Source: Aquabacterium soli
Lineage (GTDB): Bacteria > Pseudomonadota > Gammaproteobacteria > Burkholderiales > Burkholderiaceae_C
NCBI RefSeq assembly: GCF_003933735.1
Contig: NZ_RSED01000002.1
Span: forward strand, 186,001 to 250,000
Reading direction: 5' to 3'
DNA: 64,000 nucleotides
The notes below the pieces were generated by a model. It was not told where the DNA came from, did not search any database, and saw nothing but the letters and a program-made list of their open reading frames with translations. Positions 1 through 64,000 of the stretch are shown here, piece by piece. The translations under genes were made by a program, and so were the position numbers. Numbering within the stretch: the first letter of the stretch is position 1; the number at the start of each line of letters is the position of its first letter.

Positions 1-309
1 GTGATCGTGCCCTTGGCCGTGCTGTTGGGCCTGATCGCGCTGCTCGGGGGACTGATCGGCACCGGCGTGCTGATGATGTTCGGGGTGGAGGTGCTGCTGG
101 CCGTCGCCGTGGAGGTTGGGCTGGCCTCTCTGGCGGGCACGCTGGCCTACAAGGGGTTCATGGAAGGCTGGCTCAGCAGCGCCTTGCGCCACACCTGGCG
201 CGGCGCCTTGGCCGTGCTGTTGCTGGCCGTCGCGCTGGGCGCCGTGCTGGACCGCTGGGTACCCGAGGCGCGCTCACTGCCGCACGCGGCCAGGCTGATC
301 CAGGGCTGA
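1..309 (+). CDS. C-terminal part of a small membrane protein (5' cut by window edge)
   Basis: The reading frame is open at base 1 and ends with TGA at 307-309, so the gene probably starts upstream; the GTG at base 1 may be chance. The visible 102 residues have two or three hydrophobic stretches (about 1-30, 28-50 and 68-82), rich in Leu, Val, Ala and Gly, with charged connections. No family motif is recognised, so no function is assigned. It is followed by a 92-bp gap and the globin gene on the same strand. Confidence 0.5.
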   Translation: MIVPLAVLLGLIALLGGLIGTGVLMMFGVEVLLAVAVEVGLASLAGTLAYKGFMEGWLSSALRHTWRGALAVLLLAVALGAVLDRWVPEARSLPHAARLIQG

Positions 310-401
310 GGGAGGGCTCGCCGTCTCCCGCGCCATTGTCGACGCGGCACGCTTGTTGCGATAAGACCTCTTGCCCCCTCACCACGCACGAGGAAACGCC
401 C

Positions 402-812
402 ATGTCCCCCGACACCATCACCCTGGTCCAGCAATCCTGGGCCCAGGTGGCTGCGATCGCCCCGCAGGCTGCCGCCTTGTTCTACCAGAACCTGTTCAAC
501 GCCGATCCCACACTCAAGCCCTTGTTCAAGGGCGACATGCAAGCCCAGGGCCACAAGCTGATGCAGATGATCGGCGCGGCCGTGGGCAAGCTGAACGACC
601 TGGGCACCCTGGTGCCCATCCTGCAGGGACTGGGCCGCCGCCATAGGGACTACGGGGTACAGGACGCGCACTACGGCACCGTGGGCGGTGCCCTGCTGCT
701 GACGCTGGAGCAAGGCCTGGGCGAAGGCTTCACACCCGACGTGCGGGCCGCCTGGACGGAGGTGTATGGCGTGATGGCGCAGGTGATGAAGGACGCGGCG
801 CACGCTGCTTGA
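402..812 (+). CDS. Single-domain bacterial globin (Vitreoscilla haemoglobin type)
   Basis: The 136-residue product is a bare globin domain related to the haem domain of flavohaemoglobins, without the FAD/NAD reductase part. His81 in RRHRDYG is the expected proximal haem ligand, Tyr28 in LFYQN fits the B10 tyrosine, and the following HYGTVGGALLLTL matches the family signature. Proteins of this type bind O2 and NO in the cytoplasm and are linked to NO detoxification or oxygen supply; the actual role here is inferred. The start at 402 was chosen over an upstream in-frame ATG at 336 because GAGGAAA lies just before it and the family begins near this point. Confidence 0.88.
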   Translation: MSPDTITLVQQSWAQVAAIAPQAAALFYQNLFNADPTLKPLFKGDMQAQGHKLMQMIGAAVGKLNDLGTLVPILQGLGRRHRDYGVQDAHYGTVGGALLLTLEQGLGEGFTPDVRAAWTEVYGVMAQVMKDAAHAA

Positions 813-899
813 GACTGCCCACATCCCCCTTCAGAGGGCCTGCCCCGATCGCCCTGGGTGCTAAGTTCTCCCGAACAAAAAACGTGAGGGAGAGGGCCG

Positions 900-3614
900 A
901 TGCTGGTCCATTGGGTGGCCGCGCTGGGCGCATGGCTGCTGGGCGTGGCCGTGCAGCTGCAGCAACGCTCGGTGGGCGATGGCCGATGGGGGCTGGGCCT
1001 GCCGTTGCTGTTCTTTCTGGTGGCCGGCGTGCTGTCATGGCGGGCCCCCGCCTGCCGACGGGGCTGGCGCGGGGCCCTGCTGGTCTGCCTGTGCATGGCC
1101 AGCACCGGCTGGGGCCAGGCGCAATGGCGTGCCGCCCAGCGGCTGGCGCAGGTCTGGCCCGAGGCCTGGAGCCAGCGCGCCGTGGTCATGACAGGGCGTG
1201 TCGATGCCATGCCGCAGCAGCAGGCCTGGGGCCGCCGTGTGGAGGTCGAGGTGCTGTCGGTCGAGGAGACCGGGCCAGGCACCCGTGATCGCCCGGCATC
1301 CCCATCAAACAGCGCCAGCACACCCCGCCAATGGCAGGCCGGTGATCGATGGCGCCTGCCGGGCATGGCGTCCCATGCCGTCCTGCCTGAGCGCGTGAGC
1401 CTGTCCTGGGGTACCCCATCCACGAAAGGCTACCGCACCCGCCCTGCCTCGGCCGAGGATGACAATGATGAAGACGCCGCAGCCACAGCCCCGCCCCTGA
1501 TGCCCGGCCAGGTCTGGCGCTGGACTGTGATGCTGCAGGCGCCGGATGGACTGGTCAACCCGGGTGGCTTCGACAGCGAGCGCTGGATGTTCGAGCACGC
1601 CCTGCGCGCCCAGGGCAAGGTCGTCACACGTGGCGTGCCGCCATCGACGCTGCTGCGGCCTGCGACGGCTTGGTCGCCCGGCCTGATCGACCGCTGGCGC
1701 ACCCAGCTCCGTGAACGCATCAACACGCACGTGACCGATGCACGTGTGGCGGGCCTGATCGCAGGCCTGACCATCGGCGAGCAATCGGCCATCGGCGCCG
1801 ATGACTGGGACGCACTGCGGGACACGGGCACAGCCCACCTGGCCGCGATATCGGGATTGCACATCACCATGATGGGCTTGGCAGTGTCTGGCGGCGTGTC
1901 CTGGTTCTGGCGGCGACGGCCCGGCCTGGTGCATCTGATCCCCACGCCTGCGATTGCCCAGATCTCGGGCGTGCTGGGCGCCTGGTGTTATGCCCTGCTG
2001 GCGGGCTGGGGCATCCCGGCGCAGCGCACCGTGGTGATGCTGGCGGTGGTGGCCTTGCTGCGCATGGGCGCCCGCCGCTGGCCCTGGCCGGTGGTGCTGC
2101 TGGCGGCGGCCATGATGGTCACGGTGCTGGACCCCTGGGCCCTGAACCAGGCCGGCTTCTGGCTGTCGTTCGCCGCGGTGGGCCTGCTGATGCTGTCCGG
2201 GCAGGACAGCACCACGCCACCGGGGCTGCCATGGCGCCAGCGCCTCCAACGGATGGGGCGGGAGATGGCGCACACTCAGATCGTGGCATCGACGGGCCTG
2301 GCGCCGCTGTCGCTGGTGTTCTTCCAGCAGGTGTCGGTGGTGGGGTTGCTGGCCAACCTGGTCTGCATCCCCGTGTTCAGCTTCATCATCACGCCAATGG
2401 CCTTGATCGGGTTGGTGATCCCCGGGCTGTGGGATCTGCTCGTGCCGCTGGTCAACGGCCTGATGTCTGCCTTGAGTTCACTGGCCGAATGGCGCTGGGC
2501 ATCGGTGTCTGGCGCGATGGTGGTCTTCTGGGCCGGCGCGCTCGGGTTGATGGGTGGGGCCTGGCTGCTGGCCCCCGTGCCCAAAAGCTGGAAGCTGGTC
2601 GCCCTGCCCGCTGTGCTCTTCCTGCTGTGGCCCACCAGCGCCAGCCTGCCCTTGCCGGGTCCGCCGCAGGGCCATGCGCAGATCATGGCGGTCGACATCG
2701 GCCAGGGCACGGCCGTGCTGGTGCGCACGGCACGCCACGCGTTGCTTTACGACGCCGGCCCACGCACATCGCCAGGCAACGACGCCGGCCGCCGCGTGCT
2801 GATCGGCCTGCTGCGTGCCCAGGGGGTGACCAGGCTGGACACCCTGCTCATCAGCCACGGCGACATCGACCACGTGGGCGGGGCCGCTTCGGTGGTCAAG
2901 TCCTTGCCCGTGTCGGCACTGATGAGTTCGCTGGAGGACGGCCATGAACTGCTGTCGGTGCGAGACCGTGAGGGGCTGGTACCACCCCATCAGCGTTGCC
3001 ACGCCGGCCAGCGCTGGCAGTGGGACGGCGTGAGCTTCGAGGTGCTGCATCCCTCACGCGAGGATTGGGCCGAGCAGGAGCAAGGCCGGCGCTCGGACAA
3101 CGCCATGTCGTGCGTGCTGAGGGTGCAGGCAGCACAAGGCAGGCGCAGCGTGCTGCTGACCGGCGATGTCGAGGCGCAGGGAGAGGCCGGCATGGTCGAG
3201 GCACTGGGCCCGGCCGGCCTGGCCAGCGAGGTGCTGATGGTGCCGCACCACGGCAGCCATACCTCGTCCACCACGGGCTTCATCGAGGCCGTGGCGCCGC
3301 AGCTGGCCGTGGTGCAGTCGGGCGCGCGCAATCGCTACGGGCACCCGCATGCGGATGTGATGTCGCGCTACCACCGGCGGCGCATCGAGGTGGTGCGGTC
3401 CACCACCTGCGGCGCCTGGGTCTGGCGCACGGACATGGGGCCGGCCACACAGCATGGACGCTGCTGGCGGGAGCTGTCGGGTGGATACTGGCGCACCATG
3501 CCAACCCAGGCCGAAGCGCCCGATGAAGTGGCGGACAGCGCGCCAGAAGAGCCGCGCCCAGCACGCAAGCCAGTCCGACGCAAACGCCGCACCAAAACCG
3601 AGGCCGATGCGTAG
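900..3614 (+). CDS. comEC: ComEC/Rec2 family DNA-uptake channel protein
   Basis: A 904-residue inner-membrane protein with the full ComEC architecture: N-terminal membrane segments with a soluble insert (residues 1-250), a competence domain with many transmembrane helices (about 260-580), and a C-terminal metallo-beta-lactamase-like domain. The last carries SHGDIDH (His653, Asp655, Asp657, His658) and PHHGSHTSS, as in ComEC proteins, which pass single-stranded DNA into the cytoplasm in natural transformation. The C-terminus ends in a very basic tail (KPVRRKRRTK) that could touch nucleic acid. A GAGGGAGAG ribosome site precedes the ATG. No other competence gene lies nearby. It converges with the flavin oxidase gene, 24 bp away. 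Confidence 0.93.
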   Translation: MLVHWVAALGAWLLGVAVQLQQRSVGDGRWGLGLPLLFFLVAGVLSWRAPACRRGWRGALLVCLCMASTGWGQAQWRAAQRLAQVWPEAWSQRAVVMTGRVDAMPQQQAWGRRVEVEVLSVEETGPGTRDRPASPSNSASTPRQWQAGDRWRLPGMASHAVLPERVSLSWGTPSTKGYRTRPASAEDDNDEDAAATAPPLMPGQVWRWTVMLQAPDGLVNPGGFDSERWMFEHALRAQGKVVTRGVPPSTLLRPATAWSPGLIDRWRTQLRERINTHVTDARVAGLIAGLTIGEQSAIGADDWDALRDTGTAHLAAISGLHITMMGLAVSGGVSWFWRRRPGLVHLIPTPAIAQISGVLGAWCYALLAGWGIPAQRTVVMLAVVALLRMGARRWPWPVVLLAAAMMVTVLDPWALNQAGFWLSFAAVGLLMLSGQDSTTPPGLPWRQRLQRMGREMAHTQIVASTGLAPLSLVFFQQVSVVGLLANLVCIPVFSFIITPMALIGLVIPGLWDLLVPLVNGLMSALSSLAEWRWASVSGAMVVFWAGALGLMGGAWLLAPVPKSWKLVALPAVLFLLWPTSASLPLPGPPQGHAQIMAVDIGQGTAVLVRTARHALLYDAGPRTSPGNDAGRRVLIGLLRAQGVTRLDTLLISHGDIDHVGGAASVVKSLPVSALMSSLEDGHELLSVRDREGLVPPHQRCHAGQRWQWDGVSFEVLHPSREDWAEQEQGRRSDNAMSCVLRVQAAQGRRSVLLTGDVEAQGEAGMVEALGPAGLASEVLMVPHHGSHTSSTTGFIEAVAPQLAVVQSGARNRYGHPHADVMSRYHRRRIEVVRSTTCGAWVWRTDMGPATQHGRCWRELSGGYWRTMPTQAEAPDEVADSAPEEPRPARKPVRRKRRTKTEADA

Positions 3615-3638
3615 CCGCCTCTGCTAGGAGCCACACAC

Positions 3639-4586
3639 TCAAGACACCGCCTGCGTATCCCACGCCAGCGGCATCACCCCACGCCCCAGCCAGCCCTGCT
3701 CGATGCGCACGCGCAGCAACCGCTGTGCGCCCTCGAACGCCGCGGCGGCCTGCGGATCCAGGTCGACCTCGCCCCGGCCGGCCAGCCACAGCACATCACC
3801 ACGGGCCACATCCATGAACAGCAGGCCCACACGCGGTTGCCGCAGGATGTTGCCCAGCGTGTTGAACAGGAAGTTGCCCACGTAGTCGGGCACCGTCAGC
3901 ACCGAGCCTTCCGCCGTTTCCGCCACGTGCACGAATCCCGCAGGGCCTCCGCGGTGCGACACATCCACGCCGTCTCCACGCCCCTGTCCAGGCTCGCCGG
4001 CGGCCGGGGAAGATGAGGCGATGAAGAAGGTGTCCGCCGCCGACACCATCCGCAAGGCAGCGCCTTGCAGCTGCGCACCCACCGGCTCCACCGCAGCATG
4101 GGCCGAGGCCGCGCCTGTCCACCGCACCTGCCTCGGGTGGATGTACTTGGGGCAGTTGCCGAAGCTCTGACGCACCGCCACGTCGAACCCATCGGCATCC
4201 GCACGCACCACCGTGCCGTTCATCCGGTTGCGCCGCCGCGTGTGCGGCTCGATGCCCAGCAATCCGATGGCAGACCCGGCTTGCCACTCGGCGGCCAGTG
4301 GATCGCCGGGCAGGTGCCGCACCCGGATGTCCAGACGGTGCGGATCAGGGGATTGCATGAAGCCCGGCAGCCCGGACCACACCGTGGCCCAGGGTTGCCG
4401 ATGCGCATCCAGGCCCCCGGCCAGCACAAAAGGCAATTGCTCGAAGAAGCGGCGATGCTGGTCAGGCATGTGGTCGCGGATCATGGCGCGGCCACGTTGC
4501 TCCATGGTCTCCTGCACGCCGGTCAGGGACTGCAGGCGCTGCTCGCCCTCATGGAAAGGCGATTCAAGGGTGGACGTGGTGACCAT
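3639..4586 (-). CDS. Pyridoxamine 5'-phosphate oxidase-like FMN-binding protein
   Basis: A 315-residue protein of the PNPOx-like split-barrel family. Recognisable parts are the N-terminal HRRFFEQLPFVLAGGLDAHRQPWATV segment, split here as HRRFFEQLPF and DAHRQPWATV, and the C-terminal DYVGNFLFNTLGNI and RVGLLFMD strands, typical of flavin-binding oxidoreductases in this group. Substrate is unknown. The ATG at 4586 follows the stop codon of the upstream glutathione transferase gene by two bases, so the two are co-transcribed and probably translationally coupled. The reading frame runs on upstream to 4961, but that part is the shadow of the transferase gene. Confidence 0.8.
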   Translation of the reverse strand: MVTTSTLESPFHEGEQRLQSLTGVQETMEQRGRAMIRDHMPDQHRRFFEQLPFVLAGGLDAHRQPWATVWSGLPGFMQSPDPHRLDIRVRHLPGDPLAAEWQAGSAIGLLGIEPHTRRRNRMNGTVVRADADGFDVAVRQSFGNCPKYIHPRQVRWTGAASAHAAVEPVGAQLQGAALRMVSAADTFFIASSSPAAGEPGQGRGDGVDVSHRGGPAGFVHVAETAEGSVLTVPDYVGNFLFNTLGNILRQPRVGLLFMDVARGDVLWLAGRGEVDLDPQAAAAFEGAQRLLRVRIEQGWLGRGVMPLAWDTQAVS

Positions 4587-4588
4587 GG

Positions 4589-5239
4589 TCAGGCCGCCTT
4601 GTGCTCGGGCGAACGCTGCATGCCGACAAACCCCGGCAGCGCTTCGATCTCTGCCAGCCAGCGGCGCACGTTCTCGTAGGGCTGCAGCGACACCCCGCCC
4701 TCCGGGGCGTGCGACGTGTAGGTGTACAACGCGATGTCGGCCAGGGTGGGCGCGTCGCCCGCCACCAGAAAGCGTTGCTGAGCCAGCAACGGCTCCATCA
4801 CCCACAACAGTTGCCCGGCGATCTCCAGTGCCCGTGGATCCATGGGGCGGCCGAACAGCACGGCAATGCGCGCATTGCCAGCACCTTGCAGCAGAGGGCC
4901 CGCCGCCACGCTCAACCAGCGCTGCACTTCGGCAGCCTTCACTGCATCCTGCGGCCACCACTGGCCGGAAGCATCGTAGCGGCGCGCCAAGTAGGTGAGG
5001 ATGGCGTTGCTGTCGGCCAGCGTCACCTCGCCATCCTGGATCACCGGCACCTGGCCAAAAGGGTTCATCGCCAAAAAGGACGGTGTCTTCTGCTCACGCT
5101 TCAGCACGTTGACCGGCACGATCTCAGTGGGCAGCGCCAGGAGCGACAAGAACAGCTCGACCCGGTGCGCATGACCCGAGAGTGCGAAGTGGTACAGCCT
5201 GATGGGCTGGGCAGGGTGGGCGGCGGTGGTGAGGCTCAT
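4589..5239 (-). CDS. Glutathione S-transferase family protein
   Basis: The 216-residue product has a thioredoxin-like N-terminal domain (LYHFALSGHAHRVELFLSLL, NPFGQVPVIQDGEVTLADSNAI with the cis-Pro and the glutathione-binding D-S pair) and an all-helical C-terminal domain with LADIALYTYTSHAPEGG. This matches cytoplasmic GSTs that conjugate glutathione to electrophiles. The start at 5239 has GGAG nine bases upstream. First gene of a two-gene operon with the flavin-binding oxidase and divergent from a LysR regulator over a 120-bp spacer, suggesting that the regulator controls the pair in response to an electrophilic or aromatic compound; that is inference. Confidence 0.88.
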   Translation of the reverse strand: MSLTTAAHPAQPIRLYHFALSGHAHRVELFLSLLALPTEIVPVNVLKREQKTPSFLAMNPFGQVPVIQDGEVTLADSNAILTYLARRYDASGQWWPQDAVKAAEVQRWLSVAAGPLLQGAGNARIAVLFGRPMDPRALEIAGQLLWVMEPLLAQQRFLVAGDAPTLADIALYTYTSHAPEGGVSLQPYENVRRWLAEIEALPGFVGMQRSPEHKAA

Positions 5240-5334
5240 GGCGGGCAGCTCCATCAAATTCATCGAAATGACCAGAGCACTCAGCTTATTCAGTTCAACG
5301 GCCCACAGGAATACCCGAATTTCATAATTCATCA

Positions 5335-5349
5335 TTGCACCAGATGCAA
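5335..5349. promoter_or_regulatory. Palindromic LysR-type operator candidate
   Basis: A perfect inverted repeat TTGCA-N5-TGCAA that contains the T-N11-A core typical of LysR-type regulator boxes. It sits 11-25 bp upstream of the LysR start codon and 96 bp upstream of the divergent transferase start, a position suited to autorepression plus control of the divergent operon. Confidence 0.5.
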
Positions 5350-5359
5350 CAATGAAGGA

Positions 5360-6292
5360 ATGGACCGACTTGAATCTATGCGCATCTTCGTGGCCGTGGC
5401 CGAGGCCCGCAGTTTTGCTGGCGCCGCACGACACCTGCGCCTGTCGGCACCGGCCATCACGCGGGCCGTGGCCGCGCTGGAGCAGCACCTCGGCGCCCGC
5501 CTGCTGCACCGCACGACACGCCTGGTGCGCGTGACCGAGGTAGGGGAACGCTACCTGGCCGACTGCCGCCGCGTGCTGGCCGACCTGGACGAGGCCGAGG
5601 CCATCGCCGGGGGCGCCCATGTGGCACCGCAAGGCCACCTGATGGTGACGGCACCCTTGATGTTCGGGCGCATGCACATCGGGCCGCTGCTGCTGGATTT
5701 CCTGCAGGCCTATCCACAGCTCACCGCGCGCGCTCTCTTCGTGGACCGGGTGGTGAACCTGCTCGACGAAGGCATGGACGTGGCGGTGCGCATCGCGCAC
5801 CTGGCTGATTCGTCGCTGACGGCCGTGCGCGTGGGCGAGGTGCGGCGCGTGATCGTGGCCTCTCCCGACTACCTGACACGGCGTGGCGAGCCCGTGCGCC
5901 CTGACGACCTGAGCGAGCACGACGCCGTCGGCTCGACCATCGTGGAGGGCCCGTCGCCGCGCTGGTCACTGGTGCAGCATCCGGACACGGCGCCCGGCAA
6001 GCTGCAGCAGGGCGCCCAACCGCGCATCCGCCTGAGCGTCAACGGCGGCGAGGTGGGCATCATGGCCGCACGAGCCGGCCAGGGCCTGGCACGGGCGCTC
6101 TCCTACCAGGTCGCCGATGACGTGGCCGCCGGCCGCCTGCGCATCGTGCTGGCACCGTTCGAGCCACCGCCCATCCCCGTGCAACTGGTCTACCCCGAAG
6201 GGCGCCTGGCGGCGGCCAAGGTCCGGGCTTTCGTCGACTTCGCAGTAACGCGGCTGAGAGCGCATCCATCGCTCAACCCCGGCCGCGGGTGA
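5360..6292 (+). CDS. LysR family transcriptional regulator
   Basis: A 310-residue LysR regulator with the N-terminal winged helix-turn-helix (residues 1-60: [38 protein letters not shown]) and a C-terminal effector-binding domain of the periplasmic-binding-protein fold. The helix-turn-helix has a Thr-Arg in the recognition helix, as in many AaeR/DsdC-like group members. The start at 5360 follows AAGGA closely; the frame is open upstream but crosses the divergent gene. Divergent to the GST/flavin oxidase operon, whose likely regulator it is. Effector unknown. Confidence 0.9.
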
Positions 6293-6380
6293 GTGCACAT
6301 CTCCTCGCATGACCCCGCCCGTGAGGGCCACCAAGGCGGTCGGTATGATCCACGCTCGCCCTGTGCGAGGAGGAGCATTG

Positions 6381-9941
<3,561 letters not shown>

Positions 9942-9953
9942 GGGGCGAGCGAC

Positions 9954-10793
9954 ATGGACGACGTGGTTCAGCCCAAGGATGCCGACATCGAGTTCCAGCT
10001 GCTGCTCGATGCCATCTACCTGAAGTACCACTACGACTTCCGGGCCTACGCCGGCTCGTCGCTCAAGCGCCGGCTGAAGTCGGCGATGGACCGCTTCAAC
10101 TGCACCAGCCTGTCGCAGCTGCAGGACAAGGTGCTGCACGAGCCCGGCACCTTCCCGGCCCTGCTCGACTACATGACCGTGCAGGTCAGCGAGATGTTCC
10201 GCGACCCGGCCTACTTCAAGGCCCTGCGCGAAGCAGTGGTGCCCGTCCTGCGCACCTACCCGTCGCTGAAGATCTGGGTGGCCGGCTGCAGCACGGGCGA
10301 AGAGGTCTATTCGCTGGCGATCCTGCTGCAGGAGGAAGGCCTGCTCGAACGCAGCCTGATCTACGCCACCGACATCAACGCCCACGCGCTGCAGAAGGCC
10401 GAGGCGGGCGTGTACGGCATCGACCGCATCGCCGGCTTCACCGACAACCACCAGCGCTCGGGTGGCCACAGCTCGCTGTCGCAGTACTACACCGCAGCCT
10501 ACGGGCGTGCCGTGTTCGACAAATCGCTCAAGAAGCACATGGTGTTCTCGGACCACAGCCTGGCCACCGACAGCGTGTTCGCCGAGATGCAGCTGGTGTC
10601 CTGCCGCAACGTGCTGATCTACTTCAACCGCGAGTTGCAGGACCGCGCCCTGGGCCTGTTCAACGAATCGCTGTGCCGCAAGGGCTTCCTGGGGCTGGGC
10701 TCGAAGGAATCGCTCAGCTTTTCGGCCTACGCCAACGCCTTCGACGAAGTGGCCCGCCACGAGCGCATCTTCCAGAAGAAGGAACTCCGATGA
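9954..10793 (+). CDS. cheR: CheR-type protein-glutamate methyltransferase
   Basis: A 279-residue CheR family enzyme: helical N-terminal part (RRLKSAMDRF, which in CheR contacts the substrate) followed by the AdoMet-binding domain with WVAGCSTGEEVYSLAI and the conserved CRNVLIYF. CheR enzymes methylate glutamates on chemoreceptor helices. There is no receptor, CheA or CheW gene in the window, and the gene sits 12 bp behind a hybrid kinase and overlaps a CheB gene by four bases, so it probably serves a non-chemotaxis signalling unit. The symbol indicates family, not a proven chemotaxis role. Confidence 0.9.
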   Translation: MDDVVQPKDADIEFQLLLDAIYLKYHYDFRAYAGSSLKRRLKSAMDRFNCTSLSQLQDKVLHEPGTFPALLDYMTVQVSEMFRDPAYFKALREAVVPVLRTYPSLKIWVAGCSTGEEVYSLAILLQEEGLLERSLIYATDINAHALQKAEAGVYGIDRIAGFTDNHQRSGGHSSLSQYYTAAYGRAVFDKSLKKHMVFSDHSLATDSVFAEMQLVSCRNVLIYFNRELQDRALGLFNESLCRKGFLGLGSKESLSFSAYANAFDEVARHERIFQKKELR

Positions 10794-11398
10794 GCGCCCC
10801 GGCCGCCGAGAGCACCTCGATCGATCCGCGCCGCATCAGCGGCATCGTGATCGGGGCCTCGGCCGGTGGGGTCGACGCGCTGTCCGTGCTGCTGCCAGCG
10901 TTGCAGCGCCAGGCCACGGTGCCGGTGTTCGTGGTGCTGCACCTGCCGCGCGACCGGCCCAGCCTGCTGGCCGACATCTTCGCCAGCAAGTGTGCACTGC
11001 CCTGCCGCGAGGCCCAGGACAAGGAGCCCGTGGTGCCCGGCACCATCTACTTCGCGCCCCCTGACTACCACCTGCTGCTGGACCGCGGTCCCGGTGCCTG
11101 GCCTCACCTGGCGCTGTCGGCGGATGCCCTGGTGAACTTCTCCCGCCCGGCCATCGACGTGCTGTTCGAATCGGCCGCCGACATCTACGGCGAATGCCTG
11201 CTGGGCATCGTGCTGACGGGCGGCAACCATGACGGCGCGGCCGGGCTGAAGGCCATCCACGAGGCCCAGGGCCAGACCATCGTGCAGGACCCGGCCGACG
11301 CGCAACTGTCGTTCATGCCCGAAGCGGCCCTGGCCACGGTCACCCCTTCGGCCGTGATGAGCCTGGCACAGATCGCCAGGCTGCTCAGCGGGCTGTAA
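10790..11398 (+). CDS. cheB: Stand-alone CheB methylesterase domain protein
   Basis: A 202-residue CheB catalytic domain with no receiver domain. The serine hydrolase triad is visible: Ser24 in IGASAGG, His51 in LHLPRD, and Asp148 in LTGGNHDGAAGL. Such enzymes remove methyl groups from, or deamidate, receptor glutamates/glutamines. Its ATG overlaps the CheR stop codon (ATGA), so translation is coupled. Lack of the receiver means it is not directly switched by phosphorylation in cis; one of the three receivers of the upstream kinase may do this in trans (inference). Confidence 0.9.
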   Translation: MSAPAAESTSIDPRRISGIVIGASAGGVDALSVLLPALQRQATVPVFVVLHLPRDRPSLLADIFASKCALPCREAQDKEPVVPGTIYFAPPDYHLLLDRGPGAWPHLALSADALVNFSRPAIDVLFESAADIYGECLLGIVLTGGNHDGAAGLKAIHEAQGQTIVQDPADAQLSFMPEAALATVTPSAVMSLAQIARLLSGL

Positions 11399-11422
11399 GG
11401 CTGTAACCCAGCGTATCTGGCG

Positions 11423-11440
11423 GCCCCTCAATCAAGGGGC
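11423..11440. other. Small hairpin after cheB
   Basis: A perfect 6-bp inverted repeat (GCCCCT and AGGGGC, six-base loop) 24 bases after the cheB stop codon. There is no T-run, so it is at best a weak terminator or an mRNA 3' end hairpin. The remaining spacer up to the esterase gene shows nothing else clear. Confidence 0.3.
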
Positions 11441-11539
11441 ATCCAACACCACCCATTCAAGGGAGGGTCAGGGGGTTTACCTATCCCGGTCGTTGCGTCA
11501 TCTGAGTTCAAGTGATGTCACACGAATATGGGATCAACC

Positions 11540-12718
11540 ATGCACCTCCAACACCCCTTCATCCGACGGATGGTCGTCGCGGGAGCCCTGGCATGGGGCG
11601 GCACCAGCGCCCAAGCCATCCCGCCCGAGCTCTACGTTGCCGAAACCCTGACGCCGCTGACGATGTACGCCGGCTTCATCGCACCGGTCACCAGCAAGGA
11701 GTTCCTGGGCACGCTGGGCTATGTGTTCAACAACGTGCCCTTCCTGGGCGACTACTACGGCCCGATCGAAGAATGGGTGCCGCGTGTGCGCAAGTGGTCG
11801 ATCACGCCGCCAAGCGCCATCAACCCGACCTTCCGCGTGCCCCCCTCGCACGACGACACCTACTTCCCCAACAACTACACCCAGATCTTCGCCTTCGGCG
11901 ACAGCATGTCCGACACGGGCAACCTGTTCAAGATGACGAAAGAGATGACGCAGTTCGGCATGCCCGTCGAGCCCAGTTACCAAGGCCGATTCAGCAACGG
12001 CGTGGTGGCGCTGGAAGTGATGGCCAACCAGTTGCGCCTGCCCCTGACCAACTACAGCTTCTCCGGGGGCCAGACAGGCTACGGCAACCTGCTGCCCTTC
12101 TGGTCATGGCAGAAGGGCACGCTGTTCCAGATCGACGAGTTCCACAAGACCCTGTCAAAGCAGGGCATCGGCCGCAACGACCCGGACGCGCTGTACTTCG
12201 TGTGGGCCGGCCCGAACGACTTCTTCGAAGGCCTGAGCATGTACTCGACGTACACGGCCAAGAACGCGGCCAACAACCTGTCCAAGGCGATCAGGTCGCT
12301 GTACCAGCGTGGCTCGCGGCACTTCCTGGTGCCGCTGATGCCTGACTTCAGCCTCACGCCGCAGTCGGCCGGCTTCAACAAGCGCGACAAGACCTACAGC
12401 CCGGCCACCCTGCGGCGCGCCGAAGAGTTCAAGGCCGAGATGCTGAAGATGCTGGCCAAGGCTCGGCAGGATCTGCCGGGCATCGACCTGCGCACCTTCG
12501 ATTCGCTGACCTTCCTGCGCGTGGAAACCGCCAATGCCAAGGCACGCGGCGTCAACGTGACCGACTCCTGCTACAGCGGCAAGTTCGTCGGCACCGAGTA
12601 CGTCAAGACCGTTTGCGACGATCCTGACAACTACCTGTACTGGGACAAGAACCACCCGACCGATGCGGCCAGCCGCGTGCTGGGGCTGGAGTTCAGCAAG
12701 GTGGTGACCGCGCCCTGA
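11540..12718 (+). CDS. Secreted GDSL/SGNH family lipase or esterase
   Basis: The 392-residue product begins with a signal peptide (cleavage likely after TSAQA). The SGNH hydrolase blocks are visible: FAFGDSMSDTGN with nucleophile Ser122, the oxyanion Gly in FSGGQTGYGN, VWAGPNDFFEG with the block III Asn, and C-terminal WDKNHPTDAAS carrying the Asp-His pair. It is therefore an exported ester hydrolase; the substrate (lipid, polyester or acylated sugar) is not known. The start at 11540 was preferred over an ATG at 11528 because GGGA lies seven bases upstream. Codes toward the GGDEF-EAL gene, 19 bp away. Confidence 0.88.
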   Translation: MHLQHPFIRRMVVAGALAWGGTSAQAIPPELYVAETLTPLTMYAGFIAPVTSKEFLGTLGYVFNNVPFLGDYYGPIEEWVPRVRKWSITPPSAINPTFRVPPSHDDTYFPNNYTQIFAFGDSMSDTGNLFKMTKEMTQFGMPVEPSYQGRFSNGVVALEVMANQLRLPLTNYSFSGGQTGYGNLLPFWSWQKGTLFQIDEFHKTLSKQGIGRNDPDALYFVWAGPNDFFEGLSMYSTYTAKNAANNLSKAIRSLYQRGSRHFLVPLMPDFSLTPQSAGFNKRDKTYSPATLRRAEEFKAEMLKMLAKARQDLPGIDLRTFDSLTFLRVETANAKARGVNVTDSCYSGKFVGTEYVKTVCDDPDNYLYWDKNHPTDAASRVLGLEFSKVVTAP

Positions 12719-12737
12719 TGTAGGTGCTTATGCGCGC

Positions 12738-14864
12738 TCAGGCCAGCGCCACCATCTCCGAGAACAGGCCATGGGGCACGGGCTTGCCATACAGGTAGCC
12801 CTGCACCAGCTGGCAGCCCAGGCCGACCAGGTGATCGGCCTGCTCGCGCGTTTCCACGCCCTCGGCCACCAGGTTCATCTCCAGGCTGTGGCCCAGTGAC
12901 ACGATGGCCTTGACCAGTTCGGCGCTGCTGCGATCACCCGGCAGGTCCTTGATGAAGGACCGGTCGATCTTGAGCGTGTCCACCGGGAAGCGCGTCAGGT
13001 AGCTCAGGGCCGAATAGCCGGTGCCGAAATCGTCCAGCGCGATGCTGATGCCTTGCGCCGCGATGTCCTGCAGGATGGCCAGGATCTCGTCGCGGCCATC
13101 GAGCAGCAGGCTCTCGGTGATCTCCAGCTCCAGCCATTCGGGGCGGCAGCCTGTGCTGCGCAGCGCTTCGCTCACCGTCACCGAGAACGGCGTGCCCACG
13201 AACTGACGGGCCGACAGGTTCACGGCGATCTTCAGCGGCAGCCTGCGGCCCGCGTTCCAGGTGGTGGCGGCCGCGCAGGCGCTGCGCAGGGCCCAGGCCC
13301 CCATGGGCACGATCAGGCCGGTGTCCTCGGCCATCGAGATGAAGCTCAATGGCGGCACCATGCCCCGGTAGGGATGGTTCCAGCGCATCAACGCCTCAGC
13401 ACCCACCAGCACGCCGCTGGCCAGGTCGAACTTGGGCTGGTAGTACAGCTCCAGCTCGTCCATCTCGATCGCCTTGCGCAACTCGCTTTCCAGGCTGAGC
13501 CGCTCAGACGCCTGGCGCGTGAGCTCCTTCGAGTAGAAGCGGAAGTTGTTGCGGCCTTGCGATTTGGCGTGGTACAGGGCCGCATCGGCGTACTGCATCA
13601 ACTGCACCGCGTCTTGTGCATCGGCCGGGTAGAAGGCGCCGCCCACACTGGCCGTGACGAACACCTCCTGCCCACCCAGGTCGAACGGCCGCGCGAAGGC
13701 GCTCAGCACCTTCTGCGCGATCGAGCCCATGTCGGTGGCATGGCGCACCTCGGGCAGCAGCACCGCAAACTCGTCACCACCCAGCCGGGCCACGGTGTCG
13801 TACTCGCGCATGGCCTGCTGCAGGCGCTGGGCAGCCTGTTGCAGCAAGGCATCGCCCGCGGTGTGACCCAGGGAATCGTTGATGTCCTTGAAGCGGTCCA
13901 GGTCCAGCATGAGCAGGCCCAGTTGCTGGTTGTGCCAGGACGCGTCCGTCAGCGCCTGGTTCAGTCGATCCACAAACAGGGCCCTGTTGGGCAGCCCCGT
14001 GACGGTATCGAAGAAGGACAGTGAATGCAGTTGGCGCCTGTACGACTTGACCTCGCTGATGTCCTGCAGGGTGGCCAGCAGCCGACGGGGTTTGCCGCTG
14101 GCGCCGTAATCGATCTTCACCAGCGAATGGAACTCTCGCACGTTACCTTCGGCATCGCTCTTGCGCACCTCGTAGCGCAGCGAGGTCTCGCGTTTGGAGA
14201 AAGCCTCGGCGTACAGCTGCCCCACCCACTCGCGCTGGTCGGCCGGCAGCAGGCCCAGCAGGCCTCGCTCATCGGCCTGCCAGTCGGGCGGCAGGCCCCA
14301 CATCTTCACGGCCTGGTCCGACAGCACGGCGCGGCGCTGCTCGAAATCCCACTCCCAGTAGCCGAACTGGGCGATCTGCTGGGCTTCTTCCAGGCGCGTC
14401 TCGCTGTCGGACAAGGCCTGGATCATCGCGTCATGGCTGGTGATGTCCTGCAGGGCCACGACACAGCACCGCAGGGCCCCATCCGCGCCGCGCTCGAACA
14501 GCGCGTTGGCGCCAAAACGGCGGCGGCCATCGGGCAGGCAGGCGGCGAATTCGGCCACCACATTGCGCTGCCCCCCGTTCAGCACCTGCTGCCAATGCGC
14601 CTGCAGGTTGGGCCGCTCTTTCGGATCGAGCAGGTCCAGCAGGGTGTCCAGAGACACTGACTCGGGCAGGGCAAGCAGGCCGCAGGCAATCGCGCTGAGC
14701 TTGACCAGAGGCTGACCGAATTCCCAGGTCAGCAACCCGATCTGGTTGAGGTTTTCTGCCGCCTCCAGCTGCAAGGCTGTCGTCGGGAAGGTCGCCCGCG
14801 AATGGGGCGAGGGCATGAGGTCCGTGAAGGATTCCGCGCAACCTTCAGGGCTGTCTTGCTGCAT
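12738..14864 (-). CDS. PAS-GGDEF-EAL cyclic di-GMP enzyme
   Basis: A 708-residue protein, or up to 746 if the furthest start is used. Two PAS-like sensor regions (about 30-150 and 155-275) precede a GGDEF domain with an intact GGDEF at 362-366 and an EAL domain with intact EAL at 490-492, NLSARQF, EITES, DDFGTGYSAL and LKIDRSF. All metal and catalytic motifs appear present, so both synthesis and breakdown of c-di-GMP are possible. No transmembrane segment is seen. Candidate starts are 14978, 14894 and 14864; a sigma-28-like promoter at 14917-14944 would exclude the first, and the last has GGAG at 12 bases. Confidence 0.92.
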   Translation of the reverse strand: MQQDSPEGCAESFTDLMPSPHSRATFPTTALQLEAAENLNQIGLLTWEFGQPLVKLSAIACGLLALPESVSLDTLLDLLDPKERPNLQAHWQQVLNGGQRNVVAEFAACLPDGRRRFGANALFERGADGALRCCVVALQDITSHDAMIQALSDSETRLEEAQQIAQFGYWEWDFEQRRAVLSDQAVKMWGLPPDWQADERGLLGLLPADQREWVGQLYAEAFSKRETSLRYEVRKSDAEGNVREFHSLVKIDYGASGKPRRLLATLQDISEVKSYRRQLHSLSFFDTVTGLPNRALFVDRLNQALTDASWHNQQLGLLMLDLDRFKDINDSLGHTAGDALLQQAAQRLQQAMREYDTVARLGGDEFAVLLPEVRHATDMGSIAQKVLSAFARPFDLGGQEVFVTASVGGAFYPADAQDAVQLMQYADAALYHAKSQGRNNFRFYSKELTRQASERLSLESELRKAIEMDELELYYQPKFDLASGVLVGAEALMRWNHPYRGMVPPLSFISMAEDTGLIVPMGAWALRSACAAATTWNAGRRLPLKIAVNLSARQFVGTPFSVTVSEALRSTGCRPEWLELEITESLLLDGRDEILAILQDIAAQGISIALDDFGTGYSALSYLTRFPVDTLKIDRSFIKDLPGDRSSAELVKAIVSLGHSLEMNLVAEGVETREQADHLVGLGCQLVQGYLYGKPVPHGLFSEMVALA

Positions 14865-14916
14865 GTAGTTGTCTGTCTCCGGACTGTGGGGCATCCCGAC
14901 GCAGGGCCCCATGTGC

Positions 14917-14944
14917 TTATCGACCGGCCTGCCCGCTGCCTTTA
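14917..14944 (-). promoter_or_regulatory. Sigma-28 (FliA)-like promoter
   Basis: Read on the minus strand, TAAAGGCA (14944-14937) is followed after 12 bases by GTCGATAA (14924-14917). This is one base from the GCCGATAA -10 element of flagellar sigma-28 promoters with a TAAA -35 and a spacer one base longer than the enterobacterial norm. Transcription would begin near 14909, just upstream of the GGDEF-EAL starts at 14894 and 14864. Confidence 0.5.
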
Positions 14945-15106
14945 GCAGGGGAAACCCAGCCACGGCACGGGACGTCATCTCGCATCACAGACCATCCGTT
15001 GGCCCCGGTGTAGGATCAGGCCTGGCCTGACGGAACCTCACCGCAGTGCCCGGTATCCCATCCCCCAGCGCAGCCAATCGCCGCCTCCAGCCGCCTCCAT
15101 AACACC

Positions 15107-15565
15107 ATGTCCATCGCTGACCGCCTGTCCGCCCTCGGCATCACACTGCCCCCCGTGGCCGTGCCCGCCGCCGCATACCTGCCCTTCGCCCGCACGGGCA
15201 ACCTGGTGTTCCTCTCGGGCCACATCGCCAAGAAGGACGGCCAGGTCTGGGTGGGCCAGCTGGGCAAGGACATCACCACGTCGGAAGGCCAGCAGGCCGC
15301 CCGGGCCGTGGCCATCGACCTGCTGGGCACGCTGAACGCCGCCGCCGGCAGCCTGGACAAGGTGGTGCGCATCGTCAAGGTCATGAGCCTGGTCAACAGC
15401 ACGCCTGACTACACCGAGCAGCACCTGGTCACCAATGGGTGTTCAGACCTGCTGGCCGAGGTCTTCGGCGATGCCGGCCGACACGCGCGCAGCGCCTTCG
15501 GCGTGGCCCAGATCCCACTGGGCTCCTGCGTCGAGATCGAACTGATCGCCGAAGTGCGCGACTGA
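15107..15565 (+). CDS. RidA/YjgF family protein
   Basis: The 152-residue product matches the longer RidA-like subgroup: FARTGNLVFLSGHIA near the N-terminus, a central VKVMSLVNSTPDYTEQH, and the C-terminal ARSAFGVAQIPLGSCVEIELIAEV. RidA relatives hydrolyse reactive enamine/imine intermediates from PLP enzymes. The catalytic Arg of true RidA sits in an R-x-x-x-x-V/A-x-L-P context; here the aligned R in HARSAFGVAQIPLG keeps it, though the subgroup may differ in substrate. Five bases separate it from dsbB. The spacer upstream (14865-15106) otherwise holds only the divergent sigma-28-like promoter. Confidence 0.88.
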   Translation: MSIADRLSALGITLPPVAVPAAAYLPFARTGNLVFLSGHIAKKDGQVWVGQLGKDITTSEGQQAARAVAIDLLGTLNAAAGSLDKVVRIVKVMSLVNSTPDYTEQHLVTNGCSDLLAEVFGDAGRHARSAFGVAQIPLGSCVEIELIAEVRD

Positions 15566-15570
15566 GCCCC

Positions 15571-16068
15571 ATGACAGCGCAGTCCCCTTCCCGCAAGGTG
15601 CTGGCCCTGCTGGGCCTGGTGTGTGCAGCCTCCGTGGCCGGCGCCCTCGTGGCCCAGCACCGCTTCGGCATGGAGCCCTGCCCCTGGTGCATCCTGCAAC
15701 GCCTGCTGTTCATCGTGATCGCCGTGCTGTCGCTGGTGGCGGCCGCCCTGCCCTCTGCCACCGCGCGACGCGTGCTGGCGGTGCTGGTGGTGCCGGTGTC
15801 GGCCGGTGGCGTGGCCGCCGCCCTGTGGCAGCACTTCGTGGCGGCCAAGACGGCCTCCTGCGCGCTCACCCTGGCCGACCGCATCGTTGGGGGCCTGGGC
15901 CTGGACACACGCTGGCCCGAGGTCTTCGAGGTGCGCGCCTCCTGTGCCGACGCGGCCACCCAGCTGCTGGGCGTGCCTTTCGAGTTCTGGAGCCTGGCGC
16001 TGTTCGCCGTGGCCGGCGTGGTGGCCCTGGCCTGCGCCCTGTCGCGCCGCAACCGCCTCTTCAACTGA
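15571..16068 (+). CDS. dsbB: Disulfide bond formation protein DsbB
   Basis: A 165-residue four-helix inner-membrane protein. The first periplasmic loop holds Cys37-Cys40 in EPCPWCILQR and the second loop Cys97 and Cys124, the two redox pairs by which DsbB reoxidises DsbA and passes electrons to quinone. Arg43 just after the first pair corresponds to the quinone-linked arginine of the family. Length is typical. Directly follows the RidA gene; a 69-bp gap precedes the PabB-PabC fusion gene. Confidence 0.93.
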   Translation: MTAQSPSRKVLALLGLVCAASVAGALVAQHRFGMEPCPWCILQRLLFIVIAVLSLVAAALPSATARRVLAVLVVPVSAGGVAAALWQHFVAAKTASCALTLADRIVGGLGLDTRWPEVFEVRASCADAATQLLGVPFEFWSLALFAVAGVVALACALSRRNRLFN

Positions 16069-16137
16069 ACGAGGGCCACGCCCTGCCGCGGTGCCTCATG
16101 CCTTGACAGGCGGGGCGCCCGGCCCTGTACTGCAGCC

Positions 16138-17985
16138 ATGCTGGACGTCGACCCCACCCTCCCCACCGCGCTGATCGATTTTCCCGATCACGCGGGCGCA
16201 CGCCGCCGCCTGGCTTTCCACCAGCCGCGGCAATGGCTGGTGGCACACGACCCATCGCAGGTGCCTGCCCTGCTGGACGCCGCCCATCAAGCCGCGCGAG
16301 GGGGCGATTGGTGCGTGGGCTGGGTCGCCTACGAGGCCGCCCCGGGCCTGGATGCCCACCTGCCCGTCAAGGCCCTGCCACCCGACACGCCGTACGCCGT
16401 GTGGGCCGTGTTCGACCAGGCCCAGGCCCAGGCCTGGCCGGAGGACGGGACACCGTGCACGGCAACACCTGGCTGGCAGGCCGGCGCCTGGCAGTCCAGC
16501 CTGGACGACGCCCGCCTGCACCAGCAGGTGGAGCAGATCCGCGAGTTGATCCGTGATGGCGAGGTCTACCAGATCAACCTGACCGCCACGCTCAAGGGCA
16601 CTTTCGAGGCGGATGCCGCGGACGGCCCGCACCTGACACAGGCCCTGCACAGCTACTTCCGCGCCCTGCAACGCAGCCAGCCGCAAGGCTATGGCCTGAT
16701 GCTGGACAACCGGGCTGCGGCCCGCCAGCCCGGCGCCGTGCTCAGCGTGTCACCCGAGCTGTTCTTCGACTGGGATGGCGAGCAACTCATGGCCCGCCCC
16801 ATGAAGGGCACCGCGCCTCGGTCAGCCGACCCGGCGCAGGACGCCCAGGGGGCCGAGCACCTGCGCACCAGCCCCAAGGAGCGGGCCGAGAACCTGATGA
16901 TCGTGGACCTGCTGCGCAACGACCTGTCGCGCGTGGCCCAGGTGGGCAGCGTGGCCGTGCCCACCCTGTTCGATGTGCAGGCCCTGCCCACGGTCTGGCA
17001 GATGACGTCCACCGTCACGGCCCGCACGCGGCCCGGCGTGCACCTGAGCGAAGTGTTCGCCGCGCTGTTTCCTTGCGGCTCCGTCACCGGCGCACCCAAG
17101 CGCCAGGCCATGCACCACATCGCGCGCATGGAAACCGGGCCGCGGGGCGTGTACTGCGGCGCCTCGGGCGTGATGGCGCCTGGCGGGCGCGTCACCCTGA
17201 ACGTGCCCATCCGCACCGTGGCCGTGCACACGCCGCCCCCGCCCGCCCCCTGGACGCTGCGCTGCGGCATTGGCAGCGGCATCACACTGGACGCCACGCC
17301 CGAGGGCGAGGCGCTCGAATGGCAGGCCAAGCAGGCCTTCCTGCGGCGCGCCGACCGGCCGTTCCAGCTGCTTGAATCCCTGCGATTGCAGGACGGCGCC
17401 GTCGCCCGCATCGAGGCTCACCTGGCACGCCTGGCACGCAGCGCACAGCACTTCGGCTTTGCCTGGAACGACCGCATCGAGGCCGCCTGCCTGCAGGCCC
17501 TGCAGACCATCGCACAGGCCCATCCCACCGGTGTGTTCAAGTTGCGGCTGCTGCTGGACGCCCGTGGCTGCCCGCTGGCCGAGGCCTCGCCATTGCCCTC
17601 ACCGCCTGACGGCCCTCGCCCCGTGGTGCTGGCCACCACCGCCCTGCCCCGCGCCGATCGGGACGAGTTCATCCGCCACAAGACCACCCAGCGCCAGGCC
17701 TATGCGCCTTTCGCGCCACCGGCAGGAGTCTTCGACACCCTGCTGCACAACGAGTGCGGCGAGCTGACCGAGTTCACCATCGGCAATGTCGCCTTGAAGC
17801 TGGATGGGCAGTGGTTCACGCCCCCGTTGCATTGCGGGCTGCTGCCTGGCGTGATGCGCGAATCCCTGCTGGCCGAGGGCCGCCTGCGAGAGCGTGTGCT
17901 GCTGGTGGGCGACGTGCCCCGAGCCGAGGGGCTTGCCCTGCTCAACAGCGTGCGCGGCTGGGTGGATGTGGTGCTGGCGGCGTAG
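16138..17985 (+). CDS. pabBC: Aminodeoxychorismate synthase component I fused to aminodeoxychorismate lyase
   Basis: A 615-residue fusion for p-aminobenzoate (folate) synthesis. The N-terminal chorismate-binding domain (about 115-395) carries RPMKGT with Lys223, the lysine that marks aminodeoxychorismate synthases, plus SPELFF, ENLMIVDLLRNDLSR and PCGSVTGAPK. The C-terminal class IV aminotransferase-like domain (about 400-615) carries FIRHKTTQRQAY with Lys515 as the likely PLP lysine and ECGELTEFTIGN. It turns chorismate plus ammonia into p-aminobenzoate and pyruvate. The glutamine amidotransferase PabA is not in the window. A RidA gene two positions upstream may be relevant because PLP enzymes release enamines, but this is conjecture. 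Confidence 0.93.
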   Translation: MLDVDPTLPTALIDFPDHAGARRRLAFHQPRQWLVAHDPSQVPALLDAAHQAARGGDWCVGWVAYEAAPGLDAHLPVKALPPDTPYAVWAVFDQAQAQAWPEDGTPCTATPGWQAGAWQSSLDDARLHQQVEQIRELIRDGEVYQINLTATLKGTFEADAADGPHLTQALHSYFRALQRSQPQGYGLMLDNRAAARQPGAVLSVSPELFFDWDGEQLMARPMKGTAPRSADPAQDAQGAEHLRTSPKERAENLMIVDLLRNDLSRVAQVGSVAVPTLFDVQALPTVWQMTSTVTARTRPGVHLSEVFAALFPCGSVTGAPKRQAMHHIARMETGPRGVYCGASGVMAPGGRVTLNVPIRTVAVHTPPPPAPWTLRCGIGSGITLDATPEGEALEWQAKQAFLRRADRPFQLLESLRLQDGAVARIEAHLARLARSAQHFGFAWNDRIEAACLQALQTIAQAHPTGVFKLRLLLDARGCPLAEASPLPSPPDGPRPVVLATTALPRADRDEFIRHKTTQRQAYAPFAPPAGVFDTLLHNECGELTEFTIGNVALKLDGQWFTPPLHCGLLPGVMRESLLAEGRLRERVLLVGDVPRAEGLALLNSVRGWVDVVLAA

Positions 17986-18092
17986 GGGCCAATTTGGCAG
18001 AGCACCCCACCGGGTTTCCCGGCGGCCGCCCACCGACCAGCCCCGATCCCTGGCAGACTGTCGCCCTTCTGCCGTCCCCTTGAAAGACCTCC

Positions 18093-18497
18093 ATGCGCCT
18101 GCTGCACACCATGCTGCGCGTTGGCCAGCTCCAGCGCTCCATCGATTTCTACACCCAGGCCCTGGGCATGACCCTGCTGCGCACCGTCGACCGGCCCGAT
18201 CAGCAATACACCCTGGCCTACCTGGGCTACGGCCCCAACCCCGAGCATGCCGAGCTGGAGTTCACCTACAACTACGGCACCGAGAAGTACGAGCTGGGCA
18301 CGGCTTATGGGCACATCGCGCTGGGCGTGGATGACATCAACGCCGTCTGCGAGAAGGTTCGTGGGTTGGGTGCCTCATTGGGCGGGGTGGTGTCGCGCGA
18401 GCCCGGGCCTGTCAAAGGGGGCAATACGGTGATTGCTTTTGTGACGGATCCCGATGGGTACAAGGTTGAGCTGATTCAGCACGGATCGCCGATCTGA
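18093..18497 (+). CDS. gloA: Lactoylglutathione lyase (glyoxalase I)
   Basis: A 134-residue glyoxalase I with all four metal ligands in the expected places: His5, Glu56, His74 and Glu126. It isomerises the hemithioacetal of methylglyoxal and glutathione to S-lactoylglutathione in the cytoplasm. Length and sequence ([30 protein letters not shown]) match the Ni-dependent short bacterial type. The gene converges on aroC; the 337 bp between them are filled by a repeat element. Confidence 0.96.
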
Positions 18498-18509
18498 GCG
18501 TTTGTCGTT

Positions 18510-18806
18510 GGAGCGTGGGGCGGGGTCTGAAGCCCCTTTGATGCTCCGCTCGGCACAGCGAAGAGCCTGTTGATCCAAACGCGCAAACCGTCGCGCGCGC
18601 GCGCGCCCCTCTTGGCACGCCACCAGCGGGGCACAAGAGGGATGTGGGGGCAGACGGCCGGACGCCTTGTTGGCGCTGAGCAGCACAGTGGCGAGGTGGG
18701 CATGTGCGCAAGCACGCCGAAGGCGTGACCGACAACAATGAAGCCCGGACGGCTGCCACCACATCCCGTGCCCCGCGCTCTTGTGGCAAGGCGCTCAAGC
18801 CAACGA
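18510..18806. repeat. Imperfect palindromic intergenic repeat (copy 1), whole gloA-aroC spacer
   Basis: The spacer between the convergent genes gloA and aroC holds no credible gene. Bases 18615-18701 are about 89% identical to 55994-56081. The left arm (around 18627-18660, GGGATGTGGGGGCAG) returns inverted and diverged at 18744-18778 (CTGCCACCACATCCC). A CG-alternating run lies at 18592-18606. The start (GGGGCGGGGTCTGA at about 18517-18530) also matches the start of copy 2. Three copies of this family lie in the window. Type unknown; short frames across it are artefacts. Confidence 0.75.
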
Positions 18807-18834
18807 AGGCCAAGGAAAGCCAGGCTTCAGCAGA

Positions 18835-19941
18835 TCACTCAGACGGCCGCTGTGCCGCAATCTTCGGCGTGCTCACCGACACATCACCACACTGTGCCCG
18901 GTGCCGCAGCACATGGTCGATCACCACCAGCGCCAGCATCGCCTCCGCGATCGGCGTCGCGCGAATGCCCACGCAGGGATCATGACGCCCGAAGGTCTCC
19001 ACCGTCGCAGGGTTCCCTTCCAGATCGATCGAAGGCCGCGGCGTGCGGATCGAACTGGTCGGCTTGATCGCGATCGACACGCGCAGATCCTGCCCCGTCG
19101 AGATGCCGCCCAGCACACCACCCGCGTGGTTGGACATGAAGCCCTCGGGCGTGAGCCCGTCGCCGTGCTCGCTGCCCTTCTGCGTGACGCAGCCAAAGCC
19201 AGCGCCAATCTCCACACCCTTGACCGCATTGATGCCCATCATCGCAAAGGCGATGTCGGCGTCCAGCTTGTCGAACAAGGGCTCGCCCAGGCCCACCGGC
19301 ATGCCGGTGGCCTCGACATACAGCCGCGCGCCGCAAGAATCGCCCTGCTTGCGCAGATCGTCCATGTAGGCCTCAAGTGCCTCGATCTGGCTGGCATTGG
19401 GCGCGAAAAATGGGTTCTGGCTGACATGCTCCCAGCCCTCGAAAGCGATGGGCAACTCACCCAGCTGGGTCATGCAGGCGCGGAAGGACACGCCATGGTG
19501 CTCTTTCAGCCACTTCTTGGCCACGGCCCCAGCCGCCACCATGGGTGCTGTCAGACGTGCCGACGAGCGGCCACCGCCCCGCGGATCACGGATGCCGTAC
19601 TTGTGCCAATAGGTGTAGTCGGCGTGGCCAGGGCGGAAGGTCTGCAGGATGTTGCCGTAGTCCTTGCTGCGCTGGTCGGTGTTGCGGATCAGCAGGGCGA
19701 TGGGCGCCCCCGTGGTCCTGCCCTCGTACACGCCTGACAGGATCTCGACGGCATCGGGCTCATTGCGCTGGGTGACATGGCGCGAGGTGCCGGGGCGGCG
19801 GCGGTCCAGATCATGCTGGATGTCGGCCTCGGTCAGGGCCATGCCGGGGGGGCAGCCGTCGATCACGCAGCCGATGGCCGGGCCATGCGATTCGCCGAAG
19901 TTGGAGACGGAAAACAGGTGTCCGAAGGTGCTGCCGGCCAT
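18835..19941 (-). CDS. aroC: Chorismate synthase
   Basis: A 368-residue enzyme of the shikimate pathway that converts 5-enolpyruvylshikimate-3-phosphate to chorismate with reduced FMN. Family signatures are clear: [55 protein letters not shown] and the C-terminal [19 protein letters not shown]. It supplies the substrate of the nearby PabB-PabC fusion. Length is close to the usual 350-370. Preceded by the CBS-domain gene on the same strand with a hairpin between. Confidence 0.97.
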
Positions 19942-19985
19942 GGAGATCAGGGATGCGTGGGGAAACCGTTATTGTCCCCCAAGAC

Positions 19986-20008
19986 AAAACCCGGCGCCAA
20001 GGCCGGGT
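19986..20008 (-). terminator. Probable intrinsic terminator of the CBS-domain gene
   Basis: On the minus strand a 7-bp perfect stem (ACCCGGC and GCCGGGT, six-base loop) is followed by TTTT. It lies 34 bases after the CBS gene stop codon and 45 bases before aroC, so aroC probably has its own promoter. Confidence 0.5.
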
Positions 20009-20041
20009 CTGGGGGATGGTGCGGCCCTGAAAGGCCGACGA

Positions 20042-20509
20042 TCAGAGCAGGGCCTGGCGCTCGCCCTGGCCTTCTTCAACCGGCCAGTCGCGGATGTAGG
20101 CCTTGAGCATGCGGTTCTCGAAATCCTGGCCATCGACCACGGCCTTGGCCACGTCGTAGAAGGAGATCACACCGGCCAGCGTCTTGTTGGTCAGCACGGG
20201 CATGTAGCGCGCATGGCGGTTGAGCATCATGCGGCGCACTTCGTCGATCTCGGTGTCGGGGGTGCAGGTCAGCGGGTGGTCGTCCATCACGGAGCGCACG
20301 GCTTGCGAGCCGAAGGCCCCATCGTTGCGCACCACGGCCTGGATCACCTCGCGGAAGGTGAGCATGCCCACCAGTTCACCATGCTCCATCACCACCAGAG
20401 AGCCGATGTCGTGCTGCGACATGGTGGTGGCCGCTTCGGACAGAGGGTCCTCCGGGCGGACGGTGAACAGCGTGCTGCCTTTGACGCGGAGGATGTCGCT
20501 GACTTTCAT
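20042..20509 (-). CDS. CBS-domain pair protein
   Basis: The 155-residue product is two CBS motifs in tandem (about 8-60 and 75-130) with GSLVVMEHGELVGMLTFREVI and ARYMPVLTNKTLAGVISFYDVAKAVV, and a short C-terminal tail. Stand-alone CBS pairs bind adenine nucleotides and regulate other proteins; the partner is unknown. AAGGAG lies eight bases before the ATG. The 174-bp spacer upstream contains a TATATT box that may be its -10 element but no clear -35. Confidence 0.9.
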   Translation of the reverse strand: MKVSDILRVKGSTLFTVRPEDPLSEAATTMSQHDIGSLVVMEHGELVGMLTFREVIQAVVRNDGAFGSQAVRSVMDDHPLTCTPDTEIDEVRRMMLNRHARYMPVLTNKTLAGVISFYDVAKAVVDGQDFENRMLKAYIRDWPVEEGQGERQALL

Positions 20510-20683
20510 GGGGAAGTCTCCTTGGGGGCGGGAATCTGCGGCACCGCGGGCGGATCACGCCACCGGGCCACGAGGTGTGGGGTCACAGTGTGCCGCAAGC
20601 AGCTGTTGGCCGCGCACGGATCCGACTTCGCGTCGAGTCAATATAGCCCCGATCCAACACGAGCGCCACTGTTAAACCCAGGT

Positions 20684-21928
20684 TCAGGGCGCGTCTTTGC
20701 TCAGTGTTTGCCCCAGTGCCGCCGCCAGCGACAGGTCGTCGAAACGGGCTTGCCGCCAGAACGCCAGGCTCCAGTTGTCGGGCCCCAGCAGCAGTTGCCT
20801 GACCAGCGGTGCCACCGGCGTCAATGCCGGATCACACAGCAGCACGAAGCGTCCGCCATCATCCGACTCGGGCTCGTCCAGGCGGGCCACCCAGTCCAGG
20901 GTCACCAGGGTGTCGAGCACCGGTTCCAGCTGAAGCGGGTCGGTGCGCAGGATCTGCGCCAGGCGCAAGCCCGAGTGACCGGCCGTGGCCGTGTGCTGCG
21001 CATCGGCCAGGGTCTTGAGCAGCGCCAGCGCCATCTGGAAGCGGTAGCCCGGCGCATCCGGCCAGCGTTTGACGCGTGACAGCAAGCTGGGCGCATAGGC
21101 CGCCACCACCGCGCCCTGCAGCACGATCAGCCAGCTCAGGAAGATCCAGACCAGGAAGATCGGCAGCGCGGCGAACGCCCCATACACGGTGGCGTACACC
21201 GGCACATTCGACAAGTACAAGGCCAGCACCTTCTGCGCCAGCTCCAGCCCGACGGACACGAACAGCGCGCCCGACGCCGCATGCTCCCACCGCACATGGG
21301 TGTTGGGCACATACCGGAACAAGGCCGCAAAGCCCGCGGTCTGCACCACGAACACGATCATGCCCAGCAGCACGCTGACACCGCCAGGCAACTCGCCCAC
21401 CCAGCCGCGCGAGGCCGACAACACGTACGAGGTGACCGTCAGGCTGGCGCCGATCAGCAACGGCCCCAGCGTGAGCGCGGCCCAGTACACCAGCACCCGC
21501 TGCGCGATGGGCCGCCGCGTGCGCACCCGCCAGATTGCATTGAGCGTGTGGTCGATGGTCAGCATCAGGAACATGGCCGTCAGGCCCAGGGCGATCAGGC
21601 CCACGCCGCCCAGCTGGCTGGCCTTGCCCGAAAACCGCGTCAGCAGCAGCATCACCTGCTTGGCGATCACATCGGGCACCAGGCCGCTGAGGAACTGGGT
21701 CTCCAGTGCCTTGCGAAAGCGCGCGAACACCGGGAAGGCGCTGAACAGGGCCAGCATCACGGTGAACAAGGGCACCAGCGCAATGGTGGTGGTGAAGGTC
21801 AGGCTGCCGGCCGTGACGCCCAGCCGATCTTCGCGAAATCTCAGGCGCAAGGTCTGGAGGGTGGCCATCCATGGCCAGTGCTGCAGCAGCACAAGAAAAC
21901 GCCGGTACCAAGTCATGGGGGCTATCAT
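20684..21928 (-). CDS. YihY/BrkB family inner-membrane protein
   Basis: A 414-residue protein with about six transmembrane helices in the first 300 residues and a soluble C-terminal part, as in the YihY (UPF0761, formerly called RNase BN) family. Typical stretches are AGSLTFTTTIALVPLFTVML and VYGAFAALPIFLVWIFLSW. Function is not established; the family has been described as possible transporter or virulence-associated protein, and it is not a ribonuclease. The start at 21928 has a GGTGGGG stretch just upstream; 21916 is an alternative. The DUF2069 gene diverges 47 bp away. Confidence 0.88.
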   Translation of the reverse strand: MIAPMTWYRRFLVLLQHWPWMATLQTLRLRFREDRLGVTAGSLTFTTTIALVPLFTVMLALFSAFPVFARFRKALETQFLSGLVPDVIAKQVMLLLTRFSGKASQLGGVGLIALGLTAMFLMLTIDHTLNAIWRVRTRRPIAQRVLVYWAALTLGPLLIGASLTVTSYVLSASRGWVGELPGGVSVLLGMIVFVVQTAGFAALFRYVPNTHVRWEHAASGALFVSVGLELAQKVLALYLSNVPVYATVYGAFAALPIFLVWIFLSWLIVLQGAVVAAYAPSLLSRVKRWPDAPGYRFQMALALLKTLADAQHTATAGHSGLRLAQILRTDPLQLEPVLDTLVTLDWVARLDEPESDDGGRFVLLCDPALTPVAPLVRQLLLGPDNWSLAFWRQARFDDLSLAAALGQTLSKDAP

Positions 21929-21975
21929 GCCACCCCACCGGCTCCCCACTTGGAGGGACGCCGCCCTGCCCCGCC

Positions 21976-22458
21976 ATGACCGACCCCACCGCCCGCTCCC
22001 TGGCATCACCCCTGGCCTCTCAAGCGCATGAGCCCGTCGAGGCCCTGGCCGGCACGCACACGCCAGAGCGCCTGCGCCACATCGGCCTGGTTCGCGCACT
22101 GGCCGTGGGCCTGACAGCGTGCCTGATCGCACTCGGCGTGGCCTGGGAGCTGTGGCTCGCGCCCCTGCCCGGTGGCACCGGTGCCCTGGCGCTCAAGGTG
22201 CTGCCCCTGACCCTGGCCGTGGCGGGTCTGCTCAAGCACCGCCTCTACACCTACCGCTGGCTGTCGCTGCTGGTGTGGCTGTACTTCACCGAAGGCGTGG
22301 TGCGCGCCACGGGCGATGCCGGCCTGTCGCAGATGCTGGCCATGGCCGAGACGGGGCTGAGCGTGCTGCTCTTCGCCGCCTGCGCTGTGTACGTGCGATT
22401 GCGCCTGAAGGTGCTGCCACCCAAGACCAAGAGGGGCGCTGCCGGCGCCGAACCCTGA
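21976..22458 (+). CDS. DUF2069 membrane protein
   Basis: A 160-residue membrane protein with about four hydrophobic helices (40-60, 68-85, 92-108, 120-142). The motif RWLSLLVWLYFTEGVVRA is typical of DUF2069 proteins, which are frequent in Beta- and Gammaproteobacteria and of unknown function. Six bases separate its stop from the FAD oxidase start, so the two form an operon; it diverges from the YihY-family gene. Confidence 0.8.
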   Translation: MTDPTARSLASPLASQAHEPVEALAGTHTPERLRHIGLVRALAVGLTACLIALGVAWELWLAPLPGGTGALALKVLPLTLAVAGLLKHRLYTYRWLSLLVWLYFTEGVVRATGDAGLSQMLAMAETGLSVLLFAACAVYVRLRLKVLPPKTKRGAAGAEP

Positions 22459-22464
22459 CCGTCC

Positions 22465-23931
22465 ATGAACCGCACAGCTTGGCTCGACGACCTGGGCGCC
22501 CTGCTCGGCCCCACCGGCCTGCTGCGCCCGGATCAGGGCCTGTCAGCCAACGACCGCGAACCCTTCGAGCTGGACTGGCGCCGCCGCTACCGCGGGCAGG
22601 CCCTGGCGATCGCACGGCCTGACAGCGTGGCGCAGGTCCAGGCGGTGGTGCGGGCCTGCGCCGCGCATGGTGTTGCGCTGATCCCTCAAGGCGGCAACAC
22701 CGGCCTGGTCGGCGGCTCCATCCCCGACACCAGTGGCCGGCAACTGCTGCTCAACCTCACCCGGCTGAAGCAGGTGCGCGCGGTCGATCCAGCCAACCTG
22801 AGCCTGACCGCCGATGCCGGCTGCACCCTGGCGCAGGTGCAGCAGGCCGCGCAGGACCACGGCCTGCTCTTTCCGCTCAGCCTGGCCTCCGAGGGCTCAT
22901 GCACCATCGGCGGCAACCTGGCCACCAACGCCGGCGGTACCCAGGTGCTGCGCTATGGCACGGCGCGCGAGCTCTGCCTGGGCCTGGAGGTGGTCACCGC
23001 CAGCGGCACCCTGTGGTCCAGCCTGTCCGGCCTGCGCAAGGACAATACCGGCTACGACCTGCGCGGTCTGCTCATCGGCAGCGAAGGCACGCTCGGCGTG
23101 ATCACGGCCGCCACCCTGCGCCTGTACCCGCGCCCGCGCGGGCAGGCCACCGCACTGGCCGCCTGCAACAGCCTGGCCGACGCCGTGGCCCTGCTGTCGC
23201 GTGCGCGTGGGCTGCTCGATGCCGGCCTCACGGCCTTCGAGGCCATGGGAGCGTTGCCGCTGGACCTGGTGGCCCGCCACCACCCGGACATCAGCCGCTG
23301 CACCGATGCCCTGCGCAACCAGGGGCACGCCCCGCCCTGGACAGTGCTGATCGAACACGCCAGCCCCGATTCGCAAGACCATGCCGATCAGCGCCTGCAG
23401 GCCCTGCTGGCCGGCGCACTCGAGGCCGGAGAGATCAGCAACGCCAGCCTCGCCGCCAGCGATACGCAACGCAAAGCTATTTGGCAACTGCGCGAAACCA
23501 TCCCGCTGGCCGAGCGCACCGAAGGCCTGATGGTCAAGCACGACATCGCCGTGCCGACATCGGCCATCCCGGCCTTCGTCGAACAGGCGGGCCAGCAACT
23601 GCAGGCGCGCTGGCCCGACAGCCGCGTGGTCTGCTTCGGCCACCTGGGCGATGGCAACCTGCACTACAACGTGCAGCCGCCGGCGGGCCAATCCCAGGGT
23701 GAGGCCCTGCTGGCCTTTGAGTACCAGGCCAACCAGGTGGTGTTCGATCTGGTGGACCGATTCGGTGGCACCTTGTCGGCCGAGCACGGCATCGGCCAGT
23801 TGCGCTGCGATGAGCTGGCGCGGCGCAAGCCGCCCGAGGCGCTGGCCATGATGCGGTCGATCAAGCAGGCCCTCGACCCTCAGGGCCTGTTCAATCCGGG
23901 CCGCGTGTTGCGACCTCACGACGAGCCATGA
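22465..23931 (+). CDS. FAD-linked oxidase, GlcD/D-2-hydroxyacid dehydrogenase type
   Basis: A 488-residue flavoenzyme. The N-terminal FAD-binding PCMH domain shows PQGGNTGLVGGSIPD and SEGSCTIGGNLATNAGGTQVLRYG; the C-terminal cap carries the metal/substrate histidines in CFGHLGDGNLHYN and AEHGIGQLR. This pattern fits D-2-hydroxyglutarate or D-lactate dehydrogenases of the GlcD family, which pass electrons to a membrane acceptor or ETF. The exact D-hydroxyacid is not known. Part of an operon with DUF2069. Its stop codon touches the terminator of the convergent PEP-CTERM gene. Confidence 0.9.
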   Translation: MNRTAWLDDLGALLGPTGLLRPDQGLSANDREPFELDWRRRYRGQALAIARPDSVAQVQAVVRACAAHGVALIPQGGNTGLVGGSIPDTSGRQLLLNLTRLKQVRAVDPANLSLTADAGCTLAQVQQAAQDHGLLFPLSLASEGSCTIGGNLATNAGGTQVLRYGTARELCLGLEVVTASGTLWSSLSGLRKDNTGYDLRGLLIGSEGTLGVITAATLRLYPRPRGQATALAACNSLADAVALLSRARGLLDAGLTAFEAMGALPLDLVARHHPDISRCTDALRNQGHAPPWTVLIEHASPDSQDHADQRLQALLAGALEAGEISNASLAASDTQRKAIWQLRETIPLAERTEGLMVKHDIAVPTSAIPAFVEQAGQQLQARWPDSRVVCFGHLGDGNLHYNVQPPAGQSQGEALLAFEYQANQVVFDLVDRFGGTLSAEHGIGQLRCDELARRKPPEALAMMRSIKQALDPQGLFNPGRVLRPHDEP

Positions 23932-23953
23932 AAAAGGGCGCCCGAAGGCGCCC
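23931..23953 (-). terminator. Intrinsic terminator of the PEP-CTERM gene
   Basis: On the minus strand a 7-bp G+C stem (GGGCGCC and GGCGCCC) closed by a TTCG tetraloop is followed by five T. It is placed 75 bases after the PEP-CTERM gene stop codon and abuts the stop of the convergent oxidase gene. Confidence 0.8.
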
Positions 23954-24027
23954 CAATCTCCCAAGACACACCAGTGCACCGGCGCATGCTCCTGCGCCAG
24001 TGCTTCGCTTTCTAGTTATCGAAACGA

Positions 24028-24612
24028 TCAGGCCTTGCGACGACGCACAGCCAGGCCCATCACGGCCAGACCCGCCACCACCATGGCGTAGGTTTCAGCT
24101 TCGGGCACGGCGACCGTCACCGAGAACTGGTTGCCAGCGTGCAGGCCGTCGAGGTTCAGCGTCCAGTTGGCCTGACCGGCCTTGCCCAGCGGATTGCCGA
24201 CGTAGAACTCGCTGGTCAGGTCCGGCGTGAAGGTGGCCCAGGCCTGGGTGGCCGAACTGCCCGAAGCGCTCACGGCGGCGAAGCCGTCGGTGGCGAAGGT
24301 GCCCCCGTTGCTGGCGAAGGTGATGCCCGACAGCGTCACGCTGACGTTGCCGAAGCCCAGGCCCGTGAGGTTGCGCACCAGGGCGCTGAAGGTCAGTGCG
24401 TCACCGCTGAAGTCGCTGGATTCCAGGGTGAAGTTCAGCGTGACCGGTGCCTTGGACAGCAGGTCCAGGTCGAAGCTCAGGTCAGAGCCCAGTGTTTGCT
24501 CGAAGACGGTGTTGCCACCGGCCGTGGTGGCGCCGTTGAAGACGGCGGCCTGGGCCTGGCTGCCGACGGTGGCGGCGGCCATGATGGCCAGAGCGATGTG
24601 ATGCAGTTTCAT
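24028..24612 (-). CDS. PEP-CTERM sorting-signal exoprotein
   Basis: A 194-residue secreted protein: signal peptide (residues 1-22, ending SQAQA), a beta-rich, Gly/Ser/Thr-rich middle without known enzyme motif, and a C-terminal VPEAETYAM, hydrophobic helix, RRRKA tail. The tail is a PEP-CTERM signal recognised by exosortase/archaeosortase-like enzymes in exopolysaccharide-producing bacteria; here the usual PEPE is PEAE. No exosortase gene is in the window. It lies 47 bp behind the PhoX-like gene on the same strand and is probably co-transcribed. Confidence 0.85.
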   Translation of the reverse strand: MKLHHIALAIMAAATVGSQAQAAVFNGATTAGGNTVFEQTLGSDLSFDLDLLSKAPVTLNFTLESSDFSGDALTFSALVRNLTGLGFGNVSVTLSGITFASNGGTFATDGFAAVSASGSSATQAWATFTPDLTSEFYVGNPLGKAGQANWTLNLDGLHAGNQFSVTVAVPEAETYAMVVAGLAVMGLAVRRRKA

Positions 24613-24659
24613 CTGAATGCCTTTGGAACGTGTTGGGTAATGCTGATGGACACAGGGCA

Positions 24660-26156
24660 TCAGAGCGAGCCGTTGGCCCACGGGCCCGTGATGGCGAAGG
24701 TGATGCCAGGGGTCTGGATGTTGACGAACAGGTAGCGGCCGGTCGGGTCGAAGCAGCCGCCGCAGAACTCGTTGCCGCGGTGGTCACCGGCCAGCGAGGT
24801 CTGCTTGCCGGCAGCGGTCATCTGGGCCTGCGTGGTGTTGACGTTGTTCTTGGCGAAGATGGAGACCTGGCCATCGCCGTGCAGCGACATCAGGCGCAGG
24901 CCGGTGCCGAACTCGTCGGTCACGTTGCCGCCGTCTTCACAGATCAGCAGACCACCGCGTGGGCTGACCGTGATGTTGTCGCCCATGGTGCCCACGTTGA
25001 GACTCGGCGACGAGTAAATGCAGGTCATCACCTGGGTGCGCAGGTTCAGCTCCCAGATGGTGCCTTGCGAGACGGGGCCACCGGAGGTGTCCATCACGTA
25101 GAGCTTGCCGTTGAAGTACCACACGCCTTCACCGCGGTTCATCCGCAGCCCGCCTTGTTGCCAGCCTTGTGCGAAAGGACCCGCCACGTTGCTGATGGTC
25201 TGGCCATTCAAACCGGTGGCACTGGCGCGGTTGGCATCGGGGTTGGCGATGGTCACCCACTCCAGCGCATAGGTGTCTCCCAGCTGGGCACCGATCACGC
25301 TCACGTTGTTCTGTCCGACGACCTTGGCCATCTGCAGCACGCCGCCCTGGGCCAGCGAACCGATGGCGCCGGTGGGGTTCACCGGCACATAACGGTAGAA
25401 GCCGGACTTGCCGCTGCTGTCTTCGGTCTGGTAGACGATGCCCGTGCTCGGGTCCACGCCCACCGCCTCGTGGGCGAAGCGGCCCATGGCAATGATGGGC
25501 TCGCCCGTGGTCTGCAGCGGGTCGGCCGTGACTTCGAAGACATAGCCATGCTTCTTGCCGCCAGCGCTGACGGAGTCGGAGCCGACTTCTTCGCAGCTCA
25601 GCCAGGTGCCCCAGGGGGTGGGGCCGCCGGCGCAGTTGGTGCGGGTACCGCCCAGGCTGGGCTCGGTCTTGAGCCAGCTGCCGTCGCGGAAGACCAGGTT
25701 GGTGGTGCCACCGGCCGAGTAGCTGCTGCCACCGGCCGAGCTGGGCGAGTTGTCGTACACGCCGGGGGCGCCGAAGAAGGTGGCATCGCTGCCGGTGCCG
25801 CGCTCGTGGTTGCGCACCAGCACGAACTCGGTGCTGCGGCCCACCTTGCGGGTCTGCACCACGGCCATGCCGTCGTGCGAGCCGGGCGTGGCCTTGCCGT
25901 TGGCCATCAGGTCACCCGTCCAGCCATAGCTCTTGTAGGTGAAGCCGGCGGGCAATTGCAGCAGCGGCAGGCCGGTGGTCAGGTCATTGACCGGGGCGAT
26001 GGGGCCGTAGGGGCTGGCGATGCGGGTGGTGGTGCCGGCGGCCAGCGCCTCGCGTGCATGCAGTGCGGTCAGTGCGCCGACGAAGGGCAATGCGGCGGCA
26101 GCGCCGGCGCCCTTGAGCAGGCTGCGGCGGCTGGAGAGAAAGGGGGACGTGGGCAT
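24660..26156 (-). CDS. Tat-exported PhoX-like (DUF839) protein
   Basis: The 498-residue product starts with a twin-arginine signal (SRRSLLKG followed by an Ala-rich stretch) and is related to the PhoX/DUF839 family: VRNHERG, TWLSCEE, GRFAHEAVGVDPSTG, YQTEDSSGKSGFYRYVP and the C-terminal RGNEFCGGCFDPTGRYLFVNIQTPG. PhoX proteins are Ca/Fe-dependent alkaline phosphatases of the periplasm. Whether this member is a phosphatase is not proven, since many DUF839 proteins are uncharacterised. The upstream spacer (26157-26388) shows a C7/G6 inverted repeat at 26318-26337 and no evident Pho box. Confidence 0.85.
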   Translation of the reverse strand: MPTSPFLSSRRSLLKGAGAAAALPFVGALTALHAREALAAGTTTRIASPYGPIAPVNDLTTGLPLLQLPAGFTYKSYGWTGDLMANGKATPGSHDGMAVVQTRKVGRSTEFVLVRNHERGTGSDATFFGAPGVYDNSPSSAGGSSYSAGGTTNLVFRDGSWLKTEPSLGGTRTNCAGGPTPWGTWLSCEEVGSDSVSAGGKKHGYVFEVTADPLQTTGEPIIAMGRFAHEAVGVDPSTGIVYQTEDSSGKSGFYRYVPVNPTGAIGSLAQGGVLQMAKVVGQNNVSVIGAQLGDTYALEWVTIANPDANRASATGLNGQTISNVAGPFAQGWQQGGLRMNRGEGVWYFNGKLYVMDTSGGPVSQGTIWELNLRTQVMTCIYSSPSLNVGTMGDNITVSPRGGLLICEDGGNVTDEFGTGLRLMSLHGDGQVSIFAKNNVNTTQAQMTAAGKQTSLAGDHRGNEFCGGCFDPTGRYLFVNIQTPGITFAITGPWANGSL

Positions 26157-26388
26157 GAAGACTCCTGGTACAGCGGTTGGGGTCCGGCCTGGATGGGCCG
26201 TGGTGGGGAACCGCTGAGGAGCTTATGAATGTCAGGTGAATGGTCGACGATGGGGACGCTGCGATGAATGAGCCGAACAGACCACCGTCGCCAGGCCTGG
26301 ATGTCACAAAGCGCGTACCCCCCCGCACATAGGGGGGCGATTCGGGAACCAGTCGATGCGGCAGGGCAACGCGCCTGCGCGCCGTCTT

Positions 26389-27006
26389 TCAGGCGGGCAG
26401 GTTCTGCCAGTCCAGCGGCCAGGCGCCTGCGCGCCACTGGCGCAGCCACATCATGCCGACGATGGTCTTGGCATCGGTCAGGCGGCCCTGCTGCATCCAG
26501 GCTTCCAGCTCGTCCTGCGTGGCAGCGAAGACGTCCAGGAACTCGCCATCGTCCAGGTGGCGTTCGGTGAGCGTCAGGCCCTGGGCGAACCAGATCTCGA
26601 TGAACTCGTTGGCATAGCCGATCACCGGGTGCATCAGGCCGGCGCGGGCCCATTGCGTGGCCACATAGCCCGTTTCTTCCAGCAGCTCGCGCTGCGCACA
26701 GGCCAGAGCGCCCTCACCCGCGTCCAGCTTGCCCGCCGGGAACTCGATCATCGTCATGCCCACGGGGTAGCGGAACTGGCGCTCCATCACCAGGCGGCCG
26801 TCGGGCAGGATGGGCACCACCATCACGGCGCCCGGGTGCACCACGTACTCGCGCGTGGCCTCCCGGCCATCGGGCAGTTGCACCCGGTCGCGGCGCCATT
26901 GCAGGAACTTGCCCTGCTGGATGACGTCGGTGTGCAGATGGGTTTCGCGCAGGTGGGCGTCGTCGTCAGAGACGATGCCTGCCGCCTTGATGGACTCCTG
27001 GCTCAT
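26389..27006 (-). CDS. NUDIX hydrolase, ADP-ribose pyrophosphatase type
   Basis: A 205-residue protein with an intact Nudix box (GKLDAGEGALACAQRELLEETGY) given here as its key parts GKLDAGE, RELLEE and TGY, fitting G-x5-E-x7-RE-U-x-EE-x-G-U. The flanking PVGMTMIEFPAG and the C-terminal helix resemble NudF-like ADP-ribose pyrophosphatases. The ATG overlaps the stop of the DUF2818 gene by one base, so it is the last gene of the nuo transcription unit, in the arrangement common to Burkholderiales. Could recycle ADP-ribose derived from NAD, which fits its place behind complex I (inference). Confidence 0.92.
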   Translation of the reverse strand: MSQESIKAAGIVSDDDAHLRETHLHTDVIQQGKFLQWRRDRVQLPDGREATREYVVHPGAVMVVPILPDGRLVMERQFRYPVGMTMIEFPAGKLDAGEGALACAQRELLEETGYVATQWARAGLMHPVIGYANEFIEIWFAQGLTLTERHLDDGEFLDVFAATQDELEAWMQQGRLTDAKTIVGMMWLRQWRAGAWPLDWQNLPA

Positions 27007-27317
27007 CACCGCCCCCCACGACGCAGGTAGCGCCACACGAAGCCGGGAAAAGCCAATGTCAGGAAGACACAGCCCCAGATGGCATAGAACTCCCAGCGCT
27101 GTGGCGCGGGCTGGCCCACATGGCTTTCCAGCCATCGGCCCAGCAAGGCCACCAGCACGGCATAGACCAGCAGTTCGAGCACATGCCAGCCTGTGGGCTT
27201 GGGCCGACGCACTGGCCCGACCAGGAACAGGCGCTGGTTCAGGAACGGCAAGTTGGCGGCCACCAGGGCCGCCGCCATCACACTGAAGACCGCCCAGGCG
27301 GGCACCAGGCCGTTCAT
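27006..27317 (-). CDS. DUF2818 membrane protein at the end of the nuo operon
   Basis: A 103-residue protein with three hydrophobic helices (about 6-25, 45-62, 75-95) and a basic C-terminus. It matches DUF2818, a family I know from the position directly behind nuoN in Burkholderiales. Function unknown; a role in complex I assembly is suggested only by location. Separated from nuoN by 30 bp and overlapping the NUDIX start by one base. Confidence 0.85.
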   Translation of the reverse strand: MNGLVPAWAVFSVMAAALVAANLPFLNQRLFLVGPVRRPKPTGWHVLELLVYAVLVALLGRWLESHVGQPAPQRWEFYAIWGCVFLTLAFPGFVWRYLRRGGR

Positions 27318-27347
27318 GAGCTCAGCGCTTCACTGCAGCAAGCAGGC

Positions 27348-28829
27348 TCAGCCTGCCAGCGACTGCGTGATCACGCGGGCGCACAGGGCCATCAGGCCAC
27401 CCGGCAGGATGCCCAGCAGCAAAATGGCCGCGGCATTGGCCGACAGCAGCGCACGTGCTTCGCCACCCGCCACCAGCGGCGTGGTGTCGGTGGGCTCATC
27501 GAAGTACATGACCTTGACCACGCGCAGGTAGTAGAAGGCACCGACCAGCGACAGCAGCACGGCCACGATCGACAGCACGATCAGCCCCGGCGAGTTGGTC
27601 GTGATCAGCGATTGAAGCACGGCCAGCTTGGCGTAGAAGCCCACGGTCGGCGGGATGCCAGCCAGCGAGAACATGAACACGCCCATCACGGCGGCCAGCA
27701 GCGGGCTGCGCTTGGCCAGGCCGGCCAGATCGGACACCTGCTCGGATTCGAAGCCCGGACGCGACAGCAGCATCACCAGGCCGAAGGTGCCCAGGGTCGT
27801 CAGCACATAGGTCAGCACGTAGAACAGCGACGAGCCGTAGCCATTGCCGGCCGACACCGTGTTGCCGGCCACCACGCTGGGCACGAAGCCCAGCAGCATG
27901 AAGCCCAGCTGCGCGATACCGGAATAGGCGAGCAGGCGCTTGAGGTTGGTCTGCGCGATGGCGGCCAGGTTGCCCACCACCATCGAGCACACGGCCAGCA
28001 CCATCAGCATCTGCTGCCAGTCGGTGGCAGAGTTGATCAGGCCTTCGACCAGCAGGCGCACCGTGATGGCGAATGCGGCCAGCTTGGGCGCTCCGGCCAC
28101 CATCAGCGTCACGGCCGTGGGGGCGCCCTGGTACACATCGGGCACCCACATGTGGAAAGGCACCACGCCCAGCTTGAAGGCCAGGCCGGCCACGATGAAC
28201 ACCAGGCCGAAGGTCAGCACCTGCTTGTTGATCTGGCCCGTCAGCGTGGCCTTGTAGACCTCGGCCAGGTCCAGCGAACCGGTGGCGCCGTACATCATCG
28301 ACAGGCCGTACAGCAGGAAGCCCGAGGCCAGCGCACCCAGCACGAAGTACTTCATGGCGGCTTCGGTGGATTGGGCATGGTCACGGCGCAGCGCCACCAG
28401 GGCGTACAGCGACAGCGACATCAGCTCCAGGCCCAGGTAGATCACCAGGAAGTTGTTGCCGGCGATCATGATCGAGATGCCCAGCAGCGAGAACAGGCTC
28501 AGGGTGAACAGTTCACCCTTGAGGATGTCCCGGTCGCCGGCATAGACCTGGGCGTAGACCAGGCTGGCCATCACGGCCAGCGTCGCGCTCAGGGCCAGCA
28601 GGTGGCCCATGGCATCGGTCACCAGCATGCCCTGCATGGCATAGCCCGACACGGGGTTGTCCAGGTAGCCGATGTGCAGGCCGGCCACGCAGGCCAGCGT
28701 CAGCATGCTCAGCAGGTAGGTGGGGCGCCGGCGGGGGGATGTGACGAACAGATCCACCAGGGCGATGACGCAGGTCATCGCCAGCAGGAGGATCTCGGGC
28801 GCCACCGCGAGCCAGTTCATGTTGTTCAT
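27348..28829 (-). CDS. nuoN: NADH-quinone oxidoreductase subunit N
   Basis: A 493-residue antiporter-like membrane subunit of respiratory complex I with about 14 helices. Conserved proton-channel residues are in recognisable places, for example the Glu in LGLELMSLSLYALVALRR and the Lys in AKLAVLQSLI. One of three homologous proton-pumping subunits with NuoL and NuoM. Start ATG at 28829; a second in-frame ATG lies at 28820. Nineteen bases behind nuoM. Confidence 0.96.
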   Translation of the reverse strand: MNNMNWLAVAPEILLLAMTCVIALVDLFVTSPRRRPTYLLSMLTLACVAGLHIGYLDNPVSGYAMQGMLVTDAMGHLLALSATLAVMASLVYAQVYAGDRDILKGELFTLSLFSLLGISIMIAGNNFLVIYLGLELMSLSLYALVALRRDHAQSTEAAMKYFVLGALASGFLLYGLSMMYGATGSLDLAEVYKATLTGQINKQVLTFGLVFIVAGLAFKLGVVPFHMWVPDVYQGAPTAVTLMVAGAPKLAAFAITVRLLVEGLINSATDWQQMLMVLAVCSMVVGNLAAIAQTNLKRLLAYSGIAQLGFMLLGFVPSVVAGNTVSAGNGYGSSLFYVLTYVLTTLGTFGLVMLLSRPGFESEQVSDLAGLAKRSPLLAAVMGVFMFSLAGIPPTVGFYAKLAVLQSLITTNSPGLIVLSIVAVLLSLVGAFYYLRVVKVMYFDEPTDTTPLVAGGEARALLSANAAAILLLGILPGGLMALCARVITQSLAG

Positions 28830-28848
28830 TTGGTGTGAACCTTCGTCG

Positions 28849-30336
28849 TCAATTCAGCTTGCTTTGCGACACGTGCTTGATCAGCTCGGTCACCGAGACG
28901 TGCATCACGTCGGTGAAGGGCTTGGGCTGGATGCCCATCCAAAGCACGGCCACAGCCAGGATGGCCATGATCAGGAACTCGCGCGCATTGATGTCCTTCA
29001 GGTTGCGCACGTCGTCGTTGGTCACGTCACCGAAGTACACGCGCTTGTACATCCACAGCGTGTAGGCCGCGCCCAGGATCAGGGCGGTGGCGGCCAACAG
29101 ACCGATGAAGAAGTTGTACTGCACGGCGCCCAGGATCACCATCCACTCGCCCACGAAACCCGCCGTGCCCGGCAGGCCGCAGTTGGCCATGGCGAACAGC
29201 AGCACGAAGGCGGCGAACTTGGGCATGGTGTTGACCACGCCGCCGTAGGAGGCGATCTCTCGCGAGTGCACGCGGTCATACAGCACGCCGATGGCCAGGA
29301 ACATCGCGCCCGACACGAAGCCGTGGGCGATCATCTGGACCAGGCCGCCGGCGATGCCCAGCTCATTGAAGATGAAGAAGCCCAGGGTCACGAAACCCAT
29401 GTGCGCGATGGACGAGTAAGCCACCAGCTTCTTCATGTCCTGCTGGACCATGGCCACCAGGCCGATGTAGATCACCGCGATCAGCGACAGCGTGATCACC
29501 ACGGGTGCGAACTGGTGGGCCGCATCGGGCACGATGGGCAGCACGAAGCGCAGGAAGCCATAGCAGCCCAGCTTCAGCATGATGGCGGCCAGCACGACGG
29601 AGCCGCCTGTGGGCGCTTCCACGTGGGCATCCGGCAGCCAGGTGTGCACCGGCCACATCGGCACCTTCACGGCGAAGGCCGCGAAGAAGGCGCCGAACAG
29701 CAGCGACTGCGGCAGCGAGGCCAGCGGCAGCTTGTGCCAGTCGGTGATCTGGAAGGAGCCGCCCGACTTGTAGTACAGGAAGATCAGCGCCACCAGCATC
29801 AGCAGCGAGCCGAGCAGCGTGTACAGGAAGAACTTGAAGGCCGCGTACACGCGGCGCGGGCCGCCCCACACACCGATGATGATGTACATCGGGATCAGCG
29901 TGGCCTCGAAGAACACATAGAACAGCATGCCGTCCAGTGCGGAGAATACGCCGACCATCAGGCCCGACAGGATCAGGAAGGCGCCGTAGTACTGGTGCGG
30001 GCGGTCTTCGATGACCTCCCAGCCGGCCAGCACCACGATGATGGTGATGAAGGCCGTCAGGGGCACGAACCACATGGAGATGCCGTCAACGCCCAGGTGG
30101 TAGAACACATTGAAGCGTTCGATCCAGGGTGCCTTCTCGACGAACTGCATCGCGGCAGTCGTCGTGTCGAAGTCGATCATCAACGGCAGGGTGACCAGGA
30201 AGCCCGCGATGGCGCCGATCAGGGCGATCCAGCGCGCGGCCTTGGCGTTGTCCTGGCGGCCAGCGACCAGCAGCAGCAGGCCGAAAGCCACTGGCACCCA
30301 GATGGACAGGGAAAGGATGTTGCTCATTGTTTGCAT
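28849..30336 (-). CDS. nuoM: NADH-quinone oxidoreductase subunit M
   Basis: A 495-residue antiporter-like subunit of complex I. Recognisable are FEATLIPMYIIIGVWGG with the conserved Glu, PVHTWLPDAHVEAPTGGSV, and AYSSIAHMGFV. It forms part of the membrane arm that pumps protons. The ATG at 30336 has GGGG seven bases upstream; the ATG at 30327 is an alternative. Fifteen bases behind nuoL. Confidence 0.96.
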   Translation of the reverse strand: MQTMSNILSLSIWVPVAFGLLLLVAGRQDNAKAARWIALIGAIAGFLVTLPLMIDFDTTTAAMQFVEKAPWIERFNVFYHLGVDGISMWFVPLTAFITIIVVLAGWEVIEDRPHQYYGAFLILSGLMVGVFSALDGMLFYVFFEATLIPMYIIIGVWGGPRRVYAAFKFFLYTLLGSLLMLVALIFLYYKSGGSFQITDWHKLPLASLPQSLLFGAFFAAFAVKVPMWPVHTWLPDAHVEAPTGGSVVLAAIMLKLGCYGFLRFVLPIVPDAAHQFAPVVITLSLIAVIYIGLVAMVQQDMKKLVAYSSIAHMGFVTLGFFIFNELGIAGGLVQMIAHGFVSGAMFLAIGVLYDRVHSREIASYGGVVNTMPKFAAFVLLFAMANCGLPGTAGFVGEWMVILGAVQYNFFIGLLAATALILGAAYTLWMYKRVYFGDVTNDDVRNLKDINAREFLIMAILAVAVLWMGIQPKPFTDVMHVSVTELIKHVSQSKLN

Positions 30337-30351
30337 ATGCCGGCCCCGTGC

Positions 30352-32388
30352 TCAGTGCTGCCAGAACACGAACCAGGTCATGAGGGCGAACACCCCCAGG
30401 ATCATGACCAGTGCGTAGTGATAGAGGTAACCCGTCTGGAACAGGCGCACCAGCGAGGCGGTCAGGCCGACCAGCTTGGCCGAGCCGTTGACCAGCAGGC
30501 CGTCGATCAGCGTCTGGTCACCGACCTTCCACAGGCCGCGGCCCAGCAGGCGCGCACCACGGGCGATGACGTTCTCGTTGAACCAGTCCAGGTAGTACTT
30601 GTTCTCGCCGATCACGATCAGCGGACGCAGGACACGGGCGAAGAACGCCGGGATCTGCGGGTACAGCATGTAGAACACGAAGGCCGTGACCACACCGGCC
30701 AGCGCCAGCCAGAACGGCAGCGTCGTCAGGCCATGGATGGCCATGGCGGTGGCGCCGTGGAACTCGTGCGCCAGCTCTTCCATGGCCGGGTGCAGCTCAT
30801 GGTTCACGAAGATCGCGTCCTTGAAGAAGTCACCGTACAGCATGGGCTGGATGGCCAGGAAGCCGATCACCACCGACGGGATCGCCAGCAGCAGCAGCGG
30901 CGCCGTCACCACCCAGGGCGATTCGTGCGGCGTGTGCGCGTGGTCGTCATGGCCATGGCCATGACCGTGATCACCGTGCTCGTCGTGCGCATCATGGTGA
31001 TCATGCTCGCCCGGGAAGGGCTTGTGGTGGAAGTGCTCCTTGCCGTGGAAGACCAGGAAGTACATCCGGAAGCTGTAGAAGGCCGTGATGAACACACCCG
31101 CCAGCACCGCGAAGTTGGCGAACCCGGCCGCCGGCAGCGTGCTCACGTGCACGGCCTCGATGATCGAGTCCTTGGAGTAGAAGCCCGCGAAGAACGGCGT
31201 GCCGATCAGGGCCAGCGAGCCCAGCAGCGACGTGATCCACGTGATCTTCATGTACTTCCACAGGCCACCCATGTTGCGGATGTCCTGGTCGTGGTGCATG
31301 CCGATGATGACCGAGCCCGCGCCGAGGAACAGCAGTGCCTTGAAGAAGGCATGCGTCATCAGGTGGAACACAGCCACGTTGTAGGCCGACACGCCCAGGG
31401 CGACCGTCATGTAACCCAGCTGCGACAGCGTGGAGTAAGCCACCACGCGCTTGATGTCGTTCTGGATGATGCCCAGAAAGCCCATGAACAGCGCCGTGAT
31501 CGAACCGATCACCAGGATGAAGTTCAGCGCGGCGTCGGACAGCTCGAACAGCGGCGACATGCGCGTGACCATGAAGATGCCGGCCGTCACCATGGTGGCG
31601 GCGTGGATCAGCGCGGAGATGGGCGTGGGGCCTTCCATCGAATCGGGCAGCCACACGTGCAGCGGGAACTGCGCCGACTTGCCCATCGCGCCGATGAACA
31701 GGCACACGCAGATCACAGTGATCAGCTGCCAGTCGGTGGCCGGCAGGGTCTGGCCGGTCAGCGAGCCCGCCTTGGCGAACAGCTCGGTGTAGTTGAGCGT
31801 GCCGGTGTAGGCCAGCAGCAGGCCGATGCCCAGGATGAAGCCGAAGTCACCCACGCGGTTGACCAGGAAGGCCTTCATGTTGGCGAAGGTGGCCGTGGAC
31901 TTCTTGAACCAGAAGCCGATCAGCAGGTAGGACACCAAGCCCACCGCTTCCCAGCCGAAGAACAGCTGCAGCAGGTTGTTGCTCATCACGAGCATCAACA
32001 TCGAGAAGGTGAACAGCGAGATGTAGCTGAAGAAGCGCTGGTAGCCGTCGTCTTCTTCCATGTAGCCGATGGTGTAGATGTGCACCATCAGCGACACGAA
32101 GGTCACCACGCACATCATCATCGCCGTCAGGCCGTCGACCATGAAGCCGATTTCCATCTTCAGCGTGCCCAGCGTCATCCATTCGTAGACGGTGGCGTTG
32201 AAGCGGGCCCCGCCCACCACGTCCTTGAGCACCATCACGGAGATGATGAAGGACACCAGCACCCCCAGGATGGTGATGACATGCGCGCCGCGGCGGCCGA
32301 TCACCTTGCCGAACAGGCCTGCGGCAATGGCACCGACCAGCGGCGCCAGGGGCACCGCCAGCAGCGAGTTGAGAGAAAGTTCTGACAT
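30352..32388 (-). CDS. nuoL: NADH-quinone oxidoreductase subunit L
   Basis: A 678-residue distal antiporter-like subunit with the long lateral helix near its C-terminus. Conserved features are FFGWEAVGLVSYLLIGFW, PLHVWLPDSMEGPTPISALIHAATMV and AYSTLSQLGYM. Between helices near residues 440-480 there is a histidine-rich loop with alternating His, Asp and Gly, longer than in the E. coli protein. The subunit pumps protons at the end of the membrane arm. Twenty-seven bases behind nuoK. Confidence 0.96.
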   Translation of the reverse strand: MSELSLNSLLAVPLAPLVGAIAAGLFGKVIGRRGAHVITILGVLVSFIISVMVLKDVVGGARFNATVYEWMTLGTLKMEIGFMVDGLTAMMMCVVTFVSLMVHIYTIGYMEEDDGYQRFFSYISLFTFSMLMLVMSNNLLQLFFGWEAVGLVSYLLIGFWFKKSTATFANMKAFLVNRVGDFGFILGIGLLLAYTGTLNYTELFAKAGSLTGQTLPATDWQLITVICVCLFIGAMGKSAQFPLHVWLPDSMEGPTPISALIHAATMVTAGIFMVTRMSPLFELSDAALNFILVIGSITALFMGFLGIIQNDIKRVVAYSTLSQLGYMTVALGVSAYNVAVFHLMTHAFFKALLFLGAGSVIIGMHHDQDIRNMGGLWKYMKITWITSLLGSLALIGTPFFAGFYSKDSIIEAVHVSTLPAAGFANFAVLAGVFITAFYSFRMYFLVFHGKEHFHHKPFPGEHDHHDAHDEHGDHGHGHGHDDHAHTPHESPWVVTAPLLLLAIPSVVIGFLAIQPMLYGDFFKDAIFVNHELHPAMEELAHEFHGATAMAIHGLTTLPFWLALAGVVTAFVFYMLYPQIPAFFARVLRPLIVIGENKYYLDWFNENVIARGARLLGRGLWKVGDQTLIDGLLVNGSAKLVGLTASLVRLFQTGYLYHYALVMILGVFALMTWFVFWQH

Positions 32389-32415
32389 TGTTGTGTCTCT
32401 CCTAGCGTCGGCCGG

Positions 32416-32727
32416 TCAGCCCTTGAGCGTGTCGAGTTCGTCCACATTGATCGACGAGCGATTGCGGAACAGCACGACCAGGATGGCCAGACCGATGGCC
32501 GACTCAGCGGCCGCGACGGTCAGGATGAAGAAAACGAAGACCTGTCCGGCCATGTCGCCCAGGTAGTGCGAGAAGGCCACGAAGTTCAGGTTGACGGCCA
32601 GCAGCATCAGCTCGATGGCCATCAGCAGCACGATCAGGTTCTTGCGGTTCAGGAAGATCCCGATCACCGACAGAGAGAACAGGATCGCGCCGAGCGACAG
32701 GTAGTGTCCGAGGGTGATGCCGGTCAT
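32416..32727 (-). CDS. nuoK: NADH-quinone oxidoreductase subunit K
   Basis: A 103-residue three-helix subunit. The conserved glutamates of the proton path are in [19 protein letters not shown] and [13 protein letters not shown]. Its start overlaps the nuoJ stop (ATGA), so translation is coupled. Length is typical. Confidence 0.97.
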
Positions 32728-33383
32728 GCCTGGCCTCCTTGGGTAGGTGCCGAAGCAGCGGCATCGGCGGGCGGCGCGGAGGGCTGCTCGATGACCGGCG
32801 CCATCTTGACGATGCGCAGGCGGTCGGCCTTCTTGACGCGGACCTGTTCGGCCGGGTTCTGGCCCTTGGCGTCCTTGCGGGCGCGGAGCGTGAGGGCGAT
32901 GGCGGCGATGATGGCCACCAGCAGGATCACGGCCGCCACCTGCACAGGGAACAGGTAGTTGGTGTACAGGTCGATGCCCAGGGCCTTGGTGTTGGCCACC
33001 TTGGCCACTTCAGGCGCGAAGGGGGCGGCTTGCTTGACGTCGAAGCCACGCACCAGCACGAAGGCCATCTCGACGGCGATGATCGCGCCGATGATGCCCG
33101 CCACCGGGAAGTGCTTCCAGAAATTGCGCCGCAGCGAGTCGATGTTGATGTCCAGCATCATCACCACGAACAGGAACAGCACCATCACCGCGCCCACGTA
33201 GACCAGCACCAGGGCGATGGCCAGGAACTCGGCTTGCAGCAGCATCCAAACGCACGAGGCGTTGAAGAAGGCCAGCACCAGGTGCAGCGCCGCGCTGACG
33301 GGGCTCTTGGCGGTGATGACGCGGAAGGCCGCATACACCAGCACCAGCGAGAAGATGTAGAAAAGCAGGGTCGTTGTTTGCAT
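32724..33383 (-). CDS. nuoJ: NADH-quinone oxidoreductase subunit J
   Basis: A 219-residue subunit with five transmembrane helices ([19 protein letters not shown] is the conserved helix III with its pi-bulge region). The C-terminal 40 residues are polar and end in an Ala/Pro-rich stretch, a common variable tail. Four-base overlap with nuoK; ten bases behind nuoI. Confidence 0.95.
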
Positions 33384-33393
33384 GGGTCTCGGA

Positions 33394-33891
33394 TCAGCGG
33401 TATTTCGCGTCCGCCTCCTTGGTGGCAGCGATGTCCTTCTCGTAGCGGTCGCCCACGGCCAGGAGCATGTCCTTGGTGAAGTACAGGTCGCCGCGCTTTT
33501 CGCCGTGGTATTCGAAGATGTGCGTCTCGACGATCGAATCCACCGGGCAGCTTTCTTCGCAGAAGCCGCAGAAGATGCACTTGGTCAGGTCGATGTCGTA
33601 GCGCGTGGTGCGGCGGGTGCCGTCGTCACGCACGTCGGATTCGATCGTGATGGCCATGGCCGGGCAGACGGCTTCGCACAGCTTGCAGGCGATGCAGCGC
33701 TCTTCGCCGTTGTCATAACGGCGCAGGGCGTGCAGGCCGCGGAAGCGAGGCGACAGCGGTGTCTTTTCTTCCGGGAACTGGATGGTGATGTTCTTGGACA
33801 GGAAGTGCTTGCCCGTCACGCCGAATCCCTTGAGGAAGTCGACCAGCAGGAAGCTTGAGAAAAAATCCTTGAAGGACGCCAATGTAGACAT
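33394..33891 (-). CDS. nuoI: NADH-quinone oxidoreductase subunit I
   Basis: A 165-residue peripheral subunit with two ferredoxin-type [4Fe-4S] motifs: Cys66, 69, 72, 76 ([12 protein letters not shown]) and Cys105, 108, 111, 115 ([12 protein letters not shown]), which carry clusters N6a and N6b toward N2. The ATG at 33891 is the family start; the frame stays open to 33960 inside nuoH. Fourteen bases behind nuoH. Confidence 0.97.
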
Positions 33892-33905
33892 GGTGTGTCC
33901 CTTCC

Positions 33906-35003
33906 TTATTTCCAGATGTTCCAGGGCGACTGGATCCACAGGCCCACGACCACCAGCCACACCAGGGTGACAGGGATGAAGATCTTCCAGCCCAGACGCA
34001 TGATCTGGTCATAACGGAAGCGCGGGAACGAGGCACGCACCCACAGGAACAGGGTCACGACCACAAACGTCTTGCCGAACAGCCAGACCCAGTTCCAGAA
34101 CCAGATCGAGCTTTCGATCCAGCCCGGCGTGTCCATGCCGAAGGCGCTGAAGGACACCGGCGCGGCCCAGCCGCCCAGGAACATCAGCACGGCCAGGGCC
34201 GACACCAGGATCATGTTGGCGTACTCGGCCAGGAAGAACATGGCGAAGGCCATGCCCGAATACTCGACCATGTGGCCGGCCACGATTTCCGATTCGCCTT
34301 CGACCACGTCGAAGGGGTGGCGGTTGGTTTCGGCCAGGCCCGAGATGAAGTACACCACGGCGATCGGCAGCAGCGGCAGCCAGTTCCACGACAGGATGTT
34401 CACGCCCATGCTGGCGAACATGCCGGTGTTCTGGCTGACCACGATGTCGGTCATGTTGAGCGAGCCGACCGTCATCAGCACCACCACGAAGCAAAAGCCC
34501 ATGGCGATTTCGTAGGACACCATCTGGGCCGAGGCGCGCAGCGCACCCAGGAAGGCGTACTTCGAGTTCGAGGCCCAGCCGGCGATGATCACGCCATAGA
34601 CCTCGAGCGAGGTGATGGCCATCAGGAACAGCAGGCCGGCGTTGACGTTGGCCAGCGCGGCATCCGGGCCCATGGGGATGACGGCCCAGGCGGCCAGGGC
34701 CGGCATGATCGTCATGATCGGGCCCAGGAAGAACAGGCCCTTGTGCGCTGCCGTGGGCACGATGATCTCCTTGAAGATCAGCTTGACCGCGTCGGCGATG
34801 GGCTGCAGCAGGCCGGCGGGGCCGGTGCGGTTGGGGCCTGGACGGATCTGCGACCAGCCGATGGCCTTGCGCTCCCACAGGGTCAGGTAGGCCACGCAGC
34901 CCAGCAAGGGCAGCAGCAGCGCCACGATCTTGATCAGCGCCCAGACCAGGGGCCAGGCAGCGCCCAGGTTGGCGGCGCCAGCGTTGTAGAGGGTGTCAAT
35001 CAT
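33906..35003 (-). CDS. nuoH: NADH-quinone oxidoreductase subunit H
   Basis: A 365-residue membrane subunit at the junction of the two arms, forming much of the quinone pocket. Family signatures are [31 protein letters not shown] and [22 protein letters not shown], here quoted as [25 protein letters not shown] and EGESEIV. Nineteen bases behind nuoG. Confidence 0.97.
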
Positions 35004-35022
35004 GGTGTTCTATCCCCCTGCT

Positions 35023-37347
35023 TCAGGCTTTTTCGACACGCACGGTGCCGAAGGCGGCGCCCAGCGAGGCGGTCAGCGGATGGCCGGTCGGCACGCGCAC
35101 CACGTTGGCGGGCAGGCTGGCGTCGAGCACGGCGTTCAGCACGGCAGAGCCGCCATCCTGCGAGACCTTGACCTGCGCGCCTTGCGCACCTTCGGCCAGG
35201 CCCAGCTCGGCCCACAGGGCCTGCGGCAGGCTGGCCACCGGGGCGGCTGCGTCGGCCGTGGCCTGCAGCGCGGGCGAGCGGCGCACCAACGCGTCGGCAC
35301 TGTAGATGGGCACTTCGGCGATGCGCTCCAGGCCGCCCGTCGAGGCGTTGACCGTGGCGGCGGCCGAGGTCTGGTTGGACAGGCGGGACGGGATGGTCGA
35401 CAGATCGCCCAGGGCCTGGCCCTTGACCTGCTCGGAGGTGTCGGCGTTGAAGCCCGGCAGATCCAGCATCGTGCCCAGCACGCGCAGCACCTTCCAGGCC
35501 GGGCGTGCATCGCCCAGGGGCTTGGTCACGCCATGGAAGCTCTGCACGCGGCCTTCGGCATTGACGAAGGTGCCCGAGGTTTCGGTGAACGGGGCGATGG
35601 GCAGGATCACATCGGCCAGGTCGGTGGCCGAGTTCTTGAAGGGCGACAGCGACACGACCATCTGCGCGCCATGGATGGCGGCGCGGGCGGCGGTCGGGTT
35701 GGCGGTGTCGAACGCGGGCTCGACGCCCAGCAGCAGCACGGCCTTCAGGGCCTGGCCGTTGAGCATCTCGCCGGCGTTCAGGCCGCCCTGGCCTGGCTGT
35801 GCGCCCACCAGTTGCGCGCCCACGGTGTTGGCCGATTCACCCAGGAAGCCCAGGGTGGCCCCGGTCTGTTCGGCGATCCACTGTGCCAGGGCCTGCAGGC
35901 CCGAGGCGTTGGGGTGCTGCGCGGCGGCATTGCCCAGCAGCACGGCCTTGTGCGTGCCGTCGATCAGCGATTGCGCGATGGCCTGTGCAGCCTGCGTGGC
36001 ATTGCCTTGGGCCGGAGCGGCGACGCCCTTGGCCTCGCCCACCGCCACGGCCACGTCGGCCAGGGCCTGGGCCCATGCACTCGGTGCCACGGTGACGCGT
36101 TGCGCCAGCGGGATCAGCCAGTCGTCGGTGGTGGCGCCGATGGCGCTGATGGCAGCACCCTTGCGGGCCGCCTGGCGCAGGCGCGAGGCGAACAGGGGGT
36201 GGTCCTTGCGCAGGAAGGAGCCGACCACCAGGGCCGCGTCCAGCGTGGACAGGGCTGCGATGGGCAGGCCCAGCCAGCGGGCGCCCTGCCCTGCCGTGAA
36301 TTCGGCGTTGCGCAGGCGGGTGTCGACGTTCTCGCTGCCCAGGCCACGCACCAGCTGGCCCAGCAGGTACAGCTCTTCAACCGTGCTGTGCTCGGTGGCC
36401 AGTGCGCCGATGGCGGCGGCGCCATGGTCGTTCTTGACACCCTTCAGGCCGTTGGCCACGTACTCGAGCGCGGTGGTCCAGTCGACCTCGCGCCACTGGC
36501 CGCCCTGCTTGAGCATGGGCTTGGTCAGGCGGTCTTCGCTGTTGACGGCCTCGTAGCTGAAACGGTCGCGGTCGGCGATCCAGCATTCGTTGACGTCTTC
36601 GTTCTCCAGCGGCAGCACGCGCAGCACCTTGCCGTTCTTGACCTGGACGACCAGGTTGGCGCCGGTGCTGTCGTGCGGGCTGACGCTCTTGCGGCGCGAC
36701 AGCTCCCAGGTGCGGGCCTGGTAGCGGAAGGGCTTGCTGGTCAGCGCGCCGACGGGGCAGATGTCGATCATGTTGCCCGACAGCTCGGAATCGACCGTGT
36801 TGCCCACGAAGGTGGTGATCTCGGAGTGCTCGCCACGGTGGATCATGCCGAGCTCCATCACGCCGGCGATCTCCTGGCCGAAGCGCACGCAGCGGGTGCA
36901 CTGGATGCAGCGGCTCATCTCTTCCATCGAGATCAGCGGGCCCACGTCCTTGCGGAACACCACGCGCTTTTCTTCCTTGTAGCGCGAGGACGAATCGCCA
37001 TAACCCACGGCCAGATCCTGCAGCTGGCACTCACCGCCCTGGTCGCAGATCGGGCAATCCAGCGGGTGGTTGATCAGCAGGAACTCCATCACGCCCTGCT
37101 GGGCCTTGATGGCTTTGTCGCTCTTGGTGCGCACGATCATGCCTTGCGTCACAGGCGTGGCGCAGGCAGGCATGGGCTTGGGCGCCTTCTCGATGTCCAC
37201 CAGGCACATGCGGCAGTTGGCGGCGATCGAGAGCTTCTTGTGATAGCAGAAGTGCGGGATGTAGGTGCCGGCCTGTTCGGCGGCATGCATCACCATGCTG
37301 CCTTCACGGCACTGGACCTTCTGTCCGTCGAGTTCGATTTCAACCAT
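35023..37347 (-). CDS. nuoG: NADH-quinone oxidoreductase subunit G
   Basis: A 774-residue peripheral subunit. The N-terminal [2Fe-2S] site uses Cys34, 45, 48 and 62; then come HPLDCPICDQGGEC (His/Cys-ligated [4Fe-4S]) and CIQCTRCVRFGQEI (second [4Fe-4S]). The rest is a molybdopterin-oxidoreductase-like domain without cofactor. The extra Cys set for cluster N7 known from E. coli is not evident. The start is preceded by a 90-bp palindromic spacer that separates it from nuoF, the widest gap in the operon. Confidence 0.97.
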   Translation of the reverse strand: MVEIELDGQKVQCREGSMVMHAAEQAGTYIPHFCYHKKLSIAANCRMCLVDIEKAPKPMPACATPVTQGMIVRTKSDKAIKAQQGVMEFLLINHPLDCPICDQGGECQLQDLAVGYGDSSSRYKEEKRVVFRKDVGPLISMEEMSRCIQCTRCVRFGQEIAGVMELGMIHRGEHSEITTFVGNTVDSELSGNMIDICPVGALTSKPFRYQARTWELSRRKSVSPHDSTGANLVVQVKNGKVLRVLPLENEDVNECWIADRDRFSYEAVNSEDRLTKPMLKQGGQWREVDWTTALEYVANGLKGVKNDHGAAAIGALATEHSTVEELYLLGQLVRGLGSENVDTRLRNAEFTAGQGARWLGLPIAALSTLDAALVVGSFLRKDHPLFASRLRQAARKGAAISAIGATTDDWLIPLAQRVTVAPSAWAQALADVAVAVGEAKGVAAPAQGNATQAAQAIAQSLIDGTHKAVLLGNAAAQHPNASGLQALAQWIAEQTGATLGFLGESANTVGAQLVGAQPGQGGLNAGEMLNGQALKAVLLLGVEPAFDTANPTAARAAIHGAQMVVSLSPFKNSATDLADVILPIAPFTETSGTFVNAEGRVQSFHGVTKPLGDARPAWKVLRVLGTMLDLPGFNADTSEQVKGQALGDLSTIPSRLSNQTSAAATVNASTGGLERIAEVPIYSADALVRRSPALQATADAAAPVASLPQALWAELGLAEGAQGAQVKVSQDGGSAVLNAVLDASLPANVVRVPTGHPLTASLGAAFGTVRVEKA

Positions 37348-37366
37348 AGCTTTTACTCACCAGTAC

Positions 37367-37397
37367 GGGCTTGCGCCGGGCCGCCCCAAGCAAGCCC
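37367..37397. repeat. Palindrome in the nuoF-nuoG spacer
   Basis: Perfect 8-bp arms GGGCTTGC and GCAAGCCC flank a 15-base G+C loop, followed at 37408-37435 by a G-rich stretch (CTCGGGGGGCAGCG and GGAGCGTGGGGGC). The unit fills the 90 bp between nuoF and nuoG, where all other nuo gaps are 54 bp or less. It resembles the intergenic G+C palindromes common in Burkholderiales genomes (from memory). It could stabilise or process the polycistronic mRNA. Confidence 0.5.
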
Positions 37398-37437
37398 AGC
37401 CCACTCGGGGGGCAGCGACAAAGGAGCGTGGGGGCAC

Positions 37438-38781
37438 TTAGACATAGGTCGGGACCGTGCAGGTCTTGTGTTCGATGTGGTGCAGGAATTCATCGCGGTA
37501 GTGCTTGATGAATGCGCGCACCGGCATGGCGGCGGCATCGCCCAGGGCGCAGATGGTGCGCCCCTGGATGTTGTCGGCGACGGAGTTCAGCAGGTCGATG
37601 TCCTCGACGCGGCCGTGGCCCGTCTCGATGCGGTCGACCATGCGCCACAGCCAGCCCGTGCCTTCGCGGCAGGGCGTGCACTGGCCACAGCTTTCGTGCA
37701 TGTAGAAGTACGACAGGCGCTGCAGGCTCTTGACCATGCAGCGGGTCTCGTCCATCACGATCAGCGCGCCCGAACCCAGCATGGAGCCGGCCTTGGCGAT
37801 GGAGTCATAGTCCATCGTGCAGTCCATCATGATGTGGGCAGGCAGCACGGGCGACGACGATCCACCGGGGATCACGGCCTTGAGCTTCTTGCCGCCACGC
37901 ACGCCACCGCACAGCTCGAGCAGCGTCGAGAACGGCGTGCCCATCGGGATCTCGTAGTTGCCGGGGCGCTCGACGTCACCACTGACCGAGTACAGCTTGG
38001 TACCGCCGTTGTTGGGCTTGCCCACATCGAGGAAGGCCTGGCCGCCGTTGCGGATGATCCAGGGCACCGCGGCAAACGTTTCGGTGTTGTTGATGGTGGT
38101 GGGCTTGCCGTACAGGCCGAAGCTGGCCGGGAACGGCGGCTTGAAGCGGGGCTGGCCCTTCTTGCCTTCGAGCGATTCGAGCAGCGCGGTTTCTTCACCG
38201 CAGATGTAGGCGCCGAAACCATGGTGCCCATGCAGCTGGAAGCTGAAGTTGCTGCCCATGATGTTGTTGCCCAGGAAGCCTGCGGCACGGGCCTCTTCCA
38301 GGGCGGCCTCGAAGCGCTTGTACACCTCGAAGATCTCGCCGTGGATGTAGTTGTAGCCCACGCTGATGCCCATCGCGTACGCGGCAATGGCCATGCCCTC
38401 GATCACGATGTGCGGGTTGTACATCAGGATCTCGCGGTCCTTGCACGTGCCCGGCTCGCCTTCGTCGGAGTTGCAGACCAGGTACTTCTGGCCCGGGAAG
38501 GCGCGGGGCATGAAGCTCCACTTCAGGCCGGTGGGGAAACCGGCGCCGCCACGGCCACGCAGGGCCGAGAGCTTCACGTCGGCGATCACCTGCTCGGGCG
38601 TCATGCCCTCGCCGCCGTCCAGGCCCAGGATCTTGCGCAAGGCCTGGTAGCCGCCGCGCGCCTGGTAATCCTGCAGGCCCCAGTTGCTGCCGTTCAGGTC
38701 GGCATAGATCTGGGGGCTGATGTGGCGACCGTGGAACACGGTTTCCTGGCCGGTCGACTGGAATTTGGAAAGGTCAAGCAT
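37438..38781 (-). CDS. nuoF: NADH-quinone oxidoreductase subunit F
   Basis: A 447-residue subunit binding FMN, NADH and cluster N3. Visible motifs are the Gly-rich [13 protein letters not shown] (NADH), [16 protein letters not shown] (FMN) and [10 protein letters not shown] plus a later Cys in [11 protein letters not shown] for the [4Fe-4S] cluster. Starts NADH oxidation in complex I. Twenty-four bases behind nuoE. Confidence 0.97.
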
Positions 38782-38805
38782 GTCGGTGTGTCCTTGGCCT
38801 GGCGT

Positions 38806-39291
38806 TCAACGGGCCTGCGACTTGAGCGTGTCGACCAGATCGTCGATCCGCTCCTCGCTCATGAAGCTCACCATCTGCAGGTCGTTGACCAGCATCACGG
38901 GGGCGTCGGCGCAGGCGCCCATGCACTCGCCGTGCTGCACGGTGAACAGGCCATCGGCCGTGGTGCCGCCAGCCTCGATGCCCAGCTTGTGGCACAGGTG
39001 CTCCAGCGCCTTGGCGCCGTCACGCAGCTGGCACGGCAGGTTGGTGCAGACGTTGACCTTGAAGCGGCCCACAGGCTGCTGGTTGTACATGTTGTAGAAG
39101 GTCGTCACCTCGTGCACGGCGATGGCGGGCATGCCGATGTGCTCGGCAATCTCCTGCTCGCTTTCGGGTGACACCCAGCCGCGCTCTTCCTGGATGATCG
39201 TCAGGCACGCCATGACGGCGGACTGGCGCTGGTCGGCCGGGTACTTGGCGATTTCGCGGTCGAAACGCGCTTTGGTTTGTTCGCTCAACAT
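38806..39291 (-). CDS. nuoE: NADH-quinone oxidoreductase subunit E
   Basis: A 161-residue thioredoxin-fold subunit with the [2Fe-2S] ligands Cys82, Cys87, Cys123 and Cys127 (CTNLPC and GECMGAC). It holds cluster N1a next to NuoF. Length typical. Thirty-six bases behind nuoD. Confidence 0.97.
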   Translation of the reverse strand: MLSEQTKARFDREIAKYPADQRQSAVMACLTIIQEERGWVSPESEQEIAEHIGMPAIAVHEVTTFYNMYNQQPVGRFKVNVCTNLPCQLRDGAKALEHLCHKLGIEAGGTTADGLFTVQHGECMGACADAPVMLVNDLQMVSFMSEERIDDLVDTLKSQAR

Positions 39292-39327
39292 AGGGGAGTC
39301 TGTCTCGCTGGTTGATGCCAGGGTTGA

Positions 39328-40581
39328 CTATCGATCGATCTCTCCGAACACGATGTCCATCGTGCCGATGATGGCCACGGCGTCTGCCAGCATGTGGCCG
39401 CGCGACATTTCGTCGAGGGCGGCCAGATGCGCGAAACCGGGGGCGCGGATCTTGAGGCGATAGGGCTTGTTGGCCCCGTCGCTGACGAGATAGATGCCGA
39501 ACTCGCCCTTGGGGTGTTCGACGGCGGCGTAGGCTTCGCCCTCAGGCACGTGGAAGCCTTCGGTGAACAGCTTGAAGTGGTGGATCAGCTGCTCCATCGA
39601 GGACTTCATCTCGACGCGCGAAGGCGGTGCCACCTTGTGGTTGTCGGTGATGACCGGGCCCGGGTTGGCCTTGAGCCAGTCCACGCACTGCTTGATGATG
39701 CGGTTGGACTGGCGCAGCTCTTCGACGCGCACCAGGTAACGGTCGTAGCAGTCGCCGTTCTTGCCGATGGGGATGTCGAAATCCAGGCGGTCGTAGACCT
39801 CGTAGGGCTGCGTCTTGCGCAGGTCCCAGGCGATGCCGGAGCCGCGCAGCATGGCGCCCGTCAGGCCCATGTTCATGGCGCGCTCGGGGGTCATCACGCC
39901 GATGCCGACGGTGCGCTGCTTCCAGATGCGGTTGTCGGTCAGCAGGGTCTCGTACTCATCGACCAGGCGCGGGAAGCGCTGGGTGAAGTCGTCGACGAAA
40001 TCCAGCAGCGTGCCCTGGCGGTTCTTGTTCAGGTCGTTGATGGCGCGCTGGTTCTTGATCTTGCTGACCTTGTACTGCGGCATCGTGTCCGGCAGGTCGC
40101 GGTAGACGCCGCCCGGACGGAAGTAGGCCGCGTGCATGCGCGCACCCGACACGGCCTCGTACAGGTCGAACAGGTCTTCGCGCTCGCGGAAGCAGTAGAT
40201 GAAGATGTTCATCGCACCGCAGTCCAGACCGTGCGCGCCCAGCCACATCAGGTGGTTCAGCACGCGGGTGATCTCGGAGAACATCACGCGGATGTACTGG
40301 GCCCGCAGCGGCACCTCGATGCCCATCAGCTTCTCGATGGCCAGGCAGTACGCGTGCTCGTTGGACATCATCGAGACGTAGTCCAGGCGGTCCATGTAGG
40401 GCAGCGACTGGATGAAGGTCTTGGATTCGGCCAGCTTCTCGGTGGCCCGATGCAGCAGGCCGATGTGCGGGTCGGCGCGCTGGATGACTTCGCCGTCCAG
40501 CTCGAGCACCAGGCGCAGCACGCCGTGTGCGGCCGGGTGTTGCGGACCGAAGTTCAGGGTGTAGTTCTTGATGTCAGCCAT
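39328..40581 (-). CDS. nuoD: NADH-quinone oxidoreductase subunit D
   Basis: A 417-residue subunit of the NiFe-hydrogenase large-subunit fold that lines the quinone site. Motifs include [22 protein letters not shown] (quoted as [13 protein letters not shown]), the quinone-site His and Tyr, and the C-terminal VFGEIDR. Separate from nuoC (not fused, unlike in E. coli), two bases behind it. Confidence 0.97.
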
Positions 40582-40583
40582 GA

Positions 40584-41195
40584 TTACTTCAAGCCACCGT
40601 AGTTGTCTTCACGGATGATGCGCGGGGTGATCTCGCGCGGCTCGATCGAGACCGGCTGGTAGATCACGCGCTTTTGCTCGGCGTCGTAGCGCATCTCGAC
40701 GTGGCCCGAGACCGGGAAGTCCTTGCGGAAGGGGTGGCCGATGAAGCCGTAGTCGGTCAGGATGCGGCGCAGGTCTTCGTGGCCTTCGAACACGATGCCG
40801 TACAGGTCGAAGGCTTCGCGCTCGAACCAGTTGGCAGCGTTCCAGACGGGGTTGACGGAGGCCACGATGGGCAGCTCGTCGTCGGGGGCGAACACGCGCA
40901 CGCGCAGGCGCCAGTTCTTCTCGACCGACAGCAGGTGCAGCACGGCGGCGTAGCGCGGGCCGTCGATGAACTGCGATTCGGCGCCGTCTCGGTAGGCCGA
41001 ATAGTCCATGCCGCACAGGTCGATCAGGAGCTCGAAGCGCAGTTGGGCGTGGTCACGCAGCGTGGTGGCCACCTGCAGGTAATCGGCCGCCTTGACGGTC
41101 AGGGTCAGCTCGCCGCGCACCCGCTCAAGGCGGGCCACGGCGTCGCCGAGCACGCTGTGCAGCGCGGCTTCAAGGGTGTCGAGTTTCAGGCTCAT
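40584..41195 (-). CDS. nuoC: NADH-quinone oxidoreductase subunit C
   Basis: A 203-residue 30-kDa-subunit homologue. The signature [31 protein letters not shown], quoted as [10 protein letters not shown] and RRILTDYGF, and [11 protein letters not shown] are intact. Supports the nuoD-nuoB interface of the peripheral arm. Thirty-five bases behind nuoB. Confidence 0.97.
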
Positions 41196-41230
41196 GGTGG
41201 GGACTTAGGGCTTGAACGGGCGTTGCGGGC

Positions 41231-41707
41231 TCAGCGGGCGATGGTGTTTTCTCGTCGGACCTTGGCTTGCAGCTGCAAGATGCCGTAGAGCAAGGCCTCG
41301 GCCGTGGGCGGACAGCCCGGCACGTACACATCGACCGGGACGATGCGGTCGCAGCCACGCACGACCGAATAGCTGTAGTGGTAGTAGCCGCCGCCGTTGG
41401 CGCACGAGCCCATGGACAGCACCCAGCGGGGCTCTGCCATCTGGTCGTACACCTTGCGAAGGGCCGGCGCCATCTTGTTGCACAGGGTGCCGGCCACGAT
41501 CATCAGGTCGGACTGGCGGGGGCTGGGACGGAACAACATGCCGAAACGGTCAATGTCGTAGCGGGCGGCACCCGCGTGCATCATCTCGACCGCGCAACAT
41601 GCCAGACCGAAGGTCATGGGCCACATCGAACCGGTCTTGGACCAGTTGATGAGCGTGTCGGCCGTGGTGGTGATGAAGCCTTCCTTGAAGACGCCTTCGA
41701 TACCCAT
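41231..41707 (-). CDS. nuoB: NADH-quinone oxidoreductase subunit B
   Basis: A 158-residue subunit carrying cluster N2, the last iron-sulfur cluster before quinone. The ligands Cys37 and Cys38 (tandem), Cys102 and Cys132 are present. The start at 41707 ([10 protein letters not shown]) was chosen over 41743 because the family begins here and AAGG lies nine bases upstream; the 12 extra residues of the longer frame have no family match. Confidence 0.96.
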
Positions 41708-41761
41708 GATGAAGCTACCTTGAATGCTGATGCTCGACGACAACGGTTCCTGAACGGGAGA

Positions 41762-42124
41762 TCACTCCCAATCCAGGGCGCCCTTCTTCCATTCGTAGAC
41801 GAAGCCCACCACCAGGATGCCCAGGAACAGCATGATGGTCCAGAAGCCCACGGCGCCGATTTCCCGCAGCGCGACGGCCCAGGGGAACAGGAAGGCGATT
41901 TCGAGGTCGAACAGGATGAACAGGATGGCGACGAGGTAGTAACGCACGTCGAACTTCATGCGCGCATCCTCGAAGGCCTCGAAGCCGCACTCGTACGGCG
42001 AATTCTTGGCCGGATCCGGGCGGCGGGGGCCCATCAGGAAACCGAGCAACTGTGGGGCCACACCCACACCCACGCCGACGAGGATGAACAGGATGACAGG
42101 AAGGTATTGCTCAAGGCTGAACAT
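41762..42124 (-). CDS. nuoA: NADH-quinone oxidoreductase subunit A
   Basis: A 120-residue three-helix subunit, first gene of the 14-gene nuo operon. The loop motif [31 protein letters not shown], quoted as YECGFEAF and FDVRYYLVA, is typical and includes the Cys of the quinone-site loop. The 265 bp upstream to the tRNA gene probably contain the nuo promoter; no clear -35/-10 pair could be chosen by eye. Confidence 0.96.
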
Positions 42125-42389
42125 GGATCAGATCCCTTTGCTGCTTGATGGTCATCAAACCGGACAACAAAAACCGCACAACAAAAAAGCGCGCTGTGAG
42201 CCTAGCGATCGAACGTGACCGTTCTTGCCAAACCCTCAACGCGCCCGCTTGAGTCTTGCGTACCACCCATCACGACTGCGACAAAACCACTGCCAGACCG
42301 GAAGCGGACACTTGCCTGCCCCTGATCAACCTGGTTCATGCAAAACGGGCTGATCATGTGTGAGGGCACGAAGACTCTGTTGAATTCTC

Positions 42390-42474
42390 TGGTGCCGACG
42401 GCGAGACTCGAACTCGCACAGCTTTCGCCACTACCCCCTCAAGATAGCGTGTCTACCAATTTCACCACGTCGGC
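42390..42474 (-). tRNA. tRNA-Leu (anticodon GAG)
   Basis: On the minus strand the acceptor stem GCCGACG pairs with CGTCGGC, followed by discriminator A and an encoded CCA end. The anticodon arm is CTATC-TTGAGGG-GGTAG, giving anticodon GAG. A long variable arm and the TTCGAGT T-loop agree with a leucine tRNA. It lies between secG and nuoA, its usual site in Burkholderiales. Confidence 0.95.
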
Positions 42475-42617
42475 AAAACCTGCCCGAAGACCGGTTTTAT
42501 CACTGCTTCGGCCTGCGTGAGGTGTTGCTCACCGAAGCCTCTCATTGTAACCCGTTTTCGCGGGTTACCCCAGAGGGCGCTGCCTGATTTGCTCAGGCAT
42601 TGCCCTCCGGTTCACGA

Positions 42618-42971
42618 TCATTTGCTAGGGATCAGTGCCGCGCCCGAGGCCGGGATCGCCGGCGCCGAAGGCACCACCGCAGCCGAAGCCGGTGCGCTGG
42701 CCGCCTGATCGAGCACGCTGCCTTGCGGTGCGACCATGCCGCCCTTGCTGCCCACATACGCCAGCGCCAGGGTGCTCACGAAGAACACCGTGGCCGCCAC
42801 AGCCGTGGAGCGCGACAGGAAGTTGGCGCTGCCGGTGGCCCCGAACAGGCTGCCGGAGGCGCCACTGCCGAAGGAAGCACCCATGTCGGCACCCTTGCCG
42901 TGCTGCACCAGCACCAGCACGATCATGGTGAACGCGGACGCGATCTGCACCAGGATAAGTAACATCTGCAT
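42618..42971 (-). CDS. secG: Protein-export membrane protein SecG
   Basis: A 117-residue two-helix subunit of the SecYEG translocon. The family loop [30 protein letters not shown], quoted as [11 protein letters not shown] and [13 protein letters not shown], is typical. The C-terminal 35 residues are an Ala/Pro/Ser-rich tail, variable in the family. Lies 36 bp behind tpiA and ahead of tRNA-Leu. Confidence 0.95.
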
Positions 42972-43007
42972 GAAAGAAAACTCCTCAACCTTCGAGACAC
43001 GCGGGCG

Positions 43008-43763
43008 TCAGGCGGCCCGCGCGATGGCCGCGAAATCCGCAGCCTTGAGAGATGCGCCGCCGATCAGGCCACCGTCGATGTCCGATTGGGCGAACAATTC
43101 AGCGGCGTTGTCGGGCTTGACGCTGCCGCCATACAACAGGGGCACGCGGGCGGCATCGGCCTGGGCAGCCGTCAGGCGCGCACGCAGGAACGCGTGCACG
43201 GCCTGAGCCTGCTCGGGCGAAGCGGTCTTGCCGGTGCCGATGGCCCAGACGGGCTCATAGGCCACCACCACCCGGGCCAGATCGGCACCCAGGGTGTCGA
43301 TCACGGCCTGGAGCTGACGCCCCACGACAGCCTCGGTCTCGCCGGACTCGCGCTCGGCCAGGGTTTCGCCCACACAGACGATGGGCACCAGGCCGTGTGA
43401 CAGGGCCGCCTTGGCCTTGTCGGCCACGAGCTGGTCGCTCTCGCCGTGGTAGCTGCGGCGCTCGGAGTGGCCGACGATGGCGTAGCGAGCACCCAGCTCG
43501 CGCACCATGGCGGCAGACACCTCACCCGTGAAGGCGCCCTGCCCCTGCGCGGACACATCCTGCGAGCCGACCGCGATGGCGCTGCCCTGCAGGGCCGACA
43601 CCACTTCAGCCAGGTAGACGAACGGCGGGCAGACCGCCACGTCGGCGCGGGGCGCCGATGCAGACAGGTCGGCCGCCAGCAGCCCCTGCAGCAGCTCGGC
43701 GTTGGCCGAACGGCTGCCCTGCAGCTTCCAGTTGCCGACGACCAGTTTCTTGGCGCCCGACAT
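43008..43763 (-). CDS. tpiA: Triosephosphate isomerase
   Basis: A 251-residue TIM-barrel enzyme interconverting dihydroxyacetone phosphate and glyceraldehyde 3-phosphate. Catalytic residues are visible: Lys13 in VGNWKLQ, His in AIVGHSERR and Glu in AYEPVWAIGTG. The ATG at 43763 overlaps the pnp stop (TGATG) by one base; a GTG one codon earlier is possible. Confidence 0.97.
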   Translation of the reverse strand: MSGAKKLVVGNWKLQGSRSANAELLQGLLAADLSASAPRADVAVCPPFVYLAEVVSALQGSAIAVGSQDVSAQGQGAFTGEVSAAMVRELGARYAIVGHSERRSYHGESDQLVADKAKAALSHGLVPIVCVGETLAERESGETEAVVGRQLQAVIDTLGADLARVVVAYEPVWAIGTGKTASPEQAQAVHAFLRARLTAAQADAARVPLLYGGSVKPDNAAELFAQSDIDGGLIGGASLKAADFAAIARAA

Positions 43764-46054
43764 CACTGTTGCTGCTGCTGTTGTTGGTCGCCCGCATCGC
43801 CACCCTGGTCGGCAGCTTGCTGCTCGGCACGGGGCGCACGGTCACGGCGCTCACCACGGTCACCGCCGCGATCGCCGCGGTCGCCACGGCCACCGCGGTC
43901 GCCACGGTCACCGCGATCAGGACGGTCGCCGCGCTCGAAGCGGGGCTCGGGCAGGCCTTCGGGACGCTCGGTCAGCGCCTTCATGGACAGCTTGATGCGG
44001 CCCTTCTCGTCGGTCTCGAGGACCTTGACCTTGACGACCTGGCCTTCTTGCAGGTAGTCGGAGACCTTCTCGACGCGCTCGTGGGCGATCTGGCTGATGT
44101 GCAGCAGGCCATCCTTGCCGGGCAGCAGGTTCACCAGGGCACCGAAGTCGAACAGCTTGGTGACCGCGCCTTCGTAGATGGCACCGATCTCGACCTCGGC
44201 CGTGATCTCGCTGATGCGCTTGATGGCGATGTCGGCCTTGGCAGCATCGGTGGAGGCGATGGTGACGGTGCCGTCTTCGCCGATGTTGATCTGGCAGCCG
44301 GTCTCTTCGGTCAGGCCACGGATGGTGGCGCCGCCCTTGCCGATCACGTCACGGATCTTCTCGGGGTTGATCTTGATGGTGTACAGGCGCGGAGCGAACT
44401 CGGACACCTCGGTGTTGGCCGTGCCCATGGCTTCGACCATCTTGCCCAGGATGTGCAGGCGGGCTTCCTTGGCTTGCGCCAGCGCCACCTGCATGATTTC
44501 CTTGGTGATGCCCTGGATCTTGATGTCCATCTGCAGGGCGGTGATGCCGCCGGTGGTGCCGGCCACCTTGAAGTCCATGTCGCCCAGGTGATCTTCATCG
44601 CCCAGGATGTCGGTCAGCACGGCGAACTTGTTGCCGTCCTTGATCAGGCCCATGGCGATGCCGGCCACGTGCGCCTTCATGGGCACGCCGGCGTCCATCA
44701 GCGCCAGACAGCCGCCGCAGACCGAAGCCATCGACGACGAACCGTTGGATTCGGTGATCTCGGAGACCACGCGCACGGTGTAGGCGAACTCGTCCTTCGG
44801 GGGCAGCAGAGGCACCAGCGAGCGCTTGGCCAGGCGGCCGTGGCCGATCTCGCGGCGCTTGGGGGTGCCCACGCGACCCGTTTCGCCAGTGGCGAACGGA
44901 GGCATGTTGTAGTGGAACAGGAAGGTGTCGCGGTAGTCGCCGGTCAGGGCGTCGATGCGCTGCGAGTCTTGCTCGGTGCCCAGCGTGGCGACGACCAGGG
45001 CCTGGGTTTCACCACGGGTGAACAGGGCCGAGCCGTGCACGCGCGGCAGCACGCCGGTGCGGATCTCGATGGGGCGCACGGTGCGGGTGTCGCGGCCGTC
45101 GATGCGGGGCTCGCCGGCCAGGATCTGGCTGCGAACGATCTTGGCTTCGATGTCGAACAGCAGGCCTTCGACCTTGACGCCGTCGAACACGATGCCTTCG
45201 GCCGTCAGGGCGGCCTTGACTTCAGCGTAGGCGGCGCGGGTGGCTTGCGTGCGGGCCTGCTTGGAGCGGATCTGGTAGGCGGCGCGCAGCTTTTCTTCGG
45301 CCAGGGCATTGACCTTGCCGATGAAGTCTTCGTCCTTGGCGGGGGCTTCCCACTGCCATTCGGGCTTGCCGGCGTCGCGCACCAGTTCATGGATGGCGGC
45401 GATGGCGATCTTGCCCTGGTCGTGGCCGTAGACCACACCACCCAGCATCACGTCTTCCGACAGCTGGTCGGCTTCGGATTCGACCATCAGCACGGCGGTT
45501 TCGGTGCCGGCGACGATCAGGTCCATCTTGGACTCGGCGATCTGGGCCGGGCCCGGGTTCAGCACGTACTCGCCATTGATGTAGCCCACGCGGGCGGCAC
45601 CGATGGGGCCGTTGAAGGGGATGCCGGAGATCGACAGCGCAGCGCTGGAGGCGATCATGGCGGCGATGTCGGACGAGACCTCGGGGTTCAGCGACACCAC
45701 ATGGATGACCAGCTGCACTTCGTTGAAGAAGCCTTCAGGGAACAGCGGGCGGATGGGGCGGTCGATCAGGCGCGAGGTGAGTGTCTCGTGCTCGCTGGGC
45801 TTGGCTTCGCGCTTGAAGAAGCTGCCGGGGATCTTGCCGGCGGCGTAGGTTTTCTCGATGTAGTCGACGGTCAGGGGGAAGAAATCCTGGCCGGGCTTGG
45901 CGTTCTTGGCGGCCACCACGGTGGCCAGCACGACGGTGCCTTCGATGTCAACGACGACGGCGCCGGAGGCTTGACGGGCGATTTCGCCCGTTTCCATCAC
46001 GACGGTGCGATCGCCCCATTGGAAGGATTTGGTGACTTTGTTGAACAAGCTCAT
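43763..46054 (-). CDS. pnp: Polyribonucleotide nucleotidyltransferase (PNPase)
   Basis: A 763-residue phosphorolytic 3'-5' exoribonuclease: two RNase PH domains around an alpha-helical linker (about 1-550), a KH domain (about 555-615, with [20 protein letters not shown]), and an S1 domain (about 620-695). After S1 comes an unusual tail of about 60 residues built from repeated R-G-D and R-G-G units and ending in a run of seven Gln. Acts in mRNA and sRNA turnover. Located 3' of rpsO, as in most bacteria, and coupled to tpiA. Confidence 0.96.
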
Positions 46055-46194
46055 GGAAGTGTTCTCCGTGTGGTGAGGTGCCGTTCACTCTGTCGCGATG
46101 CCATTCCAGCAGGGCCTTGGCCGGCCTTGAAAGCCGAGAGCCTGTTGGAATGACACAGCGATCGCTCGAATCGAGTGGCTGGCGTTGAAAAACA

Positions 46195-46233
46195 AAAAGC
46201 CTGTGCTGGGTCGAAACCAGACAGGCTTTTTGT
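46195..46233 (-). terminator. Intrinsic terminator after rpsO
   Basis: A long, nearly perfect hairpin (AAAAAGCCTGTCTGG on the minus strand, seven-base loop, CCAGCACAGGCTTTTTG) with T-runs on either strand, 14 bases after the rpsO stop codon. Readthrough would be needed for rpsO-pnp co-transcription. Confidence 0.85.
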
Positions 46234-46246
46234 CGTCATGCGGTGC

Positions 46247-46516
46247 TTACTTGCGCAGGCCCAGCTTCTGGATCAGGGCCACGTAGCGGCTGGCGTCCTT
46301 GGACTTGAGGTAGTCGAGCAGCTTGCGGCGACGGCTGACCATGCGCAGCAGACCGCGACGACCGTGGTGGTCCTTCTTGTGGGTCTTGAAGTGCGGGGTC
46401 AGTTCGTTGATGCGAGCGGTCAGCAGGGCCACTTGCACTTCGGGGGAGCCGGTGTCGTTGGCGGCACGGGCGTTCGACTTGACGATCTCGGCCTTGTTGA
46501 GGTCGGCGACGGACAT
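46247..46516 (-). CDS. rpsO: 30S ribosomal protein S15
   Basis: The 89-residue product has the exact S15 length and signature ([50 protein letters not shown], quoted in parts). Binds 16S rRNA in the small-subunit platform. The start at 46516 was chosen over the longer frame to 46648. A leader of roughly 145 nt precedes it, where S15 autoregulation would be expected. Confidence 0.98.
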
Positions 46517-46668
46517 GGTGTGTTTCCTAACAGCATGTGCAGAGCCTTGGCAGTTGGGCTTGGGGTCATCCAAGCAACTGCTTCGGTTTCCGCGTTGAAC
46601 TTGCGGCGCCAGGTGAAACCGACCCGGGCCGTGCGAAATGCCGCACATTGCGGTACGGCAAGCTCACC

Positions 46669-46677
46669 AGTATAGCA
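46669..46677 (-). promoter_or_regulatory. rpsO: Extended -10 promoter of rpsO
   Basis: On the minus strand TGC-TATACT forms an extended -10 element. No strong -35 lies 17 bp upstream. Start would be near 46662, leaving a leader of about 145 nt before rpsO; the leader contains a CGGTACGGC/GCCGCACATTGCGG-type inverted segment around 46632-46660. Confidence 0.5.
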
Positions 46678-46721
46678 GAAACTTCCCTGACTGCACCCGC
46701 CGCAACCTGCGGCTGCAACAC

Positions 46722-47906
46722 CTACCGGCGGTGGTCCTGGGGGTATCTCGCGGATGGAAGCCTCGCCAAGCAACGGTACAGATCCGCGAGACTGCGGGCA
46801 CCCGACTTCTGAACCACAGCCTTGATGTGGGTGCGCAGCGTGTTGACGCTCAAGCCCAGTTCATGCGCGCACTCCTCTGCGGTCAATCCCCGAGCCAGCA
46901 GGCGCGCGACCCGACCTTCGCCCGCGGTCAATCCGAAAAGGTCCATGAGCTGATAGGCATTCGGAGAGCGCTCATCGGATTGGCAGGACAGGAGACAGAT
47001 GACGTGGGCGCAGGAGGAGAACCAGGAGCCCGCCTTTGTCGCAGGCCTGGCAACCGGCGCGCGCACCAGCATGACGGCGCATGAACCCTGGTCATCGTCA
47101 GCCTTCGAGCGCAAGCCGAAGAGCCGAAGGCTCGACGCCACCTCTGCATGCACCACCTGATCGAACGCGGCTCTCAAGCCACGCGATTCCACCGCGGAGG
47201 CTGCCAAGAGAAGGCCCTCCTTCTGCAGCACGTAGCGACCATTGCGCAACATGGCCTCGCCCCGGGCATTCATGGACACGATCCTGCCAAAGGAATCCAG
47301 GGCGATCAGACCATGGTCCACGGTGTTCACGCATCTGGCAGACAAGGCATGGTGCATGTCCCTCTCGACCATGCGCCAGTACAGCAGCAAAGCGCGTCTC
47401 AGGTGTCCTATGACCTGATCCAGCCGCGACAGATCGGCTGGCGAGAACGGCGGCCGATCGTGCACCCGTTCGATCGCAAGGTCGAAACACAGCAAATCAT
47501 CCCGGTAAAGCCGGGCGCCCGCTGACCATCGGACCCTTTTGATGCCCATCAGGTAATCCTGATAGAACTCGCTGCGCGACACGAAGTCGGACTCCAGAAA
47601 CTGATGATCCGCGACCGCGCTTCTCGCCAACGGGCGCTCGAGCAGCGACATCCTGGGATCCATGGCGCGGTAGGTGCCGAAATAGAGGTGGTCATGGCCG
47701 AGCAGCGCGTCCGCGTCATAGATCGGGGAGACATCCAGGTGGAACAGCGCACTGCCATCCTGTACATCCCATCCCAGGACATGGCAAAGATCGGCTCCGC
47801 CCACCCAGCGCGACAGCCTACTCAGCGCCTCGGCCCAGAAAGATGGCTGCAATGCCGCCTCGTACAGCGACGCCATGAGATCGTCGAACTCGCGCGCTGA
47901 TTGCAT
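46722..47906 (-). CDS. LuxR-type helix-turn-helix transcriptional regulator
   Basis: A 394-residue regulator. The C-terminal 65 residues form a LuxR-type DNA-binding domain (LTAGEGRVARLLARGLTAEECAHELGLSVNTLRTHIKAV, quoted as GEGRVARLLARGLT and SVNTLRTHIKAV). The N-terminal 320 residues resemble PAS-like sensor regions of similar Burkholderiales regulators but show no autoinducer-domain signature. Signal and targets are unknown. It stands alone between rpsO and tsaD on the same strand. Confidence 0.88.
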   Translation of the reverse strand: MQSAREFDDLMASLYEAALQPSFWAEALSRLSRWVGGADLCHVLGWDVQDGSALFHLDVSPIYDADALLGHDHLYFGTYRAMDPRMSLLERPLARSAVADHQFLESDFVSRSEFYQDYLMGIKRVRWSAGARLYRDDLLCFDLAIERVHDRPPFSPADLSRLDQVIGHLRRALLLYWRMVERDMHHALSARCVNTVDHGLIALDSFGRIVSMNARGEAMLRNGRYVLQKEGLLLAASAVESRGLRAAFDQVVHAEVASSLRLFGLRSKADDDQGSCAVMLVRAPVARPATKAGSWFSSCAHVICLLSCQSDERSPNAYQLMDLFGLTAGEGRVARLLARGLTAEECAHELGLSVNTLRTHIKAVVQKSGARSLADLYRCLARLPSARYPQDHRR

Positions 47907-47988
47907 CGCACCCCCATATGTCCGTTTTTCTTGGGGTCATGATCCAACGGGGAAGAACGCAAGTCAATTGCCAGCTGTGGCTGCTATC

Positions 47989-49098
47989 TCAAGCCGCCGA
48001 CAGATCCCAGCGCGGCTTGACGTCGAACACGGGCTCGCGCGTGGGCTGGGCCAGGCCGGTTTGCAGCCGCATGGCCGCGGCCAGCGCGATCATGGCGCCG
48101 TTGTCCGTGCACAAATGCATTTCCGGGTAGTGCACGCGCACGCCCCGCCGGGCGCAGGCCTGATCGAGCTGCTCACGCAGCAGGCGGTTGGCCCCCACCC
48201 CGCCGGCCACCACCACCCGCTTCAGCCCCGTGGCCTTGAGCGCGGCCAGCGATTTCTTGACCAGCACCTCGACGATGGCCGCCTGGGCTGAGGCTGCCAG
48301 ATCGGCCAGCAGGGGGCGGGTTTCGGCTGCGGCCAGCGCAGCGGTGTCGTCCAGCAGGTTCTGGCGCACCAGATGCGTGCGCACGGCCGTCTTCAAGCCT
48401 GCGAAAGAGAAATCCAGGTTGCCGCTGTGCAGCATGGGCCGGGGCAGCTCGAACGCATCGGCGCGGCCTTCAGTGGCCAGCTTGGACAGGTGCGGGCCGC
48501 CCGGGTAAGGCAGGCCCATCAATTTGGCTGACTTGTCGAAGGCTTCGCCTGCAGCGTCATCCACCGTCTCGCCCAGCATTTCGTAGCAGCCGACACCGTC
48601 CACGCGCATCAGCTGGGTGTGCCCACCCGACACCAGCAGCGCCACGAAAGGAAACTCCGGCGGATCCGCCGACAGGAAAGGCGACAGCAGATGCCCCTCC
48701 AGGTGATGCACGCCCAGCAGGGGCTTGTCCAGCGCCACGCCCAGGGCGCAGGCCACGCCCGCCCCCACCAGCAGCGCCCCCGCCAGGCCAGGGCCCCGGG
48801 TGTACGCGATCAGGTCGACATCGGGCAGCGCACGCCCGGCCTCGGCCAGCACCTGGCGGGCCAGCGGCACCACGCGGCGGATGTGGTCGCGCGAGGCCAG
48901 TTCAGGCACCACGCCGCCATAGGCCTGGTGCATGTCGATCTGGCTGTGCAGGGCATGGGACAGCAGGCGGGCCGGGCCCTGGGCGGGCAGCGCCACCAAC
49001 GCCACGCCGGTTTCATCGCAGGATGATTCGATGCCCAGAACGAGGCGCTCGGCCAGGGGGGCCGCAGGCTCGCCTGGAATGTGGGTAACAACTGACAT
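47989..49098 (-). CDS. tsaD: tRNA N6-adenosine threonylcarbamoyltransferase subunit TsaD
   Basis: A 369-residue Kae1/TsaD protein of the ASKHA fold needed for t6A37 in ANN-decoding tRNAs. Motifs include [14 protein letters not shown] at the N-terminus, the metal histidines in [25 protein letters not shown] and [13 protein letters not shown]. The start at 49098 is chosen because family members begin about eight residues before [10 protein letters not shown] and the upstream frame lies over the divergent nasT gene. Confidence 0.97.
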
Positions 49099-49153
49099 CC
49101 CGCCAGTGTAGGCGGATGCCACGCCGGGCGTACTTGTTGCATGATGCCGCCCC

Positions 49154-49783
49154 ATGAGCAATGCGCAAGACCTGAGGCTGGTGATCGTTCTGCCCGTGCC
49201 CTTGTCCGTCGAGCCCGACGACGAGGAGGTGGCAGAGGTCGAGCGCTCCCGCATTCTGCGCATGGCCCTGCTGGAGGCGGGCTTCAACGTGGTGGCCACC
49301 TTGCCTGGCGATCGCTTCCTGCCCGAACGGATTGCGCAGATCCAGCCCGACATGATCGTGGTGGATGCCGAATCACAGGGGCGCGACATCCTGGAACATG
49401 TGGTGATGGCCACGCGCGAAGAGCGTCGTCCCATCGTGATGTTTTCCGATGACGAGGACACCAGCCATGTGCGCCGCGCCATCGCGGCTGGCGTGTCGGC
49501 CTATGTGGCCTCGGGCGTGCCGTCCGAGCGCATCAAGCCGGTGATCGAGGTGGCCATGGCCCGCTTCGAGCAGGAAGAAAAACTGCGCCGCGAACTGGCC
49601 GATGCCAAGAACCAGCTGGAAGAGCGCAAGGTGGTGGACCGCGCCAAGGGCCTGCTCATGACGCGCCAGGGCCTGAGCGAGCAGGAGGCCTACGCGCGCC
49701 TGCGCAAGGCCGCGATGGACAAGGGCATCAAGCTGTCGGAAGTGGCGCAACGCCTGATCGACGCTGCCGACCTGCTGGGTTGA
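49154..49783 (+). CDS. nasT: NasT-type ANTAR antiterminator response regulator
   Basis: A 209-residue protein with an N-terminal receiver-like domain (1-130, Asp71 in MIVVDAES) and a C-terminal ANTAR RNA-binding three-helix domain (145-206, with [23 protein letters not shown] and SEVAQRLI). NasT proteins bind paired hairpins in leader RNAs of nitrate assimilation genes and prevent termination. The leader beginning 92 bp downstream has such hairpins. In known systems NasS holds NasT inactive without nitrate; no signal-peptide-free NasS gene is in the window. Divergent from tsaD over 55 bp. Confidence 0.92.
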
Positions 49784-49848
49784 TCTGCCGTGCGCGGGAT
49801 GTGCACAAAGCACTGCACCACATCGGCGCAAAAAGGCGACCTGAAAGC

Positions 49849-49864
49849 TGGCACAGCGATTGCA
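49849..49864 (+). promoter_or_regulatory. Sigma-54 promoter of nrtABC
   Basis: C-TGGCAC-N5-TTGCA matches the -24/-12 consensus of RpoN-dependent promoters exactly. Start is expected near 49875, a few bases before the first leader hairpin. Upstream, TGCAC half-sites at 49802 and 49814 could bind NtrC but do not form its usual palindrome. Suggests activation under nitrogen limitation. Confidence 0.85.
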
Positions 49865-49877
49865 TAAACAAGGACAA

Positions 49878-49931
49878 GCAAAGTCAACGGCGACTTTGCG
49901 TGCTTTGGGACCCAATGCTGGGTTACCAAGC
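49878..49931 (+). promoter_or_regulatory. Two-hairpin ANTAR-target leader RNA
   Basis: Hairpin P1: an 8-bp perfect stem GCAAAGTC/GACTTTGC (49878-49899) with hexaloop AACGGC. Hairpin P2: an ACCC/GGGT upper stem with hexaloop AATGCT (49914-49919), extended by a lower stem GCTT(T)GG/CCAAGC (49902-49931). Both hexaloops carry A at position 1 and G at position 4, the hallmark of ANTAR binding sites, and are two bases apart. A terminator follows, so this is the nitrate-responsive attenuator on which NasT should act. Confidence 0.85.
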
Positions 49932-49939
49932 TTCCCGAC

Positions 49940-49999
49940 AAAGGTGTCATCGATAGGTCAACTGCGCGTGCGCGGCCGGCCTACCGAGACACCTTTTTT
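49940..49999 (+). terminator. Leader attenuator terminator ahead of nrtA
   Basis: AAAGGTGTC (49940-49948) pairs with GACACCTTT (49988-49996) around an inner TAGG/CCTA stem and G+C arm; a six-T run ends at 49999. It lies 29 bases before the nrtA start, directly behind the ANTAR hairpins, and would stop transcription when NasT is not bound. Confidence 0.85.
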
Positions 50000-50028
50000 G
50001 TTTTCGCAAAACAGGAACGCTTGCCATC

Positions 50029-51273
50029 ATGAACTCGCAGGATCTGAAAATGACCCGCCGCACCATCTTGAAAACCGCAGCCGCCGCCAGTGCCGTCGGC
50101 GCTGTGCCCGGACTCCAGTCAGCTGTATGGGCCGCCGGCTCCGACAAGCCTGAGTTGGAAGAAGTCAAGATCGGCTTCATCCCGCTGACCGACTGCGCCT
50201 CCGTCGTGATGGCCTCGGTGTTGGGCATCGACAAGAAATACGGCATCAAGATCATTCCGACCAAGGAAGCGTCCTGGGCGGGCGTGCGAGACAAGCTGGT
50301 GAATGGCGACCTGCACATGGCGCACTCGCTGTACGGCCTGATCTACGGCGTGCACCTCGGCATCGGCGGCCCCAAGAAGGACATGGCCGTGCTGATGACC
50401 CTGAACAACAACGGCCAGGCGATCACGTTGTCCAAGAAGCTGGCCGATGCCGGCGCAGTCGACGGCGCCTCGCTGGCCAAGGTGATGGCCAAGGACAAGC
50501 GCGAGTACACCTTCGCGCAGACCTTCCCCACCGGCACACACGCCATGTGGCTGTACTACTGGCTGGCCACCTATGGCATCAACCCGATGAAGGATGCCAA
50601 GGTCATCACCGTGCCGCCGCCCCAGATGGTGGCCAACATGCGTGTGGGCAACATGGACGGCTACTGCGTGGGCGAGCCCTGGGGCCACCGCGCCATCATG
50701 GACGGCATCGGCATCACGGCTGTCACCACGCAGGACATCTGGCAGGACCACCCCGAAAAGGTGCTGGGCACCACGGCCGAGTTCGCCAAGAAGTACCCCA
50801 ACACGGCGCGCGCCGTGATCAGCGCGGTGCTCGAGGCCGGCAAGTGGATCGACGCCGGCCTGCAGAACAAGCTGAAGATGGCCGAGACCGTGGCGGCCAA
50901 GTCCTACGTGAACACCGGCGTCGATGCGATCAACCAGCGCATCCTGGGCCGCTACCAGAACGGCCTGGGCAAGACCTGGGACGACCCCAACCACATGAAG
51001 TTCTTCAACGACGGCAAGGTCAACTTCCCGTACCTGAGCGATGGCATGTGGTTCCTGACCCAGCACAAGCGCTGGGGATTGCTGAAGGACCACCCGGACT
51101 ACCTGGGCGTGGCCAAGCAGATCAACCAGATCGATCTGTACAAGCAGGCCGCCACGGCCGTGGGCGTGAGCATCCCGAAGGATGTGATGCGGACCAGCAA
51201 GCTGATCGACGGCACCGTGTGGGACGGCAAGGACCCCAAGAAGTACGCCGACAGCTTCAAGATCAAGGCCTGA
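50029..51273 (+). CDS. nrtA: Nitrate ABC transporter substrate-binding protein, NrtA type
   Basis: A 414-residue periplasmic binding protein of the NrtA/CmpA family. A twin-arginine signal (MTRRTILKT plus an Ala-rich core ending in SAVWA) directs folded export. Family features include KIGFIPLTDCASVVMA, HMAHSLYGLIYGVHLG, FPTGTHAMWLYYWL and GYCVGEPWGHRA. It captures nitrate or nitrite for NrtBC; exact ligand is inferred from family and the nasT/sigma-54 context. First gene behind the ANTAR leader. The export signal argues against it being the cytoplasmic sensor NasS. Confidence 0.92.
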   Translation: MNSQDLKMTRRTILKTAAAASAVGAVPGLQSAVWAAGSDKPELEEVKIGFIPLTDCASVVMASVLGIDKKYGIKIIPTKEASWAGVRDKLVNGDLHMAHSLYGLIYGVHLGIGGPKKDMAVLMTLNNNGQAITLSKKLADAGAVDGASLAKVMAKDKREYTFAQTFPTGTHAMWLYYWLATYGINPMKDAKVITVPPPQMVANMRVGNMDGYCVGEPWGHRAIMDGIGITAVTTQDIWQDHPEKVLGTTAEFAKKYPNTARAVISAVLEAGKWIDAGLQNKLKMAETVAAKSYVNTGVDAINQRILGRYQNGLGKTWDDPNHMKFFNDGKVNFPYLSDGMWFLTQHKRWGLLKDHPDYLGVAKQINQIDLYKQAATAVGVSIPKDVMRTSKLIDGTVWDGKDPKKYADSFKIKA

Positions 51274-51305
51274 CCCGCAGGCACCTTGATCACCCAGTTG
51301 TGCAA

Positions 51306-51457
51306 CCTGCCCGATTCGACGTTTTCGCTTCAAGAACCACTGAGTCCCGCTGAGACCCGGCCCCGGGGCGCCCACGAAGGCACCGGACACGATCCAGGTC
51401 ATCCACCCGATGGATGGCACCGATGGCCGACTTTTTGCAGACATCGAATCGGGCAGG
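51306..51457. repeat. 14-bp perfect inverted repeat framing the nrtA-nrtB spacer
   Basis: CCTGCCCGATTCGA (51306-51319) returns as TCGAATCGGGCAGG (51444-51457) with 124 bases between. The spacer between nrtA and nrtB (232 bp) is unusually wide for an ABC operon and holds no credible gene. The transcript could fold into a long-range hairpin that protects the nrtA part of the mRNA, or the unit may be a decayed small mobile element; no target-site duplication is visible. Confidence 0.6.
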
Positions 51458-51505
51458 CCCTGCGCTTGGCTCGCCTTCCTTTTGACCCCGCACCAGGAGT
51501 CCACC

Positions 51506-52447
51506 ATGGTCAGTGCCGTCTTCCACAGCCCCCTCGACGCCAGCGAGGCCCACAAGGCTTCCCGCGCGCCCGCCACGCCGTCTTCCAGCAGCCCGATGAC
51601 ATCCGCCACCGCCCTCACCTCTCTCTCGGTTGCGCCCACGGCTGCAGCCAAGCCTGCCGCCCCACCCAAGATACCCACCGACTGGGGCGCACTGATCCTC
51701 AAGACGCTGTCGCCGCTTGCAGGGCTTGCACTGCTGGTGGGCATCTGGGCGCTGCTGACGATGAACAGCGCCACCTTCCCGACGCCGGCCGCCACCTGGA
51801 AGGCCGCCGTCGTGCTGTTCTCGGATCCTTTCTACAGCAATGGCCCGAACGATCAGGGCATCGGCTGGAACATCCTGTTCTCGCTCAAGCGCGTGGCCAT
51901 GGGCTTCGGCCTGGCCGCGCTGGTGGGCATCCCGCTGGGTTTCATCATCGGGCGCTCCAAGGTCATCAGCAGCATGCTCAATCCGATCATCAGCCTGCTG
52001 CGCCCGGTCTCGCCGCTGGCCTGGCTGCCGATCGGCCTGCTGGTGTTCAAGTCGGCCGATCCGGCCGCCATCTGGACGATCTTCATCTGCTCGATCTGGC
52101 CGATGATCATCAACACCGCCGTGGGCGTGCAGCGCGTGCCCGAGGACTACCTCAACGTGGCCAAGGTGCTGAACCTGAGCGAGTGGAAGATCGTCACCAA
52201 GATCCTGTTTCCCTCGGTGCTGCCCTACATGCTGACCGGCGTGCGCCTGTCGGTGGGCACGGCCTGGCTGGTGATCGTGGCCGCCGAGATGCTGACCGGC
52301 GGCGTGGGCATCGGCTTCTGGGTCTGGGACGAGTGGAACAACCTGAACGTGCAGCACATCATCATCGCGATCTTCGTGATCGGCGTGGTCGGCCTGCTGC
52401 TGGAAAACGCCTTGGTGGCCGTCGCCAAGCGCTTCAGCTTTGAATAA
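51506..52447 (+). CDS. nrtB: Nitrate ABC transporter permease, NrtB type
   Basis: A 313-residue inner-membrane permease. After an Ala/Pro/Ser-rich N-terminal tail of about 55 residues come six or more transmembrane helices and the EAA-like motif in PEDYLNVAKVLNLSEWKIVTKILFP (quoted as VAKVLNLSEWKIVTKILFP). RPVSPLAWLPIGLLVFKSAD is characteristic of nitrate/sulfonate/taurine permeases. AGGAG lies six bases before the ATG at 51506. Forms a homodimer with NrtC ATPase. Confidence 0.93.
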   Translation: MVSAVFHSPLDASEAHKASRAPATPSSSSPMTSATALTSLSVAPTAAAKPAAPPKIPTDWGALILKTLSPLAGLALLVGIWALLTMNSATFPTPAATWKAAVVLFSDPFYSNGPNDQGIGWNILFSLKRVAMGFGLAALVGIPLGFIIGRSKVISSMLNPIISLLRPVSPLAWLPIGLLVFKSADPAAIWTIFICSIWPMIINTAVGVQRVPEDYLNVAKVLNLSEWKIVTKILFPSVLPYMLTGVRLSVGTAWLVIVAAEMLTGGVGIGFWVWDEWNNLNVQHIIIAIFVIGVVGLLLENALVAVAKRFSFE

Positions 52448-52474
52448 CCCCGGCCCCATTTCAGGAGCATCGTC

Positions 52475-53275
52475 ATGACCCAATTCATCGACATCCAGAA
52501 CGCCGAGATGGTGTTCAACACCAAGAAGGGCAGCTTCCACGCCCTGCGCGAGATCAACCTGGGCATCGACAAGGGCGAGTTCGTCGCGCTGATCGGCCAC
52601 TCGGGCTGCGGCAAGTCCACCCTGCTGAACCTGATCGCCGGCCTGCTGATGCCCAGCAGCGGCGGCCTGATCTGCGACAACAAGGAGATCGCAGGGCCCG
52701 GCCCCGAGCGCGGCATGGTGTTCCAGAACCACTCATTGCTGCCCTGGCTGACCTGCTACCAGAACGTGCACCTGGCGGTGGAGCGCGTGTTCGGCGGCAA
52801 GGAAAGCAAGGAGCAGCTGAAAAAGCGCACCAACGACGCGCTGGAGCTGGTCAACATGGGGCACGCCACGCACAAGCGCCCTAACGAGATCTCCGGCGGC
52901 ATGAAGCAGCGCGTGGGCATCGCCCGGGCACTGGCCATGGAGCCCAAGGTGCTGCTGATGGACGAGCCCTTCGGCGCCCTGGACGCCCTGACCCGTGCCC
53001 ACCTGCAGGACGAACTGCTCAAGATCGTGGCCCGCACGCAGAGCACGGTGGTGATGGTGACCCACGATGTGGACGAGGCCGTGCTGCTGTCGGACCGCAT
53101 CGTGATGATGACCAACGGCCCGGCCGCCACCATCGGCGAGATCCTGAGCGTGCCCCTGGCCCGCCCGCGCAACCGAGTGGAACTGGCCGAGGACCCGACC
53201 TACATGCACTGCCGCAAAGAGGTGCTGGACTTTCTGTACACGCGCCACGGCGTGGGCCACAAGCAGGCCGCCTGA
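52475..53275 (+). CDS. nrtC: Nitrate ABC transporter ATP-binding protein, NrtC/NrtD type
   Basis: A 266-residue ATPase with Walker A GHSGCGKST (41-49), Q-loop Gln84, signature ISGGMKQR (139-146), Walker B VLLMDEP (159-165) and switch His197. Closest to the nitrate/taurine group. It has no extra C-terminal substrate-binding domain, unlike cyanobacterial NrtC, so it is of the NrtD size. Last gene of the operon; 17 bases after its stop begins a second sigma-54 promoter. Confidence 0.94.
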   Translation: MTQFIDIQNAEMVFNTKKGSFHALREINLGIDKGEFVALIGHSGCGKSTLLNLIAGLLMPSSGGLICDNKEIAGPGPERGMVFQNHSLLPWLTCYQNVHLAVERVFGGKESKEQLKKRTNDALELVNMGHATHKRPNEISGGMKQRVGIARALAMEPKVLLMDEPFGALDALTRAHLQDELLKIVARTQSTVVMVTHDVDEAVLLSDRIVMMTNGPAATIGEILSVPLARPRNRVELAEDPTYMHCRKEVLDFLYTRHGVGHKQAA

Positions 53276-53292
53276 CCCCGCTCCACAAAAGC

Positions 53293-53308
53293 TGGCACAC
53301 CGCTTGCT
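53293..53308 (+). promoter_or_regulatory. Second sigma-54 promoter, behind nrtC
   Basis: C-TGGCAC-N5-TTGCT is a full match to the RpoN consensus and shares the preceding AAAGC with the nrtA promoter at 49849. Start is expected near 53319. No protein gene follows on this strand before the terminator at 53401-53435. Confidence 0.8.
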
Positions 53309-53318
53309 TTTTAGACGT

Positions 53319-53435
53319 GGGCCCCCGATGTTCGCCAGACCGTCGGGGTCCTCCTCAGCGGGGGTCAGTGGGTCCGCGAAAACTCCACAGACCTCTTTAC
53401 CGCCCTCGGGTCTCATCACCCGGGGGCGTTTTTTT
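53319..53435 (+). ncRNA. Candidate sigma-54-dependent small RNA of about 117 nt
   Basis: Defined by the sigma-54 promoter 12 bases upstream and the terminator at its 3' end. Within it CCCCGA (53323-53328) pairs with TCGGGG (53343-53348), CCTCC/GGGGG (about 53350-53364) can form a second hairpin, and 53375-53400 is mostly unpaired with a GCGAAAACTCCACAGACC stretch that could base-pair with targets. No ANTAR hexaloop pair is evident. No open frame with a ribosome site was seen. An orphaned attenuation leader is the alternative. Confidence 0.6.
53401..53435 (+). terminator. Strong intrinsic terminator after nrtC/sRNA
   Basis: An 11-bp stem CGCCCTCGGGT/ACCCGGGGGCG with one G-U pair and a six-base loop, followed by seven T (53429-53435). 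On the opposite strand there is no T-run, so it serves plus-strand transcription; it ends three bases before the stop codon of the convergent lgt gene. Confidence 0.92.
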
Positions 53436-53438
53436 ATG

Positions 53439-54281
53439 TCATGGGCTGACGGCGGGCTGTTTGGAGGCCAATGCATCGGCCTGGCGCTGCCACACGCCCT
53501 GGCGTGACAGCACCAGGAAGAGCACGCCGGCACCAATCATGGGCACGCACAGCCACTGGCCCATGCTCATGTTCAGTGCCAGAAGCCCCAGGAAATCGTC
53601 CGGCTCGCGGAAGTACTCGGCGATGAAGCGGAAGGTCCCATAGCCGATCAGGAACCAGGCGGCGACGGCACCCAGCGGGCGGGGCTTGCGGCCGTACCAC
53701 CACAGGAAGGCGAACAGCAGCAGGCCTTCCATGCCGAACTGGTAGAGCTGTGACGGGTGGCGAGGATCGGGGCCGGCCGCCGGGAACACCATGGCCCAGG
53801 GCAGGCTGGGATCGGCCAGGCGGCCCCACAACTCGCCATTGATGAAGTTGCCGATGCGGCCGGAGGCCAGTCCCACGGGCACGCAGGGCGCCACCAGGTC
53901 GGCCACCTCGAAGAAGTGCCGGCGGGTCTTCCAGGCGTACAGGGCCATGGCGCCGATCACACCCAGCAAGCCGCCGTGGAAGGACATGCCGCCCTGCCAC
54001 ACCGCGAAGATCTCCGCCGGGTGGCTGAGGAAATGCATCGGCTTGTAGAACAGCACGTAGCCCAGGCGTCCGCCCAGCACCACGCCCAGCACGCCGAAGA
54101 ACAGCATGTCCTCGATCTGCTGGCGGTTCCAGCCTGTCTGCGCATAAGGCGCCTTGCGCGCGCGCAGCGTGGCCAGCAGGTAGAAACCGGCGAAGGCCAC
54201 CAGGTAGGTCAGTCCGTACCAGTGGATTTTGAGGGGCCCCAGTTCGAGGGCGATGGGGTCGATGTGCGGGTGGATCAGCAT
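53439..54281 (-). CDS. lgt: Prolipoprotein diacylglyceryl transferase
   Basis: A 280-residue seven-helix inner-membrane enzyme that transfers diacylglycerol from phosphatidylglycerol to the lipobox cysteine of prolipoproteins. Family motifs are present: [33 protein letters not shown] (catalytic His) and [15 protein letters not shown] (the Lgt signature). Converges with the nitrate operon and diverges from the antiporter gene over 47 bp. Confidence 0.97.
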
Positions 54282-54328
54282 GGGTGCGAACGATAACCCA
54301 TGCGGTGCCTGCTGGTAGCATCGACCGG

Positions 54329-55597
54329 ATGAACCCGAGCACGATCCAGATCGTCGGCGCCGCCCTGTTCGCGATCGCGCTGCTGCACACCTTCTCGACC
54401 AAATTCTTCGATCGCCTGGCCGACAGCCGGCCTGGCCACGCCGGCCTGTGGCACCTGCTGGCCGAGGTCGAGGTCGTGTTCGGCTTCTGGGCCATGGTGC
54501 TGGTGCTGGCCATGTTCGCCCTCGAGGGCAAGCAGGCCGCGACCAGCTACCTGGAATCGCGCAACTTCACCGAGCCGTTGTTCGTCTTCGCGATCATGGT
54601 GGCCGCGGCCAGCAAACCCATCCTTCAGCTGGCCGGCTGGCTGGTGCGCACGCTGGCACGGTGGCTGCCGCTGCCCCCCGGCATGTCCTTCATGCTGGTG
54701 GTTCTGACGGTGGTGCCTTTGCTGGGCTCGTTCATCACTGAACCGGCGGCGATGACGCTGGCCGCCCTTCTGCTGCGTGAACGGGTCTATGCCCACCCGG
54801 TGTCCGAGCGGCTCAAGTACGCCACGCTGGGGGTGCTCTTCGTGAACGTGTCCATCGGCGGCACGCTCACGCCTTATGCAGCGCCACCGGTGTTGATGGT
54901 GGCCGCTGCCTGGGGCTGGGACCTGAGCTACATGTTCTTCAATTTCGGCGACAAGGCTCTGTTGGCCGTGGTGGTCAACACGGTGGCCCTGGTGCTGATG
55001 TTCCGCCGCGAGCTGCTGGCCCTGCCCGGCCAGGTCGAGCTGGGGCAACCCGACACGCACACCCTGCCGCCCTGGCCGGTCACGGTGATCCACCTGTTGT
55101 TCCTGACCGGCATCGTGGTGTTCGCCCACTACCCTGCCGTCTTCATCGGCCTGTTCCTGTTCTTTTTGGGGTTCACGGCGGCTTACGAGCGCTACCAGGA
55201 CCGGCTGATCCTGCGGGAAGGACTGCTGGTGGCTTTTTTCCTGGGCGGGCTGGTGGTGCTGGGCGGCCAGCAGCAGTGGTGGCTGGAGCCGCTGCTGCTC
55301 AGCATGGACCACAACGCCGTGTTCTTCGGGGCCACCGCCCTCACGGCCATCACCGACAACGCGGCGCTGACCTACCTCGGATCGCTGGTGCCGGGGTTGA
55401 GCGATGAGTTCAAGTACGCGCTGGTGGCGGGGGCCGTGACTGGGGGCGGGCTGACGATCATTGCCAATGCACCCAATCCGGCGGGGGCGTCCATCCTCAA
55501 GGGGGCGTTTGAAGGCCAGTCCATCAGCGTGGGCGGGCTGGCTTTGGCCGCTTTGCCACCAACGCTGGTGGCCTTGCTGGCGTTCTGGCTTCTTTGA
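54329..55597 (+). CDS. Putative Na+/H+ antiporter (PF07399-like)
   Basis: A 422-residue membrane protein with about eleven hydrophobic helices. Recognisable stretches are [32 protein letters not shown] and [18 protein letters not shown] near the C-terminus; conserved Asp and Thr-Asn residues in membrane segments suggest cation exchange. The family is annotated as putative Na+/H+ antiporter on similarity to arsenite/Nha-type carriers; transport has not been shown to my knowledge. Start at 54329 chosen over 54284. Confidence 0.78.
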
Positions 55598-55652
55598 AGT
55601 TTGTTTGCTTGCTCTCTCGCTTGCGACGGTTTGATCGCTTTACCGTGAGAAC

Positions 55653-55885
55653 GCGGGGCGGGGTCTGAGGAGGCCTCTGGCCGGGCTTCAATGTTGGCGG
55701 GCCCGCCTTCGGCGTGACTGCTCGCCGGTGCTCGTACGGGACAGGTGGCTGCGCAACTCGCCCTGCGGGCTCAAACATGCTCGCCATCCCCTCGCTGCGC
55801 GAGGGGCAGACCTCTCCCTCCCTGCGCGCCTCCGACGCCAACAAGGCGCCCGGCCAGAGGCCCCCTCAGCCCTTAGATGCCCCGC
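55653..55885. repeat. Imperfect palindromic intergenic repeat (copy 2)
   Basis: Left arm 55653-55699 and right arm 55836-55885 are inverted copies; a 15-bp stretch GGCCTCTGGCCGGGC is identical and GTTGGCG recurs at the arm ends. The right arm, reversed, shares the GGCCGGGCGCCTTGTTGGCG core with copies 1 and 3. The middle (55700-55835) contains smaller palindromes such as CTCGCTGCGCGAG. Lies directly behind the antiporter gene; no gene is credible here. Confidence 0.75.
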
Positions 55886-55993
55886 TTGCCGCATGCGGAG
55901 GGTGTTGTCCTTTGACTTGCACGGCCTGACGTTTCAACAGAACGCTTGCGGCCATTCCATGCGCGCAGAAGGCTGCACGCCACGGACTTCTCC

Positions 55994-56262
55994 GCACGCC
56001 ACCAGCGGGGCGAAGAAGGGATGTGGGGGCAGCCGGCCGGGCGCCTTCGTTGGCGCTGAGAAGCGCAGCGGCGAGGTGGGCGCGCGCAGCGCGCTTCGTT
56101 CATCTGACTGGTCGCAGCTGTTTGAGCGAAGTGGCGAAGCCGCGTAGCGAGTTCTGCGGCCCCACCTCGTCGCGAGCATCGCAAGGCAGTCCTGCCGCAG
56201 GCAGGATCGACAACATAGGCGCTCGGCCGGATGCCCACACATCCTGCGCCCCGCGCTCTCAC
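55994..56262. repeat. Imperfect palindromic intergenic repeat (copy 3)
   Basis: Bases 55994-56081 are about 89% identical to copy 1 at 18615-18701. The left arm with GGGATGTGGGGGCAG returns inverted at 56224-56258 (GGATGCCCACACATCC). The segment 56100-56215 has further internal inverted parts (CGAAGTGGCGAAGCCGCG, CCTGCCGCAGGCAGG). With copy 2 it fills the 765-bp gap between the antiporter and ilvD genes, which are convergent. Confidence 0.75.
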
Positions 56263-56294
56263 GACAAAATGCTCAAACCAACGTCGACCAAGAA

Positions 56295-56320
56295 AAAGCC
56301 GCTCCGAAGAGCGGCTTGAG
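56295..56320. terminator. Hairpin ahead of the ilvD end
   Basis: AAGCCGCTC-CGAA-GAGCGGCTT is a 9-bp stem with a tetraloop at about 56297-56318. On the minus strand the flank reads TTTTTCTTGG, giving a T-run, so it terminates ilvD transcription 43 bases after its stop. Confidence 0.7.
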
Positions 56321-56362
56321 ATGAGAGCCCGATAGGCAAGGCGCTAGAACCCTGCCACCAGC

Positions 56363-58222
56363 TCAATCATCCAGCAGCGACAGATCCCGCACCGCCCCGG
56401 TATCGGCAGACGTGACCAGCATCGCGTAAGCCTTCAATGCTGCGGACACCTTGCGCGGGCGCACCTTGGCAGGCTTCCAGCCCTTGGCATCCTGCTCCGC
56501 ACGGCGATCCGCCAGCTCGGCGTCGGACAGCAGCACATTGATCGACCGCTGCGGGATGTCGATGCGGATCTTGTCTCCATTGCGCACCAGGCCGATGGCA
56601 CCACCCGCGGCAGCCTCCGGCGAGCAGTGGCCGATGGACAGCCCCGAGGTACCGCCCGAGAAGCGGCCATCCGTCAGCAGAGCGCAGACCTTGCCCAGGC
56701 CCTGCGACTTGATGTAGCTGGTGGGATAGAGCATCTCCTGCATGCCGGGCCCCCCTTTGGGGCCTTCATAGCGCACGATCACCACGTCGCCAGCCTTGAC
56801 CTTGCCGGCCAGGATGTTCTCAACGGCTTCGTCTTGTGATTCGGTGACATGGGCCGTGCCCTCGAACACCAGGATGCTTTCATCGACGCCAGCGGTCTTG
56901 ACCACGCAGCCATCGAGCGCGATGTTGCCGCGCAGCACGGCCAGGCCACCTTCCTGCGAGAAGGCATGCTCGTTGGAGCGGATGCAGCCTTCGGCGCGGT
57001 CCAGGTCCAGGCTGGGCCAGCGCGTGTTCTGGCTGAAGGCCACCTGGGTGGGGATGCCCGCCGGGCCGGCCATGTAGAAGTGGCGCACGGCCTCGTCCTG
57101 CGTGACGGCGATGTCCCACTGTGCCAGGGCATCGCCCAGCGTCGGCGAATGCACGGTCGGCGCATCGGTGTGCAGCTTGCCGGCGCGGGCCAGCTCGCCC
57201 AGGATGGCCATGATGCCGCCTGCGCGGTGCACATCTTCGATGTGGTACTTGTTGGTGTTGGGTGCCACCTTGCACAGCTGGGGAACGACGCGTGAGAGGC
57301 GGTCGATGTCGGCCATCGTGAAGTCGATCTCGGCTTCGCGGGCAATGGCCAGCAGGTGCAGGATGGTGTTGGTGGAGCCGCCCATGGCGATGTCCAGCGT
57401 CATCGCGTTCTCGAAGGCATTGAAGCCCACTGAGCGCGGCAGGATGCGCTCGTTGTCCTGCTCGTAGTATTCCTTGGCCAGCTCGACGATGCGGCGGCCG
57501 GCGCGCTTGAACAGCTGCTCGCGGTCGGCGTGCGTGGCCACCACGGTGCCATTGCCCGGCAGCGACAGGCCCAGCGCCTCGGTCAGGCAGTTCATGGAGT
57601 TGGCCGTGAACATGCCCGAACACGATCCGCAGGTCGGGCAGGCAGAGCGTTCCACCTCGGCCACTTCGGCGTCGGAGTAGGACTTGTCGGCGGCCATCAC
57701 CATGGCGTCCACCAGGTCGAGCTTCTTGAACTCCATGACCTTGGTGACGGGGTTGGCCAGGCGCGTCTTGCCGGCTTCCATCGGGCCGCCGGAAACGAAC
57801 ACCACCGGAATGTTCAGCCGCATGGCAGCCATCAGCATGCCGGGGGTGATCTTGTCGCAGTTGGAGATGCACACCATGGCGTCGGCGCAGTGCGCGTTCA
57901 CCATGTACTCCACCGAGTCCGCGATGATGTCGCGGCTGGGCAGCGAGTACAGCATGCCGTCGTGGCCCATGGCGATGCCGTCATCGACCGCGATGGTGTT
58001 GAACTCCTTGGCGACACCGCCCGCCGCCTCGATCTCGCGCGCGACGAGCTGGCCCAGGTCCTTCAGGTGCACGTGCCCGGGCACGAACTGGGTGAAGGAG
58101 TTGACCACCGCGATGATGGGCTTGGAGAAGTCTTCATCTTTCATGCCGGTGGCGCGCCACAGGGAGCGCGCCCCAGCCATGTTACGACCGGCGGTGGAGG
58201 TTTTGGAACGGTATGCGGGCAT
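56363..58222 (-). CDS. ilvD: Dihydroxyacid dehydratase, long E. coli-type
   Basis: A 619-residue enzyme of branched-chain amino acid synthesis that dehydrates 2,3-dihydroxy acids to 2-keto acids. Cluster cysteines lie in [12 protein letters not shown] and [12 protein letters not shown]. It has [14 protein letters not shown], without Cys at the first position, the pattern of the oxygen-sensitive [4Fe-4S] type of E. coli. The start at 58222 matches the family N-terminus ([19 protein letters not shown], first part MPAYRS). A second, shorter dehydratase lies 2.3 kb away. Confidence 0.96.
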
Positions 58223-58421
58223 CGTGGGGGGCTGAAAAATATCGCAGAGTGAAGCGGGCCACGGGGGTGCAGGCCACCCGCACCTTGGTGCGAACGCCTT
58301 CTGAGCCACGCTCTGGGCAGAGCGCAATTATCGCCCACGCACTTGAAGGCGTGCCAAGGACTGTGCTTCATCCCGTGTGGAACGGTTGGCGCCCCCAGGC
58401 GCCTGGCAACAGCGGCTGGTC

Positions 58422-58449
58422 AAAAAAAAGACCCCGCCAAGGCGGGGCC
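58422..58449 (-). terminator. Intrinsic terminator behind the marR gene
   Basis: On the minus strand a 9-bp stem (GGCCCCGCC and GGCGGGGTC, two-base T-T turn) is followed by eight T. It ends transcription coming from the MarR gene about 90 bases beyond its stop and isolates ilvD from it. Confidence 0.88.
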
Positions 58450-58481
58450 TGCAAGATCGCTTCCGGCTGCGCTGGCGACTC

Positions 58482-58527
58482 TTGCCGTTTGTCAGCGCGG
58501 GCATTATATTTGATCAAATGCAATGCC
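58482..58527. promoter_or_regulatory. Palindromic operator with promoter-like boxes on both strands
   Basis: Core ATTTGATCAAAT (58508-58519) is perfect and extends to a 28-bp dyad (58500-58527, outer arms GGCATT and AATGCC, two mismatched pairs). Plus strand: TTGCCG (58482) - 17 bp - TATATT (58505). Minus strand: TATAAT (58508-58503). It sits 13 bases past the marR stop in the 317-bp marR-ilvD spacer, otherwise holding the terminator at 58422 and no gene. Likely a MarR-type binding site; target unclear. Confidence 0.5.
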
Positions 58528-58539
58528 AGAACATCAGGA

Positions 58540-59049
58540 CTACAGCGGTGCCAGGGGCGTCTGTGCCGCGTTGGCATCGCCCCCCAGGACCTTGATGAGC
58601 CGCTCCAGATCCTTGTCGAGCCGGGCCAGCGTGGCCTCGTCCAGTGTGTTCAACGCATCGGGCAGCACACCCGCGAACGGCGCGGGCGCGGCATTGAGCA
58701 CGGCCAACCCAGCCTCGCTGACCGACAGGCACACGGCACGGCGGTCCTGCACATCACGGCTGGTGGCCAGCAATTGCCGCGACACCAGGGCCTTGACCAG
58801 GTTGCTGGCAGTGGACTGGTGGATGTCCATGGCCTTGGCCAGCTCTCCGACCCCGATGCCGGGATGGGCCTGCACCACACTCAACGCCCAGACCTGGGCG
58901 CCGCCGATGCCCGCCTGCTTCTCGACCTGCTGGAAGTGGGTCTTGACCGCGTTGAAGACCACCCGAAACTGCCGCAGCACGCGTGTGGCAGAAGGTTTGA
59001 TGGGCTCATGCGGGCCCTGCTCTGGCGTGGCGGCGTCAAGGGGTGTCAT
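58540..59049 (-). CDS. MarR family transcriptional regulator
   Basis: A 169-residue winged-helix regulator: dimerisation helices at both ends and a central DNA-binding segment with PGIGVGELAKAMDIHQSTASNLVKALVSRQLLATSRDVQDRRAVCLSVSEAG, quoted as MDIHQSTASNLVKALV and QDRRAVCLSV (wing). Ligand and targets are unknown. Divergent from the ClC gene (62 bp between starts). A 28-bp palindrome lies just behind its 3' end. Confidence 0.92.
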   Translation of the reverse strand: MTPLDAATPEQGPHEPIKPSATRVLRQFRVVFNAVKTHFQQVEKQAGIGGAQVWALSVVQAHPGIGVGELAKAMDIHQSTASNLVKALVSRQLLATSRDVQDRRAVCLSVSEAGLAVLNAAPAPFAGVLPDALNTLDEATLARLDKDLERLIKVLGGDANAAQTPLAPL

Positions 59050-59111
59050 GTTGGGGCGCTCGTGGGTGGGGCGATTGTGCCGGAACTGCCCTCGCTCGGG
59101 GAGCCATGAAC

Positions 59112-60485
59112 ATGCGTGAACGCCCTATTGCAGACGCGCTGCGCGAGGAGCTGTACGACTGGCGCCGCTGGGCCGCCCGCGCGGTGGTACTGCTGTTCGC
59201 GGCCCTGTCGGGCCTGAGCGTGGTCGCCCTGACCTGGCTGGGTGAGCTGGCACTGGAGGTGTTCTACGCGATGCAGACGCGCGCCTGGTGGAGCCCTCTG
59301 CTGTGGACGCCGGCCTGCACGGCGTTCGTCGTGTGGGCTGTCAGGCGCTGGTGCCCCAGTGCAGCTGGATCCGGCATACCCCAGGTACTGGCGGCGCTGG
59401 AGCCCGGACTGCCCCCGGAGGAGCGGCGGCGCTTCGTCTCCCTGAAGCTGTCGCTGGCCAAGATCCTGGGCACTGCGGGCTCGCTGGTGGCCGGCCTGTC
59501 CGTCGGGCGTGAAGGCCCGTCGGTGCAGGTGGCCGCGGGCGTGATGCACCATGCGCGTCGATGGCTGCCTGACCGCACCGCCATCAACGAGCACGGGCTG
59601 ATGGTCGCTGGAGGGGCCGCCGGCGTGGCCGCGGCGTTCAACACTCCTTTGGGCGGCGTCATGTTCGCCATCGAGGAACTCACGCGGCGGCCTGAGCACC
59701 GGTCGAGCGGCTTGCTGATGGCGGCCATCGTGCTGGCCGGCTTGATGGCGGTGTCCGTCTATGGCAACAACGCGTATTTCGGCGTGATGCAGGTGGCTTC
59801 GCTGTCGTGGTCGCTGCTGCTGCCAGGCTTGTTGGTGGTCCTGCTGAGCGGGCTGCTGGGCGGGTTGTTCTCTCGCCTGCTGATCCGCTCGCTGACGGGC
59901 CAGGGCCGTGATCGGTTCAGCCGTTGGCGCCAGCGCTACCCAGTGCGCTTCGCCGCCGGCTGCGGCTTTGCCGTGGCCCTGATCGGCGTGGCCAGCCAGG
60001 GTGCCACCCTGGGCAGCGGCTACCAGCCCACGCGGCTGCTGCTGGAAGGCCAGGACACCACCTCGGCCCTGTATGTGCCGCTGCGCTTCATCGCCACCTG
60101 GCTGTCGGCCTGGAGCGGCGCACCGGGCGGCATCTTCGCGCCGGCCCTGGCCATCGGCGCGGGCATCGGCAGCGACGTCGCCGCCTGGACCGGGCACCCC
60201 GCCGCCACGGCCCTGATCGCCCTGGGCATGGTGGGCTTTCTGGCCGCGGCCACGCAGACACCGATCACGGCCTTCATCATCGTGATGGAAATGGTGGATG
60301 GCCACACCATGGTGCTCAGCCTGATGGCCTGCGCGCTGCTGGCCAGTGGCCTGTCGAGACTGCTTGGGCCCTCGCTCTACCCGCAACTGGCCGACCACAT
60401 GCTGGGCCCGAGGCAGCAAGCCCATGCCCCGACCGCGCCCGGGGACACCCTCAGCGACACCACCCTGCCTGCTGACCGACAATAG
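59112..60485 (+). CDS. ClC-type chloride channel or H+/Cl- antiporter
   Basis: A 457-residue membrane protein of the ClC family. Filter motifs: GSGIP (86-90), GREGP (132-136) with the gating Glu134, and the later GGIFAP. The Glu in FAIEEL (188) matches the inner proton glutamate of exchangers, so an H+/anion antiporter is more likely than a channel. No cytoplasmic CBS pair. GGGGAG lies eight bases before the ATG at 59112; 59106 is an alternative start. Forty-five bases before the second dehydratase gene, so perhaps co-transcribed. Confidence 0.9.
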   Translation: MRERPIADALREELYDWRRWAARAVVLLFAALSGLSVVALTWLGELALEVFYAMQTRAWWSPLLWTPACTAFVVWAVRRWCPSAAGSGIPQVLAALEPGLPPEERRRFVSLKLSLAKILGTAGSLVAGLSVGREGPSVQVAAGVMHHARRWLPDRTAINEHGLMVAGGAAGVAAAFNTPLGGVMFAIEELTRRPEHRSSGLLMAAIVLAGLMAVSVYGNNAYFGVMQVASLSWSLLLPGLLVVLLSGLLGGLFSRLLIRSLTGQGRDRFSRWRQRYPVRFAAGCGFAVALIGVASQGATLGSGYQPTRLLLEGQDTTSALYVPLRFIATWLSAWSGAPGGIFAPALAIGAGIGSDVAAWTGHPAATALIALGMVGFLAAATQTPITAFIIVMEMVDGHTMVLSLMACALLASGLSRLLGPSLYPQLADHMLGPRQQAHAPTAPGDTLSDTTLPADRQ

Positions 60486-60530
60486 GTTCAGCCCCCTTTT
60501 TTCCCCGCAGCGGCCATCGCTGTCCACCGA

Positions 60531-62231
60531 ATGAAGCCCGACACCATGAGCCTGAACCGCCGTTCCAGGAACATCACCGAAGGCGTTGCCCGCGCGCCCA
60601 ACCGCTCCATGTACTACGGCATGGGCTACCAGCAGGAAGACTTCGTCAAGCCCATGGTGGGTGTGGCCAACGGGCACTCCACCATCACGCCCTGCAACTC
60701 CGGCTTGCAGAAGCTGGCCGACGCCGCCATCGAGGGCCTGAAGGCCGCCGGCGCCAACCCGCAGGTGTTCGGCACGCCCACCATCTCCGATGGCATGGCC
60801 ATGGGCACCGAGGGGATGAAGTACTCGCTGGTGTCGCGCGAGGTGATCTCCGACTGCGTGGAGACCTGCGTGGGCGGCCAGTGGATGGACGGCGTGCTCG
60901 TGATCGGCGGCTGCGACAAGAACATGCCCGGCGGACTGATGGGCATGCTGCGCGCCAACGTACCCGCCATCTACGTGTACGGCGGCACCATCCTGCCTGG
61001 CCATTACAAGGGCAAGGACCTGAACATCGTCAGTGTGTTCGAGGCCGTGGGGCAGTTCACCGCCGGCAAGATGTCCGAAGAGGACTTCTGCCAGATCGAA
61101 AAGCGCGCCATCCCCGGCACCGGCTCCTGCGGCGGCATGTACACGGCCAACACCATGTCATCGGCCTTCGAGGCCCTGGGCATCAGCCTGCCCTACAGCA
61201 GCACCATGGCCAATGTCGAAGACGAGAAGGCCCTCAACACCCGCGAGAGCGCCCGTGTGCTGGTCGAGGCCATCCGCCAGGACATCAAGCCGCGCGACAT
61301 CGTCACCAGGAAGGCCATCGAGAACGCCGTGGCGGTGATCATGGCCACGGGCGGCTCCACCAACGCGGTGCTGCACTTCCTGGCGATCGCCCACGCGGCC
61401 GAGGTCGAGTGGACCATCGACGACTTCGAGCGCATCCGCCAGAAGGTGCCCGTGCTGTGTGACCTGAAGCCCAGCGGCGAGTACCTGGCCATCGACCTGC
61501 ACCGCGCCGGCGGCATCCCCCAGGTGATGAAGCTGCTGCTCAACGCCGGCCTGCTGCATGGCGATGCCCTCACCATCACAGGCCAGACCATGGCCGAGGT
61601 GCTGGCCGATGTGCCGGACGAGCCACGGGCCGACCAGAAGGTCATCCGCCCGATCAAGGATGCGGTCTATGCACAAGGCCACCTGGCCATACTCAAGGGC
61701 AACCTGGCGCCAGAAGGTTGCGTGGCGAAGATCACCGGCCTGAAGAACCCGGTGATGACCGGCCCGGCCCGCGTGTTCGACGATGAGCAATCCGCGCTGG
61801 CCGCGATCATGGGCAAGCAGATCCAGGCGGGCGACGTGATGGTGCTGCGCTACCTGGGCCCCAAGGGCGGCCCCGGCATGCCCGAAATGCTGGCGCCCAC
61901 CGGCGCGCTGATCGGCCAGGGCCTGGGCGAGAGCGTAGGGCTGATCACCGACGGGCGCTTCTCGGGTGGCACCTGGGGCATGGTGGTGGGCCACGTGGCG
62001 CCCGAGGCCGCTGCCGGAGGCCTGATCGCGCTGGTGCAGGAGGGTGATTCGATCACCATCGATTCACACCAGCTGGTGCTGGAGCTGCATGTGGCTGATG
62101 ACGAGATTGCCCGCCGCCGTGCCGCATGGAAGGCCCCCGCCCCGCGCTACACGCGCGGCGTGCTGGCCAAGTTCGCTTTCAACGCGTCCAGCGCCAGCTC
62201 GGGCGCCGTGCTGGACAAGTTCGATCGCTGA
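60531..62231 (+). CDS. ilvD: Dihydroxyacid dehydratase, short plant/actinobacterial-type
   Basis: A 566-residue enzyme of the IlvD/Edd family. Three cluster cysteines are present in TPCNSG, GGCDKN and GSCGGM, the pattern of the [2Fe-2S] dihydroxyacid dehydratases of plants and mycobacteria, which tolerate oxygen. Other motifs are [15 protein letters not shown] and [21 protein letters not shown] (quoted TDGRFSGGT). Could serve valine/isoleucine synthesis in parallel with the long enzyme, or a related sugar-acid reaction. A second ATG at 60546 is possible. Confidence 0.92.
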
Positions 62232-62244
62232 CGAAGCACATGAA

Positions 62245-62269
62245 AAAGGCCGCACGGGGTGCGGCCTTT
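62245..62269. terminator. Bidirectional intrinsic terminator
   Basis: AAAGGCCGCAC and GTGCGGCCTTT form an 11-bp perfect stem with a three-base loop. A- and T-runs flank it, so it can serve both the dehydratase (13 bases after its stop) and the convergent Trp-rich protein gene. Confidence 0.82.
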
Positions 62270-62292
62270 CGGCAGGCGAAAACAAGTACTCG

Positions 62293-62562
62293 TCAGCGCT
62301 TTGACTTCTTGGGCCCCATGCCCAGGGCGTCCAACTGCTTGTCTCGACGGGCGCCCCGCTTGGCGTCGACTTTTTCCATCGCCTTGCGCTGCGTCCAACC
62401 GCTGGCATCTGCCCAGAACCACCACGCCACGGCCAGGCCGAACGGCAGCAGGAACTTCCACAGATCGCCATCCCACTTCCAGGTCCACTCGGCCACAGGA
62501 CCGATTCCGGCGATGTTCATGACCATCAGCGCCACGCCAATCACAACAAACCACATACCCAC
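62293..62562 (-). CDS. Small Trp-rich membrane protein (TIGR04438-like)
   Basis: An 89-residue protein with two hydrophobic helices (about 3-20 and 34-52), nine tryptophans, and a highly basic C-terminus ending GMGPKKSKR. It fits the 'small Trp-rich protein' family described in Burkholderiales; function unknown. Its upstream 126-bp spacer with cytochrome c (divergent) holds an inverted repeat GGGTTG-TTT-CAACCC at 62575-62589. Confidence 0.82.
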   Translation of the reverse strand: MGMWFVVIGVALMVMNIAGIGPVAEWTWKWDGDLWKFLLPFGLAVAWWFWADASGWTQRKAMEKVDAKRGARRDKQLDALGMGPKKSKR

Positions 62563-62688
62563 TCCCTCAAATCAGGGTTGTTTCAACCCAATTTGAACAC
62601 CCTCCGTCAACCGTCGGGGCCCAGATAAACGTTTATAAAGTCGGTCTGCATGCAATGCAGCCCCCTAGAACTGAAAGGACGTCCCCCG

Positions 62689-63006
62689 ATGAGACTGTTG
62701 CTGTCCCCGTTGCTGGCCAGTATCGCCCTGCTGTCCACCCTGAGCCTGCCCGCTCAAGCCTCCCAGCAATTGGCCCAGAGCAAAGCCTGCCTGGCCTGCC
62801 ACAACATCGACAAGAAGGTGGTCGGCCCCTCCTTCAAGGAGATCGCCAAGAAGTACGCCGGCAAGAAGGGCATCGAAGCCCAGCTCGCCACCAAGGTGAC
62901 CAAGGGCGGCGGCGGCGTGTGGGGCACCATGCCCATGCCGGCCAACCCTCAGGTCTCCGAGGCCGAAGCCAAGCAACTGGTCAAGTGGATCCTCACCTTG
63001 AAGTGA
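62689..63006 (+). CDS. Small class I cytochrome c (c551/c552 type)
   Basis: A 105-residue precursor with a signal peptide (1-24, ending PAQAS) and a mature protein of about 80 residues. Haem is bound at CLACH (Cys34, Cys37, His38) with Met83 in TMPMPAN as likely sixth ligand. A periplasmic electron carrier, for example to a terminal or nitrite/nitric-oxide type oxidoreductase; the partner is unknown. AAAGGA lies eight bases before the ATG at 62689; an earlier ATG at 62650 gives no signal peptide at the start. Confidence 0.92.
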   Translation: MRLLLSPLLASIALLSTLSLPAQASQQLAQSKACLACHNIDKKVVGPSFKEIAKKYAGKKGIEAQLATKVTKGGGGVWGTMPMPANPQVSEAEAKQLVKWILTLK

Positions 63007-63035
63007 TCCTCGGGGGCATCACCGGCCTCTCATAA

Positions 63036-63062
63036 AAAAAGCCCCGCACTGCGGGGCTTTTT
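63036..63062. terminator. Bidirectional intrinsic terminator
   Basis: GCCCCGC and GCGGGGC with a three-base loop, bordered by seven A on one side and five T (then CTTT) on the other. It terminates the cytochrome gene (plus) and the MHS transporter gene (minus). Confidence 0.92.
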
Positions 63063-63105
63063 CTTTGGGGGCGCCCGCCAGCAAAGGCGGGTGCCCGAAC
63101 CAGCG

Positions 63106-64000
63106 TCAGTCGCCGGCGTAGATGTCCACATCCTTGGTTTCCCGCACGAAGAGCAGGCCCACCACGAAGGTGATCAGCGCCACGATGATGGGGTACCACA
63201 GGCCGTTGTAGATGTTGCCGGTCTGCGCCACGATGGCAAAGGCGGTGGTAGGCAGCAGGCCGCCAAACCAGCCGTTGCCGATGTGGTACGGCAGGCTCAT
63301 CGAGGTGTAGCGGATGCGGGTGGGGAACATTTCCACCAGCATGGCCGCGATCGGGCCGTACACCATGGTCACGTAGATCACCAGCAGCGTCAGGATCGCG
63401 ATGACCACCGGCTTGTTCAGCTTGGCCGGATCGGCCTTGGCCGGATAGCCTGCTTCCTTGATGGCGGCGGTGACTTCCTTCTTGAAGGCAGCGTCCTTGG
63501 CCTTGGCCTCATCCGCAGGCAGGCCCTTGGAGGTGTAGGACTCGATGACCTTGTCACCCACCTTGATCTGGGCGTTGCCCGTGCCAGCCACGTTCTCGTA
63601 GTTCACCGAACCGGCGGCCAGCACCTGCTTGGCGATGTCGCAAGAGCTGGTGAACTTGGCGGTGCCCGTCGGGTTGAACTGGAAGGAGCACTCCGACTGG
63701 TTGGCGATCAGCGTCACCGGGGCGTTGGCCTGCGCATGTGCCAGATCCGGGTTGGCCGCCACCGTCAGCGCCTTGAACAGCGGGAAGTAGGTGAGCGCCG
63801 CGATCAGGCAGCCCGCCAGGATGATGGGCTTGCGGCCGATCTTGTCCGACAGCGTGCCGAACACGACGAAGAACGGCGTGGCGATCAGCAGCGAGATGGC
63901 AACCAGGATGTTGGCGGTGGCGCCATCGACCTTCAGCGTCTGCGTCAGGAAGAACAGCGCGTAGAACTGGCCCGTGTACCAGACCACGGCCTGGCCGGCG
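63106..64000 (-). CDS. MHS-family MFS transporter, C-terminal part (5' end outside window)
   Basis: The frame is open to the window edge, so the start lies beyond 64000. The visible 298 residues show the second half of a major-facilitator carrier: DKIGRKPIILAG (the family motif after helix 8), membrane helices, then IVIYVTMVYGPIAAMLVEMFPTRIRYTSMSLPYHIGNGWFGG, quoted as AAMLVEMFPTRIRYT and YHIGNGWFGG, typical of metabolite:H+ symporters related to ProP and ShiA. Between helices there is an insert of about 100 polar residues with two Cys. Substrate unknown. Confidence 0.9.
   Translation of the reverse strand, partial: AGQAVVWYTGQFYALFFLTQTLKVDGATANILVAISLLIATPFFVVFGTLSDKIGRKPIILAGCLIAALTYFPLFKALTVAANPDLAHAQANAPVTLIANQSECSFQFNPTGTAKFTSSCDIAKQVLAAGSVNYENVAGTGNAQIKVGDKVIESYTSKGLPADEAKAKDAAFKKEVTAAIKEAGYPAKADPAKLNKPVVIAILTLLVIYVTMVYGPIAAMLVEMFPTRIRYTSMSLPYHIGNGWFGGLLPTTAFAIVAQTGNIYNGLWYPIIVALITFVVGLLFVRETKDVDIYAGD

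Follow-up and report, generated by a model that had tools for sequence, protein, structure and literature searches.

Comparative sequence analysis indicates that the region between nrtC and the convergent lgt gene in the window (the whole 64-kb stretch of Aquabacterium soli DNA analyzed here) encodes a real, free-standing, sigma-54-type small RNA (sRNA) of approximately 117 nt, which is the representative of a new sRNA family without a match in Rfam at gathering score. There is good support for its being a sigma-54-type small RNA with a link to nitrate uptake, and its action on a nitrate-metabolism mRNA (nasB/nirB) is supported as a prediction, the link to assimilatory nitrate/nitrite reductase being good but unproven. 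We consider it probable, with considerable room for doubt, that this RNA acts in trans from the end of the nitrate-transporter operon to repress translation of assimilatory nitrate/nitrite reductase. If true, this new Burkholderiales sRNA family, present in ten genera of the family sample, would tie nitrate uptake to reduction at the post-transcriptional level, could account for the way in which a reductase operon whose leader is short keeps step with uptake, and would provide a small, concrete pairing in environmental bacteria that is open to testing.

The genes of the locus are arranged in the order tsaD (minus strand), nasT, nrtA, nrtB, nrtC, sRNA, and lgt (minus strand). They include a nasT-like ANTAR regulator (49154–49783, plus strand; Pfam ANTAR, 4.5e-22), nrtC for the nitrate ABC transporter ATPase (52475–53275, plus strand; NCBIfam TIGR01184, 342.8 bits with a cut-off of 291.8), and lgt (53439–54281, minus strand; Pfam LGT, 2.4e-79). 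The sigma-54 (-24/-12) promoter of the sRNA, TGGCACACCGCTTGC, occupies positions 53293–53307 on the plus strand, starting 17 bases past the end of nrtC, and was assigned by motif match together with conservation at a fixed spacing. The motifs used throughout are the sigma-54 and NtrC consensus sequences. In a search of both strands of the window, exact matches to TGGCAC-N5-TTGC are found at two sites, one at the sRNA and the other upstream of nrtA, where it forms the predicted promoter of nrtABC (49849–49863, plus strand; NtrC-like site at 49814–49830), and AAAGC precedes both boxes. The motif by itself is no proof of a promoter, since 11 matches with up to one mismatch were observed in the window versus 9.2 expected. 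The RNA itself (53318–53435, plus strand), which was defined by fold, alignment, and covariation, is predicted to start near 53318–53319 and carries the terminator at its end. Folding of 53317–53435 gave three hairpins with −60 kcal/mol (z = −4.3), and none of 200 shuffled sequences was equally stable. Hairpin 1 (53321–53350) is variable in sequence with a covarying stem and is followed by a conserved linker that runs into the start of hairpin 2 (53349–53363; UCCUCCUCAGCGGGG), the proposed anti-Shine-Dalgarno pairing seed; hairpin 2 (53360–53396) has a conserved GCGAA loop, and the intrinsic terminator (53399–53435), backed by both fold and covariation, consists of an 11-bp stem followed by seven T. 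The first-pass annotation had described a full promoter 17 bases behind nrtC, its likeness to the nrtABC promoter down to the preceding AAAGC, and an 11-bp terminator stem with seven T, all of which were recovered here. The terminator is probably shared with the nrtABC transcript, because it is the first one seen 3' of nrtC. Only a single copy of the sRNA is present in the 5.4-Mb genome of the window, and the named relatives of the window's nrtC put it close to Aquabacterium.

Within the Aquabacterium-like genus, the sRNA was found by BLASTN in 31 of 42 genomes and, when copies read by hand were included (G218 and G211 among the additions), in 34. For all 34 copies, the gene directly upstream encodes a nitrate ABC transporter ATPase; it is nrtC in 32 of them and specifies a fused two-ATPase protein (641/630 aa) in G225 and G232, the second half of the G232 protein exceeding the cut-off for the nitrate ATPase family. 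In the 42 genomes, a covariance model recovered 32 copies with E < 1e-15. The genus alignment (A1) comprised 30 copies, L003, a 21-mer matched by chance, and L016, from the genome that also yielded L032, having been left out beforehand, and L033 was identified with G211 by identical contig coordinates. In all 30 aligned copies the promoter is present at a constant 60–61 bp ahead of the core CTCAGC; among four further copies read by hand it was kept in three, and G231 has a weaker −12 box. The block CTTCCTCAGCGGGGGTC is nearly invariant in A1, with CCTCCTC in the window and two others. The RNAalifold consensus of this alignment contains 36 pairs, and in its 28 distinct rows 97.3% of the cells are paired and 17 of the 36 pairs have changes on both sides (8, 2, and 7 in hairpins 1, 2, and 3, respectively, corresponding to 8 of 11 pairs in hairpin 1, A1 columns 4–33, and 2 of 12 in hairpin 2). 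None of 500 shuffles reached any of the five measures of covariation, and no slid register came near; the search for conservation and covariation in relatives, which the first-pass annotation had proposed, turned out in favor of the RNA, all three hairpins covarying. Closed frames of at least 10 codons occur in only 4 of the 30 aligned copies, two of which have a 10-codon GTG frame in common, and a small protein was rejected because there is no general frame among the aligned copies, as the earlier reading of the window alone had suggested.

The sRNA was not found in eight of the 42 genomes, five without a close nrtC (G205, G221, G227, G233, and G236, four of which are 53–86% complete) and three with one. 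In G200 and G033, lgt lies directly behind nrtC with no sRNA between, and G226 (L316) carries a natural deletion in which promoter, hairpin 1, and linker are gone and the terminator alone is left behind nrtC. As a separate observation, one group (L002, L009, L011, L014, L015, and L032) shares a segment, ACCGAGGAGCAAACAGAGGT, between nrtC and shortly before the sRNA promoter, with one base different in L011; pairing of this segment with the sRNA linker and the 3' arm of hairpin 2 is conceivable, which would make it a possible built-in decoy.

A promoter-plus-linker pattern was matched in 28 of 399 family genomes, representing 10 of 141 genera, and a reversed control pattern had no matches in the same 399 genomes. 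According to single folds, the terminator hairpin is present in all 28 copies and a hairpin 1 of at least 5 pairs in 27, and 18 copies leave five or six bases of the linker core UCCUCA unpaired, the remaining 10 fewer. The linker consensus is CU[U/C]CCUCAGC[G/A]GGG. None of the 24 copies from other genera, in which hairpin 1 changes freely, departs from UCUCCUCAGCAGGG or from the linker TCTCCTCAGCAGGG; the linker from TCCTCAGC on was part of the search pattern, and its invariance outside the genus is partly by selection. In these genera hairpin 2 is much shorter and its loop variable. In the wide alignments A2 and A3, hairpin 1 was misaligned by MAFFT and does not appear in the consensus folds. 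A stricter pattern matched 4 of 399 genomes in an order sample (12 of them from the window's own family), of which three were not accepted as copies and the fourth was the window itself; this pattern required TGGC and missed G091, a copy found by the family pattern. Among the 26 loci listed for low-score R1 matches outside the genus (L121–L146), seven copies were recognized by eye (L121, L122, L123, L127, L129, L138, and L143). Two other weak model matches, L139 and L146, show UGUCUCCUCCAYCUCCUC ahead of a terminator and are possibly another anti-Shine-Dalgarno sRNA of the family. In two genomes from another family of the order (L313 and L314), a sigma-54 box is followed by a conserved stretch ending GGCTCAGCGGGG, perhaps another sigma-54 RNA.

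The genomic context of the 28 family copies helps to define what kind of element this is. The upstream gene is nrtC in 21 copies, tsaD in six (with no nrtC within the ~1.5 kb upstream region examined), and neither in L327. Downstream, 23 copies face a convergent fdx or lgt, and five (L330 and L340–L343) have a codirectional gene past the terminator, namely one NDH2-like oxidoreductase and four histidine phosphatases, three of the latter assigned by Pfam and that of L340 by its translated start. In none of the 28 does the RNA run into a gene for nitrate or nitrite reductase. In AAP65, the sRNA lies between tsaD and fdx, and nrtABC is located elsewhere, adjoining nirB; the window's tsaD is also at the edge of the nrt locus, and the simplest history may be a relocation of the transporter genes that left the sRNA in place.

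The first-pass annotation had offered as an alternative that the element is an orphan, the leader (5' UTR) left behind when a nitrate/nitrite reductase gene (nirB/nasA) moved away, and had noted that homologous copies always leading into such a gene would speak for it. The combination of sigma-54 promoter and terminator does resemble the layout of the nrtA leader in the same locus (49874–50005), which lies downstream of nasT, is made up of a six-base-loop hairpin, another hairpin, and a strong terminator (z = −5.5), and looks like a NasT/ANTAR attenuator from its predicted structure, with no Rfam match at gathering score. However, the nrtA leader has the six-base-loop hairpin and leads into nrtA, whereas the sRNA leads into no gene, and the position of an ANTAR/NasT leader, directly before the gene that it regulates, was not found for any of the 28 family copies. 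Furthermore, nasB leaders are short and different-looking, and the relation of the sRNA to the AAP65 nirB leader is one of complementarity and not of similarity. Because six of the 28 copies follow tsaD rather than nrtC and none leads into a reductase gene, the element is best regarded as a free-standing sRNA, and the orphaned leader was rejected as almost certainly wrong. The -24/-12 promoter conserved together with the RNA, its own terminator, and the lack of a general frame all fit a sigma-54-type regulatory sRNA. With regard to known families, Rfam returned nothing at gathering score for the element, either in the window or in 11 relative loci, and membership was rejected on this ground; weak likeness (18–25 bits), mostly in stems and terminator, was detected to ncS54 (described in PMC5688073), ncS037, ar14, and anti-hemB, all under the gathering scores of these families (43–112).

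The predicted target was deduced from the linker (CUUCCUCAGCGG / CUCCUCAGCAGGG), whose complement is found in the Shine-Dalgarno region of nasB/nirB. The names nasB (FAD subunit) and nasA (molybdopterin reductase) were assigned in this analysis: the NirB counterpart in the genus is often a ~420-residue FAD subunit, and in the window's genome the gene for such a NirB-like subunit precedes that for a 945-residue molybdopterin reductase, which resembles NasA/NasC/NapA and formate dehydrogenase, scoring under the cut-off in each case; a gene for a NarK-type transporter lies close by. The strongest case is AAP65, whose nirB leader is complementary to the linker of a Piscinibacter copy and whose own sRNA was then found by pattern search. 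Here CUCCUCAGCAGGG pairs gap-free with CCCUGCUGAGGAG over the nirB Shine-Dalgarno site, at which CCCTGCTGAGGAG forms a 13-bp perfect complement with 13 contiguous pairs. A search of the AAP65 genome with the 14-mer at no more than one mismatch gave three matches, i.e., the sRNA, the nirB leader, and one other. The duplex has z = −4.7, and neither any of 300 shuffled leaders nor any of 313 gene leaders of the window's genome was as good.

In Aquabacterium the predicted pairing is less perfect. On inspection by eye, many nasB leaders have a sigma-54-like box and a short 5' UTR as well as an island CCGCTGA-n-GGAGC, which is conserved as CCGCUGA-n-GGAGC in the RNA of most leaders. From 34 NasB/NirB-type leaders seen in the genus, 20 align on GGAG, and CCGCTGA and GGAGC are kept in 19–20 of these 20 compared with 35–85% at flanking positions. 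The island matches UCAGCGG and CUUC/CUCC of the linker, giving 8 + 4 bp around one mismatch that is never repaired. A conserved seed complementary to the start region was found in AAP65 and in 19 of 26 cognate Aquabacterium nasB pairs (p < 0.05 versus dinucleotide shuffles); seven pairs failed, including the weak pair of the window's own sRNA and nasB (p = 0.11). When 22 leaders of the genus, two of them from a paralogue, and the own pair were ranked against 313 background leaders, whose starts were chosen by heuristic, 17 of the 22 ranked 2–13 and the other five 30, 74, 97, 104, and 222 (the last two being the paralogue), and none of 200 shuffled linkers paired as well with the 22 leaders. 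G203 (wrong linker picked), G215, and G211 were left out of this ranking, G231 was entered as lacking the sRNA despite its copy, and the leaders are related, so these counts are not independent. As a control, nrtB leaders ranked 23 to 308 of 313 in the genus, mostly middle or low; nrtB had come out top in two of six named loci and was rejected as a target on account of its poor pairing across the genus. CCGCTG is present in 20 of 28 leaders from genomes with the sRNA versus 1 of 6 from genomes without it (Fisher p = 0.02, the split being tallied by eye and the test ignoring kinship). In G205 and G227 (86% and 71% complete), where the sRNA was not found, the leaders pair as well as the best. 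A compensatory change was looked for and not found in G231, whose nasB leader reads CCGCAGA and whose sRNA still carries CUCAGCGG.

According to the proposed mechanism, the linker would pair with the Shine-Dalgarno region of the nasB-nasA mRNA (nirB in AAP65) and block ribosome binding, so that nitrate/nitrite reduction would be limited while the uptake genes are expressed. Because nasB leaders also show sigma-54-like boxes, the sRNA would be a brake within its own regulon if sigma-54 polymerase reads both partners. It is possible, and clearly less probable than such repression, that the sRNA is a real sigma-54-type RNA whose main targets are other mRNAs, many of which have GAGGAG Shine-Dalgarno sites, with nasB/nirB being minor or incidental. 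Other targets are likely in any case, since the linker is anti-Shine-Dalgarno in general, and several are conceivable because flgL, rather than nasB, is the best-pairing leader in the window's own genome with the 22-nt linker (nasB ranks 56th of 313 with this linker and 9th with the 16-nt core). Moreover, among nine other genomes with both parts, nirB pairing reached p < 0.05 in two (G288 and G081) and not in the remaining seven (G305, G424, G393, G436, G437, G438, and G369), the last of which falls in genus group g94 together with the AAP65 copy. Nevertheless, the 13-bp perfect match at the AAP65 nirB start, the CCGCTGA island that is conserved in Aquabacterium nasB leaders and was not seen in nrtB leaders, and the linkage of the sRNA to nitrate transport genes argue against a merely incidental role of nasB/nirB. 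A mode of action by protein binding instead of base pairing (e.g., sequestration of a regulator by the GCGAA loop of hairpin 2) would agree with the good conservation of hairpin 2 and its loop within Aquabacterium, but appears highly improbable given that elsewhere this hairpin is short and its loop variable while the linker is invariant.

Several regulatory RNAs may be compared with the repressor proposed here. NrsZ of Pseudomonas aeruginosa is a nitrogen-regulated ncRNA with post-transcriptional action (PMC6606865); it activates rhlA, a different target, and the present sRNA has no Rfam match at gathering score. NfiR and NfiS of Pseudomonas stutzeri A1501 are described in the same source as nitrogen-stress ncRNAs, NfiR using an eight-nucleotide pairing with a nitrogen-metabolism mRNA and being expressed at a lower level in an rpoN mutant (PMC6606865). 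The pairing site of NfiR lies within the coding region of nifD, and loss of NfiR shortens the life of this mRNA, whereas the site predicted here is the Shine-Dalgarno region. NcS25 of Burkholderia cenocepacia, also an sRNA from the Burkholderiales, uses a single-stranded seed to cover a Shine-Dalgarno site and repress a gene related to nitrogen (PMC10117139); however, it is 84 nt long, adjoins a porin gene, and targets a porin, and sigma-54 is described there for its target and not for its own promoter. A literature search for 'nirB mRNA' and 'sRNA' gave a single match, on RyhB of Escherichia coli, which is a precedent for an sRNA with nirB as target (PMC7154689) but differs in being an iron-regulated and unrelated RNA. 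Among the literature matches listed, in which subscription journals are thinly covered, there was no sRNA adjoining nrtC and none from Aquabacterium.

The arrangement of the locus also allows a more elaborate scheme. The nrtABC transcript should end at the sRNA terminator, and its 3' end would contain the sRNA sequence, which opens the way to a positional nitrate switch, a rather improbable idea in which nitrate sensing at the nrt operon would be relayed to nasBA by the sRNA lying in its path. In the absence of nitrate, the nrtA leader would terminate, the sRNA promoter 17 bp behind nrtC would be free, and the sRNA would keep nasBA silent, whose short leader shows no attenuator. In the presence of nitrate, NasT would allow RNA polymerase to continue through nrtABC and over the sRNA promoter; this read-through would interfere with the sRNA start or make the sRNA sequence part of the nrtABC 3' end, and nasBA would be released. 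Genomes of the AAP65 type could not use such a switch because their sRNA is unlinked from nrt.

Regarding regulation of the sRNA itself, transcription by RpoN under nitrogen limitation, like the term nitrogen-regulated in the first-pass annotation, is only inferred from the sigma-54 promoter and its context. That proposal held as far as a sigma-54-type sRNA tied to nitrate uptake is concerned; its nitrogen control was not borne out by an NtrC-like site, as none within 400 bp upstream scored above shuffled sequence in the 30 genus and 24 other copies. An NtrC-like site near the promoter would be expected of an NtrC-dependent sRNA such as NrsZ, which depends on sigma-54 and NtrC, and was rejected here because the best upstream scores equaled those of shuffled sequence. 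There is little non-coding room for an enhancer, since the sRNA promoter often begins no more than a few bases from the nrtC stop codon. The upstream regions of nrtA and of the window's own nasB each contain an 11-of-12 NtrC-like match, and some matches of 10–11 of 12, scored without a shuffle control, occur in the 300 bp downstream of the sRNA. Finally, in the Piscinibacter locus L043 (5801–5845), GGCACC repeats lie directly 5' of the sRNA promoter and look like repeated −24 boxes or NtrC half-sites.
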